Source of the DNA: Nocardia arthritidis
GTDB lineage: Bacteria; Actinomycetota; Actinomycetes; Mycobacteriales; Mycobacteriaceae
Direction of reading: 5' to 3'
Assembly (NCBI RefSeq): GCF_011801145.1
Contig: NZ_CP046172.1
Span: 9,052,001-9,116,000 of the forward strand
Length of the DNA: 64,000 nucleotides
This document shows, piece after piece, positions 1-64,000 of the stretch. Numbering within the stretch: the stretch's first letter is position 1; the number at the start of each line of letters is the position of its first letter. The translations under genes and the position numbers were made by a program. A model generated the notes under the pieces. The model was given only the letters and a program-made list of their open reading frames with translations. It ran no database searches and was not told where the DNA came from.

Positions 1-19
1 CGAGGGGAGACTTGCCCAT
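1..19 (-). CDS. 5' end of an unidentified gene (partial)
   Basis: On the minus strand an ATG at 19 is preceded by a GGAGGA ribosome binding site (complement of 23-28). The frame reads M-G-K-S-P-L before leaving the window. Six residues do not allow identification. The spacing between the Shine-Dalgarno and ATG is short, so the call rests only on that pairing. Confidence 0.35.
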
Positions 20-152
20 GGTTCCTCCGAATTCTCCGATGGGTACTGCGCAGCTCACGACCCGGCCCGGGACCGGTTGCTACACGTTAATCGGCGCCAT
101 CCGCGGTCGGTAAAGGGCCACCGACTCCCCGCCGGGTATCGCCGATTTGCTC

Positions 153-158
153 TACCCT
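153..158 (+). promoter_or_regulatory. -10 box of a leaderless promoter
   Basis: TACCCT lies 6 nt before the ATG at 165. This matches the actinobacterial TANNNT -10 box and would start transcription at or next to the start codon. No Shine-Dalgarno is visible. It supports the ATG at 165 over the upstream TTG at 147. Confidence 0.5.
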
Positions 159-164
159 GGCGTC

Positions 165-767
165 ATGCGCCCCGCAGCTGTCGCGATCCTCGCGGCTGTC
201 CTACCGCTGGCGGCATGTGGCTCATCGACCACCTCCCCATCGAGTGCGCCGCCGACCACACCCACCGCGACGAACCTGCCCGCCACCGGTGGGCCATCGG
301 TGACCATCACCAATCCCACCCCGGTGACCCCGACCCCATCCGATGTACCCGCCTGTGCGACAGACGATCTCACGGTGACGGCCGGTCGCGGATCGGGAGC
401 GGCCGGACATATCTACACGCAGCTGGTCTTCACGAATTCGGGCAAGGCCGCCTGCACGCTCTTCGGCTATCCGGGCGTCTCGCTGGCCACCGGATCGCCG
501 CCCGCGACGATCGGCCCCGGTGCGGAACGGGATACCAACAGCGGCAGCCCGCAATTGGTCACCCTCGCCCCCGGCGCCGCCGCCGAGACCACCGTCCGCT
601 ACGCCCAGGCGGGCAACTTCGACTGCACGCGCACCCCCGCCCAGTTCCTGTTGATCTACCCGCCCAACCAAACCGCGTCCACCACAGTGCCTTTCAACGC
701 GGACGCCTGCACGAACCCGCCGATCGCCCTACTCCAGGTCGGCTTCGTGAAGCCGAGCGGCCAGTAG
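165..767 (+). CDS. DUF4232-type secreted lipoprotein
   Basis: A 200-residue exported protein of unknown function. Residues 1-18 form a lipoprotein signal peptide ending in the lipobox LAAC, so Cys18 should be lipidated and the protein anchored outside the cytoplasmic membrane. A Ser/Thr/Pro-rich linker (about 20-65) leads to a beta-rich domain with the DUF4232 pattern: a stretch beginning LTVTAGRGSGAAGH, the motif CTLFGYPGVS, and a second conserved cysteine in FNADACTNPP near the C-terminus. It is a single gene that converges on the minus-strand fusA2. The family is widespread in actinomycetes and usually lies near envelope genes, but nothing here shows a specific role. Confidence 0.8.
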   Translation: MRPAAVAILAAVLPLAACGSSTTSPSSAPPTTPTATNLPATGGPSVTITNPTPVTPTPSDVPACATDDLTVTAGRGSGAAGHIYTQLVFTNSGKAACTLFGYPGVSLATGSPPATIGPGAERDTNSGSPQLVTLAPGAAAETTVRYAQAGNFDCTRTPAQFLLIYPPNQTASTTVPFNADACTNPPIALLQVGFVKPSGQ

Positions 768-838
768 CCGTTCGACGGCCGCCGAGCCGGAACCCGGTCG
801 GTACCAAACCCTTTCGGCTCGATACCGACCGGGCGGAT

Positions 839-2935
839 TCAGCTCGCCTTGCCGATGATCGTCCGCTGCACCTCGGCCGGAACCGCGGCGTACGAGTCGA
901 ACACCATTGTGTAGCTCGCCCGGCCCTGCGTCCTGGACCGCAGATCACCGATATAGCCGAACATCTCGGCCAGCGGGACCAGCGCCTCGACGACGCGAGC
1001 GCCCGCGCGTTCGGCCATGGCATGGATCTGGCCGCGGCGGGCACTCAGATCACCCATCACCTCGCCGAGGTAGCGCTCCGGCGTCACCACCTCGACCCGC
1101 ATGATCGGTTCCAGCAGTACGGGATTCGCCTTCGTCATCGCATCACGGACGGCATGCGCCGCCGCGGTCCGGAACGCGAGATCGGACGAATCCTTCACGT
1201 GCGCGGCGCCATCGAGCAGCACCACCCGAAGATTAACCACCGGATAGCCTGCCAGCACGCCGCTCTGCATGGCGTCCTGTGCGCCCGCGTCGACCGCGGG
1301 GAGGTACTCCCGCGGCACCCGTCCGCCGGACACCCGGCTCTCGAACTCGTAGATCGCGCCATCGTCGCCGACGAACGGTTCCACCGCGAGCACCACCTTG
1401 GCGAACTGACCCGAACCGCCGTGCTGCTTGCGCAGGGTGAATTCGAGCCGTCGCACCGGACGGGTGATGGTCTCGCGGTAGGCCACCCGCGGCTTACCGA
1501 CATTGGCGGCGACATCGAATTCGCGACGCAGCCGATCCACCATGATCTCGAGCATGAGCTCGCCCATACCGCCGATCACGGTCTGGCCGGTCTCCGGATC
1601 CTGCCGCACCGAGAACGTCGGATCCTCCTCGGCCAGCAGCCGGATCGCGGTACCCAGCTTGTCCTGATCGGAGCGGGTCCTCGGCTCGATCGCGACCTCG
1701 ATCACCGGTTCGGGGAAGGTCATGGCCTCCAGCACGATCTGATGCTGCGGATCGCACAGGGTGTCACCGGTCGTGGTGTCCTTCAGGCCGATCGCGGCAC
1801 AGATATGCCCGGCCCGCGCCTCCTCGATCGGGTACTCCTTGTTCGAGTGCATCTGAAACAGCTTGCCCAGCCGCTCCTTTCGCCCCTTGGTCGAGTTGAG
1901 AACCGCCGAACCCGATGCCGCGCACCCGGAGTACACCCGCAAATAGGTGAGCTTGCCGAAGAACGGATGCACCGCGACCTTGAAGGCCAGCGCCGCGAAC
2001 GGTTCCGCCGCACTCGCCGCGCGATGCACCACGGTCTGCTCCTGCCCCGGCAGGTGGCCGTAGGCGCCGCCGCCGTCCAAAGGCGAAGGCAGATAGTCGA
2101 TTATCGCGTCGAGCAGGGGCTGAACACCCTTGTTCTTGAACGCCGAACCGCACAGCACCGGATAGCCCGCCGACGCGACGGTCACCCGGCGCACCGCGGC
2201 CTTCAACTCCGCGACCGACGGGGCCACACCGGCGACGAATGTCTCCAGCAGCGCCTCATCCGATGTCGCGACGAGTTCGACCAGCGCCTCGCGATACCGT
2301 TCGGCTTGCGCACGCAACCCGTCCGGAATCGGCGCCATCCGATAGCGGATGCCATGGCCGGTGTCGCCATCCCAGATCTTCGCCGTCATCTCGATCAGGT
2401 CGACAATGCCGGTGAAGCTGTCCTCGACGCCGATCGGCAGTTGCAGCACAAGCGGTTTCGCGCCCAACCGCTCCTCGATCGACCGCACCGTGCCAAAGAA
2501 ATCCGCGCCGAGCTTGTCCATCTTGTTCACGAAACAGATGCGCGGCACGTCGTACCGGTCCGCCTGCCGCCACACCTGCTCCGACTGCGGCTCCACCCCC
2601 TCCTTGCCGTCGAATACCGCGACCGCACCGTCGAGCACCCGCAGCGACCGCTCCACCTCCACGGTGAAGTCGACATGCCCGGGTGTGTCGATGATGTTGA
2701 TCTGGTGGTTGTTCCAGAAACAGGTGGTCGCGGCCGAGGCGATGGTGATGCCGTGCTCCTGCTCCTGCGGCATCCGATCCATCACGGCGGTGCCGTCGTG
2801 CACCTCACCGATCTTGTAGGTGACACCGGTATAGAACAGGATCCGCTCGGTGGTTGTCGTCTTACCGGCATCGATATGCGCCATGATCCCGATATCGCGT
2901 ACCAGGTTCAGGTCGGCCAGCATTGCGCGCGTCAT
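839..2935 (-). CDS. fusA2: Second elongation factor G (EF-G paralogue)
   Basis: A 698-residue GTPase of the EF-G family, full length. EF-G drives tRNA-mRNA translocation and, with RRF, ribosome recycling. The G motifs are intact: AHIDAGKT (P-loop, about 19-26), [12 protein letters not shown] and GSAFKNKG. Domain IV ([15 protein letters not shown]) and the C-terminal [10 protein letters not shown] segment are present. By eye it is roughly 70% identical to the fusA product at 7408-9510. The switch I Arg of ERGITI is His61 here (EHGITI), which is unusual. ATG at 2935 aligns with the other copy; an open upstream extension has no homology. It lies downstream of tuf2 on the same strand, reversing the usual fusA-tuf order. 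Codon bias is weaker than in fusA (more GAT, GAA, CGA), suggesting lower expression. Backup, stress-related or antibiotic-tolerant roles are all possible. Confidence 0.93.
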
Positions 2936-3158
2936 GAGAAATCCACTCCAGCAACGAGTTCCGTCGATTACGACACTCGCCGAGCTGTTGCGTCCCGCCG
3001 ACGGCACGAGCATCATGCGCGGCGCGAGCGGCGCCGCCGATGCCCTATCGGTGAGACCGCTTCTTACCGCGCTCGCGGATGTGCTGGAAACATGCCCCCA
3101 TGTCTACCGACTACCAACCGACTTGTCGACCGAAAATCGGAATACGCGAAAGATCAAA

Positions 3159-3186
3159 CGGCGCCGGGCATTTCGCCGCGACGCCG
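3159..3186 (-). terminator. Terminator of tuf2, related to the tuf terminator
   Basis: An imperfect GC hairpin just downstream of tuf2 on the minus strand, followed by a T-containing stretch. Its flanks (acggcgccg..tttcg..cgacgccgtt) match the terminator of tuf at 6051-6078 and the copy at 5412-5439, suggesting the terminator was duplicated together with the tuf gene and then diverged. Confidence 0.55.
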
Positions 3187-3193
3187 TTCGGCC

Positions 3194-4384
3194 TCATTTC
3201 AGAATCTTGGTGACCCGTCCGGCGCCGACGGTGCGCCCGCCCTCACGAATCGCGAAACGCAAACCCTCCTCCATCGCGATCGGCTGGATCAGCTGGACGG
3301 TCATCTGGGTATTGTCGCCGGGCATCACCATCTCGGTGTCCTTCGGCAGCGTCACCACACCGGTCACATCGGTCGTCCGGAAGTAGAACTGCGGCCGGTA
3401 GTTATTGAAGAACGGGGTATGTCTGCCGCCCTCATCCTTGGACAGGATGTACACCTGACCCTCGAATTCGGTGTGCGGCGTAATGGATCCCGGCTTCACC
3501 ACCACCTGGCCACGCTCCACATCCTCCCGTCGGATACCGCGCAGCAGCAGGCCGACGGCATCGCCCGCCTGACCCTGATCCAGCAGCTTGTGGAACATCT
3601 CGATCCCGGTGACATGGGTCTTCATCCGCTTTTCCCGCATGCCGACGATCTCCACCTCCTCGTTCACCTTGATCACCCCGCGCTCGACGCGGCCGGTGAC
3701 CACGGTGCCGCGGCCGGTGATGGTGACGACGTCCTCGATCGGCATCAGGAAGGGTTTATCCGTCTCGCGCTCCGGCTCCGGAATCGATTCGTCGACGGCG
3801 TCGAGCAGTTGCTCGATCGACCGGATCCAGTCCGGATCCCCTTCCAGCGCTTTGAGTCCCGAGACCCGCACCACGGGAGCGTCCTCGTCGAACTCCTGCG
3901 CGGCCAACAGCTCCCGCACCTCCAGTTCGACCAGTTCCAGGATCTCCTCGTCATCCACCATGTCGGCCTTGTTCAACGCGACCAGGATGTAGGGCACGCC
4001 GACCTGGCGGGCGAGCAACACATGTTCCCGGGTCTGCGGCATCGGGCCGTCGGTGGCCGCCACCACCAGAATCGCGCCGTCCATCTGTGCGGCACCGGTG
4101 ATCATATTCTTCACGTAATCGGCATGCCCCGGCGCATCGACGTGCGCGTAATGTCTACGGGCCGTTTGATATTCGACATGCGCGATATTGATCGTGATGC
4201 CTCGTGCCTTTTCCTCCGGCGCCTTATCGATCGCGTCGAACGGGGACATCGCATTGAGATTCGGATACTTCTCCGCCAGAACCTTGGTGATTGCCGCGGT
4301 CAGCGTCGTCTTGCCGTGGTCAACATGACCGATGGTGCCGATGTTGACGTGAGGCTTCGTCCGATCGAACTTCGCCTTCGCCAC
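3194..4384 (-). CDS. tuf2: Second elongation factor Tu (EF-Tu paralogue)
   Basis: A 396-residue EF-Tu, which delivers aminoacyl-tRNA to the ribosome. G1 GHVDHGKT (19-26), G3 DAPGHAD and G4 NKAD are intact, as are domains II and III. Aligned by hand with the tuf product (6101-7291), 47 of 396 residues differ (about 88% identity). The differences cluster near residues 46-51, around [13 protein letters not shown] and in the REKRMKTHV segment of domain II. Gln of LLARQVG and the Gly of ERGQ, positions tied to elfamycin resistance in other EF-Tus, are unchanged. The start is GTG at 4384 with GGAGGGG seven nt upstream; an in-frame extension to 4447 lacks homology. fusA2 follows 258 nt downstream. 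Codon bias is weaker than in tuf. Confidence 0.95.
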
Positions 4385-4489
4385 AGTGCAGCCCCTCCCT
4401 GGACTCGCCGGAATATCTGTAGCGAGGGCCCCAGCGGATTCGGGCACCCAACGGAACCCTCACAGCGACCATAACCCCCAAACCCCCGC

Positions 4490-4876
4490 CTACCCCCACT
4501 TTTCAAACTCCCCACCCGGATCGCTAATCGGTAATTTTGGATGACCCGTTCCGGCATGAACAATCCACACTGTCCGCTGCACATCGTCGATCAAGTACCA
4601 GATGCGGCCGCCACCGGTCACCTCGTATTGCCACTGTTCGAGGGTGTTGCCCTTCCAAATCATGGAGGCCAGCTGTCCCTTGAGCCGGTGCTGGCGATCC
4701 GGATTCGTCGTCGCCCTCGGCGACGCGCGGATAGCGTCGTAGGCGCGATGCAGATTGCCCGGCGCCTGCTTGGCCAGATGCTCCCATCCGGCGCAGGAAT
4801 CCGTTGTAGCCAAACGTATTTCGAATTCATCTCCAATCGCGGGCGGAGCGGCCCGATCCCCTCGCTTCGGACTCAT
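4490..4876 (-). CDS. RelE/ParE-superfamily toxin-like protein
   Basis: A 128-residue protein with the layout of an actinobacterial RelE/HigB-like toxin: an N-terminal helical half, then a basic strand region RQHRLKGQL, a conserved WQYEVTGGGRIWYLIDD block and a C-terminal HAGTGHPK motif. Toxins of this superfamily are ribosome-dependent mRNA endonucleases or gyrase inhibitors; which applies here cannot be read from the sequence. Its start overlaps the end of the upstream gene by four bases (ATGA), typical of a toxin translated after its antitoxin. It sits between tuf2 and a PIN-like pair. The family assignment rests on motif resemblance only. Confidence 0.5.
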   Translation of the reverse strand: MSPKRGDRAAPPAIGDEFEIRLATTDSCAGWEHLAKQAPGNLHRAYDAIRASPRATTNPDRQHRLKGQLASMIWKGNTLEQWQYEVTGGGRIWYLIDDVQRTVWIVHAGTGHPKLPISDPGGEFEKWG

Positions 4877-5355
4877 CGATCCACGTCCCCCGATTCCGGA
4901 ATAGGGGCGGGTCCGAAATCTCCCTCAGGTTCACGGCTGAGCAACTCCCGAAGCGCCGGGTCGGCATAGACCTCGGCACTGTGCCGCCACTGCGCCAGCA
5001 GGGTAGCGACCGGAGCCAGATTCTCCAGTGCAGCTGCACCCTGTGTCACCGCAACCAATTCGGTAAGGAACAGTTCGAAATCACCCGCCGGAAGAAAAGT
5101 CACCCATGGAACCGCATCGGGCAGCGCCTCGCGCACTCCATCCATGCCGAATCGCCGCACGATACTGGCGAGCAGCCGCGCCGTGAAATCGACGACGACA
5201 CCCTCCGCATCAAGTTGCTCCACCCGCATCAGCGCCAGATCACCGGCATCCCGCCGACGCAGCCGCAGCGCCCGAACGCGATCCAGCAGTCCAGCGGTAA
5301 CAGCAGGCCGGTGCAGCAGATCGCTGAACGGAACAACATCGTAGGCAAAGCTCAT
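4873..5355 (-). CDS. Probable antitoxin partner of the RelE-like protein
   Basis: A 160-residue soluble protein I do not recognise with certainty. It has an N-terminal segment FAYDVVPFSDLLHRP and a basic helix RALRLRRRDAGDLALMRV that recalls the Phd-like antitoxins found beside this kind of toxin in actinomycetes, followed by a mostly helical acidic C-terminal half. It precedes the toxin-like gene with an ATGA overlap, the expected antitoxin-first order. The chosen ATG at 5355 has no Shine-Dalgarno but lies 7 nt after TAGTGT, suggesting a leaderless message; a GTG at 5364 is the alternative start. Confidence 0.5.
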   Translation of the reverse strand: MSFAYDVVPFSDLLHRPAVTAGLLDRVRALRLRRRDAGDLALMRVEQLDAEGVVVDFTARLLASIVRRFGMDGVREALPDAVPWVTFLPAGDFELFLTELVAVTQGAAALENLAPVATLLAQWRHSAEVYADPALRELLSREPEGDFGPAPIPESGDVDR

Positions 5356-5362
5356 AACATCC

Positions 5363-5368
5363 ACACTA
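5363..5368 (-). promoter_or_regulatory. -10 box for the antitoxin/toxin pair (leaderless)
   Basis: TAGTGT on the minus strand ends 7 nt before the ATG at 5355, the spacing seen at other leaderless genes of this window. The pair would therefore have its own promoter, independent of the str operon. Confidence 0.45.
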
Positions 5369-5401
5369 CCTTGGATGTCCGCCCACTCGATACCCCTCCC
5401 A

Positions 5402-5463
5402 AAACGCGAAACGGCGCCGCCCCTTTCGGAGCGACGCCGTTCGGCTCAGTGATTCAGCGAATC
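5402..5463. repeat. 62-bp direct repeat carrying a tuf-type terminator (copy A)
   Basis: Matches 6041-6102 at 59 of 62 positions in the same orientation. The two copies bracket the DUF433/PIN-like gene pair. Copy A contains the last codons and stop of the PIN-like gene plus a terminator hairpin; copy B contains the first stop-codon bases and terminator of tuf. The arrangement suggests insertion of the pair by recombination at, or duplication of, the tuf 3' end. Confidence 0.9.
5412..5439 (-). terminator. Terminator after the PIN-like toxin gene
   Basis: Twelve-pair stem (two G-U pairs on the minus strand) with a GAAA tetraloop, followed by TTTCGCGTTT. It is part of repeat copy A and nearly identical to the tuf terminator. 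Confidence 0.75.
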
Positions 5464-5789
5464 TCGACTATCGTTTCGCCAGCCTGCAGCATCTCCACTA
5501 CCGTCGGCAGCACCGGTAGAAATGCATCCAACAGTGCCCGCCGAGTGCAATTGCCGATCCTTATCCACACGACGGCGGGACCAGGTTCACCGGATCGGCC
5601 CTTCCCGATAAGGATGAAATCCTCGTCCTTGGTGACGATGACGGCGTCGCGCCGCAGAGCCTCTTGCCACACTTGGTGGTCCGGTGCCGACGTCAGATCG
5701 ATGTCACAGACATGCACAGCATCATGCCCATGGTCTGCGAGAGCTCGCGCCAGTGCCGGTGGCAATTGCGCGTCGACGAGGAATCTCAA
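5454..5789 (-). CDS. DUF5615 PIN-like toxin
   Basis: A 111-residue protein with the fold signature of the PIN-like DUF5615 family: MRFLVDAQLPP at the N-terminus (first acidic active-site residue), GHDAVHV, then VIVTKDEDF carrying further conserved acidic residues, and a strand WIRIGNCTR. PIN-domain proteins are metal-dependent RNases; VapC-type toxins cut tRNA or rRNA. It is paired with the DUF433 gene, the usual antitoxin for this family, by a four-base overlap: its TTG start at 5789 overlaps the upstream TGA. The last residues and stop lie inside the 62-bp repeat, so its original C-terminus may have been replaced on insertion. Confidence 0.8.
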   Translation of the reverse strand: MRFLVDAQLPPALARALADHGHDAVHVCDIDLTSAPDHQVWQEALRRDAVIVTKDEDFILIGKGRSGEPGPAVVWIRIGNCTRRALLDAFLPVLPTVVEMLQAGETIVEIR

Positions 5790-6004
5790 GAGGCCGTCCG
5801 CAGGATCGGATGATCGATCTCAGCAGCGGCGAACTCCAGGCAGGCGCGGATATCCTCGCGCTCGAGGTACGGGTAATCGGCGAGGATCGAATCCTCGGTC
5901 TCTCCTGCGGCCAGGAGTTCGAGCACGTCTTTTACCCGGATCCGCATACCGCGGATACAGGGGCGACCTCCGCATTGGTTCGGGTCGAACGTAATCCTGG
6001 ACAC
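5786..6004 (-). CDS. DUF433 antitoxin
   Basis: A 72-residue DUF433 protein, a small winged-helix-like DNA-binding family that pairs with DUF5615 toxins. Conserved features are the GGRPCIRGMRIRV stretch, LELLAAGE, and ILADYPYLEREDI. It should neutralise the PIN-like product and repress the pair. The start is GTG at 6004; it has no clear ribosome binding site, but TATGCT lies 6 nt upstream, so the message is probably leaderless. The gene begins 97 nt beyond the tuf stop codon. Confidence 0.8.
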   Translation of the reverse strand: MSRITFDPNQCGGRPCIRGMRIRVKDVLELLAAGETEDSILADYPYLEREDIRACLEFAAAEIDHPILRTAS

Positions 6005-6010
6005 CTGGCA

Positions 6011-6016
6011 AGCATA
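6011..6016 (-). promoter_or_regulatory. -10 box for the DUF433/PIN-like pair (leaderless)
   Basis: TATGCT on the minus strand, 6 nt before the GTG at 6004. It lies between the tuf terminator and the antitoxin, giving the pair its own promoter. Confidence 0.45.
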
Positions 6017-6040
6017 CCGGTCGCGGTGCGCCGGTCCCCG

Positions 6041-6100
6041 AAACGCGAAACGGCGCCGCTCCTTTCGGAGCGACGCCGTTCAGCTCAGCGATTCAGCGAA

Positions 6101-6102
<2 letters not shown>
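6041..6102. repeat. 62-bp direct repeat at the 3' end of tuf (copy B)
   Basis: The partner of 5402-5463, with three mismatches. It starts at the tuf stop codon and spans the tuf terminator. Being attached to the conserved tuf gene, it is the likely parental copy. Confidence 0.9.
6051..6078 (-). terminator. Terminator of tuf (end of the str operon)
   Basis: Twelve-pair GC stem with one G-U pair and a GAAA loop, followed by TTTCGCGTTT on the minus strand, about 23 nt after the tuf stop. Confidence 0.85.
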
Positions 6103-7291
<1,189 letters not shown>

Positions 7292-7373
7292 TTGTTGTCC
7301 TCCTGGACTTGTTGGTGCGTGCAGTTGCAGCAGTGCGATTTTTACTTACGGGGGGTCGTGCAGACTCCCGGCT

Positions 7374-7403
7374 ATTGAGGCAAGTGTGACATCTTGCCTC
7401 AAT
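7374..7403. other. Inverted repeat between fusA and tuf
   Basis: Perfect 11-bp arms (attgaggcaag / cttgcctcaat) around an 8-nt loop, four bases past the fusA stop. It lacks a T tract, so it is more likely an mRNA-processing, stability or partial-termination element that lets tuf be expressed differently from fusA, or a protein-binding palindrome. Confidence 0.6.
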
Positions 7404-7407
7404 TGAA

Positions 7408-9510
7408 TTACTCGCCGGTCGCCTTGGCGATGATCTCCTTCGACACGTTGGCCGGAACCTCCGCGTACGAGTCGAACACCATGGAGAAGTTCGCCCGGCC
7501 CTGGGTCTTCGACCGCAGGTCACCGATGTAACCGAACATCTCCGAGAGCGGAACCAGCGCCTTGACGACACGGGCACCACTGCGTTCCTCCATGGCCTGG
7601 ATCTGACCACGGCGGGAGTTCAGGTCGCCGATCACTTCGCCCATGTAGTCCTCGGGCGTGGTGACCTCGACGGCCATGAGCGGCTCGAGGATCACCGGAC
7701 CGGCCTTGCGGGCCGCTTCCTTGAGGGCCTGCGCACCCGCGATCTTGAACGCCATTTCCGAGGAGTCGACCTCGTGGTAGGCGCCGTCGAGCAGGGCGGC
7801 CTTCAGGTTGACCAGCGGGTAACCGGCGAGGACACCGTACTGCATGGCGTCCTGGATGCCCGCGTCGACCGAGGGGATGTACTCCCTCGGCACGCGACCG
7901 CCGGTGACCTTGTTCTCGAACTCGTAGGTCGCGCCGTCCTCGCCCTTGAACGGTTCCAGGGCGATGATGACGCGCGCGAACTGGCCCGAGCCACCCGTCT
8001 GCTTCTTGTGGGTGTACTCGTGCTTCTCGACCGCCTTGGTGATGGTCTCGCGGTACGCGACCTGCGGCTTGCCGATGTTGGCCTCGACCTTGAACTCGCG
8101 CTTCATCCGGTCGACGTAGATGTCGAGCTGGAGCTCGCCCATGCCACCGATGACGGTCTGGCCGGTCTCCTGATCCAGCTTCACGTTGAAGGTGGGGTCC
8201 TCCTCCGCGAACTTCTGGATGGCGGTGCCCAGCTTCTCCTGGTCGGCCTTGGTCTTCGGCTCGATCGCGACCTCGATGACCGGGTCCGGGAAGGTCATGG
8301 ACTCCAGCACGATCTGGTTGTTCGGATCGCACAGGGTGTCACCGGTGGTGGTGTCCTTCAGGCCGATGACCGCGTAGATGTGGCCGGCCTGCGCCTCGGT
8401 GACCGGGTTCTCCTTGTTGGAGTGCATCTGGAACAGCTTGCCCAGCCGCTCCTTACGCCCCTTGGTGGAGTTGATGACCTGGGCGCCGGAGTCGACCTTG
8501 CCCGAGTACACGCGAACGTAGGTCAGCTTGCCGAAGAACGGGTGCGTCGCGACCTTGAACGCGAGCGCCGCGAAGGGCTCGGAAATGCTCGCGTCGCGGT
8601 GGATGATCTCGTCTTCCTTGCCCGGCACGTGGCCGTCGGCGCCGCCGTCGTCCAGCGGGGTCGGCAGGTAGTCGATCACGGCGTCGAGCATGGGCTGCAC
8701 GCCCTTGTTCTTGAACGCCGAACCGCACAGCACCGGGTAGAGCTCGGAGTTGACGGTCATCTTGCGGATGGCGCCCTTGATCTCCTCGATCGAGAGCTCC
8801 TCGCCGCCGAAGAACTTCTCCAGCAGCGCCTCATCCGATTCGGCGACGGTCTCCAGCAGTTCCTGGCGGTACTGCTCGGCCCGCTCCTTCAGATCGGCCG
8901 GGATCTCGACGACCTCGTACTGCTCGCCGAGCTTGGTCTCGCCCCGCCAGACCTTGGCATTCATCTCGACCAGGTCGACGATGCCCTCGAAGGTGTCCTC
9001 CGCGCCGATCGGCAGCTGGATGACCAGCGGCTTGGCGCCGAGGCGATCCTTGATGGTCTGCACGGTGAAGTAGAAGTCGGCACCCAGCTTGTCCATCTTG
9101 TTGACGAAGCAGATGCGCGGGACGTCGTACTTGTCGGCCTGCCGCCAGACCTGCTCGGACTGCGGCTCGACACCTTCCTTGCCGTCGAAGACGGCGACGG
9201 CACCATCGAGCACGCGCAGCGAACGCTCCACCTCGACGGTGAAGTCGACGTGCCCGGGGGTGTCGATGATGTTGATCTGGTTGTCATTCCAGTAGCAGGT
9301 GGTCGCGGCCGACGTGATCGTGATACCGCGTTCCTGCTCCTGCGCCATCCAGTCCATGGTGGCCGCGCCGTCATGGACCTCACCGATCTTGTAGGTGATG
9401 CCGGTGTAGAAGAGGATGCGTTCGGTTGTCGTGGTCTTACCGGCATCGATGTGGGCCATGATGCCGATGTTGCGGACCTTGTTCAGGTCGGTGAGCACGT
9501 CCTGTGCCAC
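7408..9510 (-). CDS. fusA: Elongation factor G
   Basis: The housekeeping 700-residue EF-G, the translocase of the ribosome. The P-loop AHIDAGKT, switch [22 protein letters not shown] and domain [17 protein letters not shown] are standard, as are the C-terminal [16 protein letters not shown] residues. The start is GTG at 9510, matching family length. Codon bias is strong. It lies third in the str operon, with a 150-nt gap after rpsG that holds a hairpin. Confidence 0.98.
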
Positions 9511-9592
9511 GGAAATCTTCCCGTCTCGTAGCTAGTTGGGATCTTCGGGTACGAGACCCGGTGTCCGGGTCATCACTATGTCAACGCCGGAA

Positions 9593-9610
9593 GTGGCACC
9601 GCAGTGCCAC
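9593..9610. other. Hairpin in the rpsG-fusA gap
   Basis: GTGGCAC and GTGCCAC form a 7-bp stem around CGCA. It is within the transcribed str operon leader of fusA; no T tract follows. It could be a processing or regulatory structure. Confidence 0.4.
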
Positions 9611-9660
9611 ACCGACTGACTGCCTGCCGGCGCCGACGTGAGTGACGGGCCGGACGGCAA

Positions 9661-10131
9661 TCACCAGCGGTAGTGCGCGAAGGCCCGGTTCGACTCGGCC
9701 ATCTTGTGGGTGTCCTCGCGACGCTTCACCGAAGCGCCGAGGCCGTTGCTGGCGTCCAGCAGTTCGTTCGCCAGACGCTCGACCATGGTCTTTTCCCGAC
9801 GGGCGCGGGCGAAGTTGACCAGCCAGCGCAGCGCCAGGGTGTTGGCGCGGCCCGGCCGAACCTCGACCGGAACCTGGTAGGTGGCGCCACCGACGCGGCG
9901 GGGCTTCACCTCGAGGGAGGGCTTGACGTTGTCCAGCGCACGCTTGAGCGTCACGACCGGATCGGTGCCGGTCTTCTCGCGCGCCTGCTCCATCGCGCCG
10001 TAGACGATGCGCTCAGCGGTCGACTTCTTGCCGTCGAGCAGGATCTTGTTGACCAGCTGGGTGACCAGCGGCGACCCGTAGACCGGGTCGTTGATCAACG
10101 GACGTTTGGGTGCGGGGCCCTTGCGCGGCAT
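9661..10131 (-). CDS. rpsG: 30S ribosomal protein S7
   Basis: A 156-residue S7, the primary binder of the 3' domain of 16S rRNA and organiser of the 30S head. It begins [10 protein letters not shown] and contains the conserved [27 protein letters not shown] and [12 protein letters not shown] segments; full length. Its ATG at 10131 follows the rpsL stop by one base, indicating translational coupling. In other bacteria S7 (or S4/S8-type partners) can autoregulate its operon; no such site can be proven here. Confidence 0.98.
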
Positions 10132-10132
10132 A

Positions 10133-10507
10133 TCAGCTCTTCTCCTTCTTGGCGCCGTAGCGGCTGCGGGCCTGCTTGCGGTTCTTCACTCCCTGGGTGT
10201 CGAGCGAGCCACGGATGATCTTGTAGCGCACACCGGGGAGGTCCTTCACACGACCGCCACGCACGAGCACCATCGAGTGCTCCTGCAGGTTGTGGCCTTC
10301 GCCCGGGATGTAAGCCGTGACCTCGACCGCGCTGGTCAGGCGAACACGCGCGACCTTACGCAGCGCGGAGTTCGGCTTCTTCGGGGTCGTGGTGTACACG
10401 CGGGTGCACACGCCACGACGCTGCGGGCTCCCCTTCAGGGCCGCAGTCTTGGTCTTGGCGACCTTGTCGCGGCGACCCTTGCGGACCAGCTGGTTGATGG
10501 TTGGCAT
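10133..10507 (-). CDS. rpsL: 30S ribosomal protein S12
   Basis: A 124-residue S12, part of the decoding centre. The decoding loops read [13 protein letters not shown] and [15 protein letters not shown], so the lysines equivalent to Lys43 and Lys88 are present; changes there give streptomycin resistance, so this is the sensitive form. First gene of the str operon. The ATG at 10507 is preceded by the aaggaaag element of the leader. Confidence 0.98.
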
Positions 10508-10778
10508 AGACCGGCTTTCCTTATTAGTTAACGCGGTGTCTGGAACTTCATGTCTTTGTCATCGAGCGTTGGCTCGCACGTCCGTCCACGTTTCTCGCGT
10601 CCCGAGGTCGGGCGTGTCGTACGAGAAACCTAGCCCTTTTTCTGGGCATGCCGGAGAGGTCAGCCGCTCTCGCTGGCCTACATTTCCGCACGAACTTGCC
10701 CGCATGCTTCCGGGCACAGCGATCCACGATACCCGTGGCCACGACGGAGGGTCAAAGCGGGGGTGCTGCGATACCGGC
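10508..10778 (-). promoter_or_regulatory. str operon leader with a possible -10 box
   Basis: This 271-nt gap upstream of rpsL holds no gene. On the minus strand TAGGTT (complement of 10627-10632) fits the TANNNT -10 consensus and would give an approximately 120-nt leader; I see no convincing -35. The stretch between is unstructured apart from short GC pairs. Confidence 0.35.
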
Positions 10779-11333
10779 TCACCTGGCCAGATTCAGGGTC
10801 AGCTCGGTGAGCTTGCGCGCGGCGGCACACGGGTCGGGATGCGCGGAGCCCGCGCGATAGTTGATCCACCAGCCGACGATGCCGGTATCCGGCGCGGCGG
10901 CGCTGATCCCACACGAATCCGGATCGTTGGGCCGCAGCGTCTGCAACCCGAGACTCTCGCCGAAGTTGACGTTCGTGGTGCTGTAGCCCAGCCGGTCGTT
11001 GTTGGCCTTCTCATTGGTGAGCGAACCGAGCTCGTACCAGTTCAGCGTTGCCATGGCATTGCCGCCCGGCGCGCCCTGCACCTCCCACATGCACACCGCA
11101 CCGTAGAAGGTCGGCTGGGCGTAGGAGCCCTTGCCGCCGACGATATCGCCGATCTGATCCATGGCCACCGCATCGCATTCGCGCAACAGCTTGTCGAATT
11201 TGGTGTTCACCGAATCGCTCGACCCCGCGGCCTGGGGATTCCCATTGATGGTCCGGCCGCAGCCGCCCGCCGAGACCGCGACCGTCAACAATGCGGCCGC
11301 GACGAGGGCACAGCGCTTCCCGCGCATCATCAT
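10779..11333 (-). CDS. DUF3558 lipoprotein
   Basis: A 184-residue secreted lipoprotein of the DUF3558 family, function unknown. The signal peptide ends in SAGGC, placing the lipidated cysteine near residue 25. The mature part shows the family pattern: LLRECDAV, a second cysteine in GAVCMWEV, and further cysteines in DSCGISAA and PDPCAAARKL. The first of three consecutive ATGs (11333) has GGGGAG five nt upstream. It follows a second DUF3558 gene after 10 nt, so the two are co-transcribed. The domain resembles the extracellular parts of the kinases at 18817-22616. Confidence 0.8.
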   Translation of the reverse strand: MMMRGKRCALVAAALLTVAVSAGGCGRTINGNPQAAGSSDSVNTKFDKLLRECDAVAMDQIGDIVGGKGSYAQPTFYGAVCMWEVQGAPGGNAMATLNWYELGSLTNEKANNDRLGYSTTNVNFGESLGLQTLRPNDPDSCGISAAAPDTGIVGWWINYRAGSAHPDPCAAARKLTELTLNLAR

Positions 11334-11343
11334 CAGTTCTCCC

Positions 11344-11868
11344 CTACTGCAACCGCTGCACGGTCAACTCGGCCAGTTTGTGCATCCGATCGCACGGATT
11401 CGGCCCCTGGGAAATGCCATACGACATCGACCATTCGAAGAAGTCGTCGCCGAGCTGCACCGCGAGATCGCACACCTGGCCGCCGGGAGCGAGCGACTGG
11501 AATCCCTTGTGCCCGATGACGTCGATCGTCTCCGGATTCCTGCCCTGGGTGGAAACCCAGGCGCGCTCCCGATCGATCGGACTGCCCCGATACGACGCGA
11601 AGGTGACGCTGGGCGAATCGAGCCCCGCGGACTGCCAGTTGCAGCCGACCGAATTCCGGCGCACCTGGGAGATCTGCAGCAGCCCCGCCGCGGCCCGCAC
11701 CTCGTCATCGGTCACATGGCCGCATTCGCCGACGAACGGACCGAGCGCCGCCACCTTCCGCGGCGGCCGGACCGGACCGTTCGACGAGTCGGAGTTCCCG
11801 CCCGATCCGCACGCCGACAGCAACAATGTCAGGGCAAGACCGGTGACAATCGCCGACGGAATCCGCAT
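11344..11868 (-). CDS. DUF3558 lipoprotein
   Basis: A 174-residue lipoprotein with signal peptide and lipobox LLSAC (Cys at about 20). Cysteines in FVGECGHV and VGCNWQSA and the WSMSYGI and NPCDRMHKLAEL segments fit DUF3558. It is first in a two-gene unit with 10779-11333 and probably leaderless: TAGAGT ends 7 nt before the ATG and no ribosome binding site is seen. The family is common in mycolic-acid bacteria; no biochemical role is established. Confidence 0.8.
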   Translation of the reverse strand: MRIPSAIVTGLALTLLLSACGSGGNSDSSNGPVRPPRKVAALGPFVGECGHVTDDEVRAAAGLLQISQVRRNSVGCNWQSAGLDSPSVTFASYRGSPIDRERAWVSTQGRNPETIDVIGHKGFQSLAPGGQVCDLAVQLGDDFFEWSMSYGISQGPNPCDRMHKLAELTVQRLQ

Positions 11869-11875
11869 GCCGTGA

Positions 11876-11881
11876 ACTCTA
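11876..11881 (-). promoter_or_regulatory. -10 box for the DUF3558 pair (leaderless)
   Basis: TAGAGT on the minus strand, 7 nt before the ATG at 11868. Confidence 0.5.
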
Positions 11882-12015
11882 CCGGCGGTGAAGTAGTGCG
11901 GACGTCCTGCGAATCGCCGCGCACAGGAACCTCACACTTTGTTCGGCGGCTGCCGACACGTCCGCGCGGTCGATCTGCGGCGCAGGTATTTTCGATCGCG
12001 CGGACGGGTGTCGCC

Positions 12016-13860
<1,845 letters not shown>

Positions 13861-13863
13861 GTA

Positions 13864-14976
13864 TTACGGCCGCAGATCCGCGTTCACCTCCAGGATTTCG
13901 ACACTGGGCTTCCGATCCGATTCCAGGAAGGCAAGCAGCGCATGGGCTTCCGCTTCGACCTCGGCGCTCTCGCCCCGGGTCCATTTGCGGGATGGGACGA
14001 CTCGCAGCCTGGCGATCCCGTTCTGCGGGAAGATCTTGTAGAAACCGCCCAGGTAACCATCGACCAGAATCGGGGAGACCATATTGGCGAAGGCGCGCAG
14101 CGTCGGCGGCCCGCCGTCGGGCACGATCCTGGATCGGTCCTGATGCGAAAGGACCGCATTGTCGTACCAGCCGAGCAGGCGGGCCGGGGCGGGTAGTTCG
14201 GGATCGGCCAGCTCGCCGTCGGCGACGTCGTAGAGGGTGCGGCCACGCTCATCGGTGTAGGTGCGCAGGCGGTCGCCGAGTTCGGTGACCGCACCCTTCA
14301 TCCCGGGCAGCTTCGACCACGTCTGCATATCCATCGTGCTGGCCGGGCCGAATGCGCGCAGATACCGAACGATCAACTCCCGCAACGGATACGACGGGTC
14401 GAGGGGTGCGCCCAGCCACGGTTCGACGCGCGACCACACCGGCCTGCTGTTGTCCTTCCAGCGTCCGCGCGGCGGCGTCTGCAACACCGGCAGTTGATAC
14501 AGCCACGTCTGCACCACCGCCCCCGCATCGCGATCCGGATAGCGGGCCGCGGCGTGGGTGCGCAGATCGGCGGCCGACATCGGCGCGTCACCCAGCACCG
14601 CCTCACCGTGTGCGCGGACCTCGTCGGGATCCAGCCCAACCATCGCGCCGGAGTTGAAACCCTTGCGGAACGGGATCTTTTCCAGCTCCGGTTGCAGATG
14701 CGGTGCGATCCGCAGCGCATCCGGCGGGGTGACCAGATGAATCGTGCCGCGCATCAAGGTGATTCGCACCAACGATCGATCCTCGAGGCCAGTCGAGACC
14801 GTCGCCGGATCGAAATCGGCTATCCGGCTCCACAGCGCGACGAACGGCGGCGGCACATCCTGGGCCTGCAGACCGACCAGATGATCACACATCTCGGGCA
14901 CGGTCAGCGCGGACCGTCGCAGCAGATGCTGGCGGGCCAGCAAGGTGCGGTTCAGGATTCGATTGGACAGCGCCAT
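13864..14976 (-). CDS. Winged-helix DNA-binding domain protein (AlkZ-like)
   Basis: A 370-residue protein of the HTH_42 / winged-helix DNA-binding family, which includes the interstrand-crosslink glycosylase AlkZ. Supporting features are the N-terminal NRTLLARQHLL, the LVGLQAQD motif (the QxQ catalytic motif of AlkZ-type glycosylases), MRGTIHLV and YLRAFGPAS. A DNA-repair role is plausible, but many members are uncharacterised. ATG at 14976; an upstream open extension overlaps the neighbouring oxidoreductase and is not supported. It follows 14988-15962 by 11 nt and is probably co-transcribed. Confidence 0.75.
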   Translation of the reverse strand: MALSNRILNRTLLARQHLLRRSALTVPEMCDHLVGLQAQDVPPPFVALWSRIADFDPATVSTGLEDRSLVRITLMRGTIHLVTPPDALRIAPHLQPELEKIPFRKGFNSGAMVGLDPDEVRAHGEAVLGDAPMSAADLRTHAAARYPDRDAGAVVQTWLYQLPVLQTPPRGRWKDNSRPVWSRVEPWLGAPLDPSYPLRELIVRYLRAFGPASTMDMQTWSKLPGMKGAVTELGDRLRTYTDERGRTLYDVADGELADPELPAPARLLGWYDNAVLSHQDRSRIVPDGGPPTLRAFANMVSPILVDGYLGGFYKIFPQNGIARLRVVPSRKWTRGESAEVEAEAHALLAFLESDRKPSVEILEVNADLRP

Positions 14977-14987
14977 ATTTCGGTCGA

Positions 14988-15962
14988 TCAGCGCAGCGTG
15001 ACCACGACTTTGCCGGTGGCCGTGCGGTTTTCCAGCGAGGCGACCGCCGCGGCGGCCTGCTCCAGCGGATACAGCACCGGCTGCGGCGGTGCGATCTTGC
15101 CGGACGCCAGCAGCGGCTCGACCTCGGCCCACTGCTCGGCGAGATAGCCGGGATGGGTCATCACCCACTCGCCCCATGCCGCGCCGACAACCTCGACGTT
15201 CTTCAACAGCAGCCGGTTCACCTTCACCGTCGGAATCTCGCCCGCGGTGAATCCGACCACCAGCAGGCGGCCCGCCGAGGCCAGCGACCGGATGCTGTCG
15301 GTGAACCGGTCACCGCCCACCGGATCCAGCACGATATCGACGCCGCGCCCACCGGTCAGCTCCTGCACGGCCGCGAGCCAGCCGTCGGCCAGCACCACAT
15401 CCGTCGCGCCGTTGGCCCGCGCGACCGCCGCCTTCTCCTCGGTGCTCACCACCGCGATCACCCGGCCCGCGCCGAGCGCACCCGCCATCCGCAACGTCGA
15501 CGTGCCGATCCCACCCGCGGCGCCGTGCACCAGCACCGTCTCCCCATCGGCGAGCCTGCCCCGGTTACGCAGGCAGAAATGCACGGTCAGATCGTTGAAC
15601 AGCACACCGGCGCCCGCCTCCAGCGAAACATTGTCCGGCAGCCGGAAAACCATCTGGGCGGGCACCACCGCCACCTCCGCCATCGCATTGCCGAGCAGCG
15701 TCAACGCCAGCACTCGATCGCCGGCGCGGACATGCGCGTCGGCGGGCGCTTCGCGCACGATCCCGGCAATCTCACCGCCGACCACGAACGGCAGCTGCGG
15801 CTTCATCTGATACAGCCCGCGCGTCATCAGCACATCCGGAAACGCGACACCGGCCGCATGCACATCGATCACCACGCCACCCGGATAGGCCGCGGGCTCC
15901 GGAATCTCCACCACCTCGACCGACTCCGGTCCGTCCAGCTTGCTCACCTGGGCTGCGCGCAT
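14988..15962 (-). CDS. Zinc-independent quinone oxidoreductase (MDR family)
   Basis: A 324-residue medium-chain dehydrogenase/reductase of the NADPH:quinone oxidoreductase type. The N-terminal GroES-like domain starts MRAAQVSKLDGPE and has GAGVLFNDLTVHFCL; the Rossmann domain has the VLVHGAAGGIGT nucleotide-binding motif and the GGRGVDIVLDPVGGD segment. The structural zinc cysteines of alcohol dehydrogenases are absent. It would reduce quinones or enones with NADPH in the cytosol; the substrate is unknown. ATG at 15962 follows AGAGGT; an upstream in-frame ATG at 15983 is possible. Confidence 0.88.
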   Translation of the reverse strand: MRAAQVSKLDGPESVEVVEIPEPAAYPGGVVIDVHAAGVAFPDVLMTRGLYQMKPQLPFVVGGEIAGIVREAPADAHVRAGDRVLALTLLGNAMAEVAVVPAQMVFRLPDNVSLEAGAGVLFNDLTVHFCLRNRGRLADGETVLVHGAAGGIGTSTLRMAGALGAGRVIAVVSTEEKAAVARANGATDVVLADGWLAAVQELTGGRGVDIVLDPVGGDRFTDSIRSLASAGRLLVVGFTAGEIPTVKVNRLLLKNVEVVGAAWGEWVMTHPGYLAEQWAEVEPLLASGKIAPPQPVLYPLEQAAAAVASLENRTATGKVVVTLR

Positions 15963-16162
15963 CCGCCGACCTCTTTCGTCCACATCGGCAACTCCGTTAT
16001 CGCCGATTGCACTGTGCCCAACCTAATACGCACTGTCGGCGAAGGCCGTCCTCAGCCGTGAATGCGGCAGTACGCCTGACAACCGACCCCCGCGCCCTGT
16101 CCAGACGAACCGATTTTGGCTATGCTGACCCGGACTTATGGTGGGCGGGAAGGGGGATTTCC

Positions 16163-16486
16163 GTGGTAGAGCAGGCACAGCAGCCGGTAACGGGTGTGCA
16201 GGTCGAGCCGGACGCGTTGCGCAAATTCGCCGATATGTTGCGCGCGGAGGCCAAGACGATCACCGATCTCAACGCGGGCGCCGAATTCGGCAACGCAGTG
16301 AACGCGTTGCCCGGCACCGATTTCGGTGGCGCGGCCCAGCAGGCCAAGGACGCCGTCGAGAAATGCGTCGGCCGGATCGGCGATCGGTTCACCACCCTCG
16401 CCGAGAGCCTGCACACCGCCGCGGGCGCCTACGAACTCACCCAGGACGACTTCACCGCCAAACTGAAGACGATCGGACTGCAGTAA
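16163..16486 (+). CDS. EspC-family ESX secretion-associated protein
   Basis: A 107-residue WXG100-like protein of the EspC (DUF2580) type. It begins after GTG at 16163 with GGAAGGGGG upstream and reads VQVEPDALRKFADML, then a helix-turn-helix hairpin whose turn carries the ALPGTDFGGAAQ region, ending ELTQDDFTAKLKTI. These proteins are secreted by type VII (ESX) systems, often as partners of a second substrate. Its stop codon overlaps the next ATG (TAATG), so the two proteins are made together and probably form a heterodimer that presents the secretion signal. No ESX machinery genes are in this window. Confidence 0.8.
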   Translation: MVEQAQQPVTGVQVEPDALRKFADMLRAEAKTITDLNAGAEFGNAVNALPGTDFGGAAQQAKDAVEKCVGRIGDRFTTLAESLHTAAGAYELTQDDFTAKLKTIGLQ

Positions 16487-17592
16487 TGGCACTCACCATC
16501 CCCGATGTCGAGAAGTGGAAGCCCGAAGACCTCACCGCCGCGGGCAAGCACGCCGGCGATATGTCCGCCAAACTCGACTCCGCCGAAAACGACGGCATCA
16601 AGAACGCCGGCGAGCTGAAGTGGAACGGCGCCGCGGGCGCCGCGGCAAACACCCGCATGACCGCCGAGCAAGCGCGAGCGTCGAAGGTCAGCCAAGCGCT
16701 ACAGGCCTTGCAGAAGGCGTTCAACGACCACGCCGAGAATCTGAAGAACGCCAAGGACAAGGTCATCCAACTACGCGACCAGGCCCAAAGCGATTCGAAG
16801 CACCCCGGCCTGGAGGTCAACGCCGACGGCACCGTCTCGGCCGCCAAGCGCATCGCCCAACTCGGCAACGCGAGCGATCGCGTCGTGCTGGAGGAAGAGC
16901 TCGCCGCCGCCCAGTGGGAATTCCAGATCACCAACGCCCTCCGCGACGCGGAAACCCTTGCCGGACAAGCAAAGACCGATGTAAGCCAAGCGACCACGGG
17001 TCTGGACACGGCATTCAACGATTTGGGTGACCCGAAGGCCGAAGCACCCACCGCACCGAAAACCCAAACCCAGCCCGCAACAACGGTTCCGCAATCGACG
17101 GATTCCCCCACCACCTACGTGCGCTCGAATTCGGGCTCGCCGAGCAGCAACAACGGATCCCAATCACACTGGACCCCATCCGTCCCGCACATGGGCACAC
17201 CGATGACCCAAACCCCCATCGGCCCGATGCCGTCCGGGGACGTGGCGGATTGGATCAAACAGGCCAAAGAAGAATTGATCAAGATGGGCTACAGCCCGGA
17301 CGATATCGATGAGCGAGCGCTGGCACTCATTATCGAGAAAGAGTCCGGCGGCAATCCCCATATCGTCAACGAATGGGACAGTAACTGGGTTGCGGGGCAT
17401 CCCTCCAAAGGACTTATGCAGACCATCGATAGCACCTTCAACGCCTATAAAGCGCCTGGTCACGACGATATCTATAATCCGGTCGACAACATCATCGCCG
17501 GAACTCGGTATGCCATCGCGACCTACGGTTCGCTGAAGAACGTTCCTGGTGTGAAAGCGGTCGACACGGGCGGCTCGTACGTCGGCTACTGA
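16486..17592 (+). CDS. Predicted ESX-secreted lytic transglycosylase
   Basis: A 368-residue protein without a Sec signal peptide. Residues 1-180 are a long helical WXG100/LXG-like domain: WNG at 46-48 marks the hairpin turn, followed by coiled-coil-prone helices. A Thr/Pro/Ser-rich linker (about 185-250) joins a C-terminal soluble lytic transglycosylase domain: LIIEKESGGNPHI with the catalytic Glu at about 286, GLMQTI, and NIIAGTRYAIATYG. The expected reaction is cleavage of the MurNAc-GlcNAc bond in peptidoglycan. Coupling to the EspC-like gene suggests type VII export to the cell wall, for remodelling or as an antibacterial effector. The C-terminus is short after the last repeat but complete for the fold. 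Confidence 0.8.
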   Translation: MALTIPDVEKWKPEDLTAAGKHAGDMSAKLDSAENDGIKNAGELKWNGAAGAAANTRMTAEQARASKVSQALQALQKAFNDHAENLKNAKDKVIQLRDQAQSDSKHPGLEVNADGTVSAAKRIAQLGNASDRVVLEEELAAAQWEFQITNALRDAETLAGQAKTDVSQATTGLDTAFNDLGDPKAEAPTAPKTQTQPATTVPQSTDSPTTYVRSNSGSPSSNNGSQSHWTPSVPHMGTPMTQTPIGPMPSGDVADWIKQAKEELIKMGYSPDDIDERALALIIEKESGGNPHIVNEWDSNWVAGHPSKGLMQTIDSTFNAYKAPGHDDIYNPVDNIIAGTRYAIATYGSLKNVPGVKAVDTGGSYVGY

Positions 17593-17605
17593 GCCCTCGA
17601 CATCG

Positions 17606-18820
17606 CTACCCCTGACTGTTCGCAAGCAAAGCGTATTGCGCGGCGGCGCGCTGCTGGGTCTCCCACAGCCGACCGCCGAGTTCCAATGCCGCATAGCGTC
17701 GATAAGCGACAAAGCATCGGAACTGGGCTTCCTTGGCAGCCGCATAGTCCTGGACACACGCCGCATTGGGGATACCGTCCGGAGGATCGACCGCCCTGCG
17801 ATCAACCGCATCCCCGAGCTCCGCCGACTCCTTCACGAATTGCGCTGCGGCCGCGTCGTCCCGGGCGCGAAAGACGAAGGCAGTGGGCGACATTGCCACC
17901 CGATCCACCCCGGCGCGCGACATGACCGGGAACCGACTCGATTGGTCCTGCACATAATTCAGATAGCCCCGGAGCGTGTAGACGACCTCTCCCTGACCGT
18001 CGGGCGCCGGCACGACCCCGTTGTCCTGCAGCAATCGCGCGAGGACGCCGTCCGGATCCTGCCGTAGGGTGTCGAATTTTCCAGGCGGAGTCGCCACGTA
18101 TCCGTCGAGTTCCGGAATTTCCGCGTCGAGGTACTTCTGGGTGACGTCGACGAGGTGATTCACATCGGTGTTGCGAGAATCCGCGAGAATACTGATCACA
18201 TAGGGACCGTGCGGCGTGGTGCTGCCCAGCGTCGGCACCGTCGGACGCCAATGGGCATGCGCATCAGGATATTTGGGCAGCTTGACAGCCACGTTCTCCG
18301 GATTGAGCGAAGAATCGACCGCGTCCAGTTCCGCCGCCGCCGAGTTCGCCGCCGCCGCATCCGGAAAGCGCAGGACCGTGACCGTGAGACCTTCACGTTT
18401 CCTCGTGCCGTACAGGGCTTTCTTCAACGGCACACGTTCATCGGCCGAACCGGTGGAGAACCCGATGAGGAAGCCGTACTTCTGCAATGTCGGAACAGTC
18501 TGGTCGGCCAAGAAATCGGTCACCGTCTGCGCGTCGGTGTGTATCTCCGCCGAGGCGCCGATCGAATAAACAGCGGCATCCACCTCATGTGGACTCAGCA
18601 CAGCCCCTGCCAACCGCGCCGCCTCCAGACGGGCATAGCCGACACTGTCCAGACGTGACGCGAACTTCGGTGGCGCGGTGGGAAATCGACCGGTATCCAA
18701 CGTTCGTACGTCGATCTCGGCCGGAACGCCGGTGCCTGACAGTGTCGCACCGCATCCCGCCACCACGATGCCGGTCATGACGACAGCCAGGATCGGCGGG
18801 ATTCGCCGTTTCCAGTTCAT
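17606..18820 (-). CDS. DUF7373 family lipoprotein
   Basis: A 404-residue secreted lipoprotein. The signal peptide ends in VVAGC (Cys at about 23), followed by the family start TLSGTGVPAEIDVRTLDTG. The rest alternates alpha/beta segments with KFDTLRQDPDGVL and a pair of cysteines in NAACVQDYAAAKEAQFRC. This Nocardia/Rhodococcus-enriched family has no known function. The ATG at 18820 overlaps the upstream kinase stop by four bases, making it the third gene of a kinase-kinase-lipoprotein unit. It ends 13 nt from the convergent transglycosylase gene. It could be a kinase ligand, substrate or sensor partner; this is inference. Confidence 0.75.
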   Translation of the reverse strand: MNWKRRIPPILAVVMTGIVVAGCGATLSGTGVPAEIDVRTLDTGRFPTAPPKFASRLDSVGYARLEAARLAGAVLSPHEVDAAVYSIGASAEIHTDAQTVTDFLADQTVPTLQKYGFLIGFSTGSADERVPLKKALYGTRKREGLTVTVLRFPDAAAANSAAAELDAVDSSLNPENVAVKLPKYPDAHAHWRPTVPTLGSTTPHGPYVISILADSRNTDVNHLVDVTQKYLDAEIPELDGYVATPPGKFDTLRQDPDGVLARLLQDNGVVPAPDGQGEVVYTLRGYLNYVQDQSSRFPVMSRAGVDRVAMSPTAFVFRARDDAAAAQFVKESAELGDAVDRRAVDPPDGIPNAACVQDYAAAKEAQFRCFVAYRRYAALELGGRLWETQQRAAAQYALLANSQG

Positions 18821-20757
18821 CCGCCCACCTGCGGAAGGTTGACCATGATGTTGGCCAGGATGGTCTGCGCGGCCAAACACCGAAACTCCGGATGCTGCGA
18901 CAGCGAAGCATTGTCGATGTTCACCGTGACGATCTCGGCGTCCACATTGTCGATAGCTCGATACTGCCCCTGCCGAATACAGGTTGTCGACTTGAACTCC
19001 GAGTCATCCATATTTATGACATTGCCCCCGCCGAGATCTATCTGAATCGGCTTATCGGGTGGCACCAGGATTTTCGCACGCTCGAAGACGACGGTGACGG
19101 TACCCGTCGCGACCCACTTGCAGGAATGCAGCAGATCGGGAGTGCCGCGTACCTGATCGCCGATATTGAGTTTCACCACGATATTGTCGACGGAGGCACA
19201 CGGGTCGAGTCGAGCGATCGAGTTCCGAATATTCGGCATCATCGGTGTTCGCTCGGATATTCGCCGCGTCAGCTCATCGGACGCACCGTCGGCGATGCCA
19301 CACAGCTTGTCGGACTGCCCACCCTTCACCCGGACCGTAATACCGAACTGCGGATCGGTTTTCGCGGGCAGCAGAGCGCGGCCACAGCCATCCGACCCGG
19401 CGGTCACATCGTCGAGTATCGGCACGTCATCGAACCGACGGCCGTTATCCCGATAGCCCTCGATACGTTTGATGTCGATCACGAACTGATGACCACCCGC
19501 CGTCGCGGCGCAATTGCCCCACTGGGCGGATTCGGGCTTCGCCGTCCACCCGCCCAGCGACGGCACCAGGGGTTCATTGATCAGTGAACACACATCGATG
19601 GACCTGAGCTTTGTCATATTCAATCTGTCGAGCGGATTGCTCGCGCTCGATGTGGGTTCATCCGACCCACCGAACCCGACGACTCCGACGATAATGCCGC
19701 CGATCAAGACGAGCACTCCGATCAGAGCTCCCACCAGCAGGCGCACTCGACGCCCCCGTTCGGATTCCGTCCGCGACTGCTCGACGAGTTCCTGGAGCCG
19801 CTGCTCGAAATCAACGGGAGATGGTGCTACAGCGGCCGATTCGCCATCGATGACCTGGGTGGTCTCCGGATCGGACTGCAGCGCCGACAGCTCGGCGGCC
19901 TGCGCGCGTATGGCCTCGTGAACGGCGTCCGACCATGGGCGGGTGTGTGGCGGCAGCGGCCCGAGGTAGTCCAGGATCTGGGCCGGTGTCGGACGGGCCT
20001 CCGGCTTCTTCGCCAGACAGGGTTCGACCAATTGGCGCACGTCCGGCGGCAGCTCACTCAGGTCGGGTTCGGTGTGCACAATGTTGTACAGCGTGTGCGG
20101 CATCGAATTCGCCGCGAACGGGCTCTTTCCGCTCGCGGCCAGCACCAGCACCGTACCGAGCGAGAAGATATCGCTGGCCATCGTCAACGGCTGCGATTGC
20201 GCTTGTTCCGGTGACATGAACGAGGGCGAGCCGATGACCGACCCGGTGTGGGTCAGCTCGGAGCGCTCTTCGGCGGCTCGGGCGATACCGAAGTCGATCA
20301 CCCGGGGGCCGTCCTCGGCGAGGATGACATTGCCCGGCTTGAGATCTCGATGGATCAACCCGACGCCGTGGATGGCCGCCAGAGCCGAGCTCAAACCGAC
20401 CGCCAGCGTGCGGATCTGCTCAACGGTCAGCGGACCATAATCCGCGACCGCCTTGTCCAACGGCACACCTGGTACGAAAACTGAAGCCAACCAAGGAATT
20501 TCGGCATTGATATCGAAATCGATCACCGCTGCGGTGTACGCGCCGGAAACTTTTGCCGAGGTCTGCACCTCCCGCCGGAACCGAGGAAGAAAATCCTCTT
20601 CGGCCACCAGGTGCGGATGGATCTGTTTGATCGCGACGAGACGACCGTCCGGACCGACACCGAGCAGTACCCGCCCCATACCACCGGAGCCGAGCACCCC
20701 GAGCAGCCGGTAGCGTCCGATCCGGGGCGGGTCGTCTGGTTCCAGCGGTGTCGGCAT
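18817..20757 (-). CDS. Receptor-type Ser/Thr protein kinase
   Basis: A 646-residue Hanks-type kinase. Catalytic features: glycine loop LGSGGMGRVLLG, Lys44 in VAIKQI, HRDLKPGN (136-143), DFG (155-157), activation segment HTGSVIGSPSFMSPEQ. A juxtamembrane stretch leads to one transmembrane helix (about 338-363). The approximately 280-residue extracellular part has two tandem cysteine-containing modules (IDVCSLINEPL ... WGNCAA; LDPCASVD ... HSCKWVA) that resemble DUF3558 lipoproteins. It should phosphorylate Ser/Thr of cytoplasmic targets in response to an envelope signal. Start ATG 20757 overlaps the upstream kinase stop (TGATG). A longer open frame extending to 21690 is antisense noise from the other reading of the first kinase. 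Confidence 0.9.
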   Translation of the reverse strand: MPTPLEPDDPPRIGRYRLLGVLGSGGMGRVLLGVGPDGRLVAIKQIHPHLVAEEDFLPRFRREVQTSAKVSGAYTAAVIDFDINAEIPWLASVFVPGVPLDKAVADYGPLTVEQIRTLAVGLSSALAAIHGVGLIHRDLKPGNVILAEDGPRVIDFGIARAAEERSELTHTGSVIGSPSFMSPEQAQSQPLTMASDIFSLGTVLVLAASGKSPFAANSMPHTLYNIVHTEPDLSELPPDVRQLVEPCLAKKPEARPTPAQILDYLGPLPPHTRPWSDAVHEAIRAQAAELSALQSDPETTQVIDGESAAVAPSPVDFEQRLQELVEQSRTESERGRRVRLLVGALIGVLVLIGGIIVGVVGFGGSDEPTSSASNPLDRLNMTKLRSIDVCSLINEPLVPSLGGWTAKPESAQWGNCAATAGGHQFVIDIKRIEGYRDNGRRFDDVPILDDVTAGSDGCGRALLPAKTDPQFGITVRVKGGQSDKLCGIADGASDELTRRISERTPMMPNIRNSIARLDPCASVDNIVVKLNIGDQVRGTPDLLHSCKWVATGTVTVVFERAKILVPPDKPIQIDLGGGNVINMDDSEFKSTTCIRQGQYRAIDNVDAEIVTVNIDNASLSQHPEFRCLAAQTILANIMVNLPQVGG

Positions 20758-22616
20758 CAAAGCTCCCGGAGCCGGGCGACGACCCCGGTCAGCACCGCTT
20801 CGGTCGACGCGCAGGCGGTTTGCCCGGCCTCGGCCGTCTTCGGCAGTACGGTCACCGTGATCATCTCCCCTCGATCCTCGATGGTCGGGCGTACCAAATA
20901 GTAGGTCGCACATGTTCCGTCGGCATCGATGCGGCGCCGCGACTGGAAATCGCCCTGTTTGCCGCCGTTGACAATGACCGGCAGGTATCCGGGGTCGGAG
21001 TCGACACGTTTCGACTCGGCGGTGTGCACCGTGACGACGGCCGCGGTCCCGGTCCACATGCAGGTGTGCGCGTCGACCGGTGACGGCGAAACGTTCGACC
21101 CCGATGCCGCGGCGATGATCGCCGGATCGACCGACGTGCACGGATCCATGCGCACTACCGACTGTTTCGGCGGATTGGCACTCGGGAAGTTGGTAACCAA
21201 CCTGGTGACAACAGCTTTCAGCGCGGAGATGACCAGCCCACACGAATCTCCGTCGATCTGGTCGATTTTCAGGTCGACGCCGTGCGGCGGCTGATCGCCG
21301 AGCACGACCGCTCTGCCGCAGGAACGGTTTTCGCCTGTGGTGTCGACAACCGGTCGGCCCGCGATGCGGTCGGATGTCGGTCCGGCGGTGGCCGCGATCG
21401 GAGTTCCCACGGCGACGGTCAGCTTTGTCCGCATGCCCGCGCCGGTTACGAAATCCGTTGTGCACGTGGCGGAGTCGGTCAACCCAGGCTTGACCGGCTG
21501 GCCCAGTTTGCCGATGACATCGGTGCCGAGGAGTTGGCAGGAATCGACAAGGCGCAGCTGATCCTCGGAGAGCTGGAGGGTGCGGCCCGCGAGCGGGTCG
21601 GTCGGAGTGTCGGCCTGTCCGCGGGTGAGGACCACGGCCGCGGTACCGGCACAGGCGAGCAGGACGACCGCGGCGGCAACGGCGATCCATCGCCGCGAGC
21701 GACGGGGCTTCTCGAGATCCGGCAATCGCCCGTCGAGTTCATCCCAACGCTGCGCCTCCGCCCGCCCCTGAGCGATGGCGGCCCGCACCGAACCGGGCCA
21801 TCCGGACCTTGCCGTCATCGCGTCGACGGCTTCCAGCAGTTGGGTCGGGGTCGGTCGGTGGGACGGGTTTTTGTCGAGGCATGCGTCGATGACGGGGCGG
21901 AGGGCGGGTGGGACCCGGCTGGTATCGGCCCGATTGTGTACGACGTTGTACAGCGTCTGCGGGGTCGAGGACCCGAGGAAGGGGCTTTGGCCGGTGGCGG
22001 CGAGGACGAGCATGGCGCCGACCGCGAAAACGTCGCTGGCGGGGGTTAGTTCGTGGCCGGAGGCCTGTTCGGGGGACATGTAGGCGGGGGAGCCGATGAG
22101 CGAACCGGTGGCGGTGAGCTGGAGATCGGCCTCCATGGCGCGGGCGATGCCGAAGTCGATGACGCGCGGGCCCTCGTCGGCGAGCAGGACGTTGCTCGGT
22201 TTCAGGTCGCGGTGCACGATTCCGGCGCGGTGGATCTCCAGTAGTGCGCCCGCCAGCCCGGCGGTGAGCAGGCGCAGGCCGCCGAGCAGCATCGGGCCGC
22301 CGGATTCGATGGCGTCGCGCAGTGCCGGGCCCGGTACGAAAACCGATGCGAGCCAGGGTGATTCGGCATCCGGATCGGCGTCCATGACGGCCGCGGTGTA
22401 CGCGCCGGTGACCCGCCGCGATGCCTGCACCTCGAGCCGGAATCTGTTGCGGAACTCCGGATTCCGGGCCAGGTGCCGATGTACCGTCTTGACCGCGACG
22501 AGTCTGCCGTCCGGTGCGCGGCCGAGGAATACTCGACCCATCGCGCCCTGTCCGATGACGGCGAGCAGCCGATGCCGCCCCACGATGCGTGGATCGCGTT
22601 CACCCAGCGGCTTCAC
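20757..22616 (-). CDS. Receptor-type Ser/Thr protein kinase
   Basis: A 619-residue transmembrane kinase, paralogous to its downstream neighbour. Glycine loop IGQGAMGRVFLG, Lys43 in VAVKTV, HRDLKPSN (135-142), DFG (154-156), activation loop TATGSLIGSPAYMSPEQ; all catalytic residues present. One transmembrane helix lies at about 311-330. The extracellular region has DUF3558-like modules (LVDSCQLLG; MDPCTSVD ... HTCMWTG). It lacks PASTA repeats, so it is not a PknB-type peptidoglycan sensor. GTG start at 22616 follows a strong GGGAGGGG site. First gene of the three-gene unit ending with the DUF7373 lipoprotein. Confidence 0.9.
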   Translation of the reverse strand: MKPLGERDPRIVGRHRLLAVIGQGAMGRVFLGRAPDGRLVAVKTVHRHLARNPEFRNRFRLEVQASRRVTGAYTAAVMDADPDAESPWLASVFVPGPALRDAIESGGPMLLGGLRLLTAGLAGALLEIHRAGIVHRDLKPSNVLLADEGPRVIDFGIARAMEADLQLTATGSLIGSPAYMSPEQASGHELTPASDVFAVGAMLVLAATGQSPFLGSSTPQTLYNVVHNRADTSRVPPALRPVIDACLDKNPSHRPTPTQLLEAVDAMTARSGWPGSVRAAIAQGRAEAQRWDELDGRLPDLEKPRRSRRWIAVAAAVVLLACAGTAAVVLTRGQADTPTDPLAGRTLQLSEDQLRLVDSCQLLGTDVIGKLGQPVKPGLTDSATCTTDFVTGAGMRTKLTVAVGTPIAATAGPTSDRIAGRPVVDTTGENRSCGRAVVLGDQPPHGVDLKIDQIDGDSCGLVISALKAVVTRLVTNFPSANPPKQSVVRMDPCTSVDPAIIAAASGSNVSPSPVDAHTCMWTGTAAVVTVHTAESKRVDSDPGYLPVIVNGGKQGDFQSRRRIDADGTCATYYLVRPTIEDRGEMITVTVLPKTAEAGQTACASTEAVLTGVVARLREL

Positions 22617-22841
22617 CGTATCCCCTCCCTCGATACCTGCCGGGATATTACCGGCGTCGCCGCGCGGGTCTGCTGAGTTTTACCGGCGGATCGGATTGGT
22701 CATGGTGTGATCATGCCCGCCCGAGTGGCATAACGGTTGGTAGAGACGACTCGACGCGAGGGGTTGACGCCAGCCCCGTAAAGTCGTGTCACAAAGCACC
22801 GCACGAAGAACGCGGCACCACGTGCAGCGCGAGGAGCACAA

Positions 22842-23615
22842 GTGTCACTCGATCAGCCACTCGCCCCGCTTCCCGAGGAGGGCATGGGCTTTGCCTCGTC
22901 GTGGCCCATCCGCGCCGGTGACGTCGACCCCTATGATCGGTTGCGCTTCGACGGCATCGCCCGGTACCTGCAGGACATCGCGTGGGAGCAGCTGCATCAA
23001 ACGTTCCTCTACAAGACGGATCCGAATTGGATCGTGCGGCGCACGGTGATCGACGTGGTGCGGCCGGTCCACTGGCCCGATCAGGTGCGTCTGCTGCGCT
23101 GGTGTTCGAGCATGTCGACGCGGTGGGCGAATATGCGCGTGCGGATCACCAGCGACAAGGGCGGTTTGATCGAGACCGAGGGTTTCTGGATCAATATCAA
23201 CGGCTCGACCAATATGCCGACGCGGATCAGCGACGACGGCATGGCCTACCTGGCGCAGACCACCACCGAGCAGCGGCTGCGCTGGCGGCCGTATCTGACC
23301 GACGCCACCCCGCCCGAATCGGACACCGATCTGCCATTTCCGGTGCGCGCCACCGACATCGATCAGTACAACCACGTCAACAACGCCTGCTACTGGCAGG
23401 CGGTGGAGCAGTTCCTCGTCGAATACCCGAAGTTGTTGACGAGCCCGCATCGCGCGGTGATCGAGTATATCGCGCCGGTGTGGGCGCGCCAGCATGTGAC
23501 GGTGCGCAGCCGATTCGAGGCGGGGGATGTGAGCGGCAGACCGGTGCTGCGGTTGTGGTTCGTCGTCGGCGACACCACGACCACCGTCGTGCGAATTATG
23601 CCGCTGCCCAATTGA
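22842..23615 (+). CDS. Acyl-ACP thioesterase
   Basis: A 257-residue double-hotdog thioesterase of the FatA/acyl-ACP type (PF01643-like). Each half starts with a hotdog signature: the first has VDPYDRLRFDGIARYLQDIA, the second VRATDIDQYNHVNNACYW with the conserved Asp/Asn-His residues of the active site. It would hydrolyse acyl-ACP to free fatty acids, setting chain release from FAS. The start is GTG at 22842 with GAGGAG six nt upstream. It is divergent from the kinase unit across a 225-nt gap and stands alone. Confidence 0.85.
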   Translation: MSLDQPLAPLPEEGMGFASSWPIRAGDVDPYDRLRFDGIARYLQDIAWEQLHQTFLYKTDPNWIVRRTVIDVVRPVHWPDQVRLLRWCSSMSTRWANMRVRITSDKGGLIETEGFWININGSTNMPTRISDDGMAYLAQTTTEQRLRWRPYLTDATPPESDTDLPFPVRATDIDQYNHVNNACYWQAVEQFLVEYPKLLTSPHRAVIEYIAPVWARQHVTVRSRFEAGDVSGRPVLRLWFVVGDTTTTVVRIMPLPN

Positions 23616-23668
23616 TTCGCGGCATGGACACCGGCCGCTGGTTTTCCGGCCGGTGTCCGTGCGAACGC

Positions 23669-25339
23669 TCAGCCCCGCGCGGCCTTGAGCAAATCCTCGC
23701 GGGTGGTCAATTTGACCCGCGGCCTGCCTGCCGATTTGCCCGCGGATTTCTCGGCCAGATCGATGGCCCGCCAGCCGTCCCGGTCGACCAGGTCGGGCTG
23801 CCGCTGCCCCAGCAGGGTCCGCAATGCCGCCCGATCCGCTTGCGGCACAGCAAGTTTGCCCGCCGTGAAATCGGCGATCAGGTGCTCGACGGTTTCCTCC
23901 GAATCGAGCCGGTTCGAGCCGATGACCCCGCGCGGGCCGCGCTTGATCCACCCGGTCACGTAAACGCCGGGCAGCGGCGTCCCTTCCGGCCCGACGACCC
24001 GGCCGTGCTCGTTGGGCACGGTGCCGCGCCGCTCGTCGAACGGCAGCCCGGCCACCGGTTCACCGCGGTAACCGATGGACCGCAGCACCAGCGATGTGTC
24101 GATCCGCTCGGTGCGGTCGGTCGGCCGGGCGGCCAATTGCCCGTTCTCGGAGACCAATTCGTTGTGCGCGAATTCGATCGCATCGACCTTGTCCGAGCCG
24201 AGCAGCGCCGTCGGCGATGCCAGGTAGCGGAAGACGATCCGCCGGTGCGCCGGATCACGCGGTGCGGCGGCATACTCCTTCGCGAGCGTGTATTTGAGCC
24301 GAAGTGACGGCTCGATATCCGGATCGTCGAGCAGCCCTTGACTTTCCGGATCGAGACCGAGCTCGGCGTCATCGATCATCACGTCGACGCCCCGCAGATG
24401 CGCCAGCGCCATGAATTCCGGCGAGGAGTACGCGGCCTGCAGCGGCCCGCGCCTGCCGAGCACGACGACCTCGCGAATATTGCTGGCGCGCAACGCGTCC
24501 AGCGCGTAGTCGGCGATATCGGTCCTGGCCAGCTCGGCCGGATCCATGGTGAGCACCCGCGCGACGTCCAGCGCGACATTGCCGTTGCCGACGATCACCG
24601 CCCGCTCACCGGACAGATCGAATTGCCGGTCCGCGTAATCGGGATGCCCGTTGTACCAGGCGACGAATTCGGTGGCCGAGTGGCTGCCCGGCAGTTCCTC
24701 GCCGGGTATGCCGAGGTGCCGGTCGGTCGCCGCGCCGACCGCGTAGATCACCGCGTGGTGGTGCGCGAGCAGCTCTTCATGCGAAATATGCTTGCCCACT
24801 TCGACATTCAGGTAATACTGCAGTGTCTCGCGCCGGAACGCCGATTCGAACATGCCCGCCACCAGCTTGGTTTCCGCGTGATCCGGCGCGACGCCCGCCC
24901 GCACCAGACCCCACGGCGTCGGCAGCCGGTCGAACAGCTCGACCTCCACATCGCTGCGCCGCAGCAGCTCGTCGGCCGCGTAACAGGCCGCCGGGCCCGC
25001 GCCGACGATGGCGACCCGCAGCGTGCCCAGTTCCTTCGGCGGGCGCGCGGGCGTGACGATCGGATCGAAATTCGATTCGAGCGGATGCCGCTGGAAGTAC
25101 TCCGCGTTGACCTCGCGGTACCTGGCCAGCGACGCGGTCAGGTCGTCCTCGGCGTAGATCGCCTCGACCGGACAGGCATCGACGCAGGCCCCGCAGTCGA
25201 TACAGGTGTCTGGGTCGATATAGAGCATCTCGGTGGTCGCGAACTCCGGCTGATCCGGAGTCGGCCGGATGCAGTCGACCGGGCACTCGGGAACGCAGCT
25301 GGCATCGTTGCAACAGCGCTGCGTGATTACGTAGGCCAT
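23669..25339 (-). CDS. fprB: Ferredoxin/ferredoxin-NADP reductase (FprB type)
   Basis: A 556-residue fusion. Residues 1-70 are a 7Fe-type bacterial ferredoxin with CCNDASCVPECPVDC and CIDCGACVDACP. The rest is a glutathione-reductase-fold NADPH reductase: FAD-binding GAGPAACYAADELL, NADPH-binding VIVGNGNVALDVARVL and the C-terminal VYVTGWIKRGPRGVIGSN. It moves electrons between NADPH and ferredoxins or cytochrome P450 partners, as the mycobacterial FprB does. ATG at 25339 marks the ferredoxin start; an in-frame extension to 25393 has no homology. It is divergent from sixA. Confidence 0.94.
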   Translation of the reverse strand: MAYVITQRCCNDASCVPECPVDCIRPTPDQPEFATTEMLYIDPDTCIDCGACVDACPVEAIYAEDDLTASLARYREVNAEYFQRHPLESNFDPIVTPARPPKELGTLRVAIVGAGPAACYAADELLRRSDVEVELFDRLPTPWGLVRAGVAPDHAETKLVAGMFESAFRRETLQYYLNVEVGKHISHEELLAHHHAVIYAVGAATDRHLGIPGEELPGSHSATEFVAWYNGHPDYADRQFDLSGERAVIVGNGNVALDVARVLTMDPAELARTDIADYALDALRASNIREVVVLGRRGPLQAAYSSPEFMALAHLRGVDVMIDDAELGLDPESQGLLDDPDIEPSLRLKYTLAKEYAAAPRDPAHRRIVFRYLASPTALLGSDKVDAIEFAHNELVSENGQLAARPTDRTERIDTSLVLRSIGYRGEPVAGLPFDERRGTVPNEHGRVVGPEGTPLPGVYVTGWIKRGPRGVIGSNRLDSEETVEHLIADFTAGKLAVPQADRAALRTLLGQRQPDLVDRDGWRAIDLAEKSAGKSAGRPRVKLTTREDLLKAARG

Positions 25340-25472
25340 ATTGTGCAGATCCTCGAAAAGGTACGTGGGCTGGGCGACCCGTGGGTCCCGCATCTGGGGC
25401 TGCGGGCGCGCCGGTTGTGACGCCGCTTTCAGTTTGCCTCGAGTGTGGTCCAGACCTCTGCGTTGGACGCTC

Positions 25473-25478
25473 TACGGT
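25473..25478 (+). promoter_or_regulatory. -10 box for the SixA gene (leaderless)
   Basis: TACGGT ends 6 nt before the ATG at 25485; no Shine-Dalgarno is present. Confidence 0.5.
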
Positions 25479-25484
25479 ATCCCT

Positions 25485-25976
25485 ATGGTGCGGACCTTGA
25501 TCCTCATGCGGCACGGCAAATCGGCGTATCCGGACGGCGTCGCCGATCACGAGCGGCCGCTGGCGCCGCGCGGCGAACGCGAGGCCGGCCTCGCCGGGCA
25601 GTGGCTGCGATCCACACAGCCCGCGATCGACGCGGTCCGCTGCTCGACCACGACGCGGACCAGGCAGACGCTGGCGGCGACGGGCATCGACGCGCCGGTG
25701 GTGTACGAGGCCGGGATCTACGAGGCCTCGCCGCGCACGCTGATCGAGCTGATCCAGCTCAGCGACGACGACGTGCACACCCTGCTGCTGATCGGACACG
25801 CACCGGGAATGCCGTGGACCGCTTGGGAGTTGGCGAGCAACCGGGATTCCGCGCAGGCCACCGAGCTGAGCCGCAAATTCCCCACCTCGGCGCTGGCGGT
25901 GCTGGAGTTCGACCGGCCGTGGGCCGATATCGATCCCGGCACCGGCGAGCTCGTGCGGTTCCACATCCCGCGCTGA
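25485..25976 (+). CDS. SixA-type histidine phosphatase
   Basis: A 163-residue phosphoglycerate-mutase-fold phosphatase. The catalytic His10 sits in LILMRHGKS, the basic residues in TTTRTRQT, and the second active-site His in LLLIGHAPGMPW. SixA enzymes remove phosphate from phosphohistidine or small substrates; the target is unknown here. The leaderless ATG at 25485 fits the family start; the open frame extends upstream to 25341 without homology. It is divergent from fprB and convergent with a small membrane protein. Confidence 0.85.
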   Translation: MVRTLILMRHGKSAYPDGVADHERPLAPRGEREAGLAGQWLRSTQPAIDAVRCSTTTRTRQTLAATGIDAPVVYEAGIYEASPRTLIELIQLSDDDVHTLLLIGHAPGMPWTAWELASNRDSAQATELSRKFPTSALAVLEFDRPWADIDPGTGELVRFHIPR

Positions 25977-25983
25977 GCCCGCG

Positions 25984-26187
25984 CTACCGCAGCAGTTTGC
26001 CGCCGACCACCACGACGACGCCGAGCGCCACGAGCAGCACGAAGGCGGCGAACCCGCCGAACAGCCACCACACGACGCCGAGCGCGACCAGGAACGGGGC
26101 CACCGCGATGGCGGTGATCACCGGACTTTCCTTGACGGTTTCCAGGGCCGAGTGCGCCCTGACCCGCTTGATTTCCTTACCAGGCAT
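25984..26187 (-). CDS. Small two-helix membrane protein
   Basis: A 67-residue protein with a basic N-terminus (MPGKEIKRVRAHSALETVKE) and two hydrophobic helices (ITAIAVAPFLVALGVVWWLF and FAAFVLLVALGVVVVVGG). Function unknown; a conserved actinobacterial small membrane protein is likely. ATG at 26187 lies 7 nt after TACCCT and has no ribosome binding site, so it is probably leaderless; an upstream ATG at 26244 would overlap the MerR operator. Confidence 0.65.
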   Translation of the reverse strand: MPGKEIKRVRAHSALETVKESPVITAIAVAPFLVALGVVWWLFGGFAAFVLLVALGVVVVVGGKLLR

Positions 26188-26194
26188 GGCACCC

Positions 26195-26200
26195 AGGGTA
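26195..26200 (-). promoter_or_regulatory. -10 box for the small membrane protein (leaderless)
   Basis: TACCCT on the minus strand, 7 nt before the ATG at 26187. Confidence 0.5.
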
Positions 26201-26229
26201 GGCCGGTTTCCCACCGCGCAGAATAGTTC

Positions 26230-26260
26230 TTGCTTGGAGTGCACTCCAGGTGACTAGCGT
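26230..26260 (+). promoter_or_regulatory. MerR-type promoter and operator
   Basis: A near-perfect palindrome at 26233-26250 (core GGAGTGCACTCC, 12 of 12) lies between a -35-like TTGCTT (26230-26235) and a -10-like TAGCGT (26255-26260). The 19-bp spacer with the operator inside it is the layout MerR proteins activate by DNA distortion. It drives the merR-like gene and the aldo-keto reductase. Confidence 0.65.
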
Positions 26261-26291
26261 CGTCAGAGGTACGACGAGGAGGGCGAGGGCG

Positions 26292-26732
26292 ATGACTGCG
26301 GTGGCACCCCGGGGCGCGGAGACCGAATGGGATCGGCCGCGGTATTCGATCGGCGAGGTATCCGAGCGATCCGGGCTGAGCCGCGACACTTTGCGCTGGT
26401 ACGAGCGGATCGGCCTGATGGGCTATATCGGGCGCGACCATGCGGGCAAGCGCCGCTTCAGCGACCGCGACCTCAACTGGCTGGAGCTGATCGGACGGCT
26501 GCGCACCACGGGTATGTCGGTGGCCGACATGGTCCACTACGCCGAGTTGGTCCGCGAGGGTGAGCACACCTCGCCCGAGCGGCTGGCGATGTTCCGCAAC
26601 ACCCGCTCGGAGGTTCTCGCCAAAATCGCCGAACTGCAACAGACCCTGGCCGTGCTGGATTACAAGATCTCGGTCTATGAGGGCAAGACCAGCGGTGGCC
26701 GGACGGTCGCGGAGATAACGCAGCACTGCTGA
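26292..26732 (+). CDS. MerR family transcriptional regulator
   Basis: A 146-residue MerR protein: N-terminal winged helix YSIGEVSERSGLSRDTLRWY and ERIGLMGYIGRDHAGKRRF, then a dimerisation coiled coil (IAELQQTLAVLDYKISVYE). No conserved metal-binding cysteines; the single Cys is the last residue, so an aldehyde, redox or organic signal is more likely than a metal. It sits 13 nt before an aldo-keto reductase, the usual target of this subgroup. ATG at 26292 follows GAGGAGGG; an earlier GTG at 26250 would lie in the operator. Confidence 0.88.
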   Translation: MTAVAPRGAETEWDRPRYSIGEVSERSGLSRDTLRWYERIGLMGYIGRDHAGKRRFSDRDLNWLELIGRLRTTGMSVADMVHYAELVREGEHTSPERLAMFRNTRSEVLAKIAELQQTLAVLDYKISVYEGKTSGGRTVAEITQHC

Positions 26733-26745
26733 AAGGACGCGGGAT

Positions 26746-27759
26746 ATGACCGCAAAACTGCCGACCACGAAACTCGGTGCGAGCGGCATCGATGTGGGTG
26801 TGCAGGGACTCGGCTGCATGGGCATGAGCGACGCGTACGGCACGGCCGCCGATCCGGCCGTCGCGCGCGAAACCCTGGACAAGGCTTTGGAACTCGGTGT
26901 CACACTATTCGATACGGCCGATGGCTACGGAATGGGCCGCAACGAGGAACTGCTGAGCGATTTCGTGCGGGCCAATCGCGAGCAGGTGTTGCTGGCCACC
27001 AAATTCGGGATCGTGCGCAAGGCCGACGATCCGGGCTATTTCGGAATCGACAACTCCCCCGGCTACATTCGCACGGCCATCGAGGCCAGCCTGCGCCGCC
27101 TCGGCATCGACACCATCGATCTGTACTACATGCACCGCCGGGATCCGCAGGCGCCCATCGAGGAAACCGTCGGCACGCTGGCGGAGCTCGTGCGGCAGGG
27201 CAAGATTCGGGCCATCGGATTATCCGAGGTGACCGGACCCGAACTGCGCGCGGCACATTCGGTGCATCCGATCGCGGCGGTGCAGTCGGAGTGGTCGCTG
27301 TTCTCCCGGGATGTGGAGAACGCCGTCGTGCCGACGGCCGCCGAACTCGGTGTGGCATTCGTACCGTATTCCCCGCTCGGCCGCGGGTTCCTCAGCGGAT
27401 CATTCACCACCGCAAGCGAATTGGGTGAGCATGACTTCCGGCGGCAGTTCCCTCGGCTCAGCGGCGACAATGCGGCACACAACCATCAGTTGCTGGAGCC
27501 GCTGCGCGCCATCGCGGCGGACCGGGGCCGCACCCCCGCGCAGATCGCACTGGCTTGGGTGCACGCACAGGCGAAAGTCCATGCGCTGCCGGTAATTCCG
27601 ATCCCGGGAACGCAGCGGGTCGCGCGCGTGGTGGAAAACGTCGCCGCGGCGACGATCGAACTCACCGACGCCGAGCTGGCGACGCTGGAACCGATCGCGG
27701 GCAAAGTTGCCGGAAACCGTTCCTGGAATATGAATTTCATCTCCGCCGGTCGCGAATAG
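26746..27759 (+). CDS. Aldo/keto reductase
   Basis: A 337-residue TIM-barrel NADPH reductase. The catalytic tetrad is visible: Asp and Tyr in FDTADGYGMG, Lys in LATKFG, His in YYMHRRD. The C-terminal IPIPGTQRVARVVENV binds NADP phosphate. It would reduce an aldehyde or ketone, probably as a detoxifying step controlled by the upstream MerR gene. ATG at 26746 follows GAAAGGACG. Confidence 0.92.
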   Translation: MTAKLPTTKLGASGIDVGVQGLGCMGMSDAYGTAADPAVARETLDKALELGVTLFDTADGYGMGRNEELLSDFVRANREQVLLATKFGIVRKADDPGYFGIDNSPGYIRTAIEASLRRLGIDTIDLYYMHRRDPQAPIEETVGTLAELVRQGKIRAIGLSEVTGPELRAAHSVHPIAAVQSEWSLFSRDVENAVVPTAAELGVAFVPYSPLGRGFLSGSFTTASELGEHDFRRQFPRLSGDNAAHNHQLLEPLRAIAADRGRTPAQIALAWVHAQAKVHALPVIPIPGTQRVARVVENVAAATIELTDAELATLEPIAGKVAGNRSWNMNFISAGRE

Positions 27760-27772
27760 CAATCGATACGGA

Positions 27773-27811
27773 ATCGGGCCCCCACACTGCCTCGGAGTGT
27801 GGGGGCCCGAT
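27773..27811. terminator. Bidirectional terminator
   Basis: A perfect 16-bp stem with a 7-nt loop, followed by CCTTT on the plus strand. It lies between the aldo-keto reductase and the convergent small gene. Confidence 0.85.
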
Positions 27812-27829
27812 CCTTTCAGCGTTCGCCGC

Positions 27830-28000
27830 TCAGCGTTTGGCGTGCCCGCCGAGGGAGGCGGTGATCACCGCGGGCGGGGTCCAACTCGCCAGCATGTTCG
27901 CGCGCTCCTGCGGGGTCAGATGATGCCTGGCCCACATCCGTTGCGCACTGCGGCGGCACGCGGTGACGAGCTCGGGCGCGGGGCGGTAGCGGAATGCCAT
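27830..28000 (-). CDS. Small basic protein of unknown function
   Basis: A 56-residue basic protein starting [17 protein letters not shown] and ending [10 protein letters not shown], rich in Arg with one predicted helix (ERANMLASW). I do not recognise a family. The ATG at 28000 has a good AAGGAGA site 6 nt upstream, and a terminator follows the gene, which supports it being real. It is divergent from the AhpD-GNAT gene. Confidence 0.6.
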
Positions 28001-28153
28001 GACTTTTCTCCTTCTCGAACTTGCCATTCTCGACCGGATTCGTTGGGCCGCGCGAGCTTTCGGAGATGATCTCTACGAGTTCCATATACCGCCGTAAAAG
28101 CCGGTTCCGGACGGGATCGGAGCCGCCGCCGGAGTGCGACTCGCGGGAAAAGG

Positions 28154-28159
28154 TAGACT
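28154..28159 (+). promoter_or_regulatory. -10 box for the AhpD-GNAT gene
   Basis: TAGACT ends 8 nt before the ATG at 28168. No ribosome binding site is seen, so the message may be leaderless. Confidence 0.45.
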
Positions 28160-28167
28160 TGTCAACC

Positions 28168-28962
28168 ATGAAGCCCGGAGCGCCGCACGAACGGGTGTGG
28201 CTCGACAAGCAGACGCCCGAAGCCTTCCGCGCGCTCACCACGGTCGCCAACAGCGTGCGCGCCGCGGGCGCGGCGGTGGGGTTGGACCGCAAGGTGATCG
28301 AGCTGATCAATATGCGGGTCTCGCAGCTCAACGGCTGCGCGTACTGCCTCGACGTGCACTATCGCGCGGCCATCGCCGCGGGCAATTCCGAACAGGAACT
28401 CGCGGTGCTACCCGCATGGCGGCGCACCGATATCTACACCCCGGTCGAACAGGCGGCGCTGGCGCTCGCCGAGATAACCACGACATTGCCCAAGGAATCC
28501 GATATCGACCGTGAGTACGCTTTCGCCAGGAAGCATCTCAGCGAAGACCAGATCTCGGCCGTCATTTGGGTGGCCACCACGATCGGCGCATTCAACCGCG
28601 TATCGATCCTCAGCAAACACCCGGTAAAGGCACGGAAGGAACGCACAGGCATGACCGATCCGGCGGCGGAGACCAAGGTCGCGAACAATGGCGCGGCGAG
28701 CCGATACGAGATCCGCTACGGCGGCGAGCTGGCCGGCTTCGCCGAATACGACGAGCGCGACGACGAAACGATATTCGTGCACACCGTCATCGACGACGCA
28801 TTCTCCGGTAAGGGCCTGGGCAAAATCCTGGCAAAGGAGGCGATCGAGGATGCCATCGCCCGTGGGCGGGCCATCCGGCCGCTCTGCCCGTTCATCCGGA
28901 CATACCTGGAAAAGCATCCGGAATACGATGCGCACGTCATCGGTAAGGGGATCAAGCGGTGA
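28168..28962 (+). CDS. Fusion of AhpD-like peroxidase and YjdJ-type GNAT
   Basis: A 264-residue two-domain protein. Residues 1-155 are a carboxymuconolactone decarboxylase/AhpD-like domain with the redox motif CAYCLDVH, typical of alkylhydroperoxidase D. Residues 165-264 form a minimal GNAT of the YjdJ type: FAEYDERDDETIFVHTVID, the acetyl-CoA loop GKGLGKILAKEA, and PLCPFIRTYLEKHPEY. The parts are usually separate proteins. An internal ATG (MTDPAAE) at the junction with a purine-rich GGAAGGAAC upstream could also give a separate GNAT. The stop overlaps the pirin start (GTGA), suggesting a stress-response operon. Confidence 0.85.
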   Translation: MKPGAPHERVWLDKQTPEAFRALTTVANSVRAAGAAVGLDRKVIELINMRVSQLNGCAYCLDVHYRAAIAAGNSEQELAVLPAWRRTDIYTPVEQAALALAEITTTLPKESDIDREYAFARKHLSEDQISAVIWVATTIGAFNRVSILSKHPVKARKERTGMTDPAAETKVANNGAASRYEIRYGGELAGFAEYDERDDETIFVHTVIDDAFSGKGLGKILAKEAIEDAIARGRAIRPLCPFIRTYLEKHPEYDAHVIGKGIKR

Positions 28963-29948
28963 GTGATCTCGAGGCCGATCCCGCGGTGGCGGTGTGCGAG
29001 CCGACGGCAGGGCCCGGCCCCGTCGCCGAACTCTATCCGGCGCGCGAGGTCCCGCTCGGCGGCGTACGCGGCGTCTTCGTGGAACGCGTACTGCCGCAAC
29101 GGGATCTGCCGACCGTCGGCGCCTGGTGCTTCCTCGACCACTTCGGCTCGCCGACGGTGACCAAGACCGGGGCGCCGCCGGATATCGATCCGCATCCGCA
29201 TATCGGCCTGCAGACGGTGACCTGGCCGTTCGAAGGCCGGATCCGGCACCGGGATTCGGTGGGTTCGGATGTCCACATCGAACCCGGCCAACTGAACCTG
29301 ATGACCTCCGGCCGCGGTATCGCGCATTCGGAATACGCCGACGCGAACGCACCCGCCGGGCACGGCCTCCAGTTGTGGATCGCGTTGCCGGGCAGCGCAA
29401 CCCGGATCGAGCCGCATTTCGAACAGCATCGTGAGCTGCCGGTGTACACCGCGCCCGGCATCCGCGCCATAGTGCTCATCGGCACGTTCGCCGGACTGAC
29501 CTCACCCGCCATCGCCTACACCCCGATCGTCGGCACCGACGTGCGGCTCGAGCCCGGCGCGGATGTGCGGATTCCACTCGAAATCGGTTATGAGCACGCA
29601 CTTTTCGTGATCGACGGCCAACTGGAGGCCGCCGGTACCGAATTGACTTCCGGCCCGCTGCTCTATCTCGGCACCGGCCGCGACGAACTGCGGCTCACCA
29701 GCGGCGCGGGCGCGCATTTCGCGCTGATCGGCGGCGAACCGTTCGGCGAGGAGCTGGTGATGTGGTGGAACTTCGTCGGGCGCAGTCACGAGGAGATCGT
29801 CGAGGCCCGAAACGATTGGGAGAACCGCGATATCGCCCGCTTCGCCGATATCGCGGGCCACCCGCCGGACCAGCGCATCCCCGCCCCACCCCTACCGGGC
29901 CTGCACCTGAAACCGCGCAAGCGCCGAATCGGATCCAACCACGACTGA
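28959..29948 (+). CDS. Pirin family protein
   Basis: A 329-residue bicupin. The N-terminal cupin carries the metal-binding set HPHIGLQTVTW and the second ligand region MTSGRGIAHSE; the C-terminal cupin is IVLIGTFAGLTSP onward and has weaker ligand conservation. Pirins are iron proteins; some are quercetinases, others redox-sensitive cofactors. Translation starts at GTG 28959 overlapping the fusion gene's stop, so the AhpD, GNAT and pirin activities are made together. Confidence 0.88.
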   Translation: MSDLEADPAVAVCEPTAGPGPVAELYPAREVPLGGVRGVFVERVLPQRDLPTVGAWCFLDHFGSPTVTKTGAPPDIDPHPHIGLQTVTWPFEGRIRHRDSVGSDVHIEPGQLNLMTSGRGIAHSEYADANAPAGHGLQLWIALPGSATRIEPHFEQHRELPVYTAPGIRAIVLIGTFAGLTSPAIAYTPIVGTDVRLEPGADVRIPLEIGYEHALFVIDGQLEAAGTELTSGPLLYLGTGRDELRLTSGAGAHFALIGGEPFGEELVMWWNFVGRSHEEIVEARNDWENRDIARFADIAGHPPDQRIPAPPLPGLHLKPRKRRIGSNHD

Positions 29949-29983
29949 CACACCGATCCGGCTCCGCGCCACAGCTATCCGAA

Positions 29984-30329
29984 TCACGGCACTGCGGTGA
30001 AGAATTCGTAGCTGTGTCCGTCCGGCGCGCCGACATAGACGCCGCGCCCGCCCGCCAATCGGTTGATCGTGCGATCCCAGCCGTGCTCCGGCCCCGAGCC
30101 GTAGTCGACGGCGGGCCACTTCGACAGCCGGAACAGCAACCCGTCGAAGGTCTCCTCGTCGACGAGGAAGCCGAAGTGCCCCGGCCGGACCGGACCTCGA
30201 TCGTCGAAATCGAAGGTCAGCTGATCGTTCACCGCCACCGGCACGAACGGCCCGGTCTCCGCGCCGACCGGCACATCCAGTAACTCCGCGAAAAACGGGC
30301 ACGATCGTGTGGTTCAGGACGATGGACAT
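29984..30329 (-). pseudogene. Glyoxalase/VOC family gene, frameshifted near its start
   Basis: The minus-strand ATG at 30329 opens with MSIVLNHTIVP, a typical VOC start including the first metal-binding His. The frame then breaks: FFAELLDVPVGAE, which should follow about ten residues later, is in another frame beginning near 30300. The remainder to 29984 is a good VOC body (DFDDRGPVRPGHFGFLV, GAPDGHSYEFF). A small out-of-frame deletion near 30298 explains this. A GTG at 30274 could give a 96-residue product lacking the first strand and ligand, probably inactive. Confidence 0.65.
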
Positions 30330-30594
30330 CTCAACCCAACTCGGGCTCGATCATTCCGGCGCCAGCCGGATGGTTCGCGACGCCGTCGCCGCCGGATATG
30401 TCGAGCGCGCGCCGTCCGAATCCGACCGCCGCAGTGCCGTTTTGCGGCTCACCGCGCGCGGGCGGCGGCTGCTCGCCGACGCGCACGAGTGGCAGCGCAC
30501 GGTTTTCGACGAGCTCACGGCGGACTGGAGCGAGACGGATCGGCGCCGGTTCGCCGGTTACCTGCAACGGCTCAGCAATCAGATGCACCCCTGA
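30307..30594 (+). pseudogene. MarR family regulator, 5' truncated
   Basis: The frame from GTG 30307 has a MarR recognition helix and wing (STQLGLDHSGASRMVRDAV, ERAPSESDRRSAVLRLTARG) and the C-terminal dimerisation helix, but lacks the roughly 50 N-terminal residues that form the dimer interface and first DNA-binding helices. Its first codons overlap the divergent VOC start antisense, so the true homology probably begins near 30330. It looks like a remnant joined to the VOC gene by deletion. Confidence 0.6.
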
Positions 30595-30721
30595 CCGGCG
30601 CGAAAGCTGCCGCACCGCAGCGGATCCCAACCGGCGTGCGGCAATTGGGCCTTCCACAAAAGATCACGAAACGGTATCGTCGGCGGGCAACCGGACAATC
30701 GGTGGCGACGGAAGTAGCACG

Positions 30722-31360
30722 ATGAGAATTTCGAAATTCACCGCGACGGCCCTACTCGCCATTGCCGCAATGGGATTCACCAGCGGCGCGGCGCACGCGG
30801 ACCCGGCACAGGCACAGGTCAATCCCGCCGATCCACTGGCATTACGCGGCTCCTTCCACGAAATCGCCTACCAGGTAACGCCTTCCACGGACCGCCGAGC
30901 CACGGTGGCCGCGGTGCAGAACGGCCGGTTCGCGGTGACACACGACGGCAAGATCGTGACGTTGACCGACGAGTCGGGCAATGTGGTCGCCGCCATCCCG
31001 ATGGCCGTGCATCTGTCCGGCCACCGCGTCGGCCTGCTCCCGACCGTCGACGAGACCGGCAGCACGCTCACCATCACCCCGGTGAACGAGGCCGAGGCGC
31101 CGGTGCGCGACGTCGACGCGCAGGAACGACTGATGGGCGAGGTCCAGCAGGCCATGCCGACCATCCTGGCCGGCGCGGGGATCGGCGCCGCCATCGGATT
31201 TCTGCTCGGCTTCCCGCTCGGCCTCTTCATCGTCGACGTGATCACCGTACCGATCACCACGGTCGCCGGCGCGGCCATCGGCGCGGCGATCGGCCTCGCC
31301 GTCGGCGGCGGTCAGCCCGCCGTCGACGCGGCGCTCGCCTACTTCGACGCCCAGCCCTGA
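30722..31360 (+). CDS. Secreted protein with C-terminal glycine-zipper helices
   Basis: A 212-residue protein I do not recognise. It has a Sec signal peptide (MRISKFTATALLAIAAMGF, cleavage near AHA-DPA), a beta-rich middle (FAVTHDGKIVTLTDESG, VAAIPMAVHLSG) and two glycine-rich hydrophobic segments near the end (ILAGAGIGAAIGFLLGFPLG and GAAIGAAIGLAVGGG), as in proteins that associate with membranes. Similar exported proteins are common in Nocardia. Its 3' end overlaps the convergent XRE gene by 22 bp. Confidence 0.7.
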   Translation: MRISKFTATALLAIAAMGFTSGAAHADPAQAQVNPADPLALRGSFHEIAYQVTPSTDRRATVAAVQNGRFAVTHDGKIVTLTDESGNVVAAIPMAVHLSGHRVGLLPTVDETGSTLTITPVNEAEAPVRDVDAQERLMGEVQQAMPTILAGAGIGAAIGFLLGFPLGLFIVDVITVPITTVAGAAIGAAIGLAVGGGQPAVDAALAYFDAQP

Positions 31361-32202
31361 TCCACCGCCGCGAGCGTTTGGGTTCCGATGACGCGCAGCA
31401 GATTCAGCTTCTCCGCGGCATCGGTGCCCGGACGCGGCAGGTAAACCAGCACGCGCTGATCGGCATTAGGTGTCAACAGGCTCTCGCAGATGGTGTCGAT
31501 CAGCCCGACCTCCGGGTGCAGAATGCGCTTCTCATCCGAAATACGCACCGCCACTTCATGTTCATTCCACAATTCATCGAATTCCGAACTGACCGAGCGC
31601 AATACCTTGATGTATTCGGTGACATCCGGGTCACCGGCGCGGCGGGCCGCGGTGGCGCGTAGATCCGCGACATGCTTGCGGCCCAGGCGATCCCAGTCCT
31701 CCTCCGGGAAAATCGCCTTGGACCCCGGATCGGTGAACCAGCGGTAGGCGTAGTACCGCTCCCAGCCACGCCGATTACCGTGATCACCGACCAGCAGGGT
31801 ATGCATCCGGTTCTGCACCAGCACCTCGCCGAGATCGGAGATCACCGTCGCCGCGGTGTCGTCCAGCTTCGCGAGCACATGCATGATGCCCGGGCCGACA
31901 TGTCTGCTCGCTCGGCTGCGCGCCGTCACACCGTGCCCGACGAGGTGATAGAGGTGGTCGCGCTCGTCGCTGCTGAAGCGCAGCGCCCTGGCCAGCGCGT
32001 CCAGCACCTGCACCGACGGACGCGGCCCGCGCGCCTGCTCCAGCCGGGTGTAGTAATCCGTGGACATCCCGGCGAGCAGCGCCACCTCGTCGCGGCGCAA
32101 TCCCGGGGTACGGCGGCGTACGCCCGGCGGCAATCCCACCTCGGCCGGGGTCAGCTGCTCGCGGCGTCTGCGCAGGAAATCGGCCAATTCGGAGCGGTCC
32201 AT
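31339..32202 (-). CDS. XRE regulator with MmyB-like ligand domain
   Basis: A 287-residue regulator: N-terminal helix-turn-helix (RRRTPGLRRDEVALLAGMSTDYYTRLEQ, here noted in parts: RRDEVALLAGMS and DYYTRLEQARG) and a C-terminal MmyB-type ligand-binding domain (WERYYAYRWFTDP, EFDELWNEHEV, HPEVGLIDT). Such regulators often sit beside a divergent oxidoreductase they control; the aldo-keto reductase at 32303 starts 100 nt away on the other strand. ATG at 32202; a GTG at 32220 is an alternative. The ligand is unknown; MmyB-type domains may bind fatty acids. Confidence 0.9.
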   Translation of the reverse strand: MDRSELADFLRRRREQLTPAEVGLPPGVRRRTPGLRRDEVALLAGMSTDYYTRLEQARGPRPSVQVLDALARALRFSSDERDHLYHLVGHGVTARSRASRHVGPGIMHVLAKLDDTAATVISDLGEVLVQNRMHTLLVGDHGNRRGWERYYAYRWFTDPGSKAIFPEEDWDRLGRKHVADLRATAARRAGDPDVTEYIKVLRSVSSEFDELWNEHEVAVRISDEKRILHPEVGLIDTICESLLTPNADQRVLVYLPRPGTDAAEKLNLLRVIGTQTLAAVDQGWASK

Positions 32203-32302
32203 GCCACCACTTTCCCGCACCGCCGTCCGGTAAGCCAGGGATCGGCGATCCCCCGATAAGCAATCTCTCCCGGCGGCGTTATCCGTGGTTCAGGCTTGAG
32301 CC

Positions 32303-33310
32303 ATGACATCGAAGATCCCCACAGTTCAGCTCGGCAGCACCGGCCCGCGGGTCGGCCGCATCGGACTCGGCGCCATGGGCATGTCCGGCATGTACGGCGC
32401 GACCGACGACGCCGAATCCATCGCCACCGTGCACGCCGCCATCGATTCGGGCGCCAACTTGATCGACACCGGCGATTTCTACGGCATGGGCCACAATGAA
32501 ATGCTGATCGGCCGGGCCATCGCCGAACGGCCGCGCGAGGATGTGGTGCTGAGCGTCAAATTCGGCGCGATGCGCGGACCGGATACCGCCTTCGTCGGCG
32601 TCGACGGCCGCCCGGCCGCCGTCCGCAACTTCCTGGCTTACTCGCTGCAGCGGCTCGGCGTCGACCACATCGACGTCTACCGGCTGGCCCGGCTGGATCC
32701 GGCGGTCCCGATCGAGGACACCGTCGGCGCCATCGCCGAGCTCATCGAGCAGGGTTACGTCCGGCATATCGGGCTCTCCGAGGTGAGCGCCGAAACGGTG
32801 CGCCGGGCCGCCGCGGTACATCCCATCGTGGACCTGCAGATCGAATATTCGCTGATCTCCCGCGGCATCGAGGCCGAAATCCTGCCGGTGTGCCGGGAAC
32901 TCGGCATCGGCATCACCGCGTACGGCGTGCTCTCGCGCGGCCTGCTCAGCGATTCGGTGCGCCCGGGCACCACCTTCGCGCCCAACGATTTCCGTGCGCA
33001 CAGCCCACGGTTCCAGGGCGAAAACCTCAACCAGAACCTGAAATTGGTCGAGGCGCTCGCCGAAATCGCACGCGCCAAGGATGTTTCGGTCGCTCAGCTG
33101 GCCATCGCCTGGGTGCTGACGCGCGGCGCGGATATCGTCCCGGTGATCGGCGCCCGCCGTCGCGACCGCTGGGCCGAAACCGTTGCCGCACTGGACGTTC
33201 AGTTGTCCGCCGACGAACTCGCCGCGATCGAAGCGGCCATCCCGGCCGACCAGGTGGCGGGCGAACGCTATGCCACCGCGCAAATGGCGATGCTCGACAG
33301 CGAACGCTGA
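32303..33310 (+). CDS. Aldo/keto reductase with altered catalytic His
   Basis: A 335-residue aldo-keto reductase. Asp and Tyr (IDTGDFYGMG) and Lys (LSVKFG) of the tetrad are present, but the His position, YYMHR in the paralogue at 26746, reads VYRLARLDP, so Ala replaces His. Many actinobacterial homologues share VYRPARLDP, so it is a subgroup trait, not decay. The NADP site IGARRRDRW is conserved in position. Likely controlled by the divergent XRE regulator. Substrate unknown. Confidence 0.9.
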   Translation: MTSKIPTVQLGSTGPRVGRIGLGAMGMSGMYGATDDAESIATVHAAIDSGANLIDTGDFYGMGHNEMLIGRAIAERPREDVVLSVKFGAMRGPDTAFVGVDGRPAAVRNFLAYSLQRLGVDHIDVYRLARLDPAVPIEDTVGAIAELIEQGYVRHIGLSEVSAETVRRAAAVHPIVDLQIEYSLISRGIEAEILPVCRELGIGITAYGVLSRGLLSDSVRPGTTFAPNDFRAHSPRFQGENLNQNLKLVEALAEIARAKDVSVAQLAIAWVLTRGADIVPVIGARRRDRWAETVAALDVQLSADELAAIEAAIPADQVAGERYATAQMAMLDSER

Positions 33311-33333
33311 CATGCGCGATTGACGAAAATCGG

Positions 33334-33409
33334 CGACGCAGATCGGAATCGAACCGACGAGGCTCCTGAATGAAAGTCAGGCCGCCCATACCAGCAGAGC
33401 AACTGCGCC
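33334..33409 (-). tRNA. tRNA-Glu (UUC), atypical
   Basis: A complete cloverleaf on the minus strand: 7-bp acceptor (GGCGCAG/CTGCGTC with one G-U), D arm GCTC/GGGC, anticodon stem CCTGA/TCAGG with loop CTTTCAT (anticodon TTC, 33372-33374, U33 and A37 present), T arm with TTCGATT loop. The sequence is unlike the usual actinobacterial tRNA-Glu body. No CCA is encoded. It may be a second or diverged tRNA-Glu, or a tRNA left by an integrated element. Confidence 0.75.
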
Positions 33410-33418
33410 AACGAAAAA

Positions 33419-33459
33419 GGGCCGCTACGGATTTTTTATGCTCCGCGGCGGCCCCTTTT
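33419..33459. terminator. Hairpin next to the tRNA-Glu gene
   Basis: GGGCCGC pairs with GCGGCCC at 33448-33454, with an AT-rich loop, preceded by AAAAA and followed by TTTT; it could terminate in either direction. On the tRNA strand it lies upstream of the tRNA, so it may end a transcript from the other side. The next 220 nt to 33682 hold no recognisable gene. Confidence 0.55.
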
Positions 33460-33682
33460 CGAGTTTCGCCTACGGATCACCGGCGGCGCGGCCGAGCCGT
33501 TCCGCCGACGACGCGGAAATCGCCTGCAGGACACGACGTTCCACGGCGGCGCGTAATACCCGCAACCTCCGCCTGAACCCCATCTCCGTAGCCATCATCC
33601 GCAACCTCTCGTCATTTTTCGGTCAACCGACCGTAGCAACAACCACCGACATGCGAAACCGAATTACCCACCGGGACGGCCG

Positions 33683-34117
33683 TCAAACGCCGCTGTTGGC
33701 CCGTGCGACGGCGTAAATGATCACGACAATGAAGCCGATCACATCGACGATCGCACCCGCGATGACCCATTTCTTGGTCCGCTCGGAAGCCTCCTGCGCA
33801 CGCTGGAAATCACCCATATTCCACTTGGATTTCACCTGGTTGGCGTTCACGATCGACGCGATACCGAGACCGAGACCGAGCAAACCGCAGCACAGCGCGC
33901 CCACGATGGTGACCGCGATCGCCCACCCCAGGTAATTCTGCGGCGGCTCCCCCTGATAGGGCTGATATCCCCCGGGCTGCCCATACCCCGGCTGCTGCCC
34001 ATACCCCGGCTGATATCCCCCCGGCTGCTGCCCATATTGGGGCTGATAACCCCCCGGTTGTCCACCACTGTTCGGATACGGATCGTTCGGCCACCCCGGC
34101 GTCTGCCCGTACGTCAT
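33683..34117 (-). CDS. CD225/dispanin-like membrane protein
   Basis: A 144-residue protein. The N-terminal 60 residues are a Gly/Tyr/Gln/Pro repeat region (repeats of the PGGYQP and YGQQPGY type), followed by a CD225-like region: helix NYLGWAIAVTIVGALCCG, cytoplasmic loop ANQVKSKWNMGDFQRAQEAS, and a second helix KWVIAGAIVDVIGFIVVII. CD225 proteins (IFITM-like) curve or stiffen membranes; bacterial roles are unknown. ATG at 34117 has AAGGAG upstream. The low-complexity N-terminus may form a flexible or phase-separating tail. Confidence 0.82.
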   Translation of the reverse strand: MTYGQTPGWPNDPYPNSGGQPGGYQPQYGQQPGGYQPGYGQQPGYGQPGGYQPYQGEPPQNYLGWAIAVTIVGALCCGLLGLGLGIASIVNANQVKSKWNMGDFQRAQEASERTKKWVIAGAIVDVIGFIVVIIYAVARANSGV

Positions 34118-34216
34118 TTATCCACTCCTTTTCAGGGGGATTTACCAACCTCCCCCACGTGAGCAATCTAACCGCCCGACCTCCCCGAGTCGAATCGGCC
34201 AACCCCACCCCGACGG

Positions 34217-34378
34217 TCAGCGGGCATCGATCAGAACCACTTGCACGATTATCCGGATCAGCGACGGGCCGGCCTCGCGCAAATTGTAGAAGATCGCCAC
34301 GCCACCGATACCCCATTCGTAGGCATTCGGAATCTCATCCCCATCCGCCCGAAAAGGAATGGCGCCTTTGGCAAATCC
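34217..34378 (-). pseudogene. Fragment of an unidentified protein gene
   Basis: An open minus-strand frame of 53 codons without a start codon, bounded upstream by an in-frame TAG (34379-34381). It reads as a plausible C-terminal piece: AYEWGIGGVAIFYNLREAG, then LIRIIVQVVLIDAR and a stop. The hydrophobic pattern is protein-like and differs from other frames; the same frame continues past the TAG as DEDLLRDDVFDRP. It could be a decayed RelE-like or similar small gene. The rest of the 34118-34428 gap shows nothing. Confidence 0.35.
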
Positions 34379-34428
34379 CTATGGCCGGTCGAAGACGTCG
34401 TCCCGAAGCAGATCCTCATCACATGAAA

Positions 34429-34459
34429 CGGCCCCCGCACCTTTCCGGTGCGGGGGCCG
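34429..34459 (-). terminator. Terminator of rpoBC
   Basis: Perfect 13-bp GC stem with a 5-nt loop, then TTTCATG on the minus strand, 22 nt past the rpoC stop. Confidence 0.8.
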
Positions 34460-34480
34460 AATCTTGTTGCTACGCAACGA

Positions 34481-38434
<3,954 letters not shown>

Positions 38435-38539
38435 GTAACTTCCTTTCCCCTGTTCGGGTCGAATTCGAGCAAAAGTTCACTAGTGGGTCGAGCGCGGAGG
38501 CCGGATGTCGTTGGCGGACAACAACATCCGGCCGACCGC

Positions 38540-41500
38540 CTAGTTCGCCAAATCGTCGACGGTCGCGGCTTCGTTGCGGGAGAGGTTGATTCCCAGGTTG
38601 GCGGCCGCGCGTTCGAGGTCTTCGTCTTCGCCTTCGCGTAGTTCGATGGCGGCGCCGTCGGAGGAGAGTACTTCGACGTTGAGGCACAGGGATTGCAGCT
38701 CTTTGAGCAGGACCTTGAACGATTCGGGGATGCCGGGTTCGGGGATGTTCTCGCCCTTGACGATGGCTTCGTAGACCTTGACCCGTCCGACGACGTCGTC
38801 GGATTTGATGGTGAGCAGCTCTTGCAGGGTGTAGGCGGCGCCGTAGGCCTGCATGGCCCAGCACTCCATTTCCCCGAACCTTTGGCCACCGAACTGGGCC
38901 TTACCACCGAGCGGCTGCTGGGTGATCATCGAGTACGGGCCGGTGGAGCGGGCGTGGATCTTGTCGTCGACCAGGTGGTGCAGTTTCAGGATGTACATGT
39001 AGCCGACCGCCACCGGGTACGGGAACGGTTCACCCGAACGCCCGTCGAACAACTGGGCTTTGCCGTTGGCGTCGACCATGCGTTCCCCGTCCCGGTTGGG
39101 CAGGGTCGACCCGAGCAGGCCGGTGAGTTCTTCTTCGCGGGCGCCGTCGAACACCGGGGTCGCGATATTCGAATCGGCGGGGGCGGCCAGCATTTCCTCG
39201 GGCAGGGCCTTGGCCCAGTCCGGGCGGCCCGACCCGTCGGCGTCGACGTCCCATCCGGCCTTGCCGATCCACCCGAGGTGGGTTTCCAGGATCTGGCCGA
39301 TGTTCATCCGCCGCGGCACACCGTGGGTGTTCAAGATGATGTCGACCGGGGTCCCGTCGGGCAGGAACGGCATGTCCTCGGTGGGCAGGATCTTGCCGAT
39401 GACACCCTTGTTGCCGTGGCGGCCGGCGAGTTTGTCACCGTCCTGGATCTTGCGCTTCTGCGCCACATACACCCGCACCAGTTCGTTGACACCGGGGGGC
39501 AGGTCGTCATCGTCGTCGCGGGAGAACACCCGGATCCCGATGACCTTGCCGGACTCGCCGTGGGGCACCTTCAGCGAGGTGTCGCGGACCTCGCGGGCCT
39601 TCTCCCCGAAGATCGCCCGCAACAGGCGTTCTTCCGGGGTGAGTTCGGTTTCACCCTTCGGGGTGACCTTCCCGACCAGGATGTCCCCGTCGCGGACCTC
39701 GGCACCGATCCGCACGATCCCGCGCTCGTCGAGGTCGGCGAGGACCTCGTCGGAGACGTTGGGGATGTCGCGGGTGATTTCCTCGGCACCCAGTTTGGTG
39801 TCGCGGGCGTCGATCTCGTGTTCCTCGATATGAATCGAGGTCAACACATCCTCTTCCACCAGGCGCTGCGAGAGGATGATGGCGTCTTCGTAGTTGTGGC
39901 CCTCCCACGGCATGATCGCCACCAGCAGGTTCTTACCCAACGCCATTTCACCGTTCTCGGTGCACGGCCCATCGGCCAGCACCTGCCCGGCTTCCACGCG
40001 TTGGCCCTCGTCCACGATCGGACGCTGGTTCGAGCACGTGCCCTGGTTCGACCGGTTGAACTTGCGCATCCGATACGACTTGCGGGTGCCGTCATCGGCC
40101 ATCACCGTGACGTAGTCGGCCGAAACCTCCTCCACCACACCAGACTTCTCGTTCACCACCACGTCACCGGCATCGACCGCGGCCCGCAACTCCATGCCGG
40201 TACCCACCAACGGGGCCTCCGACCGAATCAACGGCACCGCCTGACGCTGCATATTCGCACCCATCAGCGCACGGTTCGCGTCATCATGCTCGAGGAACGG
40301 AATCATCGCCGTCGCCACCGACACCATCTGACGCGGCGAGACGTCCATGTAATCCACCTCGGCGGCGGAGACGAACTCGACCTCTTCACCGGCGCGACGC
40401 ACCAGGACGCGGTCCTCGATGAACCGGCCTTCGGCGTCGACGGGCGAGTTGGCCTGCGCCCGGATGTGGCGATCCTCTTCGTCGGCGGTCAGGTACACGA
40501 CCTCGTCGGTCACCCGGCCATCGACGACCTTGCGGTACGGGGTCTCGATGAAGCCGAACGGGTTGACCCGCGCGTACACCGACAGCGAACCGATCAGGCC
40601 GATGTTCGGGCCTTCCGGGGTCTCGATCGGGCACATGCGGCCGTAGTGCGAGGGGTGCACGTCGCGGACCTCGAGGCCGGCGCGCTCACGGGACAGACCG
40701 CCCGGGCCCAGCGCCGAGAGGCGGCGCTTGTGGGTCAGGCCCGAGAGCGGGTTGTTCTGGTCCATGAACTGCGACAGCTGGGAGGTTCCGAAGAACTCCT
40801 TGATCGCGGCGACCACCGGGCGGATGTTGATCAGGGTCTGCGGCGTGATCGCCTCGACATCCTGAGTGGTCATCCGCTCGCGAACCACGCGCTCCATGCG
40901 GGACAGGCCCACCCGGATCTGGTTCTGGATGAGCTCGCCGACGGTGCGCAGGCGGCGGTTACCGAAGTGGTCGATATCGTCGATCTCGACCGGAACCTCG
41001 ACGCCGCCCGGCGCGGTCATCACCCGGTCACCGGTGTGCAGGCGCACCAGGTACTCGATGGTGTTGACGATGTCTTCCTTCGTCAACACCGAGCCGGTGA
41101 CCTGCTCGCCCATGTGGATGCCGAGCTTCTTGTTGATCTTGTAGCGGCCGACGCGCGCCAGGTCATAACGCTTCTCCTTGAAGAACAGGTTCTCCAACAG
41201 CGTCTGCGCCGACTCCTTGGTCGGCGGCTCACCCGGACGCAACTTCCGGTAGATATCCAGCAGCGCCTCGTCCTGACCGGCGGTGTTGTCCTTCTCCAAG
41301 GTCGACATCATGATCTCGGAGAAACCGAACCGCTCGACGATCTCCTCGGTCGTCCAACCCAGCGCCTTCAACAACACCGTCACCGGCTGCCGACGCTTAC
41401 GGTCGATACGCACACCCACAGTGTCACGCTTGTCGACGTCGAACTCCAGCCACGCACCACGCGACGGAATCACCCGCACACTGTGCAGATCCTTCTCGGT

Positions 41501-42025
41501 GCCCTTGTCGACCGAGTGATCGAAATACACACCCGGCGAACGCACCAACTGCGACACCACAACACGCTCGGTGCCATTGATGATGAACGTGCCCTTATCG
41601 GTCATCATCGGGAAATCCCCCATGAACACCGTCTGGGACTTGATCTCACCAGTGTTGTTGTTGATGAACTCCGCGGTCACGAACAACGGCGCCGCGTAGG
41701 TCATGTCCTTGTCTTTGCACTCATCGATCGAGGCCTTCACCTCTTCGAAGCGCGGATCCGAGAAGGACAACGACATGGAACCGGAGAAGTCCTCGATCGG
41801 CGAAAGCTCCTCGAGCACCTCCTCGAGTCCACCGACTAGGCCGACGTCACCACGAGCGGCGACCTTCTCACGCCATTCCGGTGAACCGATCAGCCATGCA
41901 AAGGAATCAGTTTGAAGATCGAGAAGACCCGGCACCTCCAAGGGTTCACGGATCTTCGCGAAAGACACCCGCTTAGGGGCTCCGGGGATTCCGGCAACTG
42001 CCTTGGTCTGGGTGGAGACTGCCAA
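38540..42025 (-). CDS. rpoB: RNA polymerase beta subunit
   Basis: A 1161-residue beta subunit. The rifampicin region reads [13 protein letters not shown] ... [14 protein letters not shown], with Asp516, His526 and Ser531 (E. coli numbers) unchanged, so this copy is the rifampicin-sensitive type; some Nocardia carry a second, resistant rpoB2 elsewhere. The RNA-binding [13 protein letters not shown] and C-terminal clamp are standard. I chose TTG at 42025, which has GGAAGGA five nt upstream and matches the mycobacterial start; a GTG at 42043 would add six residues. The next gene upstream on this strand is the mce-associated gene. Confidence 0.98.
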
Positions 42026-42476
42026 GATGCGTCCTTCCAGCACCTCACGCGCGTCGCGTGGTGGTCCGCGACCGTCGCTTGTCTGCTACGAATTCCGCTG
42101 GTTACAACCCGAACGAAACCCGAACAGGCAACAACGGAAGTAACACCGGAAGGTGGAACTTACGTGTGCAAATCGAGGTATGGACAGGAGGCAGCCAGCG
42201 CAACGTCCAAACTTACACCAACACACACGGGGATGTCAAAGTACCACCCGTGTGGACTTCCACGTGGCTGGCGCGCCGGGCCGAATTCGCTGGCTGCGCG
42301 GTGGGCCGCGGGCGCCTGAAGCCACTGTGACAGCTGCCGCTGTTGTGAATAGCGTGACGGGTCGGGCGAAACTCGTCAAGTGGCAGGGCGCACCGCCTCG
42401 GCGGTACCGGATCGGCCGCTATGCGGCCGAGATCGACTGTCTCACTGGATGATCACCGTGATAGACCGCCCATCGG
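42026..42476 (-). promoter_or_regulatory. rpoBC leader and promoter region
   Basis: A 451-nt gap with no gene. On the minus strand TTGACA (complement of 42234-42239) and TAAGTT (42210-42215), 18 bp apart, form a near-consensus vegetative promoter that would give an approximately 180-nt rpoB leader. The leader is A/C-rich and little structured. No terminator for the mce operon is obvious upstream, so some read-through is possible. Confidence 0.7.
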
Positions 42477-43193
42477 TCACTGCGGCGGGGCCTGCAGGAC
42501 CGGCCGGTCCGGGATCTCGCTGGCCAGCCAGTGGCCGTTGACCTTCTGCATTCGCACGATGATGGGCCCGGTGGCGCTCGGCTGCGCCTCGCCGCCCTTG
42601 GAGGCGCTCACCACCAGGTTCACCAGCAGTTCGGCCCGGTCGTCGGTGAGCATCGTCACGCCCGTCGGCCCGGGTTTGGCATCGGCCTTGACCTGGGCCT
42701 GCCCCAGCGCGGAGAACGTGGTGTCGGCGTACTTGTCGAATTCGGCGAGCATGGTTCCGGTGAGCACGCCGCGCAGTGCGGCCTTGTAACCGTCGACGTT
42801 CTTCGCGTCGGTGGAGTAGATGGTCTTCAGCGCGTTCTCGGCGGCGGCCTTGACCTCCTCCGTCGACTTGGTGTCGATGAACGCCTTATTGCTGTCGTCG
42901 ACGCCGGGACGCAGCGCGGCGAGCACCGCGAACGCGCCGAGCAGCACGGCGGCGACCGATAACGCCGCGACGCCTAGCCAGGACCGCTTCGGACCCGCCG
43001 GGCGCGGCAACCTCAGCTTCGGGCGCCGGGCAGGCGCGGCGGCGGGCTCGGGATCGCGCCGCGGCCGCGCCGCGGAACCGGAAACCCTGGTCCGCGTCGC
43101 GCGCGCGGCGGCCGGGCGCGGCTTGGCGCGCTGCGCGGTCTCCGCGGGCTTGCGCTTGGATGTGACCCGATTGACCGGTCGACCAGATGCCAT
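42477..43193 (-). CDS. Mce-associated membrane protein
   Basis: A 238-residue protein typical of the last genes of mce operons. A long basic, Pro/Ala/Arg-rich cytoplasmic tail (1-70) precedes one transmembrane helix (SWLGVAALSVAAVLLGAFAV), then a periplasmic domain with the family pattern (AENALKTIYSTDAKNVDGYK, EFDKYADTTF, MQKVNGHWLASEI). These proteins stabilise or assist the Mce transporter. ATG at 43193 has GGAGA upstream; the open frame extends further without homology. It follows the next Mas gene after 10 nt. Confidence 0.85.
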   Translation of the reverse strand: MASGRPVNRVTSKRKPAETAQRAKPRPAAARATRTRVSGSAARPRRDPEPAAAPARRPKLRLPRPAGPKRSWLGVAALSVAAVLLGAFAVLAALRPGVDDSNKAFIDTKSTEEVKAAAENALKTIYSTDAKNVDGYKAALRGVLTGTMLAEFDKYADTTFSALGQAQVKADAKPGPTGVTMLTDDRAELLVNLVVSASKGGEAQPSATGPIIVRMQKVNGHWLASEIPDRPVLQAPPQ

Positions 43194-43203
43194 CACTGTT
43201 CTC

Positions 43204-43914
43204 CTACGATCCGGGCTTCGGCGTCGGCTGCGCGGGCGGGGCCGGAGTCTGCGGGGCCGCCGGGTTCGCGGGCGCCTGGGTATCCGAGCCGAGCTCCACC
43301 GGCTGCTCCAGCGAGGCCACCTGCTCGGCCTTCCAGACATCGCCGACCTTGGCCATATTCAGGCTCCAGGTGTAGCGGTAGTTATCCGGCGGCTGCGAGT
43401 GGTCCTTCTTGGTCTCGGTCACCCGCAGCACCACGATGGCCGAGGCGCGATCGAGTTCGCTGTCGAGTTCGGTGAGCGACGAGCCGACCACCTTCGAATT
43501 GACCTGCACGCCCGCGCTGGTCATCATCGCCTCGATCTGCTGCTGATTCTTGGTGGCCGAATCCAGCAGCGCACCGGTCATCGACGAACGCTGCAGCGCG
43601 GACGAGCCGGGCACATCGTCGAGGTTGGTGGTGGTCATATTGAGCGCGGCCTGCCGGGCGCCGTCCAGCGCGGCCTCGCGGGCCTGCGCGCGCGGGCCGT
43701 CGGTGAAATAGGCGGCCCGCACCCAGCCGACACCGAACCAGGCGGCCGCGGCCAGCGCGACCACCAGCGCGGTGGAGGAGACCACGAATGCGATCGTGCG
43801 CGCCTTACCGGTGCCGACCTGTTCGTTCGTTGACTTGGCGAGCCCCGCGGGCCGCTCGTCGGCCGAGGTTTGTCTCGGCTGCGAATCGGATTCCTTGGTT
43901 ATGTCGATGCTCAC
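43204..43914 (-). CDS. Mce-associated membrane protein
   Basis: A 236-residue protein: cytoplasmic N-terminus, transmembrane helix (FVVSSTALVVALAAAAWFGV), and a periplasmic NTF2-like domain (RQAALNMTTTNLDD, MTSAGVQVNSKVVG, WSLNMAKVGDVWKAEQV) with a Pro-rich tail. Second Mas-type protein of the operon. I prefer GTG 43914, preceded by AGGTG; GTG 43923 adds three residues without a binding site. Starts 28 nt after mceF. Confidence 0.83.
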   Translation of the reverse strand: MSIDITKESDSQPRQTSADERPAGLAKSTNEQVGTGKARTIAFVVSSTALVVALAAAAWFGVGWVRAAYFTDGPRAQAREAALDGARQAALNMTTTNLDDVPGSSALQRSSMTGALLDSATKNQQQIEAMMTSAGVQVNSKVVGSSLTELDSELDRASAIVVLRVTETKKDHSQPPDNYRYTWSLNMAKVGDVWKAEQVASLEQPVELGSDTQAPANPAAPQTPAPPAQPTPKPGS

Positions 43915-43942
43915 GCAAGACACCTAACGTCGTCGGTCTCGG

Positions 43943-45184
43943 TCACCGCTTCGGCGTGACCCCCATCAAAGTGGCCAGCTGGACGGCGACCGGGTTCAGA
44001 TTCAGCTTGTCCGGATCGGTCTTCGGGACGGTATCCCACGGCTGCGCGATGCTGGGGTCGGCCAGCTCGGCGCGTTCGCCGCCGCGCACCGCCGTCGGAT
44101 TACCGAACGGCACGGTGCACTTCGCGTCCTTGTTGAACGGGAACTCGTCGCGGGTGTCGTCGAAATTCGGATCCTTGGCCTTCATCTCGGCCAGAATCCG
44201 CTGAGTGCCCTCGTAGCCGACCGTACACGCGGGCGGATTATTGGTTTCCAGCACCAGGCCGAAGTGGCTGGTGCCGTCGCCCGGTGCGGTCGAGGAACCG
44301 CCCACCGAGAGGTGCGGCAGCATCTGCAGCAGCGGCTTGATCGCGTAGAACTTCGGCGAGATCGTCAGCAGCAATTCGCGCAGGTTGCCGAAATCCTGGG
44401 TCAGCGCGGGGCCGCTCTCCTTGATCAAAGCCTGCAGCGCCGCGCCCGCATCCGTGCCGGTGCCGATCAAACGACGGATATCCGGGTCGTTGGAACGCAA
44501 TTGGGCGGTGAGCTGATCGAGGCCGTCGCTGAACCTGCGGATCGCATCCGACTGGTCCACCTGGGTGCCGAGCGCGACCTTGCCGTCCTCGATCAACCGA
44601 ATCGTCTGCGGCAGTGTGTCATTGAAGGTGGCGGTGAACTTGTTGAGCGAGTCGACGAAGACCTTCAGATCGTCGCCCTTACCGTTGAACGCCTTGCCGA
44701 GCTCGGTCACCGTGGTGTTCAGCGCGGTGAGATCGACCGTGCGCGTGAAGGTGTCGACGCTCTGCACCAGCGTCTCGACCGAAACCGGCGTGCTGGCACC
44801 GTGAATCACCGAACCGTCTTTCAGGTACGGCCCCTTGTCCGCGTCCGGCTGCAGATCCAGATACTGCTCACCGATCGCGGAGCGGTTCGCCACAACGGCT
44901 TTCGCGTTGTCCGGGATCTTCGGCGCGTCCGAATTGAGTTCGAGATCCATGACGACACCGTCGGAGCTCAACTCGAGATCGCCGACCCGGCCCACCGGAA
45001 CGCCCCGATAGGTCACCTCGGCGCCCTTATAGATGCCGCCGGTCTGCTTGGCCTGCACCTTCACCTGGTATTGGCCGAAGCCCAGCATCTGGTTCAGCCG
45101 AATGTATTTCGCGCCGACGAAAACCACACCGACAACGGCGATCACCGCGAACGCGATCAGCTGCCACCGAACCAGCCTTGTCAT
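43943..45184 (-). CDS. mceF: MceF subunit of the Mce lipid transporter
   Basis: A 413-residue MlaD-domain protein. N-terminal helix (WQLIAFAVIAVVGVVFVGAK), MCE domain (VKVQAKQTGGIYKGAEVTYR, VPVGRVGDLEL) and a long helical domain (about 150-330) that in Mce complexes forms a needle-like channel across the periplasm. Cysteines occur in PACTVGYEG and AKCTVPFG, near the C-terminus. Overlaps mceE by four bases. The channel carries lipids or sterols inward; the substrate of this system is unknown. Confidence 0.93.
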   Translation of the reverse strand: MTRLVRWQLIAFAVIAVVGVVFVGAKYIRLNQMLGFGQYQVKVQAKQTGGIYKGAEVTYRGVPVGRVGDLELSSDGVVMDLELNSDAPKIPDNAKAVVANRSAIGEQYLDLQPDADKGPYLKDGSVIHGASTPVSVETLVQSVDTFTRTVDLTALNTTVTELGKAFNGKGDDLKVFVDSLNKFTATFNDTLPQTIRLIEDGKVALGTQVDQSDAIRRFSDGLDQLTAQLRSNDPDIRRLIGTGTDAGAALQALIKESGPALTQDFGNLRELLLTISPKFYAIKPLLQMLPHLSVGGSSTAPGDGTSHFGLVLETNNPPACTVGYEGTQRILAEMKAKDPNFDDTRDEFPFNKDAKCTVPFGNPTAVRGGERAELADPSIAQPWDTVPKTDPDKLNLNPVAVQLATLMGVTPKR

Positions 45185-46440
45185 CGCGGACCACCCACTC
45201 CCAGCTGTTCGAGGATCTTGCCGACCGGATCCTGCGGGCCCGGCACGCCGACCGCGGGTACCGGCGCGAGCGCCATATTCGGTGGCAGCGGCAGCAGCGA
45301 CACCGTCGGCCAGCCCGGACGCGGACCGTTGCCGTTGTAGTAGGGGTTGGTCGGATTCACCGGCACCGGCGGGCCGGGCGGCGGGATGTAGACCGGATCG
45401 GGTTTGCCGACACCGAGATTGCTCAGCGTCTGACCGATCTGCAGGTCCACCGACAGCCAGGTGTTCAGCTGGCCGCCGTAGAGGCCGTCCAACGAGGAGT
45501 CGGGGAACGGATAGGTGGGGATGAGCGGGAACGCGGTCACCAAATCCGGTGCGGCCCTACCCAATTCCTGCAGCGTCGGCCGCAGCGAGGTGAGGTCGCG
45601 GATCAGGTCGTCCTTCGACTTGTTCAGGATGTCGAAGCCCGCCTGACCGACCCGGTCCAGCTGCTGCAGCAGCGAGATCAGTTGCGGCCGTTGCTCATTC
45701 AGGATCTTGATGCCCTGCGGCAGCTCGTCGAGCACCTTGCCGATCTGATCGTTCTGCGCCGCGACCCGGCCGCCGAGCGTGTTCAGATTGTCCAGGGCCC
45801 TGTTGATCTCGTCGACCTGCTGATTGAGACCGATCACCAATTTGTCGGCCTGCTCCAGCAGCGAGCGCACATGCGGCTCACGGCCGCCGAGGGTTTTGTT
45901 GAGCTCGGTGACGATCGGCGTCAGATTCGCCACGCCACCGCCGTTGAGCAGCAGCGACAGTGCGCCGAGTACCTGCTCCACCTCGGTGGCGTGCCGGGTG
46001 CGCGTCACCGGGATGGTGGCACCGCTGGACAGCTTCTGGCTGTCCGGCTCCTCGGTGGTCGGCTTGGACAGCTCGATGAACTTCTCGCCGAGCAGATTCG
46101 ACTGTCGCACCTCGGCGCGCGCGTTGGCGGGCAGGTCGACCGAATTGCTAACCAGCACATGCACATCGGCGGTCCAGCCGTCCTTGGCCAGCCCAATGTT
46201 CTCCACCCGCCCGACCGGAACGCCGTCCACCTTCACCGCCGACTGCGGCACCAGATCGAGCACGTCGTCGAATTCGATGTTCAGGTTCATCGGATGCGCG
46301 CCGACATCGGCGCCGCCGGGCAGCGGGACGCTGTATATACCGTCGGACGCGCACGAGGTCAGCAGCGTCGCCGATAGGCCGATCGCCAGTACGCCACCGA
46401 AAACACCTGCGCCGGAACGGATTCGACTACCTCTGCTCAC
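45181..46440 (-). CDS. mceE: MceE (LprN-like) lipoprotein subunit
   Basis: A 419-residue MCE-family lipoprotein. The signal peptide ends in the lipobox LLTSC (about residue 30). The MCE domain ([32 protein letters not shown]) and the helical domain follow; a Pro-rich tail ([11 protein letters not shown]) ends the protein. The fifth position and lipidation are diagnostic of MceE. GTG start overlaps mceD. Confidence 0.93.
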
Positions 46441-47705
46441 CGGTCACCTCCCCGCTGGGACGGCGGCTGCTGATTCGACGGCGTGCCGGGAACGGTGCCG
46501 GGCACCGGGGCCCGCTGCTCGTTCTCGCCGCTGAGGATGCCGAACGGCAGGATCAGCGACGGCGTCTTCACGCCCGCGGTGATCTGATCGCTGAGCTCCT
46601 TGCAGTGATCGAGGATCGGCCGCATCTGCCTGCCGAGCGCCTCGAATTTGGGATCGCCCGGCCGCAGCTTGCTGACATCGATCAGCTTGCACATCACGCC
46701 GAACGGATCCTGCAGATCGGTGAAGTTGGAACGCATATCGAGGGTGCCCGATTCGGCGTTGTGGATATTGACCAGATTGCTCAGCGCCAGCGGCAGCACC
46801 GGCAGCGCCTTGGCCAGATCGTCGCGCTGATCGGCGAGCGTCTTGGTGAGCGTGATCAGCGCTTCGGCATTGCCCTTGATCTGGTCACGGTTGTTGTCGA
46901 CGAACCGCGCGACATCACCGAGCGCGACCGACAGCAGGTTAAGCGCCTGCCCGAGGGTCTGGCGCTCATTGGCGAGGAAGCCGGACAGATCGGCCAGCTG
47001 TGCGTTGAAAGTCCGCACCTGATCGTCGTTCTGGGCCAGCATGGTGACGAACGTCTGCAGGTTCTTGATGGTGTCGAAGATGTCCCCGCGCGCGTCGGAG
47101 AAATAGCGCGCGGCCCGCGAGAGCTGAGTCAGGCTGTTGGCCAACGCTTCTCCGTTGCCCGCCAGGTTCGCCGCCGAGGTGCGCACCAGCGTATTCACCG
47201 CGCCGTCCTTGTTGGCGCCGTTGGGGCCCAACGCATCCGACAGTTCGGTGATGCTCTTGTACAGCTGGTCCACCTCGACCGGGGTCACCGTGTGATCGCG
47301 CGGAATCGTCGCGGTGCGAGCCATTTTCGGCCCGCCCTGATAGACCGGCGTCAGCTGGATGTAGCGGTCGGACACGATCGATGGGGTGATCTGCGCGGCC
47401 CTGGCATCGGCCGGGATATCGTACGAACGGTCAACGCTCATCACGATTTTGACCTGATCGCCGATCGGCTGCACCGAATCGACATGTCCCACCGGCACAC
47501 CGAGGATGCGCACGTCCGAACCCTCGTAGATGCCGACCGAGCGATCGAAGTACGCGGTGATGGTCGTGGTGGTGAGCCGATCGAACAGCCACCACAGCGC
47601 ACCGACGGCAACCACCGCGGCCACGGTCACCAGCGCGATGACGGCCTTTGTGCCCCGGCCGGATTCGCGCAACGCGGTGAGCGGTTCCCTACGCCAGTTC
47701 GCCAA
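46437..47705 (-). CDS. mceD: MceD subunit of the Mce lipid transporter
   Basis: A 422-residue MCE protein with one N-terminal helix ([20 protein letters not shown]), the MCE domain ([31 protein letters not shown]), a helical tail and a Pro/Gln-rich C-terminus. TTG start at 47705 with GGGAGGT seven nt upstream, one base after the mceC stop. Confidence 0.93.
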
Positions 47706-47706
47706 C

Positions 47707-48717
47707 TCAGTTACCTCCCAGGTTGCGTACCGGCGGGCGGTTGCCCGGTACCTCCGGCAGGGCGGGCGGAATCAGGTTGACGATCACCGCGTCGAACCAG
47801 CGGCCGGTGCCGAGCACGTTCGCGTAGATGCCGTAGAACGGCGCGGCCAGCTCCAGCGTTTTGGACAGGTCCTGCTGGTGGGCGTTGAGCAGATCGATCG
47901 CCGACTTCAGATTCGTCAGCGCCGGACCGATCTGCTGCTCGTTATCCTTCACCAGCGCGGTCAGCTCGGCGGCGACGGTGCGCGCGCCGGAAAGCAGCTG
48001 GGCGATGGACTGCTGGCGAATGTTGAGCTCGGTGAGCAGTTGCCCGCCGTCGCCGAGCAGCTTCTCGAACTGGGCGTTGCGGTCGGCGAGCACCTGGGTG
48101 ACACCGCGGGTGGCGGCGAACAGCTTCTTCAGCTCCTCGTCCCGCTTGGCCAGCGTCTCCGACAGCCGGGCCACACCGTCGATGGAGCTGCGGATCTCCG
48201 GCGGCGTCGTGGCGAACGCGTCGGAGAGCACCTGCATGCTGTTGGCCAGCTGGCCGGTATCGATCTGGTCGATCTGCTTGGCCGCATCGCTGAACGCGTC
48301 CACCACGTCGTACGGGGAAACGGTGCGCGACAACGGAATCGGCTTACCCGGATCGGCGGGACGCGACCCCTTGGGATCCAGCGCCAGATACTTCTGCCCG
48401 AGCAGGGTCTTGATCTGGATGGACGCGGTGGTCTCGTCCCCGATCCAGGCGTCCTGGGTGCGGAAGTCGACCCGAACCTTGTTGCCGTCCAGCCGCACAT
48501 CCGACACCGAGCCGACCTTCACGCCGGCGATGCGCACCTCGTTGCCCTTCTTGAGGCCCGCGGCCTCGGAGAACTCCGCGGTGTATTTGGTGCCGGCGCC
48601 AATGATCGGCAGCCGGTCGAGGAAGAACGCCGATACCGTCACCAGCAGGACCATCGCCAGGCCGAGCACACCCATGAATGCGGGGCTGCGCTTGCCGAGC
48701 AGGATCCGGTCGTCCAT
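47707..48717 (-). CDS. mceC: MceC subunit of the Mce lipid transporter
   Basis: A 336-residue MCE protein: N-terminal helix ([19 protein letters not shown]), MCE domain ([33 protein letters not shown]) and a helical domain of about 190 residues. The start codon abuts the mceB stop (TAA-ATG). Confidence 0.93.
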
Positions 48718-49797
48718 TTAGTGGCCTCCCTTGCCACTGCAACGCGGCGCGGCGTTCGTGTAGAGCGGCTGATTGATCGTCGGCAGGTCGGCGGGCAGGT
48801 TCAGCTGCGGCGCGGAGACCGCGCCGGGACCGACGACGATATCGATACCGCACAGGTAGAACTGGAACCACGAACCGTAACTGCCGACGCGGCCGAGCTT
48901 TTCCATCTTGATCGGCAGGTTCTTCAGCGCCTCGTTCACCTCGTCGCTGCGTTCGTTCAGCGTGCCGGTGAGTTGGCTGAGCCCGGCGATCGAACCCTGC
49001 AGCGTCGGGCGCACCGGAACGAGCAGGTCGGCGGTGGCCGAGGCCAGATTGCCCAGTGAGGTGACGGCGTGGCCGACGGTGTCGCGCTCCGCGGCCAGCC
49101 CGCTGACCAGTGCCTCGGTATTGGTGATGAGCTGGTCGAACTGATCGTCGCGCTTGTTCACCGTCTGCAGCACCTGGGTCAGGTTCGTCACCAGCTGGCC
49201 GATCACCGCATCCTTGTCGGCGATCTTGTTGGTCAGGCTCGCGGTGGTGCCGACCAGATCCTGGATGGTGCCCTGCTCACCCTGGAAGACCTGAATGATC
49301 TCGTAGGACAGCTTGTTCACATCGTCGGCGGTGAGCGTGCGGAACAGCGGCCGGAATCCGTTGAACAGCGTCGTCAGGTTCAGCGCCGGACGGGTCTGCT
49401 CCAGCGGAATCGTGCCGCCGCCGTTGATCTTTCGGCCCTGTGCGCCCGGCCCCTGCTCCAGCGCGATATAGCGCTGGCCCACCAGGTTGCGGTACTTGAT
49501 GGTGGCGATGGTCGAGGCGGGCAGCCAATTGCGGTCGGTGAGTTCGAAATTCACCTCGGCCAGCCGCTTGTCCACGATCTTGACCCCGGTCACCTTGCCG
49601 ACCCGCACACCGGCGATGCGCACTTCGTCGCCGTTGTTGAGCGAGGTGACGTCGGTGAACCGGGCCTTGAACGAGGTGCCGCCACCGCTGTAATTGGCGA
49701 TGGACAGCCCGAGGAAGACGGTGACGAACACCGTGACGACCACGAAGATGATCAGTTTGGTCAGCGGCCCGCCGAGGCCGCGCAACTTCTCCCTCAT
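48718..49797 (-). CDS. mceB: MceB subunit of the Mce lipid transporter
   Basis: A 359-residue MCE protein: helix (LTKLIIFVVVTVFVTVFLGL), MCE domain (FKARFTDVTSLNNGDEVRIA, GVRVGKVTGVKIV) and helical domain, with a Cys in FYLCGIDI. Overlaps mceA by four bases. Confidence 0.93.
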   Translation of the reverse strand: MREKLRGLGGPLTKLIIFVVVTVFVTVFLGLSIANYSGGGTSFKARFTDVTSLNNGDEVRIAGVRVGKVTGVKIVDKRLAEVNFELTDRNWLPASTIATIKYRNLVGQRYIALEQGPGAQGRKINGGGTIPLEQTRPALNLTTLFNGFRPLFRTLTADDVNKLSYEIIQVFQGEQGTIQDLVGTTASLTNKIADKDAVIGQLVTNLTQVLQTVNKRDDQFDQLITNTEALVSGLAAERDTVGHAVTSLGNLASATADLLVPVRPTLQGSIAGLSQLTGTLNERSDEVNEALKNLPIKMEKLGRVGSYGSWFQFYLCGIDIVVGPGAVSAPQLNLPADLPTINQPLYTNAAPRCSGKGGH

Positions 49798-51140
49798 CGC
49801 ACGCTCACCTCGCTACCGCGCAGCGCCGGAGCGCCGATCCGGGTGATCCAACTCGGCACCTGTTCCGGCGAAACGCCTTGCGCCGCACCGTAGATCGCGC
49901 CGAGCGCGCGCTGCTCGGCGGGTGAGCCGACGGTGGTCGGCGCCTTGGCGGCCGGGTACGCGCTGAACTGCGGCGGCGACAACTCACCGGTCGTCTGATC
50001 GCCCGGGTTGCGGCTGGGCACCGCGTAGGAACCGTCGCTGAACGGGCCGTGCGGATACTGACCCGGATCGACGCCGGACGGCGGCTCGGGCACACACCAC
50101 GGTCCCTCGGTGCTCAACCAGCGCGGCTCATCCTGATTCGGCAGGTAGCGGCCGCGAGTGTTGGTGAGCGCCACCGAAACTCGCGAACCGGGATGGTCCG
50201 AGCCCTGGCCCATGATCTGGTCGATGCGCGGCTTCACCTTCGCGAAATTGGCCAGCGCACAGGCATAGCTCGGCGAGTAGTAGGCCAACTGCTCCAGCGC
50301 GGGCCGCGAATCGGCGGATACGTCGATGATGTTGTCGCGGTTGGCGATCAGGAAATCGGCGGTGGTCGCCGACGCCGGGGTCAGCACCGCGTACAGCGAA
50401 TCGATATCGAAACGCCGCTGCACGATGGTGGCATTGGTGGTCCGGAAATTGTCCAGCGTCTCGACCAGCTGCGGCAGCGCGTCCGAGTAGGTCGCGGCGA
50501 CATCGGCGAAGCTCCTGATGTCCTGCTGCAGATCGGGCATCACGCCGTTGAGTCCGCGGAAGATATTGTCCAGCTTGTCGACGCTGTCACCGAGCGCCAA
50601 CCCCTGACCGGACAGCGCCTGCGCCAGCGAGCCGAGGGTGTTCGCCAGATCCTGCGGCGGAATCGCCTGCAGCAGCGGCAGCAGATCGTCGAACAGCTTG
50701 CTCAACTCGATCGAATTGCCGCTCTTGTCCTGATGCAGCGTGACGCCGTCGGTCAGCTTGCCGCTCGGCTGCTCCGGGACGATCAGATCCACATACCGCT
50801 CGCCGAACAGCGTCTTCGGCAGCAGCCGCGCCGTCGCGTTCGATGGAATCTGTTGCGCCTTCGCGGGATCGATGGCCAGGTGCAGCGTCACCTTGCCGCC
50901 CTCGGACTCGCTGGAGCGCACCTCGCCGACCGAGACGCCGCGCACCTTCACCTCGGCATTGCGGGTGAGCGCGTTGCCGACGGTGTCGGTGATCAGGTTG
51001 ACCTTCACGGTGTCGGTGAAGGTCTTGTTGTATATCGCGATCGTCGTCCAGAGGAACAGCGCGACGATCACGAAGAACGCGATACCGAGCAGCCGGACTC
51101 GCAGCTTCTCCGTCGCGCGCCAGGCCTGCACCGAGCTCAT
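49794..51140 (-). CDS. mceA: MceA subunit of the Mce lipid transporter
   Basis: A 448-residue MCE protein, first of the six. N-terminal helix (LLGIAFFVIVALFLWTTIAI), MCE domain (VKVNLITDTVGNALTRNAEV, GVSVGEVRSS), helical domain, then an extended Pro/Ser-rich C-terminal region. ATG at 51140; 25 nt after yrbEB. Mce proteins hetero-oligomerise into the channel. Confidence 0.93.
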   Translation of the reverse strand: MSSVQAWRATEKLRVRLLGIAFFVIVALFLWTTIAIYNKTFTDTVKVNLITDTVGNALTRNAEVKVRGVSVGEVRSSESEGGKVTLHLAIDPAKAQQIPSNATARLLPKTLFGERYVDLIVPEQPSGKLTDGVTLHQDKSGNSIELSKLFDDLLPLLQAIPPQDLANTLGSLAQALSGQGLALGDSVDKLDNIFRGLNGVMPDLQQDIRSFADVAATYSDALPQLVETLDNFRTTNATIVQRRFDIDSLYAVLTPASATTADFLIANRDNIIDVSADSRPALEQLAYYSPSYACALANFAKVKPRIDQIMGQGSDHPGSRVSVALTNTRGRYLPNQDEPRWLSTEGPWCVPEPPSGVDPGQYPHGPFSDGSYAVPSRNPGDQTTGELSPPQFSAYPAAKAPTTVGSPAEQRALGAIYGAAQGVSPEQVPSWITRIGAPALRGSEVSVR

Positions 51141-51165
51141 GACGCCCTCCCGAGCAACCGCCGCC

Positions 51166-52032
51166 TCATCCCGCGACCCGCACTGTCGTCGTCGTACCCC
51201 AAATCGCCAGGCTGAGGAAGAAATCGAGCACGTTGAGCAGCACGATCGCGGCGCGCACCGCGCGGCCGACCGCGACGCCGACGCCCGCCGGGCCGCCGGT
51301 GGCGTGGAAGCCGTAGTAGCAGTGCACCAGGATGATCACGAATGCGAAGATCAGCACCTTCAGGAATGAATAGAGCACGTCTTCGGGTGGCAGGAACAGA
51401 CTGAAATAGTGGTCGTAGGAACCGCTGGACTGCCCGTTGAACCAGACGCTGATCTGACGCGATGCGATGTAGGTGCCGAGCAGGCCGACGACGTACAGCG
51501 GGATCACCGCGACGAATCCGGCGATCACCCGGCTGGTCACCAGGAACGGCACACCGGGCACCGCCATGACCTCCAGCGCGTCGATCTCCTCGGAGATCCG
51601 CATGGCGCCGAGCTGCGCGGTGAAACCACAGCCCACCGTCGCCGACAGCGCGATCGCCGCGACCAGCGGCGCGATCTCGCGGGTGTTGATGTAGGCGGTG
51701 AGGAAGCCGGTGAGCACCGAACTACCAAGGGCATCAAGGGCTTTGAAACCCTGCAAACCGACGACGACCCCCACCGAGCCGGACATGAAGATGATCACGC
51801 CGATGGTGCCGCCGATGACGGCGAGCGCGCCGGAGCCGAAGGTCACCTCGGCCAGCAGCCGCATGACCTCCTTCCGGTAGTGCACCGCGGTGCGCGGAAT
51901 CCAAGCGATCGCCCTGGCGTAGAACGACATCTGCTCGCCCGCGCGATCCACCACATTCAATGGGGCACGCACGATTTGCACGACCCGACGGGTCGACTTG
52001 GCCAGGGCCGGGTTGCGATACGACGTTGCCAC
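51166..52032 (-). CDS. yrbEB: YrbE B permease of the Mce transporter
   Basis: A 288-residue MlaE-type permease with about five transmembrane helices. The family motif around the EQ-loop-like segment ISEEIDALEVMAVPGVPFLV contacts the ATPase MceG; FHATGGPAGVGVAVGRAV lies near the C-terminus. GTG start; two bases after yrbEA. Confidence 0.93.
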   Translation of the reverse strand: MATSYRNPALAKSTRRVVQIVRAPLNVVDRAGEQMSFYARAIAWIPRTAVHYRKEVMRLLAEVTFGSGALAVIGGTIGVIIFMSGSVGVVVGLQGFKALDALGSSVLTGFLTAYINTREIAPLVAAIALSATVGCGFTAQLGAMRISEEIDALEVMAVPGVPFLVTSRVIAGFVAVIPLYVVGLLGTYIASRQISVWFNGQSSGSYDHYFSLFLPPEDVLYSFLKVLIFAFVIILVHCYYGFHATGGPAGVGVAVGRAVRAAIVLLNVLDFFLSLAIWGTTTTVRVAG

Positions 52033-52034
52033 GG

Positions 52035-52829
52035 TTATGCGCCCTTGGCGGGGACGACCTGCAGGTACACCAGGGTCAGCACCAGGTTCACGAAGAACAA
52101 CACCAGGAACGTGATCACTACCGATTGGTTCACCGCTTCACCGACTCCTTTCGGGCCACCCTTGGGGTTGAGGCCCTTGTACGCGGCGATCACGCCTGCG
52201 ATGACACCGAATATCGCGGCCTTGATCTCGCCGATCCACAGATCGGGCAGCTGGGCCAGCGCCGAGAACGACGCCAGGTACGCGCCGGGCGTACCGCCCT
52301 GCAGGAGCACGTTGAAGAAGTAGCCGCCCGCGATACCGACGACCGAGACCAGGCCGTTGAGCAGCAGCGCGACCAGGGTCATGCCGAGCACCCTCGGCAC
52401 CACCAGCCGGTGGATCGGATCGACGCCGAGCACCTCCATGGCGTCGATCTCCTCACGGATGGTCCGGGAGCCGAGGTCGGCGGCCACCGCCGAGCCCGCG
52501 GCGCCCGCGATGATCAGCGAGGTCACCACGGGGGCCGCCTGCTGCACGGTGGCGAGCACACTTGTTGCGCCGGTGAAGGATTCGGCGCCGAGCTGTTTGA
52601 TCAGCGAGCCGGTCTGCAGTGCGACGACCGCACCGAACGGGATGGCAACCAGCGCACTGGGCAGGATCGAGACACTCGCGATGAACCACGACTGCTCGAT
52701 GAACTCGCGCATCTGGAAGGGCCGGCGGAAGGTCTTGCGCACCACATCGATGAAGAGCGCAAAAATATTGCCGGCCTGGGCAAATCCCGACTCCAGTGGA
52801 GTCCGCAATCGCGCCAGGGTCGAATTCAC
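52035..52829 (-). CDS. yrbEA: YrbE A permease of the Mce transporter
   Basis: A 264-residue MlaE-type permease with TIREEIDAMEVLGVDPIHRL at the coupling site and GLNPKGGPKGVGEAVNQSVV near the C-terminus. It forms the membrane pore with YrbE B. GTG start at 52829; 11 nt after mceG, so ATPase and permeases are translated from one message. Confidence 0.93.
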   Translation of the reverse strand: MNSTLARLRTPLESGFAQAGNIFALFIDVVRKTFRRPFQMREFIEQSWFIASVSILPSALVAIPFGAVVALQTGSLIKQLGAESFTGATSVLATVQQAAPVVTSLIIAGAAGSAVAADLGSRTIREEIDAMEVLGVDPIHRLVVPRVLGMTLVALLLNGLVSVVGIAGGYFFNVLLQGGTPGAYLASFSALAQLPDLWIGEIKAAIFGVIAGVIAAYKGLNPKGGPKGVGEAVNQSVVITFLVLFFVNLVLTLVYLQVVPAKGA

Positions 52830-52840
52830 GATCGCAGATG

Positions 52841-53917
52841 TTACCCGTTAGTTGGGTTGTGACGCACGGTGGTGTCGAACGACCCGCCCTGGTATCCCGC
52901 CAGGTCACCGTTGTTGTACGCGATCACTTGCGTATCGTCGTTCTCCGCAAGTGACTCACGGATCGCCACCTGCGCCGCGTGCGGCAGGGTATGCATGATC
53001 TCTCTGACCCGCTCCTTGCGGCGTAGCACCGCCTGGCGCACCGGCATGCCTGGGGTGGCCCGCATCTGCGGAATGATGCCCTCGACCTCCTCTGCACCGC
53101 CGTGGTGGTGGCCGGCGTCGACCAGCGCCTGCTCGCGCGCCATCTGCGCCTCGTCCTTTTCCTCGCTCATGCCGATCGGGCCGATCATGCGGCCGTTGAG
53201 GAACTGTTTGACCACGGGCTCATCGGAGGTGAGCAGCACCTCGCGCGGGCCGAACATCACCAGCTGGCGGCGGAACAGCATGCCGATGTTGTCCGGCACG
53301 GTGCGGGCCAGGTTGATGTTGTGCGTGACGATCAGGATGGTGGCGTCGATCTGCGCGTTGATATCGATCAGCAGCTGGCTCAGATATGAGGTGCGCACCG
53401 GGTCCAGACCGGAGTCGGGCTCGTCGACCAGGATGATCTCCGGATCGAGTACCAGGGCGCGAGCCAGGCCCGCCCGCTTGCGCATACCGCCGGAGATCTC
53501 GCCGGGCAGTTTGCCCTCGGCCCCCAGCAGACCGGTGAGCTCCAGCTTCTCCATGACGATCTTCTTGATCTCCGACTCCGTCTTCTTCGTGTGCTCGCGC
53601 AACGGGAAGGCGACGTTGTCGAAGAGGTTCATGGAGCCGAACAGCGCGCCGTCCTGGAACAGCACGCCGAACTTCTTGCGGATTTCATACAGCTGCTTGT
53701 TGGTGCAGGTGGTGATGTCGACGTTGTCGATGTAGATCGAACCGCGTTCCGGGCGCAGCAGGCCGATGAGCGATTTGAGGAAGACGGATTTACCCGTACC
53801 GGACGGGCCGAGCAGTGCGCTCACCTCACCCGCGGGCAGGGTCAGTGAAACGTCCTGCCAAATACGCTGGGAACCGAAGGATTTCGTTACACCCTCGGTC
53901 CGGACTTCGACGCCCAC
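52841..53917 (-). CDS. mceG: MceG (Mkl) ATP-binding protein
   Basis: A 358-residue ABC ATPase that powers Mce lipid import. Walker A GPSGTGKS (37-44), signature ISGGMRKRAGLARAL, Walker B IILVDEPDSGLDPV and the H-loop THNINLA are intact. The C-terminal extension (about 250-358, KDEAQMAREQALVDAG onward) is typical of actinobacterial MceG. I chose GTG 53917 with GGAGGT five nt upstream; the open frame continues to 54016. In M. tuberculosis mkl is an orphan beside rplJL; here it heads the mce operon in that same position. Confidence 0.95.
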   Translation of the reverse strand: MGVEVRTEGVTKSFGSQRIWQDVSLTLPAGEVSALLGPSGTGKSVFLKSLIGLLRPERGSIYIDNVDITTCTNKQLYEIRKKFGVLFQDGALFGSMNLFDNVAFPLREHTKKTESEIKKIVMEKLELTGLLGAEGKLPGEISGGMRKRAGLARALVLDPEIILVDEPDSGLDPVRTSYLSQLLIDINAQIDATILIVTHNINLARTVPDNIGMLFRRQLVMFGPREVLLTSDEPVVKQFLNGRMIGPIGMSEEKDEAQMAREQALVDAGHHHGGAEEVEGIIPQMRATPGMPVRQAVLRRKERVREIMHTLPHAAQVAIRESLAENDDTQVIAYNNGDLAGYQGGSFDTTVRHNPTNG

Positions 53918-54109
53918 GCCAACCTCCACAATTCTCAGCGAACTGCCCACCGGCGAACCGCGCGCTGGGACATCGCGGTGTGTCACGTCACAGTGGGTGC
54001 GGTCACTGTAACCCATGAGATTGACGGGGCACAGCCCAACCTGACCGAAGAGTAACTAGGAATTGTGTCCAGCAAAACAAATCTCGGTCCGGTGTCGGCG
54101 GAAAAAGCA

Positions 54110-54143
54110 AACGGGCGGTCCCCCGAGTGGGGGACCGCCCGTT
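54110..54143. terminator. Terminator of rplJL
   Basis: Perfect 15-bp stem with a 4-nt loop, followed on the minus strand by TTTGCTTTTT. It separates rplL from the mce operon, whose own promoter should lie between here and 53917; I could not identify it. Confidence 0.9.
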
Positions 54144-54182
54144 CAGCGATTCGCGGCGCCGCGGCGCAGAACAGATCGCGAA

Positions 54183-54569
54183 TTACTTGACGGACACCTT
54201 GGCGCCGGCCTCTTCCAGCTTCGCCTTGGCGGCCTCGGCGGCCTCCTTGGCGACCTTCTCCAGGATCGGCTTCGGGGCGCCCTCGACCAGGTCCTTGGCT
54301 TCCTTCAGGCCCAGGCCGGAGACGATCTCGCGGACCACCTTGATGACCTGGATCTTCTTGTCGCCCGCGCCCTCGAGGATCACGTCGAACTCGTCCTGCT
54401 CCTCGGCGGCCTCGGCCGGGGCAGCGGCACCGCCGACGGCGGCGACGGCGACCGGAGCGGCCGCGGTGACCTCGAACTTGTCCTCGAACGCCTTCACGAA
54501 CGCGGACAGCTCCAGCAGGGTCATCTCCGAGAAGACGTCGAGCAGCTCTTCGGTGGACAGCTTGGCCAT
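54183..54569 (-). CDS. rplL: 50S ribosomal protein L7/L12
   Basis: A 128-residue stalk protein that recruits EF-Tu, EF-G and other translational GTPases. N-terminal dimerisation domain ([20 protein letters not shown]), Ala-rich hinge, C-terminal domain ([35 protein letters not shown]). Strong codon bias. 54 nt after rplJ. Confidence 0.98.
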
Positions 54570-54623
54570 TTGTATTTCCTTTCGGTAGTTGAATGTCTAT
54601 GTGGGCGAACCCGCACAGGGTGA

Positions 54624-55160
54624 TTACTCGGCGGCGGCTCCGCCTTCGGCCTGCTTCTTCTCCTGCAGCGCGGCGGCCAGGCGGGCCACCTGCGAGGCGG
54701 GAGCGTTGAACAGACCGGCGGCCTTCGACAGGTTGCCCTTCATGGCGCCGGCCAGCTTCGCCAGCAGCACCTCGCGGGTCTCCAGGTCGGCGATGCGCTC
54801 GACCTCGGACACGGACAGCGCGGCGCCGTCCATGTATCCGCCCTTGATGATGAGCGCCTTGTTGTCCTTGGCGAAGTTCTTCAGCGCCTTGGCCGCGTTG
54901 ACCGGCTCACCGGTGATGAAGGTGATGGCGGTCGGTCCGACGAACAAGTCGTCCAGGCCCTCGACGCCAGCCTCGGCGGCGGCGCGCTTGACCAGGGTGT
55001 TCTTGGCGACGGAGTACGTGGCCTCCGCGCCGAGCGCGCGACGCAGCTCGGTGAGCTTGCTCACCGGCAGACCACGGTATTCCGTGACAACGGTTGCCGT
55101 TGAGCTCTTGAACTGCTCGACGATCTCCGCGACCGCGGTGACCTTCTCAGCTTTTGCCAT
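54624..55160 (-). CDS. rplJ: 50S ribosomal protein L10
   Basis: A 178-residue L10, base of the L7/L12 stalk. It begins [17 protein letters not shown] and has [16 protein letters not shown] and [17 protein letters not shown] at 55160 with a GGAGG site. L10 with L7/L12 normally binds its own leader to repress translation; the structured leader at 55161-55427 fits this. Confidence 0.97.
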
Positions 55161-55427
55161 ACTTCGCCTCCTCTCTGAATGGTCGGTTCGTCTGCGAACT
55201 ACCGATTCAGGGGCCGGCGACAAAACGAACGCCCCGGACGCAAGGCGTTCCGGGGCGCGACAGAAACAATCCGGGCCATGCCCGGATCGGTTCCCAGCCT
55301 CGGTTCTCCCTGCGTGGGCCGCCGGCAATGTCGCCGGACCTTCGACCGAACCCATGCGGGATCGGCGACCAACGGTCTTCGGTAGAACGGATTGGGTAGA
55401 TATCGAACTCGTCGATAACTGACAGCC
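55161..55427 (-). ncRNA. Ribosomal protein L10 leader
   Basis: The transcribed region before rplJ holds several GC stems: CCCCGGAACGCC paired with GGGGCGTTC, a stem around ATCCGGGCATGGCCCGGAT, and one pairing GGTCCGGCGACA with the CCGGCGG side. This is the expected position and character of the L10 leader that binds L10(L12) for autogenous control. I did not fold it computationally. Confidence 0.55.
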
Positions 55428-55457
55428 AGGGTACCTGGACCACCCGCGATCTGCCAA
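55428..55457 (-). promoter_or_regulatory. Promoter of rplJL
   Basis: On the minus strand TTGGCA (complement of 55452-55457) and TACCCT (55428-55433), 18 bp apart. Near-consensus; it precedes the L10 leader. Confidence 0.6.
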
Positions 55458-55587
55458 AACGAGGATGAATCACGGCTTTTGCGCCATCCAATCGTTGTGC
55501 GCCAGCTCACATTTCACCGGCGAACGTGAGCGAAGTCTCGGCCGACAAGTGTTACTTGCGGTGACATTTACTGGTTCACTGCCAATT

Positions 55588-57210
55588 ATGGCACTCTCCA
55601 TAGTCGATCCACCGGTGCTGCTGGAACGACGTTTCCAGCGCTATCTCGCGCTCGCGGTGATCTGCCTGGCCGAACTCCTCGTTCTGCTGGACAACACCAT
55701 CGTCAACGTTGCGCTGCCGTCCATCGGCGTGCAGCTCGCCACCGGCGTCAGCGGCCTGCAATGGGTCGTCGACGCCTACACCCTCACCTTCGCCGGACTG
55801 CTGCTGGCCTGCGGAAACCTCGGCGACCGCTACGGCCGCCGCCGGGTGATGACGATCGGCCTCGTCGGCGTCGGCGTCATGTCGGTCGCGGGCGCGCTGT
55901 CCGAAACGATGGGCGGCGTCATCACCGCCCGCGCCGCCATGGGCGTCTTCGCCGCCGCGGTCTTCCCCGCGACGCTGGCCCTGATCATCAACATCTTCAC
56001 CGAGAAACGCGAGCGGGCGCTCGCGATCGCCGCCTGGACCGCGATGGCCGGAATCGCCATCGCCATCGGACCGATCTCCGGCGGCTGGCTGCTGGAGCAT
56101 TTCTCCTGGCATTCGGTGTTCTGGATCAATGTCCCGGTGGCCGCGGTCGCGGTGCTCGCCACCATGCTGTGGGTGCCGGAATCCCGTGCGGCACAGGTGG
56201 GTCGGCTCGATCTGCTCGGTATCGCACTGTCCATTTCGGGCATCACGCTGATCGTGTGGGCCATCATCGAGGGTCCGCGCTACGGCTGGCTCTCGGTGAC
56301 GACGCTCGCCGCGGGCGCGCTCGGATTCGCATTGCTCGCCGTCTTCGTCATCTGGGAATTGCGTACCAGCGCACCAATTCTCGATATGCGACTGTTCGGA
56401 ATTCGCCGATTCTCGTTGCCCGCCTTGGCAATCGCGGTCGGCTACTTCTCGATGTTCGGATTCCTGTTCCTCATCACCCAGTATTTCCAAGGGGTGCGCG
56501 AATACACGCCGCTCGAATTCGGCATCGCCTCATTACCTTTCGCCTTCTCGGTGGGTGTCGGCGCACCCATAGCGACGCTGCTCGCCCAGCGGTTCGGCAC
56601 CACGCCCGTCATCGTCGTCGGCCTGCTGACCATGGGCGTCGGCTTCTACCTCGGCGGCCAGGTGACGGTGGACAGCCCCTATCTCACCGATGTGCTGCCG
56701 TCGATGGTCGCGATGGCACTCGGCGTAGCGATCGTGCAGGGCCCGGCCACCGAATCCATCATGGGCTCACTGCCTTTGGACGAGGCCGGGGCGGGCTCCG
56801 CGGTCAACGACACCACCCGCGAGATCGGCGGCACCCTCGGTGTCGCGGTACTCGGCTCCATCGTGGCCTCGTACTACACCACCCGGATGGCCCCCAAGAT
56901 CGACGTCATCCCCGCCGCCATCATGAACGACCGGGAAAAAGGCCTCGTCAAGGCGAGCCCGCTGAGCGTCCTCGAAATGCGCTCCCGCCCACTCCCCCCG
57001 TTCCTGGACGCCCAACGCGAAACCCTCATCACCGCAATGAAATCCGCCGCCCTACAGGGCTCCCACGCCGCATCCCTCGTCGCCACCGGCGCGGTAATAG
57101 TCTGCGCCGTACTCGTCGCCATCTTCCTCCCCTGGGGCGTCCAAGAGGGCGAATCCATCCTCCTCGGCTGGCGCAAATCCCCCAAGCCCCAACCAGATTC
57201 AACCCTGTAG
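55588..57210 (+). CDS. MFS drug exporter (DHA2/EmrB-QacA type)
   Basis: A 540-residue transporter with about 14 transmembrane helices. Motif D1 LDNTIVNVALP in helix 1 and motif A GNLGDRYGRRRV between helices 2 and 3 define the DHA2 drug:H+ antiporters; motif C-like GIAIAIGPISGGWL is in helix 5. It exports lipophilic cations, drugs or a native metabolite; which is unknown. ATG at 55588 is without a clear ribosome binding site. It stands alone and ends one base from the convergent vapC. Confidence 0.93.
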   Translation: MALSIVDPPVLLERRFQRYLALAVICLAELLVLLDNTIVNVALPSIGVQLATGVSGLQWVVDAYTLTFAGLLLACGNLGDRYGRRRVMTIGLVGVGVMSVAGALSETMGGVITARAAMGVFAAAVFPATLALIINIFTEKRERALAIAAWTAMAGIAIAIGPISGGWLLEHFSWHSVFWINVPVAAVAVLATMLWVPESRAAQVGRLDLLGIALSISGITLIVWAIIEGPRYGWLSVTTLAAGALGFALLAVFVIWELRTSAPILDMRLFGIRRFSLPALAIAVGYFSMFGFLFLITQYFQGVREYTPLEFGIASLPFAFSVGVGAPIATLLAQRFGTTPVIVVGLLTMGVGFYLGGQVTVDSPYLTDVLPSMVAMALGVAIVQGPATESIMGSLPLDEAGAGSAVNDTTREIGGTLGVAVLGSIVASYYTTRMAPKIDVIPAAIMNDREKGLVKASPLSVLEMRSRPLPPFLDAQRETLITAMKSAALQGSHAASLVATGAVIVCAVLVAIFLPWGVQEGESILLGWRKSPKPQPDSTL

Positions 57211-57211
57211 C

Positions 57212-57625
57212 TCAGTCAGCCGAGCCGAACCCCACCGGTTCGACTCGGCTGATGCTCTTCACCCTATCGATCCCTCGATCGAATGAGGCGATACTCGAGC
57301 CCGGATCCGCCTCGGCAAGTGCCACCAGGTAGGCATCGGCGAAGGAGAGCCGATGGTGTTCGTAGACATCGATCGTGCGAATCAACAAAGCAGGGTCGTC
57401 GCTGATGATGTTGCGCGAACCAATGATGACTCTGGCCAACGCGGCAACCTGCGGACGTTCCACCCGATAAACGCTCTGCAGGACGTAAACCGTTTCAGCC
57501 AGTATCAGATCCGGCAAGTACAGTTCCTCGGCTTCCGCGAGGAAGGCGGTCGCTCGCTTGCCCATTTCCGGCGGATCCTGGGTGAGGTGACGAACCAGAA
57601 CGTTCGTGTCCAGGAAAACCGTCAC
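57212..57625 (-). CDS. vapC: VapC-type PIN domain toxin
   Basis: A 137-residue PIN RNase. Acidic active-site residues: Asp in VFLDTNVLVR, Glu in LAETVYVL, Asp in LSFADAYLVA and Asp in IASFDRGIDR. VapC toxins cut tRNA or rRNA. GTG 57625 overlaps the antitoxin stop (GTGA). Confidence 0.92.
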   Translation of the reverse strand: MTVFLDTNVLVRHLTQDPPEMGKRATAFLAEAEELYLPDLILAETVYVLQSVYRVERPQVAALARVIIGSRNIISDDPALLIRTIDVYEHHRLSFADAYLVALAEADPGSSIASFDRGIDRVKSISRVEPVGFGSAD

Positions 57626-57870
57626 TCCCGACCCTCCCACTGCGCGGTCCAAGCGTCATCTCTGATCTCATCCCAGGACTTCCCCCGCACATCGGGTGGG
57701 ACGGGCACGCTTCCGGCCAACTCCAGCAGGTCCGGGGTGCGTGCAAGCACGACGACCTGGCCTTCGACCCGGAAGTGCACGTTGTCGCCAACTTGCAGAT
57801 GCAGCGCATCGCGCACCGCCTTCGGTATGGTCAGCTGACCTTTCGATGTCAACCGGGCAAGCGCATCCAT
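57622..57870 (-). CDS. vapB: AbrB/MazE-type antitoxin
   Basis: An 82-residue antitoxin: N-terminal swapped-hairpin AbrB DNA-binding domain (RLTSKGQLTIPKAVRDALHL, GDNVHFRV) and a C-terminal toxin-binding tail ending DAWTAQWEGRE. It represses the pair by binding the palindrome at 57878-57901. ATG at 57870 with AGGAGA, which is inside the palindrome's edge. Confidence 0.92.
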   Translation of the reverse strand: MDALARLTSKGQLTIPKAVRDALHLQVGDNVHFRVEGQVVVLARTPDLLELAGSVPVPPDVRGKSWDEIRDDAWTAQWEGRE

Positions 57871-57877
57871 GGCTTCT

Positions 57878-57901
57878 CCTTACATTGGGGCCAATGTAAG
57901 G
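57878..57901. promoter_or_regulatory. Operator of the vapBC pair
   Basis: Perfect 11-bp inverted repeat (ccttacattgg / ccaatgtaagg) around a 2-nt centre, 7 nt from the antitoxin ATG. TACATT inside it fits a -10 box, so antitoxin binding would occlude RNA polymerase. Confidence 0.75.
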
Positions 57902-57909
57902 ATAGCTAG

Positions 57910-58470
57910 CTACTTGGAGCTAGGTCCTAGGTCGAGTTTTCTGTCCGTCGCGTATTGGGCTAGTCGGGTCAGCGCTTCGAGGGCGCCCTTTTGGAATTCC
58001 GGGGCGGTGACCGTGCCGTCGGGGGCGACGTCGTCGCGGAGGACGGTCAGTTTGGTGGGGCTGTTGGGGAGTAGGTCGGCGCCGACGTAGCCGAGGACGG
58101 AGTGCAGGGTGGCGTCGGTGCCTTCGCCGCGGCCGGGGGCGGCGACGTTGATCCAGGTGACCGGTTTTTCGTAGAGGTGGGCGGTGCCGACGGTCCAGTC
58201 GAGGAGGTTTTTGAAGCTGCCGGGGAGGGTGCCCGCGTATTCGGGGGTGCAGAGCAGGACGGCGTCGGCGTCGGAAAGTTGTTCGCGCAGTGCGACAACC
58301 GCGGGGTGGGCGGTGCCGTCGTCATCGGGGCTGAAGGCTGGGAGTTCGGAAAGACCTTCGTACCAACGGGTTTCGATATCGGCGGGTGCCGTGGCGGCGA
58401 CGGTGCGCAGAGCGGCGGTATTGGTGGACGCGGTCCGGGTGCTTCCGGAAATCAGCAGTACAACGGTCAC
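57910..58470 (-). CDS. NADPH-dependent FMN reductase
   Basis: A 186-residue flavodoxin-fold reductase: phosphate-binding ISGSTRTASTNTAAL, flavin-contacting LLCTPEYAGTLPGSFKNLLDW. It would reduce FMN, quinones or azo compounds with NAD(P)H. GTG 58470 gives the family-typical start; TTG 58482 is possible. Lies between vapBC and the rplKA terminator. Confidence 0.85.
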   Translation of the reverse strand: MTVVLLISGSTRTASTNTAALRTVAATAPADIETRWYEGLSELPAFSPDDDGTAHPAVVALREQLSDADAVLLCTPEYAGTLPGSFKNLLDWTVGTAHLYEKPVTWINVAAPGRGEGTDATLHSVLGYVGADLLPNSPTKLTVLRDDVAPDGTVTAPEFQKGALEALTRLAQYATDRKLDLGPSSK

Positions 58471-58515
58471 ATCGTCAAGCAACGATCGCGGCGAGCGGAT
58501 TAGTCCGGAAAACAG

Positions 58516-58550
58516 ACAAGGGCGGGAACGCGATGCGTTCCCGCCCTTGT
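58516..58550. terminator. Terminator of rplKA
   Basis: Perfect 16-bp stem with a 3-nt loop just past the rplA stop; on the minus strand it is followed by CTGTTTTCC. Confidence 0.85.
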
Positions 58551-58560
58551 GGTCTGCTAC

Positions 58561-59274
58561 CTACGCGTCCTCGTCGAGGAGGTTGCGGGTGCGGTTCGGG
58601 TCCACCGGGATGCCCGGTCCGGTGTTCGTCGAAACCGTCACCTTCTTGACGTAGCGGCCCTTCGCCGTCGACGGCTTGACCCGCAGGATCTCGTCCAGCG
58701 CGGCGCCGTAGTTCTCGACCAGCTTGGCCTCGTCGAAGGACGCCTTGCCGATGACGAAGTGCAGGTTGGCCTGCTTGTCGACGCGGAAGTTGATCTTGCC
58801 GCCCTTGATGTCGTTGACGGCCTTGGTCACGTCGGTGGTGACGGTGCCCGTCTTCGGGTTCGGCATCAGGCCGCGCGGGCCGAGGACACGCGCGATCCGG
58901 CCGACCTTGGCCATCTGATCGGGGGTGGCGATCGCCGCGTCGAAGTCCAGCCAGCCGCCCTGGATCCGCTCGATGAGATCCTCGGCGCCGACCGCGTCCG
59001 CACCGGCGGCCTCGGCCTCGGCGGCCTTCTCACCGGCCGCGAACACGATGACGCGGGCGGTCTTACCGGTGCCGTGCGGCAGGTTGACCGTGCCGCGAAC
59101 CATCTGGTCCGCCTTGCGCGGGTCGACACCCAGACGGACGGCGACCTCGACGGTCGCATCGGTCTTGGTGGTGGCGGTCTCCTTCGCGAGCCGCGTGGCG
59201 GCCAGCGGGGAGTAGAGCTTCGTGCGATCGACCTTGGCGGCCTGTTCCAGGTACGCCTTGCTTCGCTTTGCCAT
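58561..59274 (-). CDS. rplA: 50S ribosomal protein L1
   Basis: A 237-residue L1 of the ribosomal stalk for E-site tRNA. It begins [14 protein letters not shown], with [33 protein letters not shown] and [17 protein letters not shown]1 commonly represses the L11-L1 message. 72 nt after rplK. Confidence 0.98.
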
Positions 59275-59346
59275 GATTCTCTGTCCTTAAAGTGCTTGGT
59301 TCAGAAGTGGTTACCGGGTCTGGCCGACCCTCCCACCGAGTTGGGC

Positions 59347-59781
59347 TTACGCCTCGACAGTGATACCCATCGAACGCGCGGTACCCGCGATGATCTTCGC
59401 CGCCTGCTCCACGTCGTTGGCGTTGAGATCTTCCATCTTGGTCTTGGCGATCTCGCGCACCTGGTCCATGGTGACCTTGGCGACCTTGTTGCGGTGCGGC
59501 TCGGCCGAACCCTTCTGCACACCGGCGGCCTTGAGCAGCAGCTTGGCGGCGGGCGGGGTCTTCAGCTTGAAGTCGAAGGACCGGTCCTCGTACACCGAGA
59601 TCTCGACCGGGACGACGGTGCCACGCTGCGACTCGGTCGCCGCGTTGTACGCCTTGCAGAACTCCATGATGTTGACGCCGTGCTGACCGAGCGCCGGGCC
59701 GACCGGCGGAGCCGGATTCGCCTGGCCGGCCTGGATCTGAAGCTTGATGATCCCGGCGAGCTTCTTCTTCTTGGGGGGCAT
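59347..59781 (-). CDS. rplK: 50S ribosomal protein L11
   Basis: A 144-residue L11 of the GTPase-associated centre. The N-terminal [20 protein letters not shown] loop, contacted by thiostrepton-type antibiotics, is unaltered; the C-terminal RNA-binding domain contains [15 protein letters not shown]. Located 107 nt after nusG. Confidence 0.98.
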
Positions 59782-59888
59782 CTTTCTTTCCTAGGTGTTT
59801 GTAGTCCTTGCTCTTTGCAAGCCTCGTGCATCAACCCGTGGACCGGGCCGAATCATCCCGTCGTGTGTCGAACAGCCGACGGAAGCAA

Positions 59889-60743
<855 letters not shown>

Positions 60744-60799
60744 CTACCGGCTTCGGCGTCGCTGATTCGAGCGACCTGTGAGCGGTCGCTACGGCCCGG

Positions 60800-61201
60800 C
60801 TAGCCGAACAGCCAGTTGACACCCTTGATGAACGCCAGGTCCAACCCGCTGATGAACGCGACCATGAAGATCACGAACACCAGAACAACGCTCGTATAGG
60901 TGACCATCTGCTTCCGGTTGGGCCAGATCACCTTACGCAGTTCCGCGACGACCTCTCGCAGGAACTTGATCAGGCGCTTGAACGGGTTACCCGTCTTGGC
61001 GCGCTTGGCCTTTCCGGCAGTTTTATCCGCCTTCCGCGACGTATCCGGCCGGTCGAGCGTGGCGATGGTGCCCGTATCGGCCGATGAGGACGAACGTGCC
61101 CGCCGGGCGGACCGCTTGCCGCTCGGCCGAACCGCTGCGGCGGTGCCATCGCCCTCGTCGGCGGCATGCGCGCCGTGGCGAGTGTCCCGCTCGTCGGTCA
61201 C
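60800..61201 (-). CDS. secE: Preprotein translocase subunit SecE
   Basis: A 133-residue SecE: basic, disordered N-terminus, the conserved amphipathic segment FLREVVAELRKVIWPNRKQM and one transmembrane helix (YTSVVLVFVIFMVAFISGLD). It clamps SecY. GTG start at 61201 with GAGAGG. Followed by nusG. Confidence 0.96.
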   Translation of the reverse strand: MTDERDTRHGAHAADEGDGTAAAVRPSGKRSARRARSSSSADTGTIATLDRPDTSRKADKTAGKAKRAKTGNPFKRLIKFLREVVAELRKVIWPNRKQMVTYTSVVLVFVIFMVAFISGLDLAFIKGVNWLFG

Positions 61202-61268
61202 GTCGATACCTCTCTCGTCGCTGGCATCTGGCCCTTTCGAGCGACCGGCAAGCGGCCGCTACGGAAAG

Positions 61269-61341
<73 letters not shown>

Positions 61342-61528
61342 TCGGTTGAACCTCGGTGCTGTTCAACCATATTCAATTTTCGTGCCGGACATCGCTGCCC
61401 GGCACTGGCGTCACACACAATACGCGCGCCGCTCCGGCGGTGGCCGGCCCCGTGGGCGGTGGCCGGAGCTACCGCCTGGAACCAGCCCCATAGAGCAGCG
61501 CGCAGCGGCTGGTGACCCCAGAAACCCG

Positions 61529-61559
61529 AGTGTACGTTACCGCCCACCGCAATAGCCAA
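61529..61559 (-). promoter_or_regulatory. Promoter for tRNA-Trp-secE-nusG
   Basis: On the minus strand TTGGCT (complement of 61554-61559) and TACACT (61529-61534), 19 bp apart, about 190 nt upstream of the tRNA. Confidence 0.45.
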
Positions 61560-61578
61560 TCAGGGTCACTCGACCAGG

Positions 61579-62658
61579 TCAGGACAGCTGCACCGTGGCG
61601 GTGGCCCGACCGAAGATCTTCTTGCCGCCGGACTTCGCCACGATCGCGATGACCGCGGTACGCGTCTCCGGATCGACCGATTTCACTTTACCCGTGTATT
61701 CGACCTCGGCCGCCTCGTCGACGCCGACATAGACCGGGCTGGTGAAGCGCACGTTGTATTCCTTCACCGCGCCGGGGTCGCCGACCCAGGAGCTGATGAA
61801 GCCGCCGCCGAGCCCCATGGTGAGCATGCCGTGCGCGACAACGTTTTCCAGGCCGACGAGTTTGATGACCTCGTCGCTCCAGTGGATCGGGTTGGCATCG
61901 CCCGAGACGCCCGCGTAGTTGACCAGGTCGCCGCGGGTGAGCCGGACGATGCGGGGCGGGAGTTCGGCGCCCTCGGTGACGTCCTCGAAGCGCAGCGCCC
62001 GCTTGCTCGGCACCACCTTCGGCTGGGTGGTGACCGGCAGCGGCGGCGGTTCGACCGGCGGCGTGCTGCGCGGGTGGTGGCCCGGCTCCTCGGGGCCGAT
62101 GCCGTGCATGAGCACGTTGCGGACGGCGTTGTTGAGGTTCGGGTCGATATCGCCGCCGCTGCGGCCGACGAGGGTGGTGTACGTGGTCTGCACCAGCTCG
62201 TCGTTCTGCGCGGTGACGATGTTCTTGGTGACGATGATGTCGCCACCGAAGGCCTGCCGGAACGAGTGCAGGTAGACATCGCAGGTCAACTGGTCGCCGA
62301 CCTTGATGGGCCGGTGGAATTCCAGGATCTGGTCGGTCTGCATGATCTGGCTCAGGTCGTAGCCGGTGACGATCTGCTCGAACAGCTTGCGCTGGGCCAG
62401 GATTCCGACCAGCGAGATGAAGGTGAGCGGCGCGAGCAGGCCGTCGTAGCCGTACTCCTGCGCGACGTCCTCGTCCCAGTGCACCGGGTGGTAGTCCTGC
62501 ACGGCGCGGGCGTATTCGCGGACCTTCTCGCGACCGACCTCGTAGTAGTCGTCGACGCGGTAGTGGTGACCGACCATGGCCGCCGCGTGCGCAGCGGGGT
62601 CGAAGTCCTCGGCTCCGACCGCCTGGACCGCTTCGTCTGTACCGGTGTTGATTGTCAC
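61579..62658 (-). CDS. hadAB: Fused (3R)-hydroxyacyl-ACP dehydratase HadA-HadB
   Basis: A 359-residue fusion of two MaoC-like hotdog subunits. The N-terminal HadA half (about 20-180) has REYARAVQDYHPVHWDEDVA; a Pro-rich linker (RSTPPVEPPPLPV) joins the HadB half with catalytic Asp and His in GVSGDANPIHWSDEV and HGMLTMGLGGG. It dehydrates beta-hydroxyacyl-ACP in FAS-II during mycolic-acid elongation. In M. tuberculosis hadA, hadB and hadC are separate at this locus; hadC is absent here. GTG start, leaderless (TACAGT 7 nt upstream). Confidence 0.93.
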   Translation of the reverse strand: MTINTGTDEAVQAVGAEDFDPAAHAAAMVGHHYRVDDYYEVGREKVREYARAVQDYHPVHWDEDVAQEYGYDGLLAPLTFISLVGILAQRKLFEQIVTGYDLSQIMQTDQILEFHRPIKVGDQLTCDVYLHSFRQAFGGDIIVTKNIVTAQNDELVQTTYTTLVGRSGGDIDPNLNNAVRNVLMHGIGPEEPGHHPRSTPPVEPPPLPVTTQPKVVPSKRALRFEDVTEGAELPPRIVRLTRGDLVNYAGVSGDANPIHWSDEVIKLVGLENVVAHGMLTMGLGGGFISSWVGDPGAVKEYNVRFTSPVYVGVDEAAEVEYTGKVKSVDPETRTAVIAIVAKSGGKKIFGRATATVQLS

Positions 62659-62665
62659 GTGGAGG

Positions 62666-62671
62666 ACTGTA
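62666..62671 (-). promoter_or_regulatory. -10 box of hadAB (leaderless)
   Basis: TACAGT on the minus strand, 7 nt before the GTG at 62658; no Shine-Dalgarno. Confidence 0.55.
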
Positions 62672-62804
62672 CCTATCTGACTCCGCGACCCGGAGTCGGC
62701 GGAGCGATCACGACCCGGCCGACCTCCGGCCGCGACATGACCGCGTTGGTGGTTGTGTCCGATCTTCGCGCGTTCAGCGACCGCACATACCCGTGAAACG
62801 CGTC

Positions 62805-62828
62805 AGGGCCGGACGGATGTCCGGCCCT
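62805..62828. terminator. Hairpin after rpmG
   Basis: Perfect 10-bp stem (AGGGCCGGAC / GTCCGGCCCT) with a 4-nt loop between rpmG and hadAB. No T tract, so termination would be weak or factor-assisted. Confidence 0.5.
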
Positions 62829-62876
62829 CGCAGTTCCACGGAACCCAACCACGCGGTACTGCACGCGTGGCGCGAA

Positions 62877-63047
62877 TCAGCGGGATTCGCGGTGCGCCCG
62901 GTGCGTGCCACAGTTCGGGCAGAACTTCTTCAGCTCCAGCCGATCCGGGTCGTTACGCCGGTTCTTCTTGGTGATGTAGTTACGGTGCTTGCACTGCTCG
63001 CAGGCCAAGGTGATCTTTGGCCGGATATCAGTGGACTTCGCGGCCAC
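62877..63047 (-). CDS. rpmG: 50S ribosomal protein L33
   Basis: A 56-residue L33 read directly from the minus strand: [20 protein letters not shown], then the middle [18 protein letters not shown] and [15 protein letters not shown]. The CEQC and CPNC pairs make it the zinc-binding (C+) form. GTG start at 63047. Same position as rpmG2 of mycobacteria. Confidence 0.95.
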
Positions 63048-63095
63048 GATTCTGCCTTCTTTCCGGTCAACCAGAGGGGGTCAATCAGTATGGGG

Positions 63096-63168
63096 TAGCG
63101 ATGGCCGGACTTGAACCGGCGACACAACGATTATGAGTCGTTTGCTCTACCGACTGAGCTACACCGCC
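63096..63168 (-). tRNA. tRNA-Met (CAU)
   Basis: Cloverleaf on the minus strand: acceptor GGCGGTG/CATCGCT, anticodon stem AACGA/TCGTT with loop CTCATAA (anticodon CAT), T stem GCCGG/CCGGC. Elongator type: no three G-C pairs in the anticodon stem. Confidence 0.95.
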
Positions 63169-63235
63169 ATGCGCGGTCTGCACAGCGGCGCCCGGCTCTG
63201 GAGTGCCAAACCCGGTCACCACCGGCAATCCGGCG

Positions 63236-63308
63236 AGCCCCCTAACGGAATCGAACCGTTGACCTTTTCCTTACCATGGAAACGCTCTGCCGACTGAGCT
63301 AAGGGGGC
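63236..63308 (-). tRNA. tRNA-Thr (GGU)
   Basis: Cloverleaf on the minus strand: acceptor GCCCCCT/AGGGGGC, anticodon stem TTTCC/GGAAA with loop ATGGTAA (anticodon GGT), T loop TTCGATT. Confidence 0.95.
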
Positions 63309-64000
63309 ATGACTACATCCGCACCGAGACTGCTTTCGACAACCCCGGGGCGGTGAAGCCTTGAACGAGGTTACACACTCCCCCGTCCCACCTCCAAACC
63401 GCGTGGTCAAACCAGGTTTTGAAACCACTGCCCGCCCGCTGTGAACCCGGCCCCTCCGCCGGAGCGGATTAGATCACCGCCGATGGCACCCGGTTGGGCA
63501 CGCCGCGCCAAAACGCCCGTTCCGACGAATCGGCAAGTTGGGTTGTCTGCAAGTTCCGAATCGGACTGAATCGCGCGAGGTATCCGCAGGCCCGCTTCAT
63601 CAGCCGCCCCACCAGTCCCCATCCGGTCACCAACCACAATCGGGCCCACCCAAAGCTCGAACGGTCTCTGCACCTGATACCCCGCCACACCACATGCCCC
63701 GACCTAACGCCGCACCCCGTCTCACAACCGTGCACACAATGCACGGGGTGCCCGGCTCCAAATGAGGGTTCGAACACCCCCACCAGTAACGCACTCAGTA
63801 AGAAGGCCCCGGGATAGCCATCGATCAACCAGACTCCAACGCCCCCAACAAATCCCACCACCCAAACCGCAACAACCCCTAAAAACACAACCACCCATCA
63901 AGGGGGCAAGGGGCGGAGCCCCGTGGGGGGTTCGGGGGGCAAAGCCCCGCCGGGCGGGGTGTGGGGTTGCACCCCCACAAAGCACAACGAAAAGCGACCC
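63309..64000. other. Intergenic region without a convincing gene
   Basis: About 690 nt upstream of tRNA-Thr. On the minus strand TAACCT (complement of 63368-63373) could be the -10 of the tRNA-rpmG cluster. Open frames here lack ribosome binding sites and protein-like composition. The stretch 63570-63890 is C/A-rich. The last 100 nt hold the hairpin run at 63910-63978. Confidence 0.5.
63910..63978. repeat. Run of three GC hairpins
   Basis: Three short stems in 69 nt: GGGGC-gga-GCCCC (63910-63922), GGGGC-aaa-GCCCC (63936-63948) and GTGGGG/CCCCAC (63961-63978), all in G-rich sequence. This resembles the GC hairpin arrays often found between actinomycete genes; copies elsewhere in the genome cannot be checked here. 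Confidence 0.6.

Follow-up and report, generated by a model that had tools for sequence, protein, structure and literature searches.

Second fusA and tuf genes downstream of the str operon in Nocardia arthritidis: maintained paralogues, a conserved fusA2 leader and changes at otherwise invariant sites

Why does Nocardia arthritidis carry a second EF-Tu gene (tuf2) and a second EF-G gene (fusA2) downstream of its str operon? Here, we mainly consider a 64-kb stretch of its genome (the window), the minus strand of which reads rpsL-rpsG-fusA-tuf, followed by four small ORFs (4490..6004) and then tuf2-fusA2 (Table 1). The original prediction regarded the two genes as a specialised backup set of elongation GTPases retained as a pair. 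Conditional use remains the best reading of the locus, but pairing does not hold as a rule. As a minor point of annotation, the longest fusA2 ORF runs to 3016, past the likely start.

Table 1. Features of the locus in coordinates of the 64-kb window
Feature	Position	Strand	Remarks
fusA2, second EF-G (EF-G2)	839..2935	-	ATG start, 698 aa; all EF-G domains (Pfam)
fusA2 conserved leader	2970..3107	-	match of model R1; alignment A2 of 27 loci
leader ORF (uORF) MFPAHPRAR*	3064..3093	-	ATG 158 nt upstream of fusA2 start
-10-like TAGACA	3101..3106	-	7 nt before uORF ATG
-35-like TCGACA	3124..3129	-	17 nt upstream of -10 box
hairpin between tuf2 and fusA2	3155..3190	-	directly 3' of tuf2; terminator-like, without long U run
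tuf2, second EF-Tu (EF-Tu2)	3194..4384	-	GTG start, 396 aa
small ORF between tuf and tuf2	4490..4876	-	128 aa; without Pfam match
small ORF	4873..5364	-	163 aa; DUF6247 match, under curated cut-off
DUF5615 PIN-like protein	5454..5789	-	toxin-like; Pfam
DUF433 protein	5786..6004	-	antitoxin-like partner of PIN-like protein; Pfam
main tuf	6101..7291	-	identity comparison
main fusA	7408..9510	-	identity comparison
rpsG, str operon	9661..10131	-	ORF; gene name from operon context
rpsL, str operon	10133..10507	-	ORF; gene name from operon context

The two genes differ in their distribution. Presence in all Nocardia, which had been named beforehand as evidence against specialisation, was not what we found: fusA2 was detected in 27 of the 148 Nocardia genomes searched, whereas 349 genomes from 30 sister genera had none, and tuf2 turned up in 3 of 150 genomes. 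The proposed paired retention is contradicted, tuf2 being present in three of the 27 fusA2 genomes and absent from 23; in the remaining genome (G032, 85% complete), no EF-Tu gene of any kind was found. The commoner gene is fusA2, preceded by a conserved region of its own, with tuf2 sometimes nearby. Although the order tuf2-fusA2 is indeed opposite to the parental one, the locus does not represent a reversed copy of the operon, since fusA2 mostly occurs without tuf2. Duplication of the whole operon was rejected because at least 23 of the 27 genomes with fusA2 lack tuf2, a hairpin separates both genes (-31.7 kcal/mol over 71 nt, z -2.4; 4 of 200 shuffles equally stable), and the conserved leader is found at fusA2 only. 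fusA2 and tuf2 are not one duplicated unit. A co-toxin explanation built on the PIN-like/DUF433 pair was also discarded: homologues of the pair lie between tuf and fusA2 in locus L132 and after tuf in locus L139, that is, the pair adjoins tuf elsewhere too, with differing fusA2 positions, and looks like an older neighbour.

EF-Tu2 differs from the main tuf product at exactly 47 of 396 residues, the number originally counted (88.1% identity), and comprises three domains, of which the GTP-binding domain is complete. EF-G2 is 73.5% identical to the main fusA product, close to the earlier estimate of about 70%. Its GTP-binding residues are intact at the ten positions checked (Thermus 20, 21, 24, 25, 62, 63, 83, 84, 86 and 87), which bears out the claim of intact GTPase motifs, but Arg61, preceding the switch I Gly-Ile-Thr, is His in the window copy (R61H) and mostly His across the fusA2 copies. 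Both fusA2 and tuf2 are under purifying selection (pairwise dN/dS 0.11-0.24 and 0.05-0.09, respectively). Beyond these copies, the closest EF-G relative in the genome shows 32% identity, and the closest EF-Tu-like matches 36-39%. Codon bias is weaker, as had been stated: the CAI is 0.48 for tuf2 and 0.52 for fusA2 versus 0.83 for tuf and 0.80 for fusA, the latter two values being partly circular because the reference was the four str genes themselves; five other local genes gave 0.23-0.50.

Neither paralogue appears to belong to the older subfamilies to which it might be assigned. EFG II, which is highly diverged from EF-G I, was rejected as a candidate for EF-G2, given its 73% identity to the main fusA product and its placement closest to fusA copies in a tree built without any EFG II row. 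The tuf2 clade (support 100/99) groups with the Mycobacteriales main tuf, far from two distant T3 copies that carry the pocket changes D218N and F220L and that we take to be EF-Tu3; an identity of tuf2 with EF-Tu3 (actEFTu2) was rejected on this basis. PMC12309360 describes the EF-Tu3 of Streptomyces as a less active, GE2270A-resistant factor expressed under stress. Like tuf2, it is a second actinobacterial EF-Tu, and T3 copies also have an altered pocket; however, T3 copies show 62-64% identity and are scattered, whereas EF-Tu2 is 88% identical to the main product, str-linked and marked by V/A changes. A stress-specific actinomycete pair consisting of actEFTu2 and spdEFG2 has been put forward as speculation (PMC4342817), where the two are treated as distinct older subfamilies, while fusA2 is a duplicate seen in this genus only. 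Among the papers listed by a literature search of partial coverage, none deals, judging by titles and abstracts, with a str-linked second EF-G in Nocardia.

The region upstream of fusA2 appears, from its sequence, to be the strongest sign of conditional expression. A leader ORF is present in 27 of 27 fusA2 upstream regions and is absent before the main fusA (0 of 44 Nocardia and 0 of 80 other records) and before D-type EF-G genes (0 of 6). All 27 uORFs start with ATG in the same frame and run to an in-frame stop, which is codon 10 in 11 copies and codon 11 in 16, leaving 9 or 10 codons, and an upstream short ORF conserved in position and frame, as in a leader-peptide attenuator, is thus found at every locus. 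Model R1 of the leader gave one match in the window genome (E 3.4e-22, the window sequence being among those from which the model was built). Across 148 genomes, it returned 27 strong sites (E <= 8.2e-21), one per fusA2 genome and all upstream of fusA2, besides three weaker sites (5.3e-8, 7.8e-4 and 9.2e-4), and in 401 family genomes (E <= 1e-4) it returned seven sites, matching exactly the seven genomes with fusA2 in that set; both searches were run with tightened filters, under which weak sites may be lost. Leader and fusA2 are linked one-to-one. Of the three weaker matches, two look like leader remnants, situated approximately 1 kb past the end of tuf in genomes that have no fusA2; one of the two has lost its uORF stop. 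Such remnants, together with the patchy distribution of fusA2 and the weaker codon bias, would fit dosage or neutral duplicates heading for loss, a reading made quite improbable by the purifying selection on both genes, the leader conserved at every fusA2 copy, and the substitutions fixed at invariant sites in each copy examined.

What the uORF might sense is suggested by two of its codons, Pro6 (CCG) and Arg9 (CGG), which are invariant in all 27 copies. They would be compatible with a starvation set, in which the uORF senses amino-acid shortage or the stringent state and the paralogues support slow stationary-phase translation, as suggested for Streptomyces tuf3. Classical attenuators contain runs of one codon. 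Here, besides the start codon, only these two codons are invariant, and the invariant CCGC/GCGG bases are equally readable as a hairpin, and we regard starvation sensing as unlikely. Base differences between the uORFs are spread evenly across the three codon positions (383, 309 and 340), and these counts do not support selection at the peptide level.

The G-T-A of the -10-like box is invariant in 27 of 27 loci, and a box resembling the -35-like hexamer is visible in many, but not all, of the 27 aligned rows; the site was not picked up by a scan for promoter consensus. The position of the -10-like box would make the uORF leaderless. On the leader, RNAalifold reported 0 double changes, while hand-drawn helices paired 93.6% of cells versus 21-56% in slid controls and included three pairs with double changes. 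Three such pairs were reached by 169 of 500 shuffles and the six cells that they comprise by 10 of 500, and one slid control scored above the hand-drawn helices in covariation; covariation in the leader is weak. The window leader is of ordinary stability (z -1.3; 19 of 200 shuffles as stable). Simple unmasking of the ribosome-binding site by the uORF region was not supported by a folding test: the mean unpaired probability was 0.35 with the uORF region, 0.39 without it and 0.35 when shuffled, the site being more open without it in 17 of 27 leaders. An Rfam search of window positions 1-11000 (E <= 1) yielded a single match, to an unrelated sRNA model and under the gathering score (E 0.035). Inspection by eye upstream of tuf2 at its three loci revealed no convincing leader ORF.

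With slightly less than even confidence, we favour the reading that fusA2 and tuf2 are intact, selectively maintained paralogues and that EF-G2 is made on demand upon stalling at the leader ORF, sustaining translocation. Transcription would begin at or near the uORF ATG, as the -10-like box 7 nt upstream suggests; ribosomes stalling on the uORF may then alter the conserved leader and raise fusA2 expression, and EF-G2 would shift tRNA-mRNA on hindered ribosomes while the main factors are blocked. Counting against this model are the negative folding test, the weak covariation and ordinary stability of the leader, the even spread of base differences in the uORF and the promoter scan. A comparable switch is described for FusB of Staphylococcus aureus, in which leader control is induced by fusidic-acid-stalled ribosomes and the protein rescues EF-G function (PMC12493156, PMC12008383). 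The likeness lies in leader-stalled ribosomes, proposed for Nocardia on sequence grounds; unlike the fusA2 product, FusB is not an EF-G.

The only changes at invariant sites common to all copies examined are those at Val575 in EF-G2 and F220V, N276A and the conservative E7D in EF-Tu2, and both Val575 of EF-G2 and the pocket sites of EF-Tu2 are known or likely to touch transfer RNA. Val575 (Thermus numbering), at the tip of domain IV, is altered in 27 of 27 fusA2 copies and in 0 of 124 reference EF-Gs. The replacement is Q, K or R (V575K in the window), two residues past the catalytic His of domain IV loop II (Tth H573), which is itself retained in all 27. Among the best 120 database hits of EF-G2, Val575 is altered in 13, the identical 13 that carry the switch I change; one of these is either the window protein itself or a copy 99% identical to it. 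By numbering, the site presumably corresponds to E. coli 585 or 586. Domain IV substitutions (residues 585-610) have been associated with aminoglycoside resistance and slowed translocation on drug-bound ribosomes (PMC12572303). The V575 site lies at the edge of that region; those variants, however, are mutations of the sole EF-G, whereas fusA2 is a second gene.

All 105 reference EF-Tus have F220 and N276, two residues of the pocket that receives the amino acid of aminoacyl-tRNA. EF-Tu2 departs from the canonical pocket: of the E. coli residues H67, E216, D217, F219, T229 and N274 (Met1 numbering), the equivalents of F219 and N274 are V and A, the other four being kept. Among the best 120 database hits of EF-Tu2, both changes occur in 11 (own protein included) and neither in 109. 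The three tuf2 copies share three invariant-site changes, two of which fall within the six-residue pocket (hypergeometric P 0.002). EF-Tu2 also carries T257H and R265H, which, with F220V and N276A, lie in or beside the aminoacyl/GE2270A pocket. These four substitutions, the EF-G2 tip change and the conserved fusA2 leader had escaped the original prediction.

EF-Tu2 is most likely a rarer partner that would have altered substrate or drug contacts. Where present, it would deliver aminoacyl-tRNA with a pocket bearing smaller side chains at two positions, which may change how it binds unusual aminoacyl groups or inhibitors aimed at the pocket. Its share in the favoured model is diminished in that at least 23 of the 27 genomes carrying fusA2 lack it. 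Drug contacts are central to target-duplication resistance, whereby EF-Tu2 would be insensitive to GE2270A or pulvomycin and EF-G2 to a translocation inhibitor. N273 and R262, among the 12 GE2270A contacts listed in PMC8183687, both differ from the main tuf product (N273A and R262H), and the Streptomyces EF-Tu3 described as GE2270A-resistant has T3 counterparts changed at D218 and F220. Nevertheless, GE2270A contacts account for just one of the three invariant-site changes fixed in tuf2 (P 0.12), R265H (R262H in the contact numbering) also occurs in normal EF-Tus (16 of 105), and, leaving aside the window copy, 25 of 26 fusA2 copies retain His458 of the fusidic-acid pocket. The elfamycin-linked Gln and Gly sites are unchanged, as originally noted (local motifs identical; G260 and G278 kept), and a search restricted to PF14028 placed no EF-Tu-class thiopeptide cluster beside the genes. 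Resistance by target duplication is, in our assessment, a doubtful explanation.

That the genes protect the strain from an antibiotic of its own making is most improbable. A thiopeptide-like cluster does occur in this genome, approximately 430 kb away, with a precursor-like ORF (G000:C1:8631926-8632159), the core of which (SCTTCECSCSCSS) looks to be of the ribosome-targeting class (nosiheptide/nocathiacin type); the only PF14028 sites of the genome lie approximately 420 kb away. This core is without the Asn of EF-Tu-targeting thiopeptides (criterion from PMC7136475), and the other two tuf2 genomes are outside the 19 of 148 with PF14028, and self-resistance to an EF-Tu-class thiopeptide is not supported. 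In Planobispora rosea, tufR encodes a resistant EF-Tu and is linked to a thiopeptide cluster; it is described amid rpsL, rpsG, fusA and other ribosomal genes (PMC3943966). It sits shortly downstream of the GE2270 cluster, whereas tuf2 is an extra copy with the PF14028 sites at the distance given above.

A bolder reading, which we hold to be distinctly unlikely, is that the opened pocket (F219V plus N274A) admits aminoacyl-tRNAs that the main EF-Tu handles poorly, whether mischarged or bulky, and that EF-G2, with its recharged domain IV tip, is the matching translocase of a second elongation mode switched by the leaderless nine-codon ORF. The same pocket has been engineered in EF-Tu mutants (EF-Sep, EF-pY and E216A/D217A), F219 and N274 being among six randomised residues (PMC6386890); the EF-Tu2 changes are natural and clade-fixed, and their combination does not appear among the listed entries of the mutant table in that review.

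If the favoured model is true, Nocardia would have an alternative translocase under inducible control, in some cases with an alternative EF-Tu beside it, and the changes would mark tRNA-contact sites exploitable by elongation inhibitors. The fusA2 leader offers a direct handle on which drugs or stresses induce EF-G2, and the natural V/A pocket of EF-Tu2 a test, in the living cell, of how much the universal amino-acid pocket tolerates, the question that engineered EF-Tu mutants raise in the laboratory. As to tRNA genes, the three tuf2 genomes have 57, 56 and 69 among the matches listed versus 48-68 in 21 others, with candidates limited to 132 in several genomes; extra tRNAs were rejected as a sign of a new code, since on these counts 69 tops the comparison by only one.

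On the minus strand of the window the genes run rpsL-rpsG-fusA-tuf, four small ORFs, tuf2 and fusA2, and the 10.01-Mb genome of N. arthritidis (G000) holds no further close copies besides these, the next EF-G relative being 32% identical. Alignment returned the same number of EF-Tu differences as the original prediction had counted, and its estimate of about 70% identity for the second EF-G came close to the measured value (see the table). The reversed order of tuf2-fusA2 relative to the parental genes holds for the window, but not as a mirrored operon: in G053 and G115, the two other genomes with tuf2, tuf is followed by tuf2, and fusA2 lies approximately 6-7 kb further on in the opposite orientation, so that the window order is not that of a mirrored operon.

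Coordinates of the second elongation factor genes and of further features mentioned in the text
Feature	Location	Strand	Remark
tuf2	window 3194..4384	-	47/396 residues unlike tuf
fusA2	window 839..2935	-	73.5% identity to fusA
main fusA	window 7408-9510	-	
thiopeptide precursor-like ORF	G000:C1:8631926-8632159	+	outside the window; ends SCTTCECSCSCSS
third weak leader site	G116:C354:78664-78758		E 7.8e-4
94-aa ORF of G115	L126:13921-14205	-	between tuf2 and tuf

At E <= 1e-150, 47 of 148 genus genomes, N. arthritidis included, hold a second EF-G. Sorted by identity, 27 of these genes are of the fusA2 type (61-80% identity with main fusA), which about one in five of the examined Nocardia genomes retains, and 20 belong to a more divergent type, D (49-53% identity with fusA2). 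In 24 of the 26 other fusA2 genomes, fusA2 and main fusA share a contig and lie no more than about 15 kb apart; in G014 and G032 they are on separate contigs. Nine of the 20 D genomes have the D copy and main fusA on one contig, at a distance of 238-307 kb in eight and of 1.25 Mb in the ninth; one in-frame stop interrupts the aligned stretch in eight of the 20 D-type matches. In a family sample of 401 genomes from 31 genera, at a cut-off (E <= 1e-250) too strict for D-type copies, a second match occurred in 7 of 52 genomes inside the genus and in none of 349 outside it, eight of the latter having no match at all. tuf2-type genes (89% identical) were present in 3 of 150 genomes (G000, G053, and G115), all three with fusA2, and no other genome of the 148 had two EF-Tu matches of at least 85% identity among the matches listed. 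A further 23 fusA2 genomes lack tuf2, and in G032, a fusA2 genome that is 85% complete, no EF-Tu gene of any kind was found.

Domain IV loop II of EF-G meets the tRNA-mRNA, and a consistent change in EF-G2 concerns Val575 (Thermus numbering), two residues past H573, which is invariant in 124/124 reference EF-Gs and replaced in all 27 fusA2 products (Q in 18, R in five, K in four) as well as in four of six D copies (K; V in two). No other site with at least 97% invariance among the references is altered in every fusA2 copy. At Arg61, which precedes the switch I Gly-Ile-Thr, 22 of the 27 have H, two have K and three keep R, and among the best 120 database matches to EF-G2 the same 13 proteins carry both changes (12 H and one K at position 61), the remaining 107 carrying neither. 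Position 572, A or V in 27/27, is weaker evidence, being variable in other EF-Gs. H583 of E. coli is described as key to catalysis, and aminoglycoside-resistance substitutions are described as clustering in domain IV at residues 585-610 (PMC12572303). EF-G2 is a spare EF-G, probably in conditional use, with a change at the point where EF-G probes the tRNA-mRNA.

In a few genomes, EF-G2 is joined by an EF-Tu2 with an altered pocket. Of the 213 sites with at least 97% invariance across 105 distinct reference EF-Tus, three are altered in all three tuf2 products (E7D, F220V, and N276A); F220 and N276 are kept in 105/105 references. We take these two to be E. coli F219 and N274 (Met1 counted), under a numbering map that the main tuf letters fit at 6/6 pocket positions and 12/12 GE2270A-contact positions. 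The probability of at least two of the three changes falling in the six-residue pocket is P = 0.002. In a search of approximately 5.8 billion proteins, 11 of the best 120 of 7999 matches, the query protein included, have V and A together, the other 109 have F and N, and none is mixed; H257 and H265 also occur in all 11. F219 and N274 are two of six pocket residues randomised for EF-Sep (PMC6386890), and N273 and R262 are listed among GE2270A contacts (PMC8183687). Because of these latter contacts, a drug-site reading of the changes is possible, though less specific than the pocket.

The fusA2 leader is conserved and exclusively linked to fusA2. The 27 upstream regions can be aligned over approximately 150 nt even though identity between the proteins falls to about 65%, and share 8-mers in up to 23/27 regions, compared with at most six in 50 mononucleotide shuffles. 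The leader comprises a -10-like G-TA box, preceded in many rows at ~17-18 nt by a -35-like TCGACA and followed after 7 nt by the ATG of a 9-10 codon upstream ORF (uORF), with the consensus M-[VFI]-[TPL]-x-x-P-[QRH]-[SARP]-R-(x)-stop and a length varying by one whole codon only. A strict pattern occurs in 27/27 fusA2 upstream regions and upstream of none of 44 Nocardia main, 80 other main or six D genes. A covariance model gave 27 strong sites in the 148 genomes, every one before fusA2, plus three weak sites, and seven sites (E <= 1e-4) in the 401 family genomes, namely the seven with fusA2. Two weak sites, in G125 and G045, which lack fusA2, lie ~1 kb downstream of tuf on its strand, with no fusA2 fragment recognisable nearby by tblastn; since the uORF of G125 no longer has a stop and its leader is unrecognisable by eye in the second half, they look like remnants after fusA2 loss. 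The third is in a genome without fusA2 and has no EF-G remnant nearby.

RNAalifold found no double changes in the leader. Three hand-drawn helices pair in 93.6% of cells versus 21-56% in slid controls and contain three pairs with double changes, a number reached by 169/500 shuffles (the six cells by 10/500); one slid control exceeds their covariation score. The uORF has no codon-position bias, its invariant bases fall on a CCGC/GCGG hairpin, and the fusA2 ribosome-binding site is not clearly freed in silico once the uORF region is cut away. Attenuation by the leader is therefore an inference. The proposed control through stalled ribosomes has a parallel in FusB, and a stress-specific actinomycete elongation-factor pair has been suggested earlier, but for other paralogues. 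In the literature searched, with partial coverage, no description of the Nocardia fusA2 family, its leader or the fixed tRNA-site changes was found.

In a quick EF-G tree (78 of 157 rows), a single branch with support 100 sets 27 fusA2 and six D copies apart from all 45 main fusA (25 Nocardia and 20 others), the D copies being nested within fusA2 on a long branch. Inside fusA2 the branches are long and arranged like a ladder, which leaves room for gene conversion or for differences in rate; a single origin of fusA2 is favoured by the tree, though not proven. The EF-Tu tree was built from 56 of 114 rows; in it, the three tuf2 sequences group as a clade (100/99) adjoining Mycobacteriales main tuf, whereas two further types fall elsewhere, T2 (four copies, 75-80%) with Streptomyces tuf and T3 (two copies, 62-64%) far away. 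Pairwise dN/dS, rough because dS reaches 1.0 in some pairs, is far below 1 throughout (tuf2, 0.05-0.09; fusA2, 0.11-0.24; main tuf, 0.12-0.27; main fusA, 0.11-0.18).

Six of the 20 D genes (L154, L155, L156, L157, L164, and L165) were examined and have their own leader ORF of ~30-32 codons, longer than and unlike the fusA2 uORF, with a start that is ambiguous in some and the C-terminus RFEVILVSSP...RLRGRY in 6/6; R-L-R is a macrolide-arrest motif. A second EF-G type of the genus therefore likewise carries a leader ORF that is conserved, an independent hint alongside the fusA2 leader. Among 48 genomes picked mostly for a second EF-G, and hence a biased sample, all 14 with T2 also have a D-type EF-G, on another contig or far off; G126, with three EF-Tu matches and one EF-G match, may be an exception.

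The 94-aa ORF of G115 clusters with elongation factors and is EF-Tu domain 2-like by eye. In the fusidic-acid pocket, the main EF-G of N. arthritidis has Q/Y at H457/L461 (S. aureus numbering), as do 3/43 other Nocardia main EF-Gs, and EF-G2 has M/M; PMC12493156 lists H457Q/Y with the common resistance substitutions. Elsewhere in this genome, two stand-alone proteins of PF14028, the Pfam family used to look for thiopeptide clusters, lie ~14 kb apart and flank the thiopeptide precursor-like ORF. The cluster is presumably of the nosiheptide/nocathiacin type.
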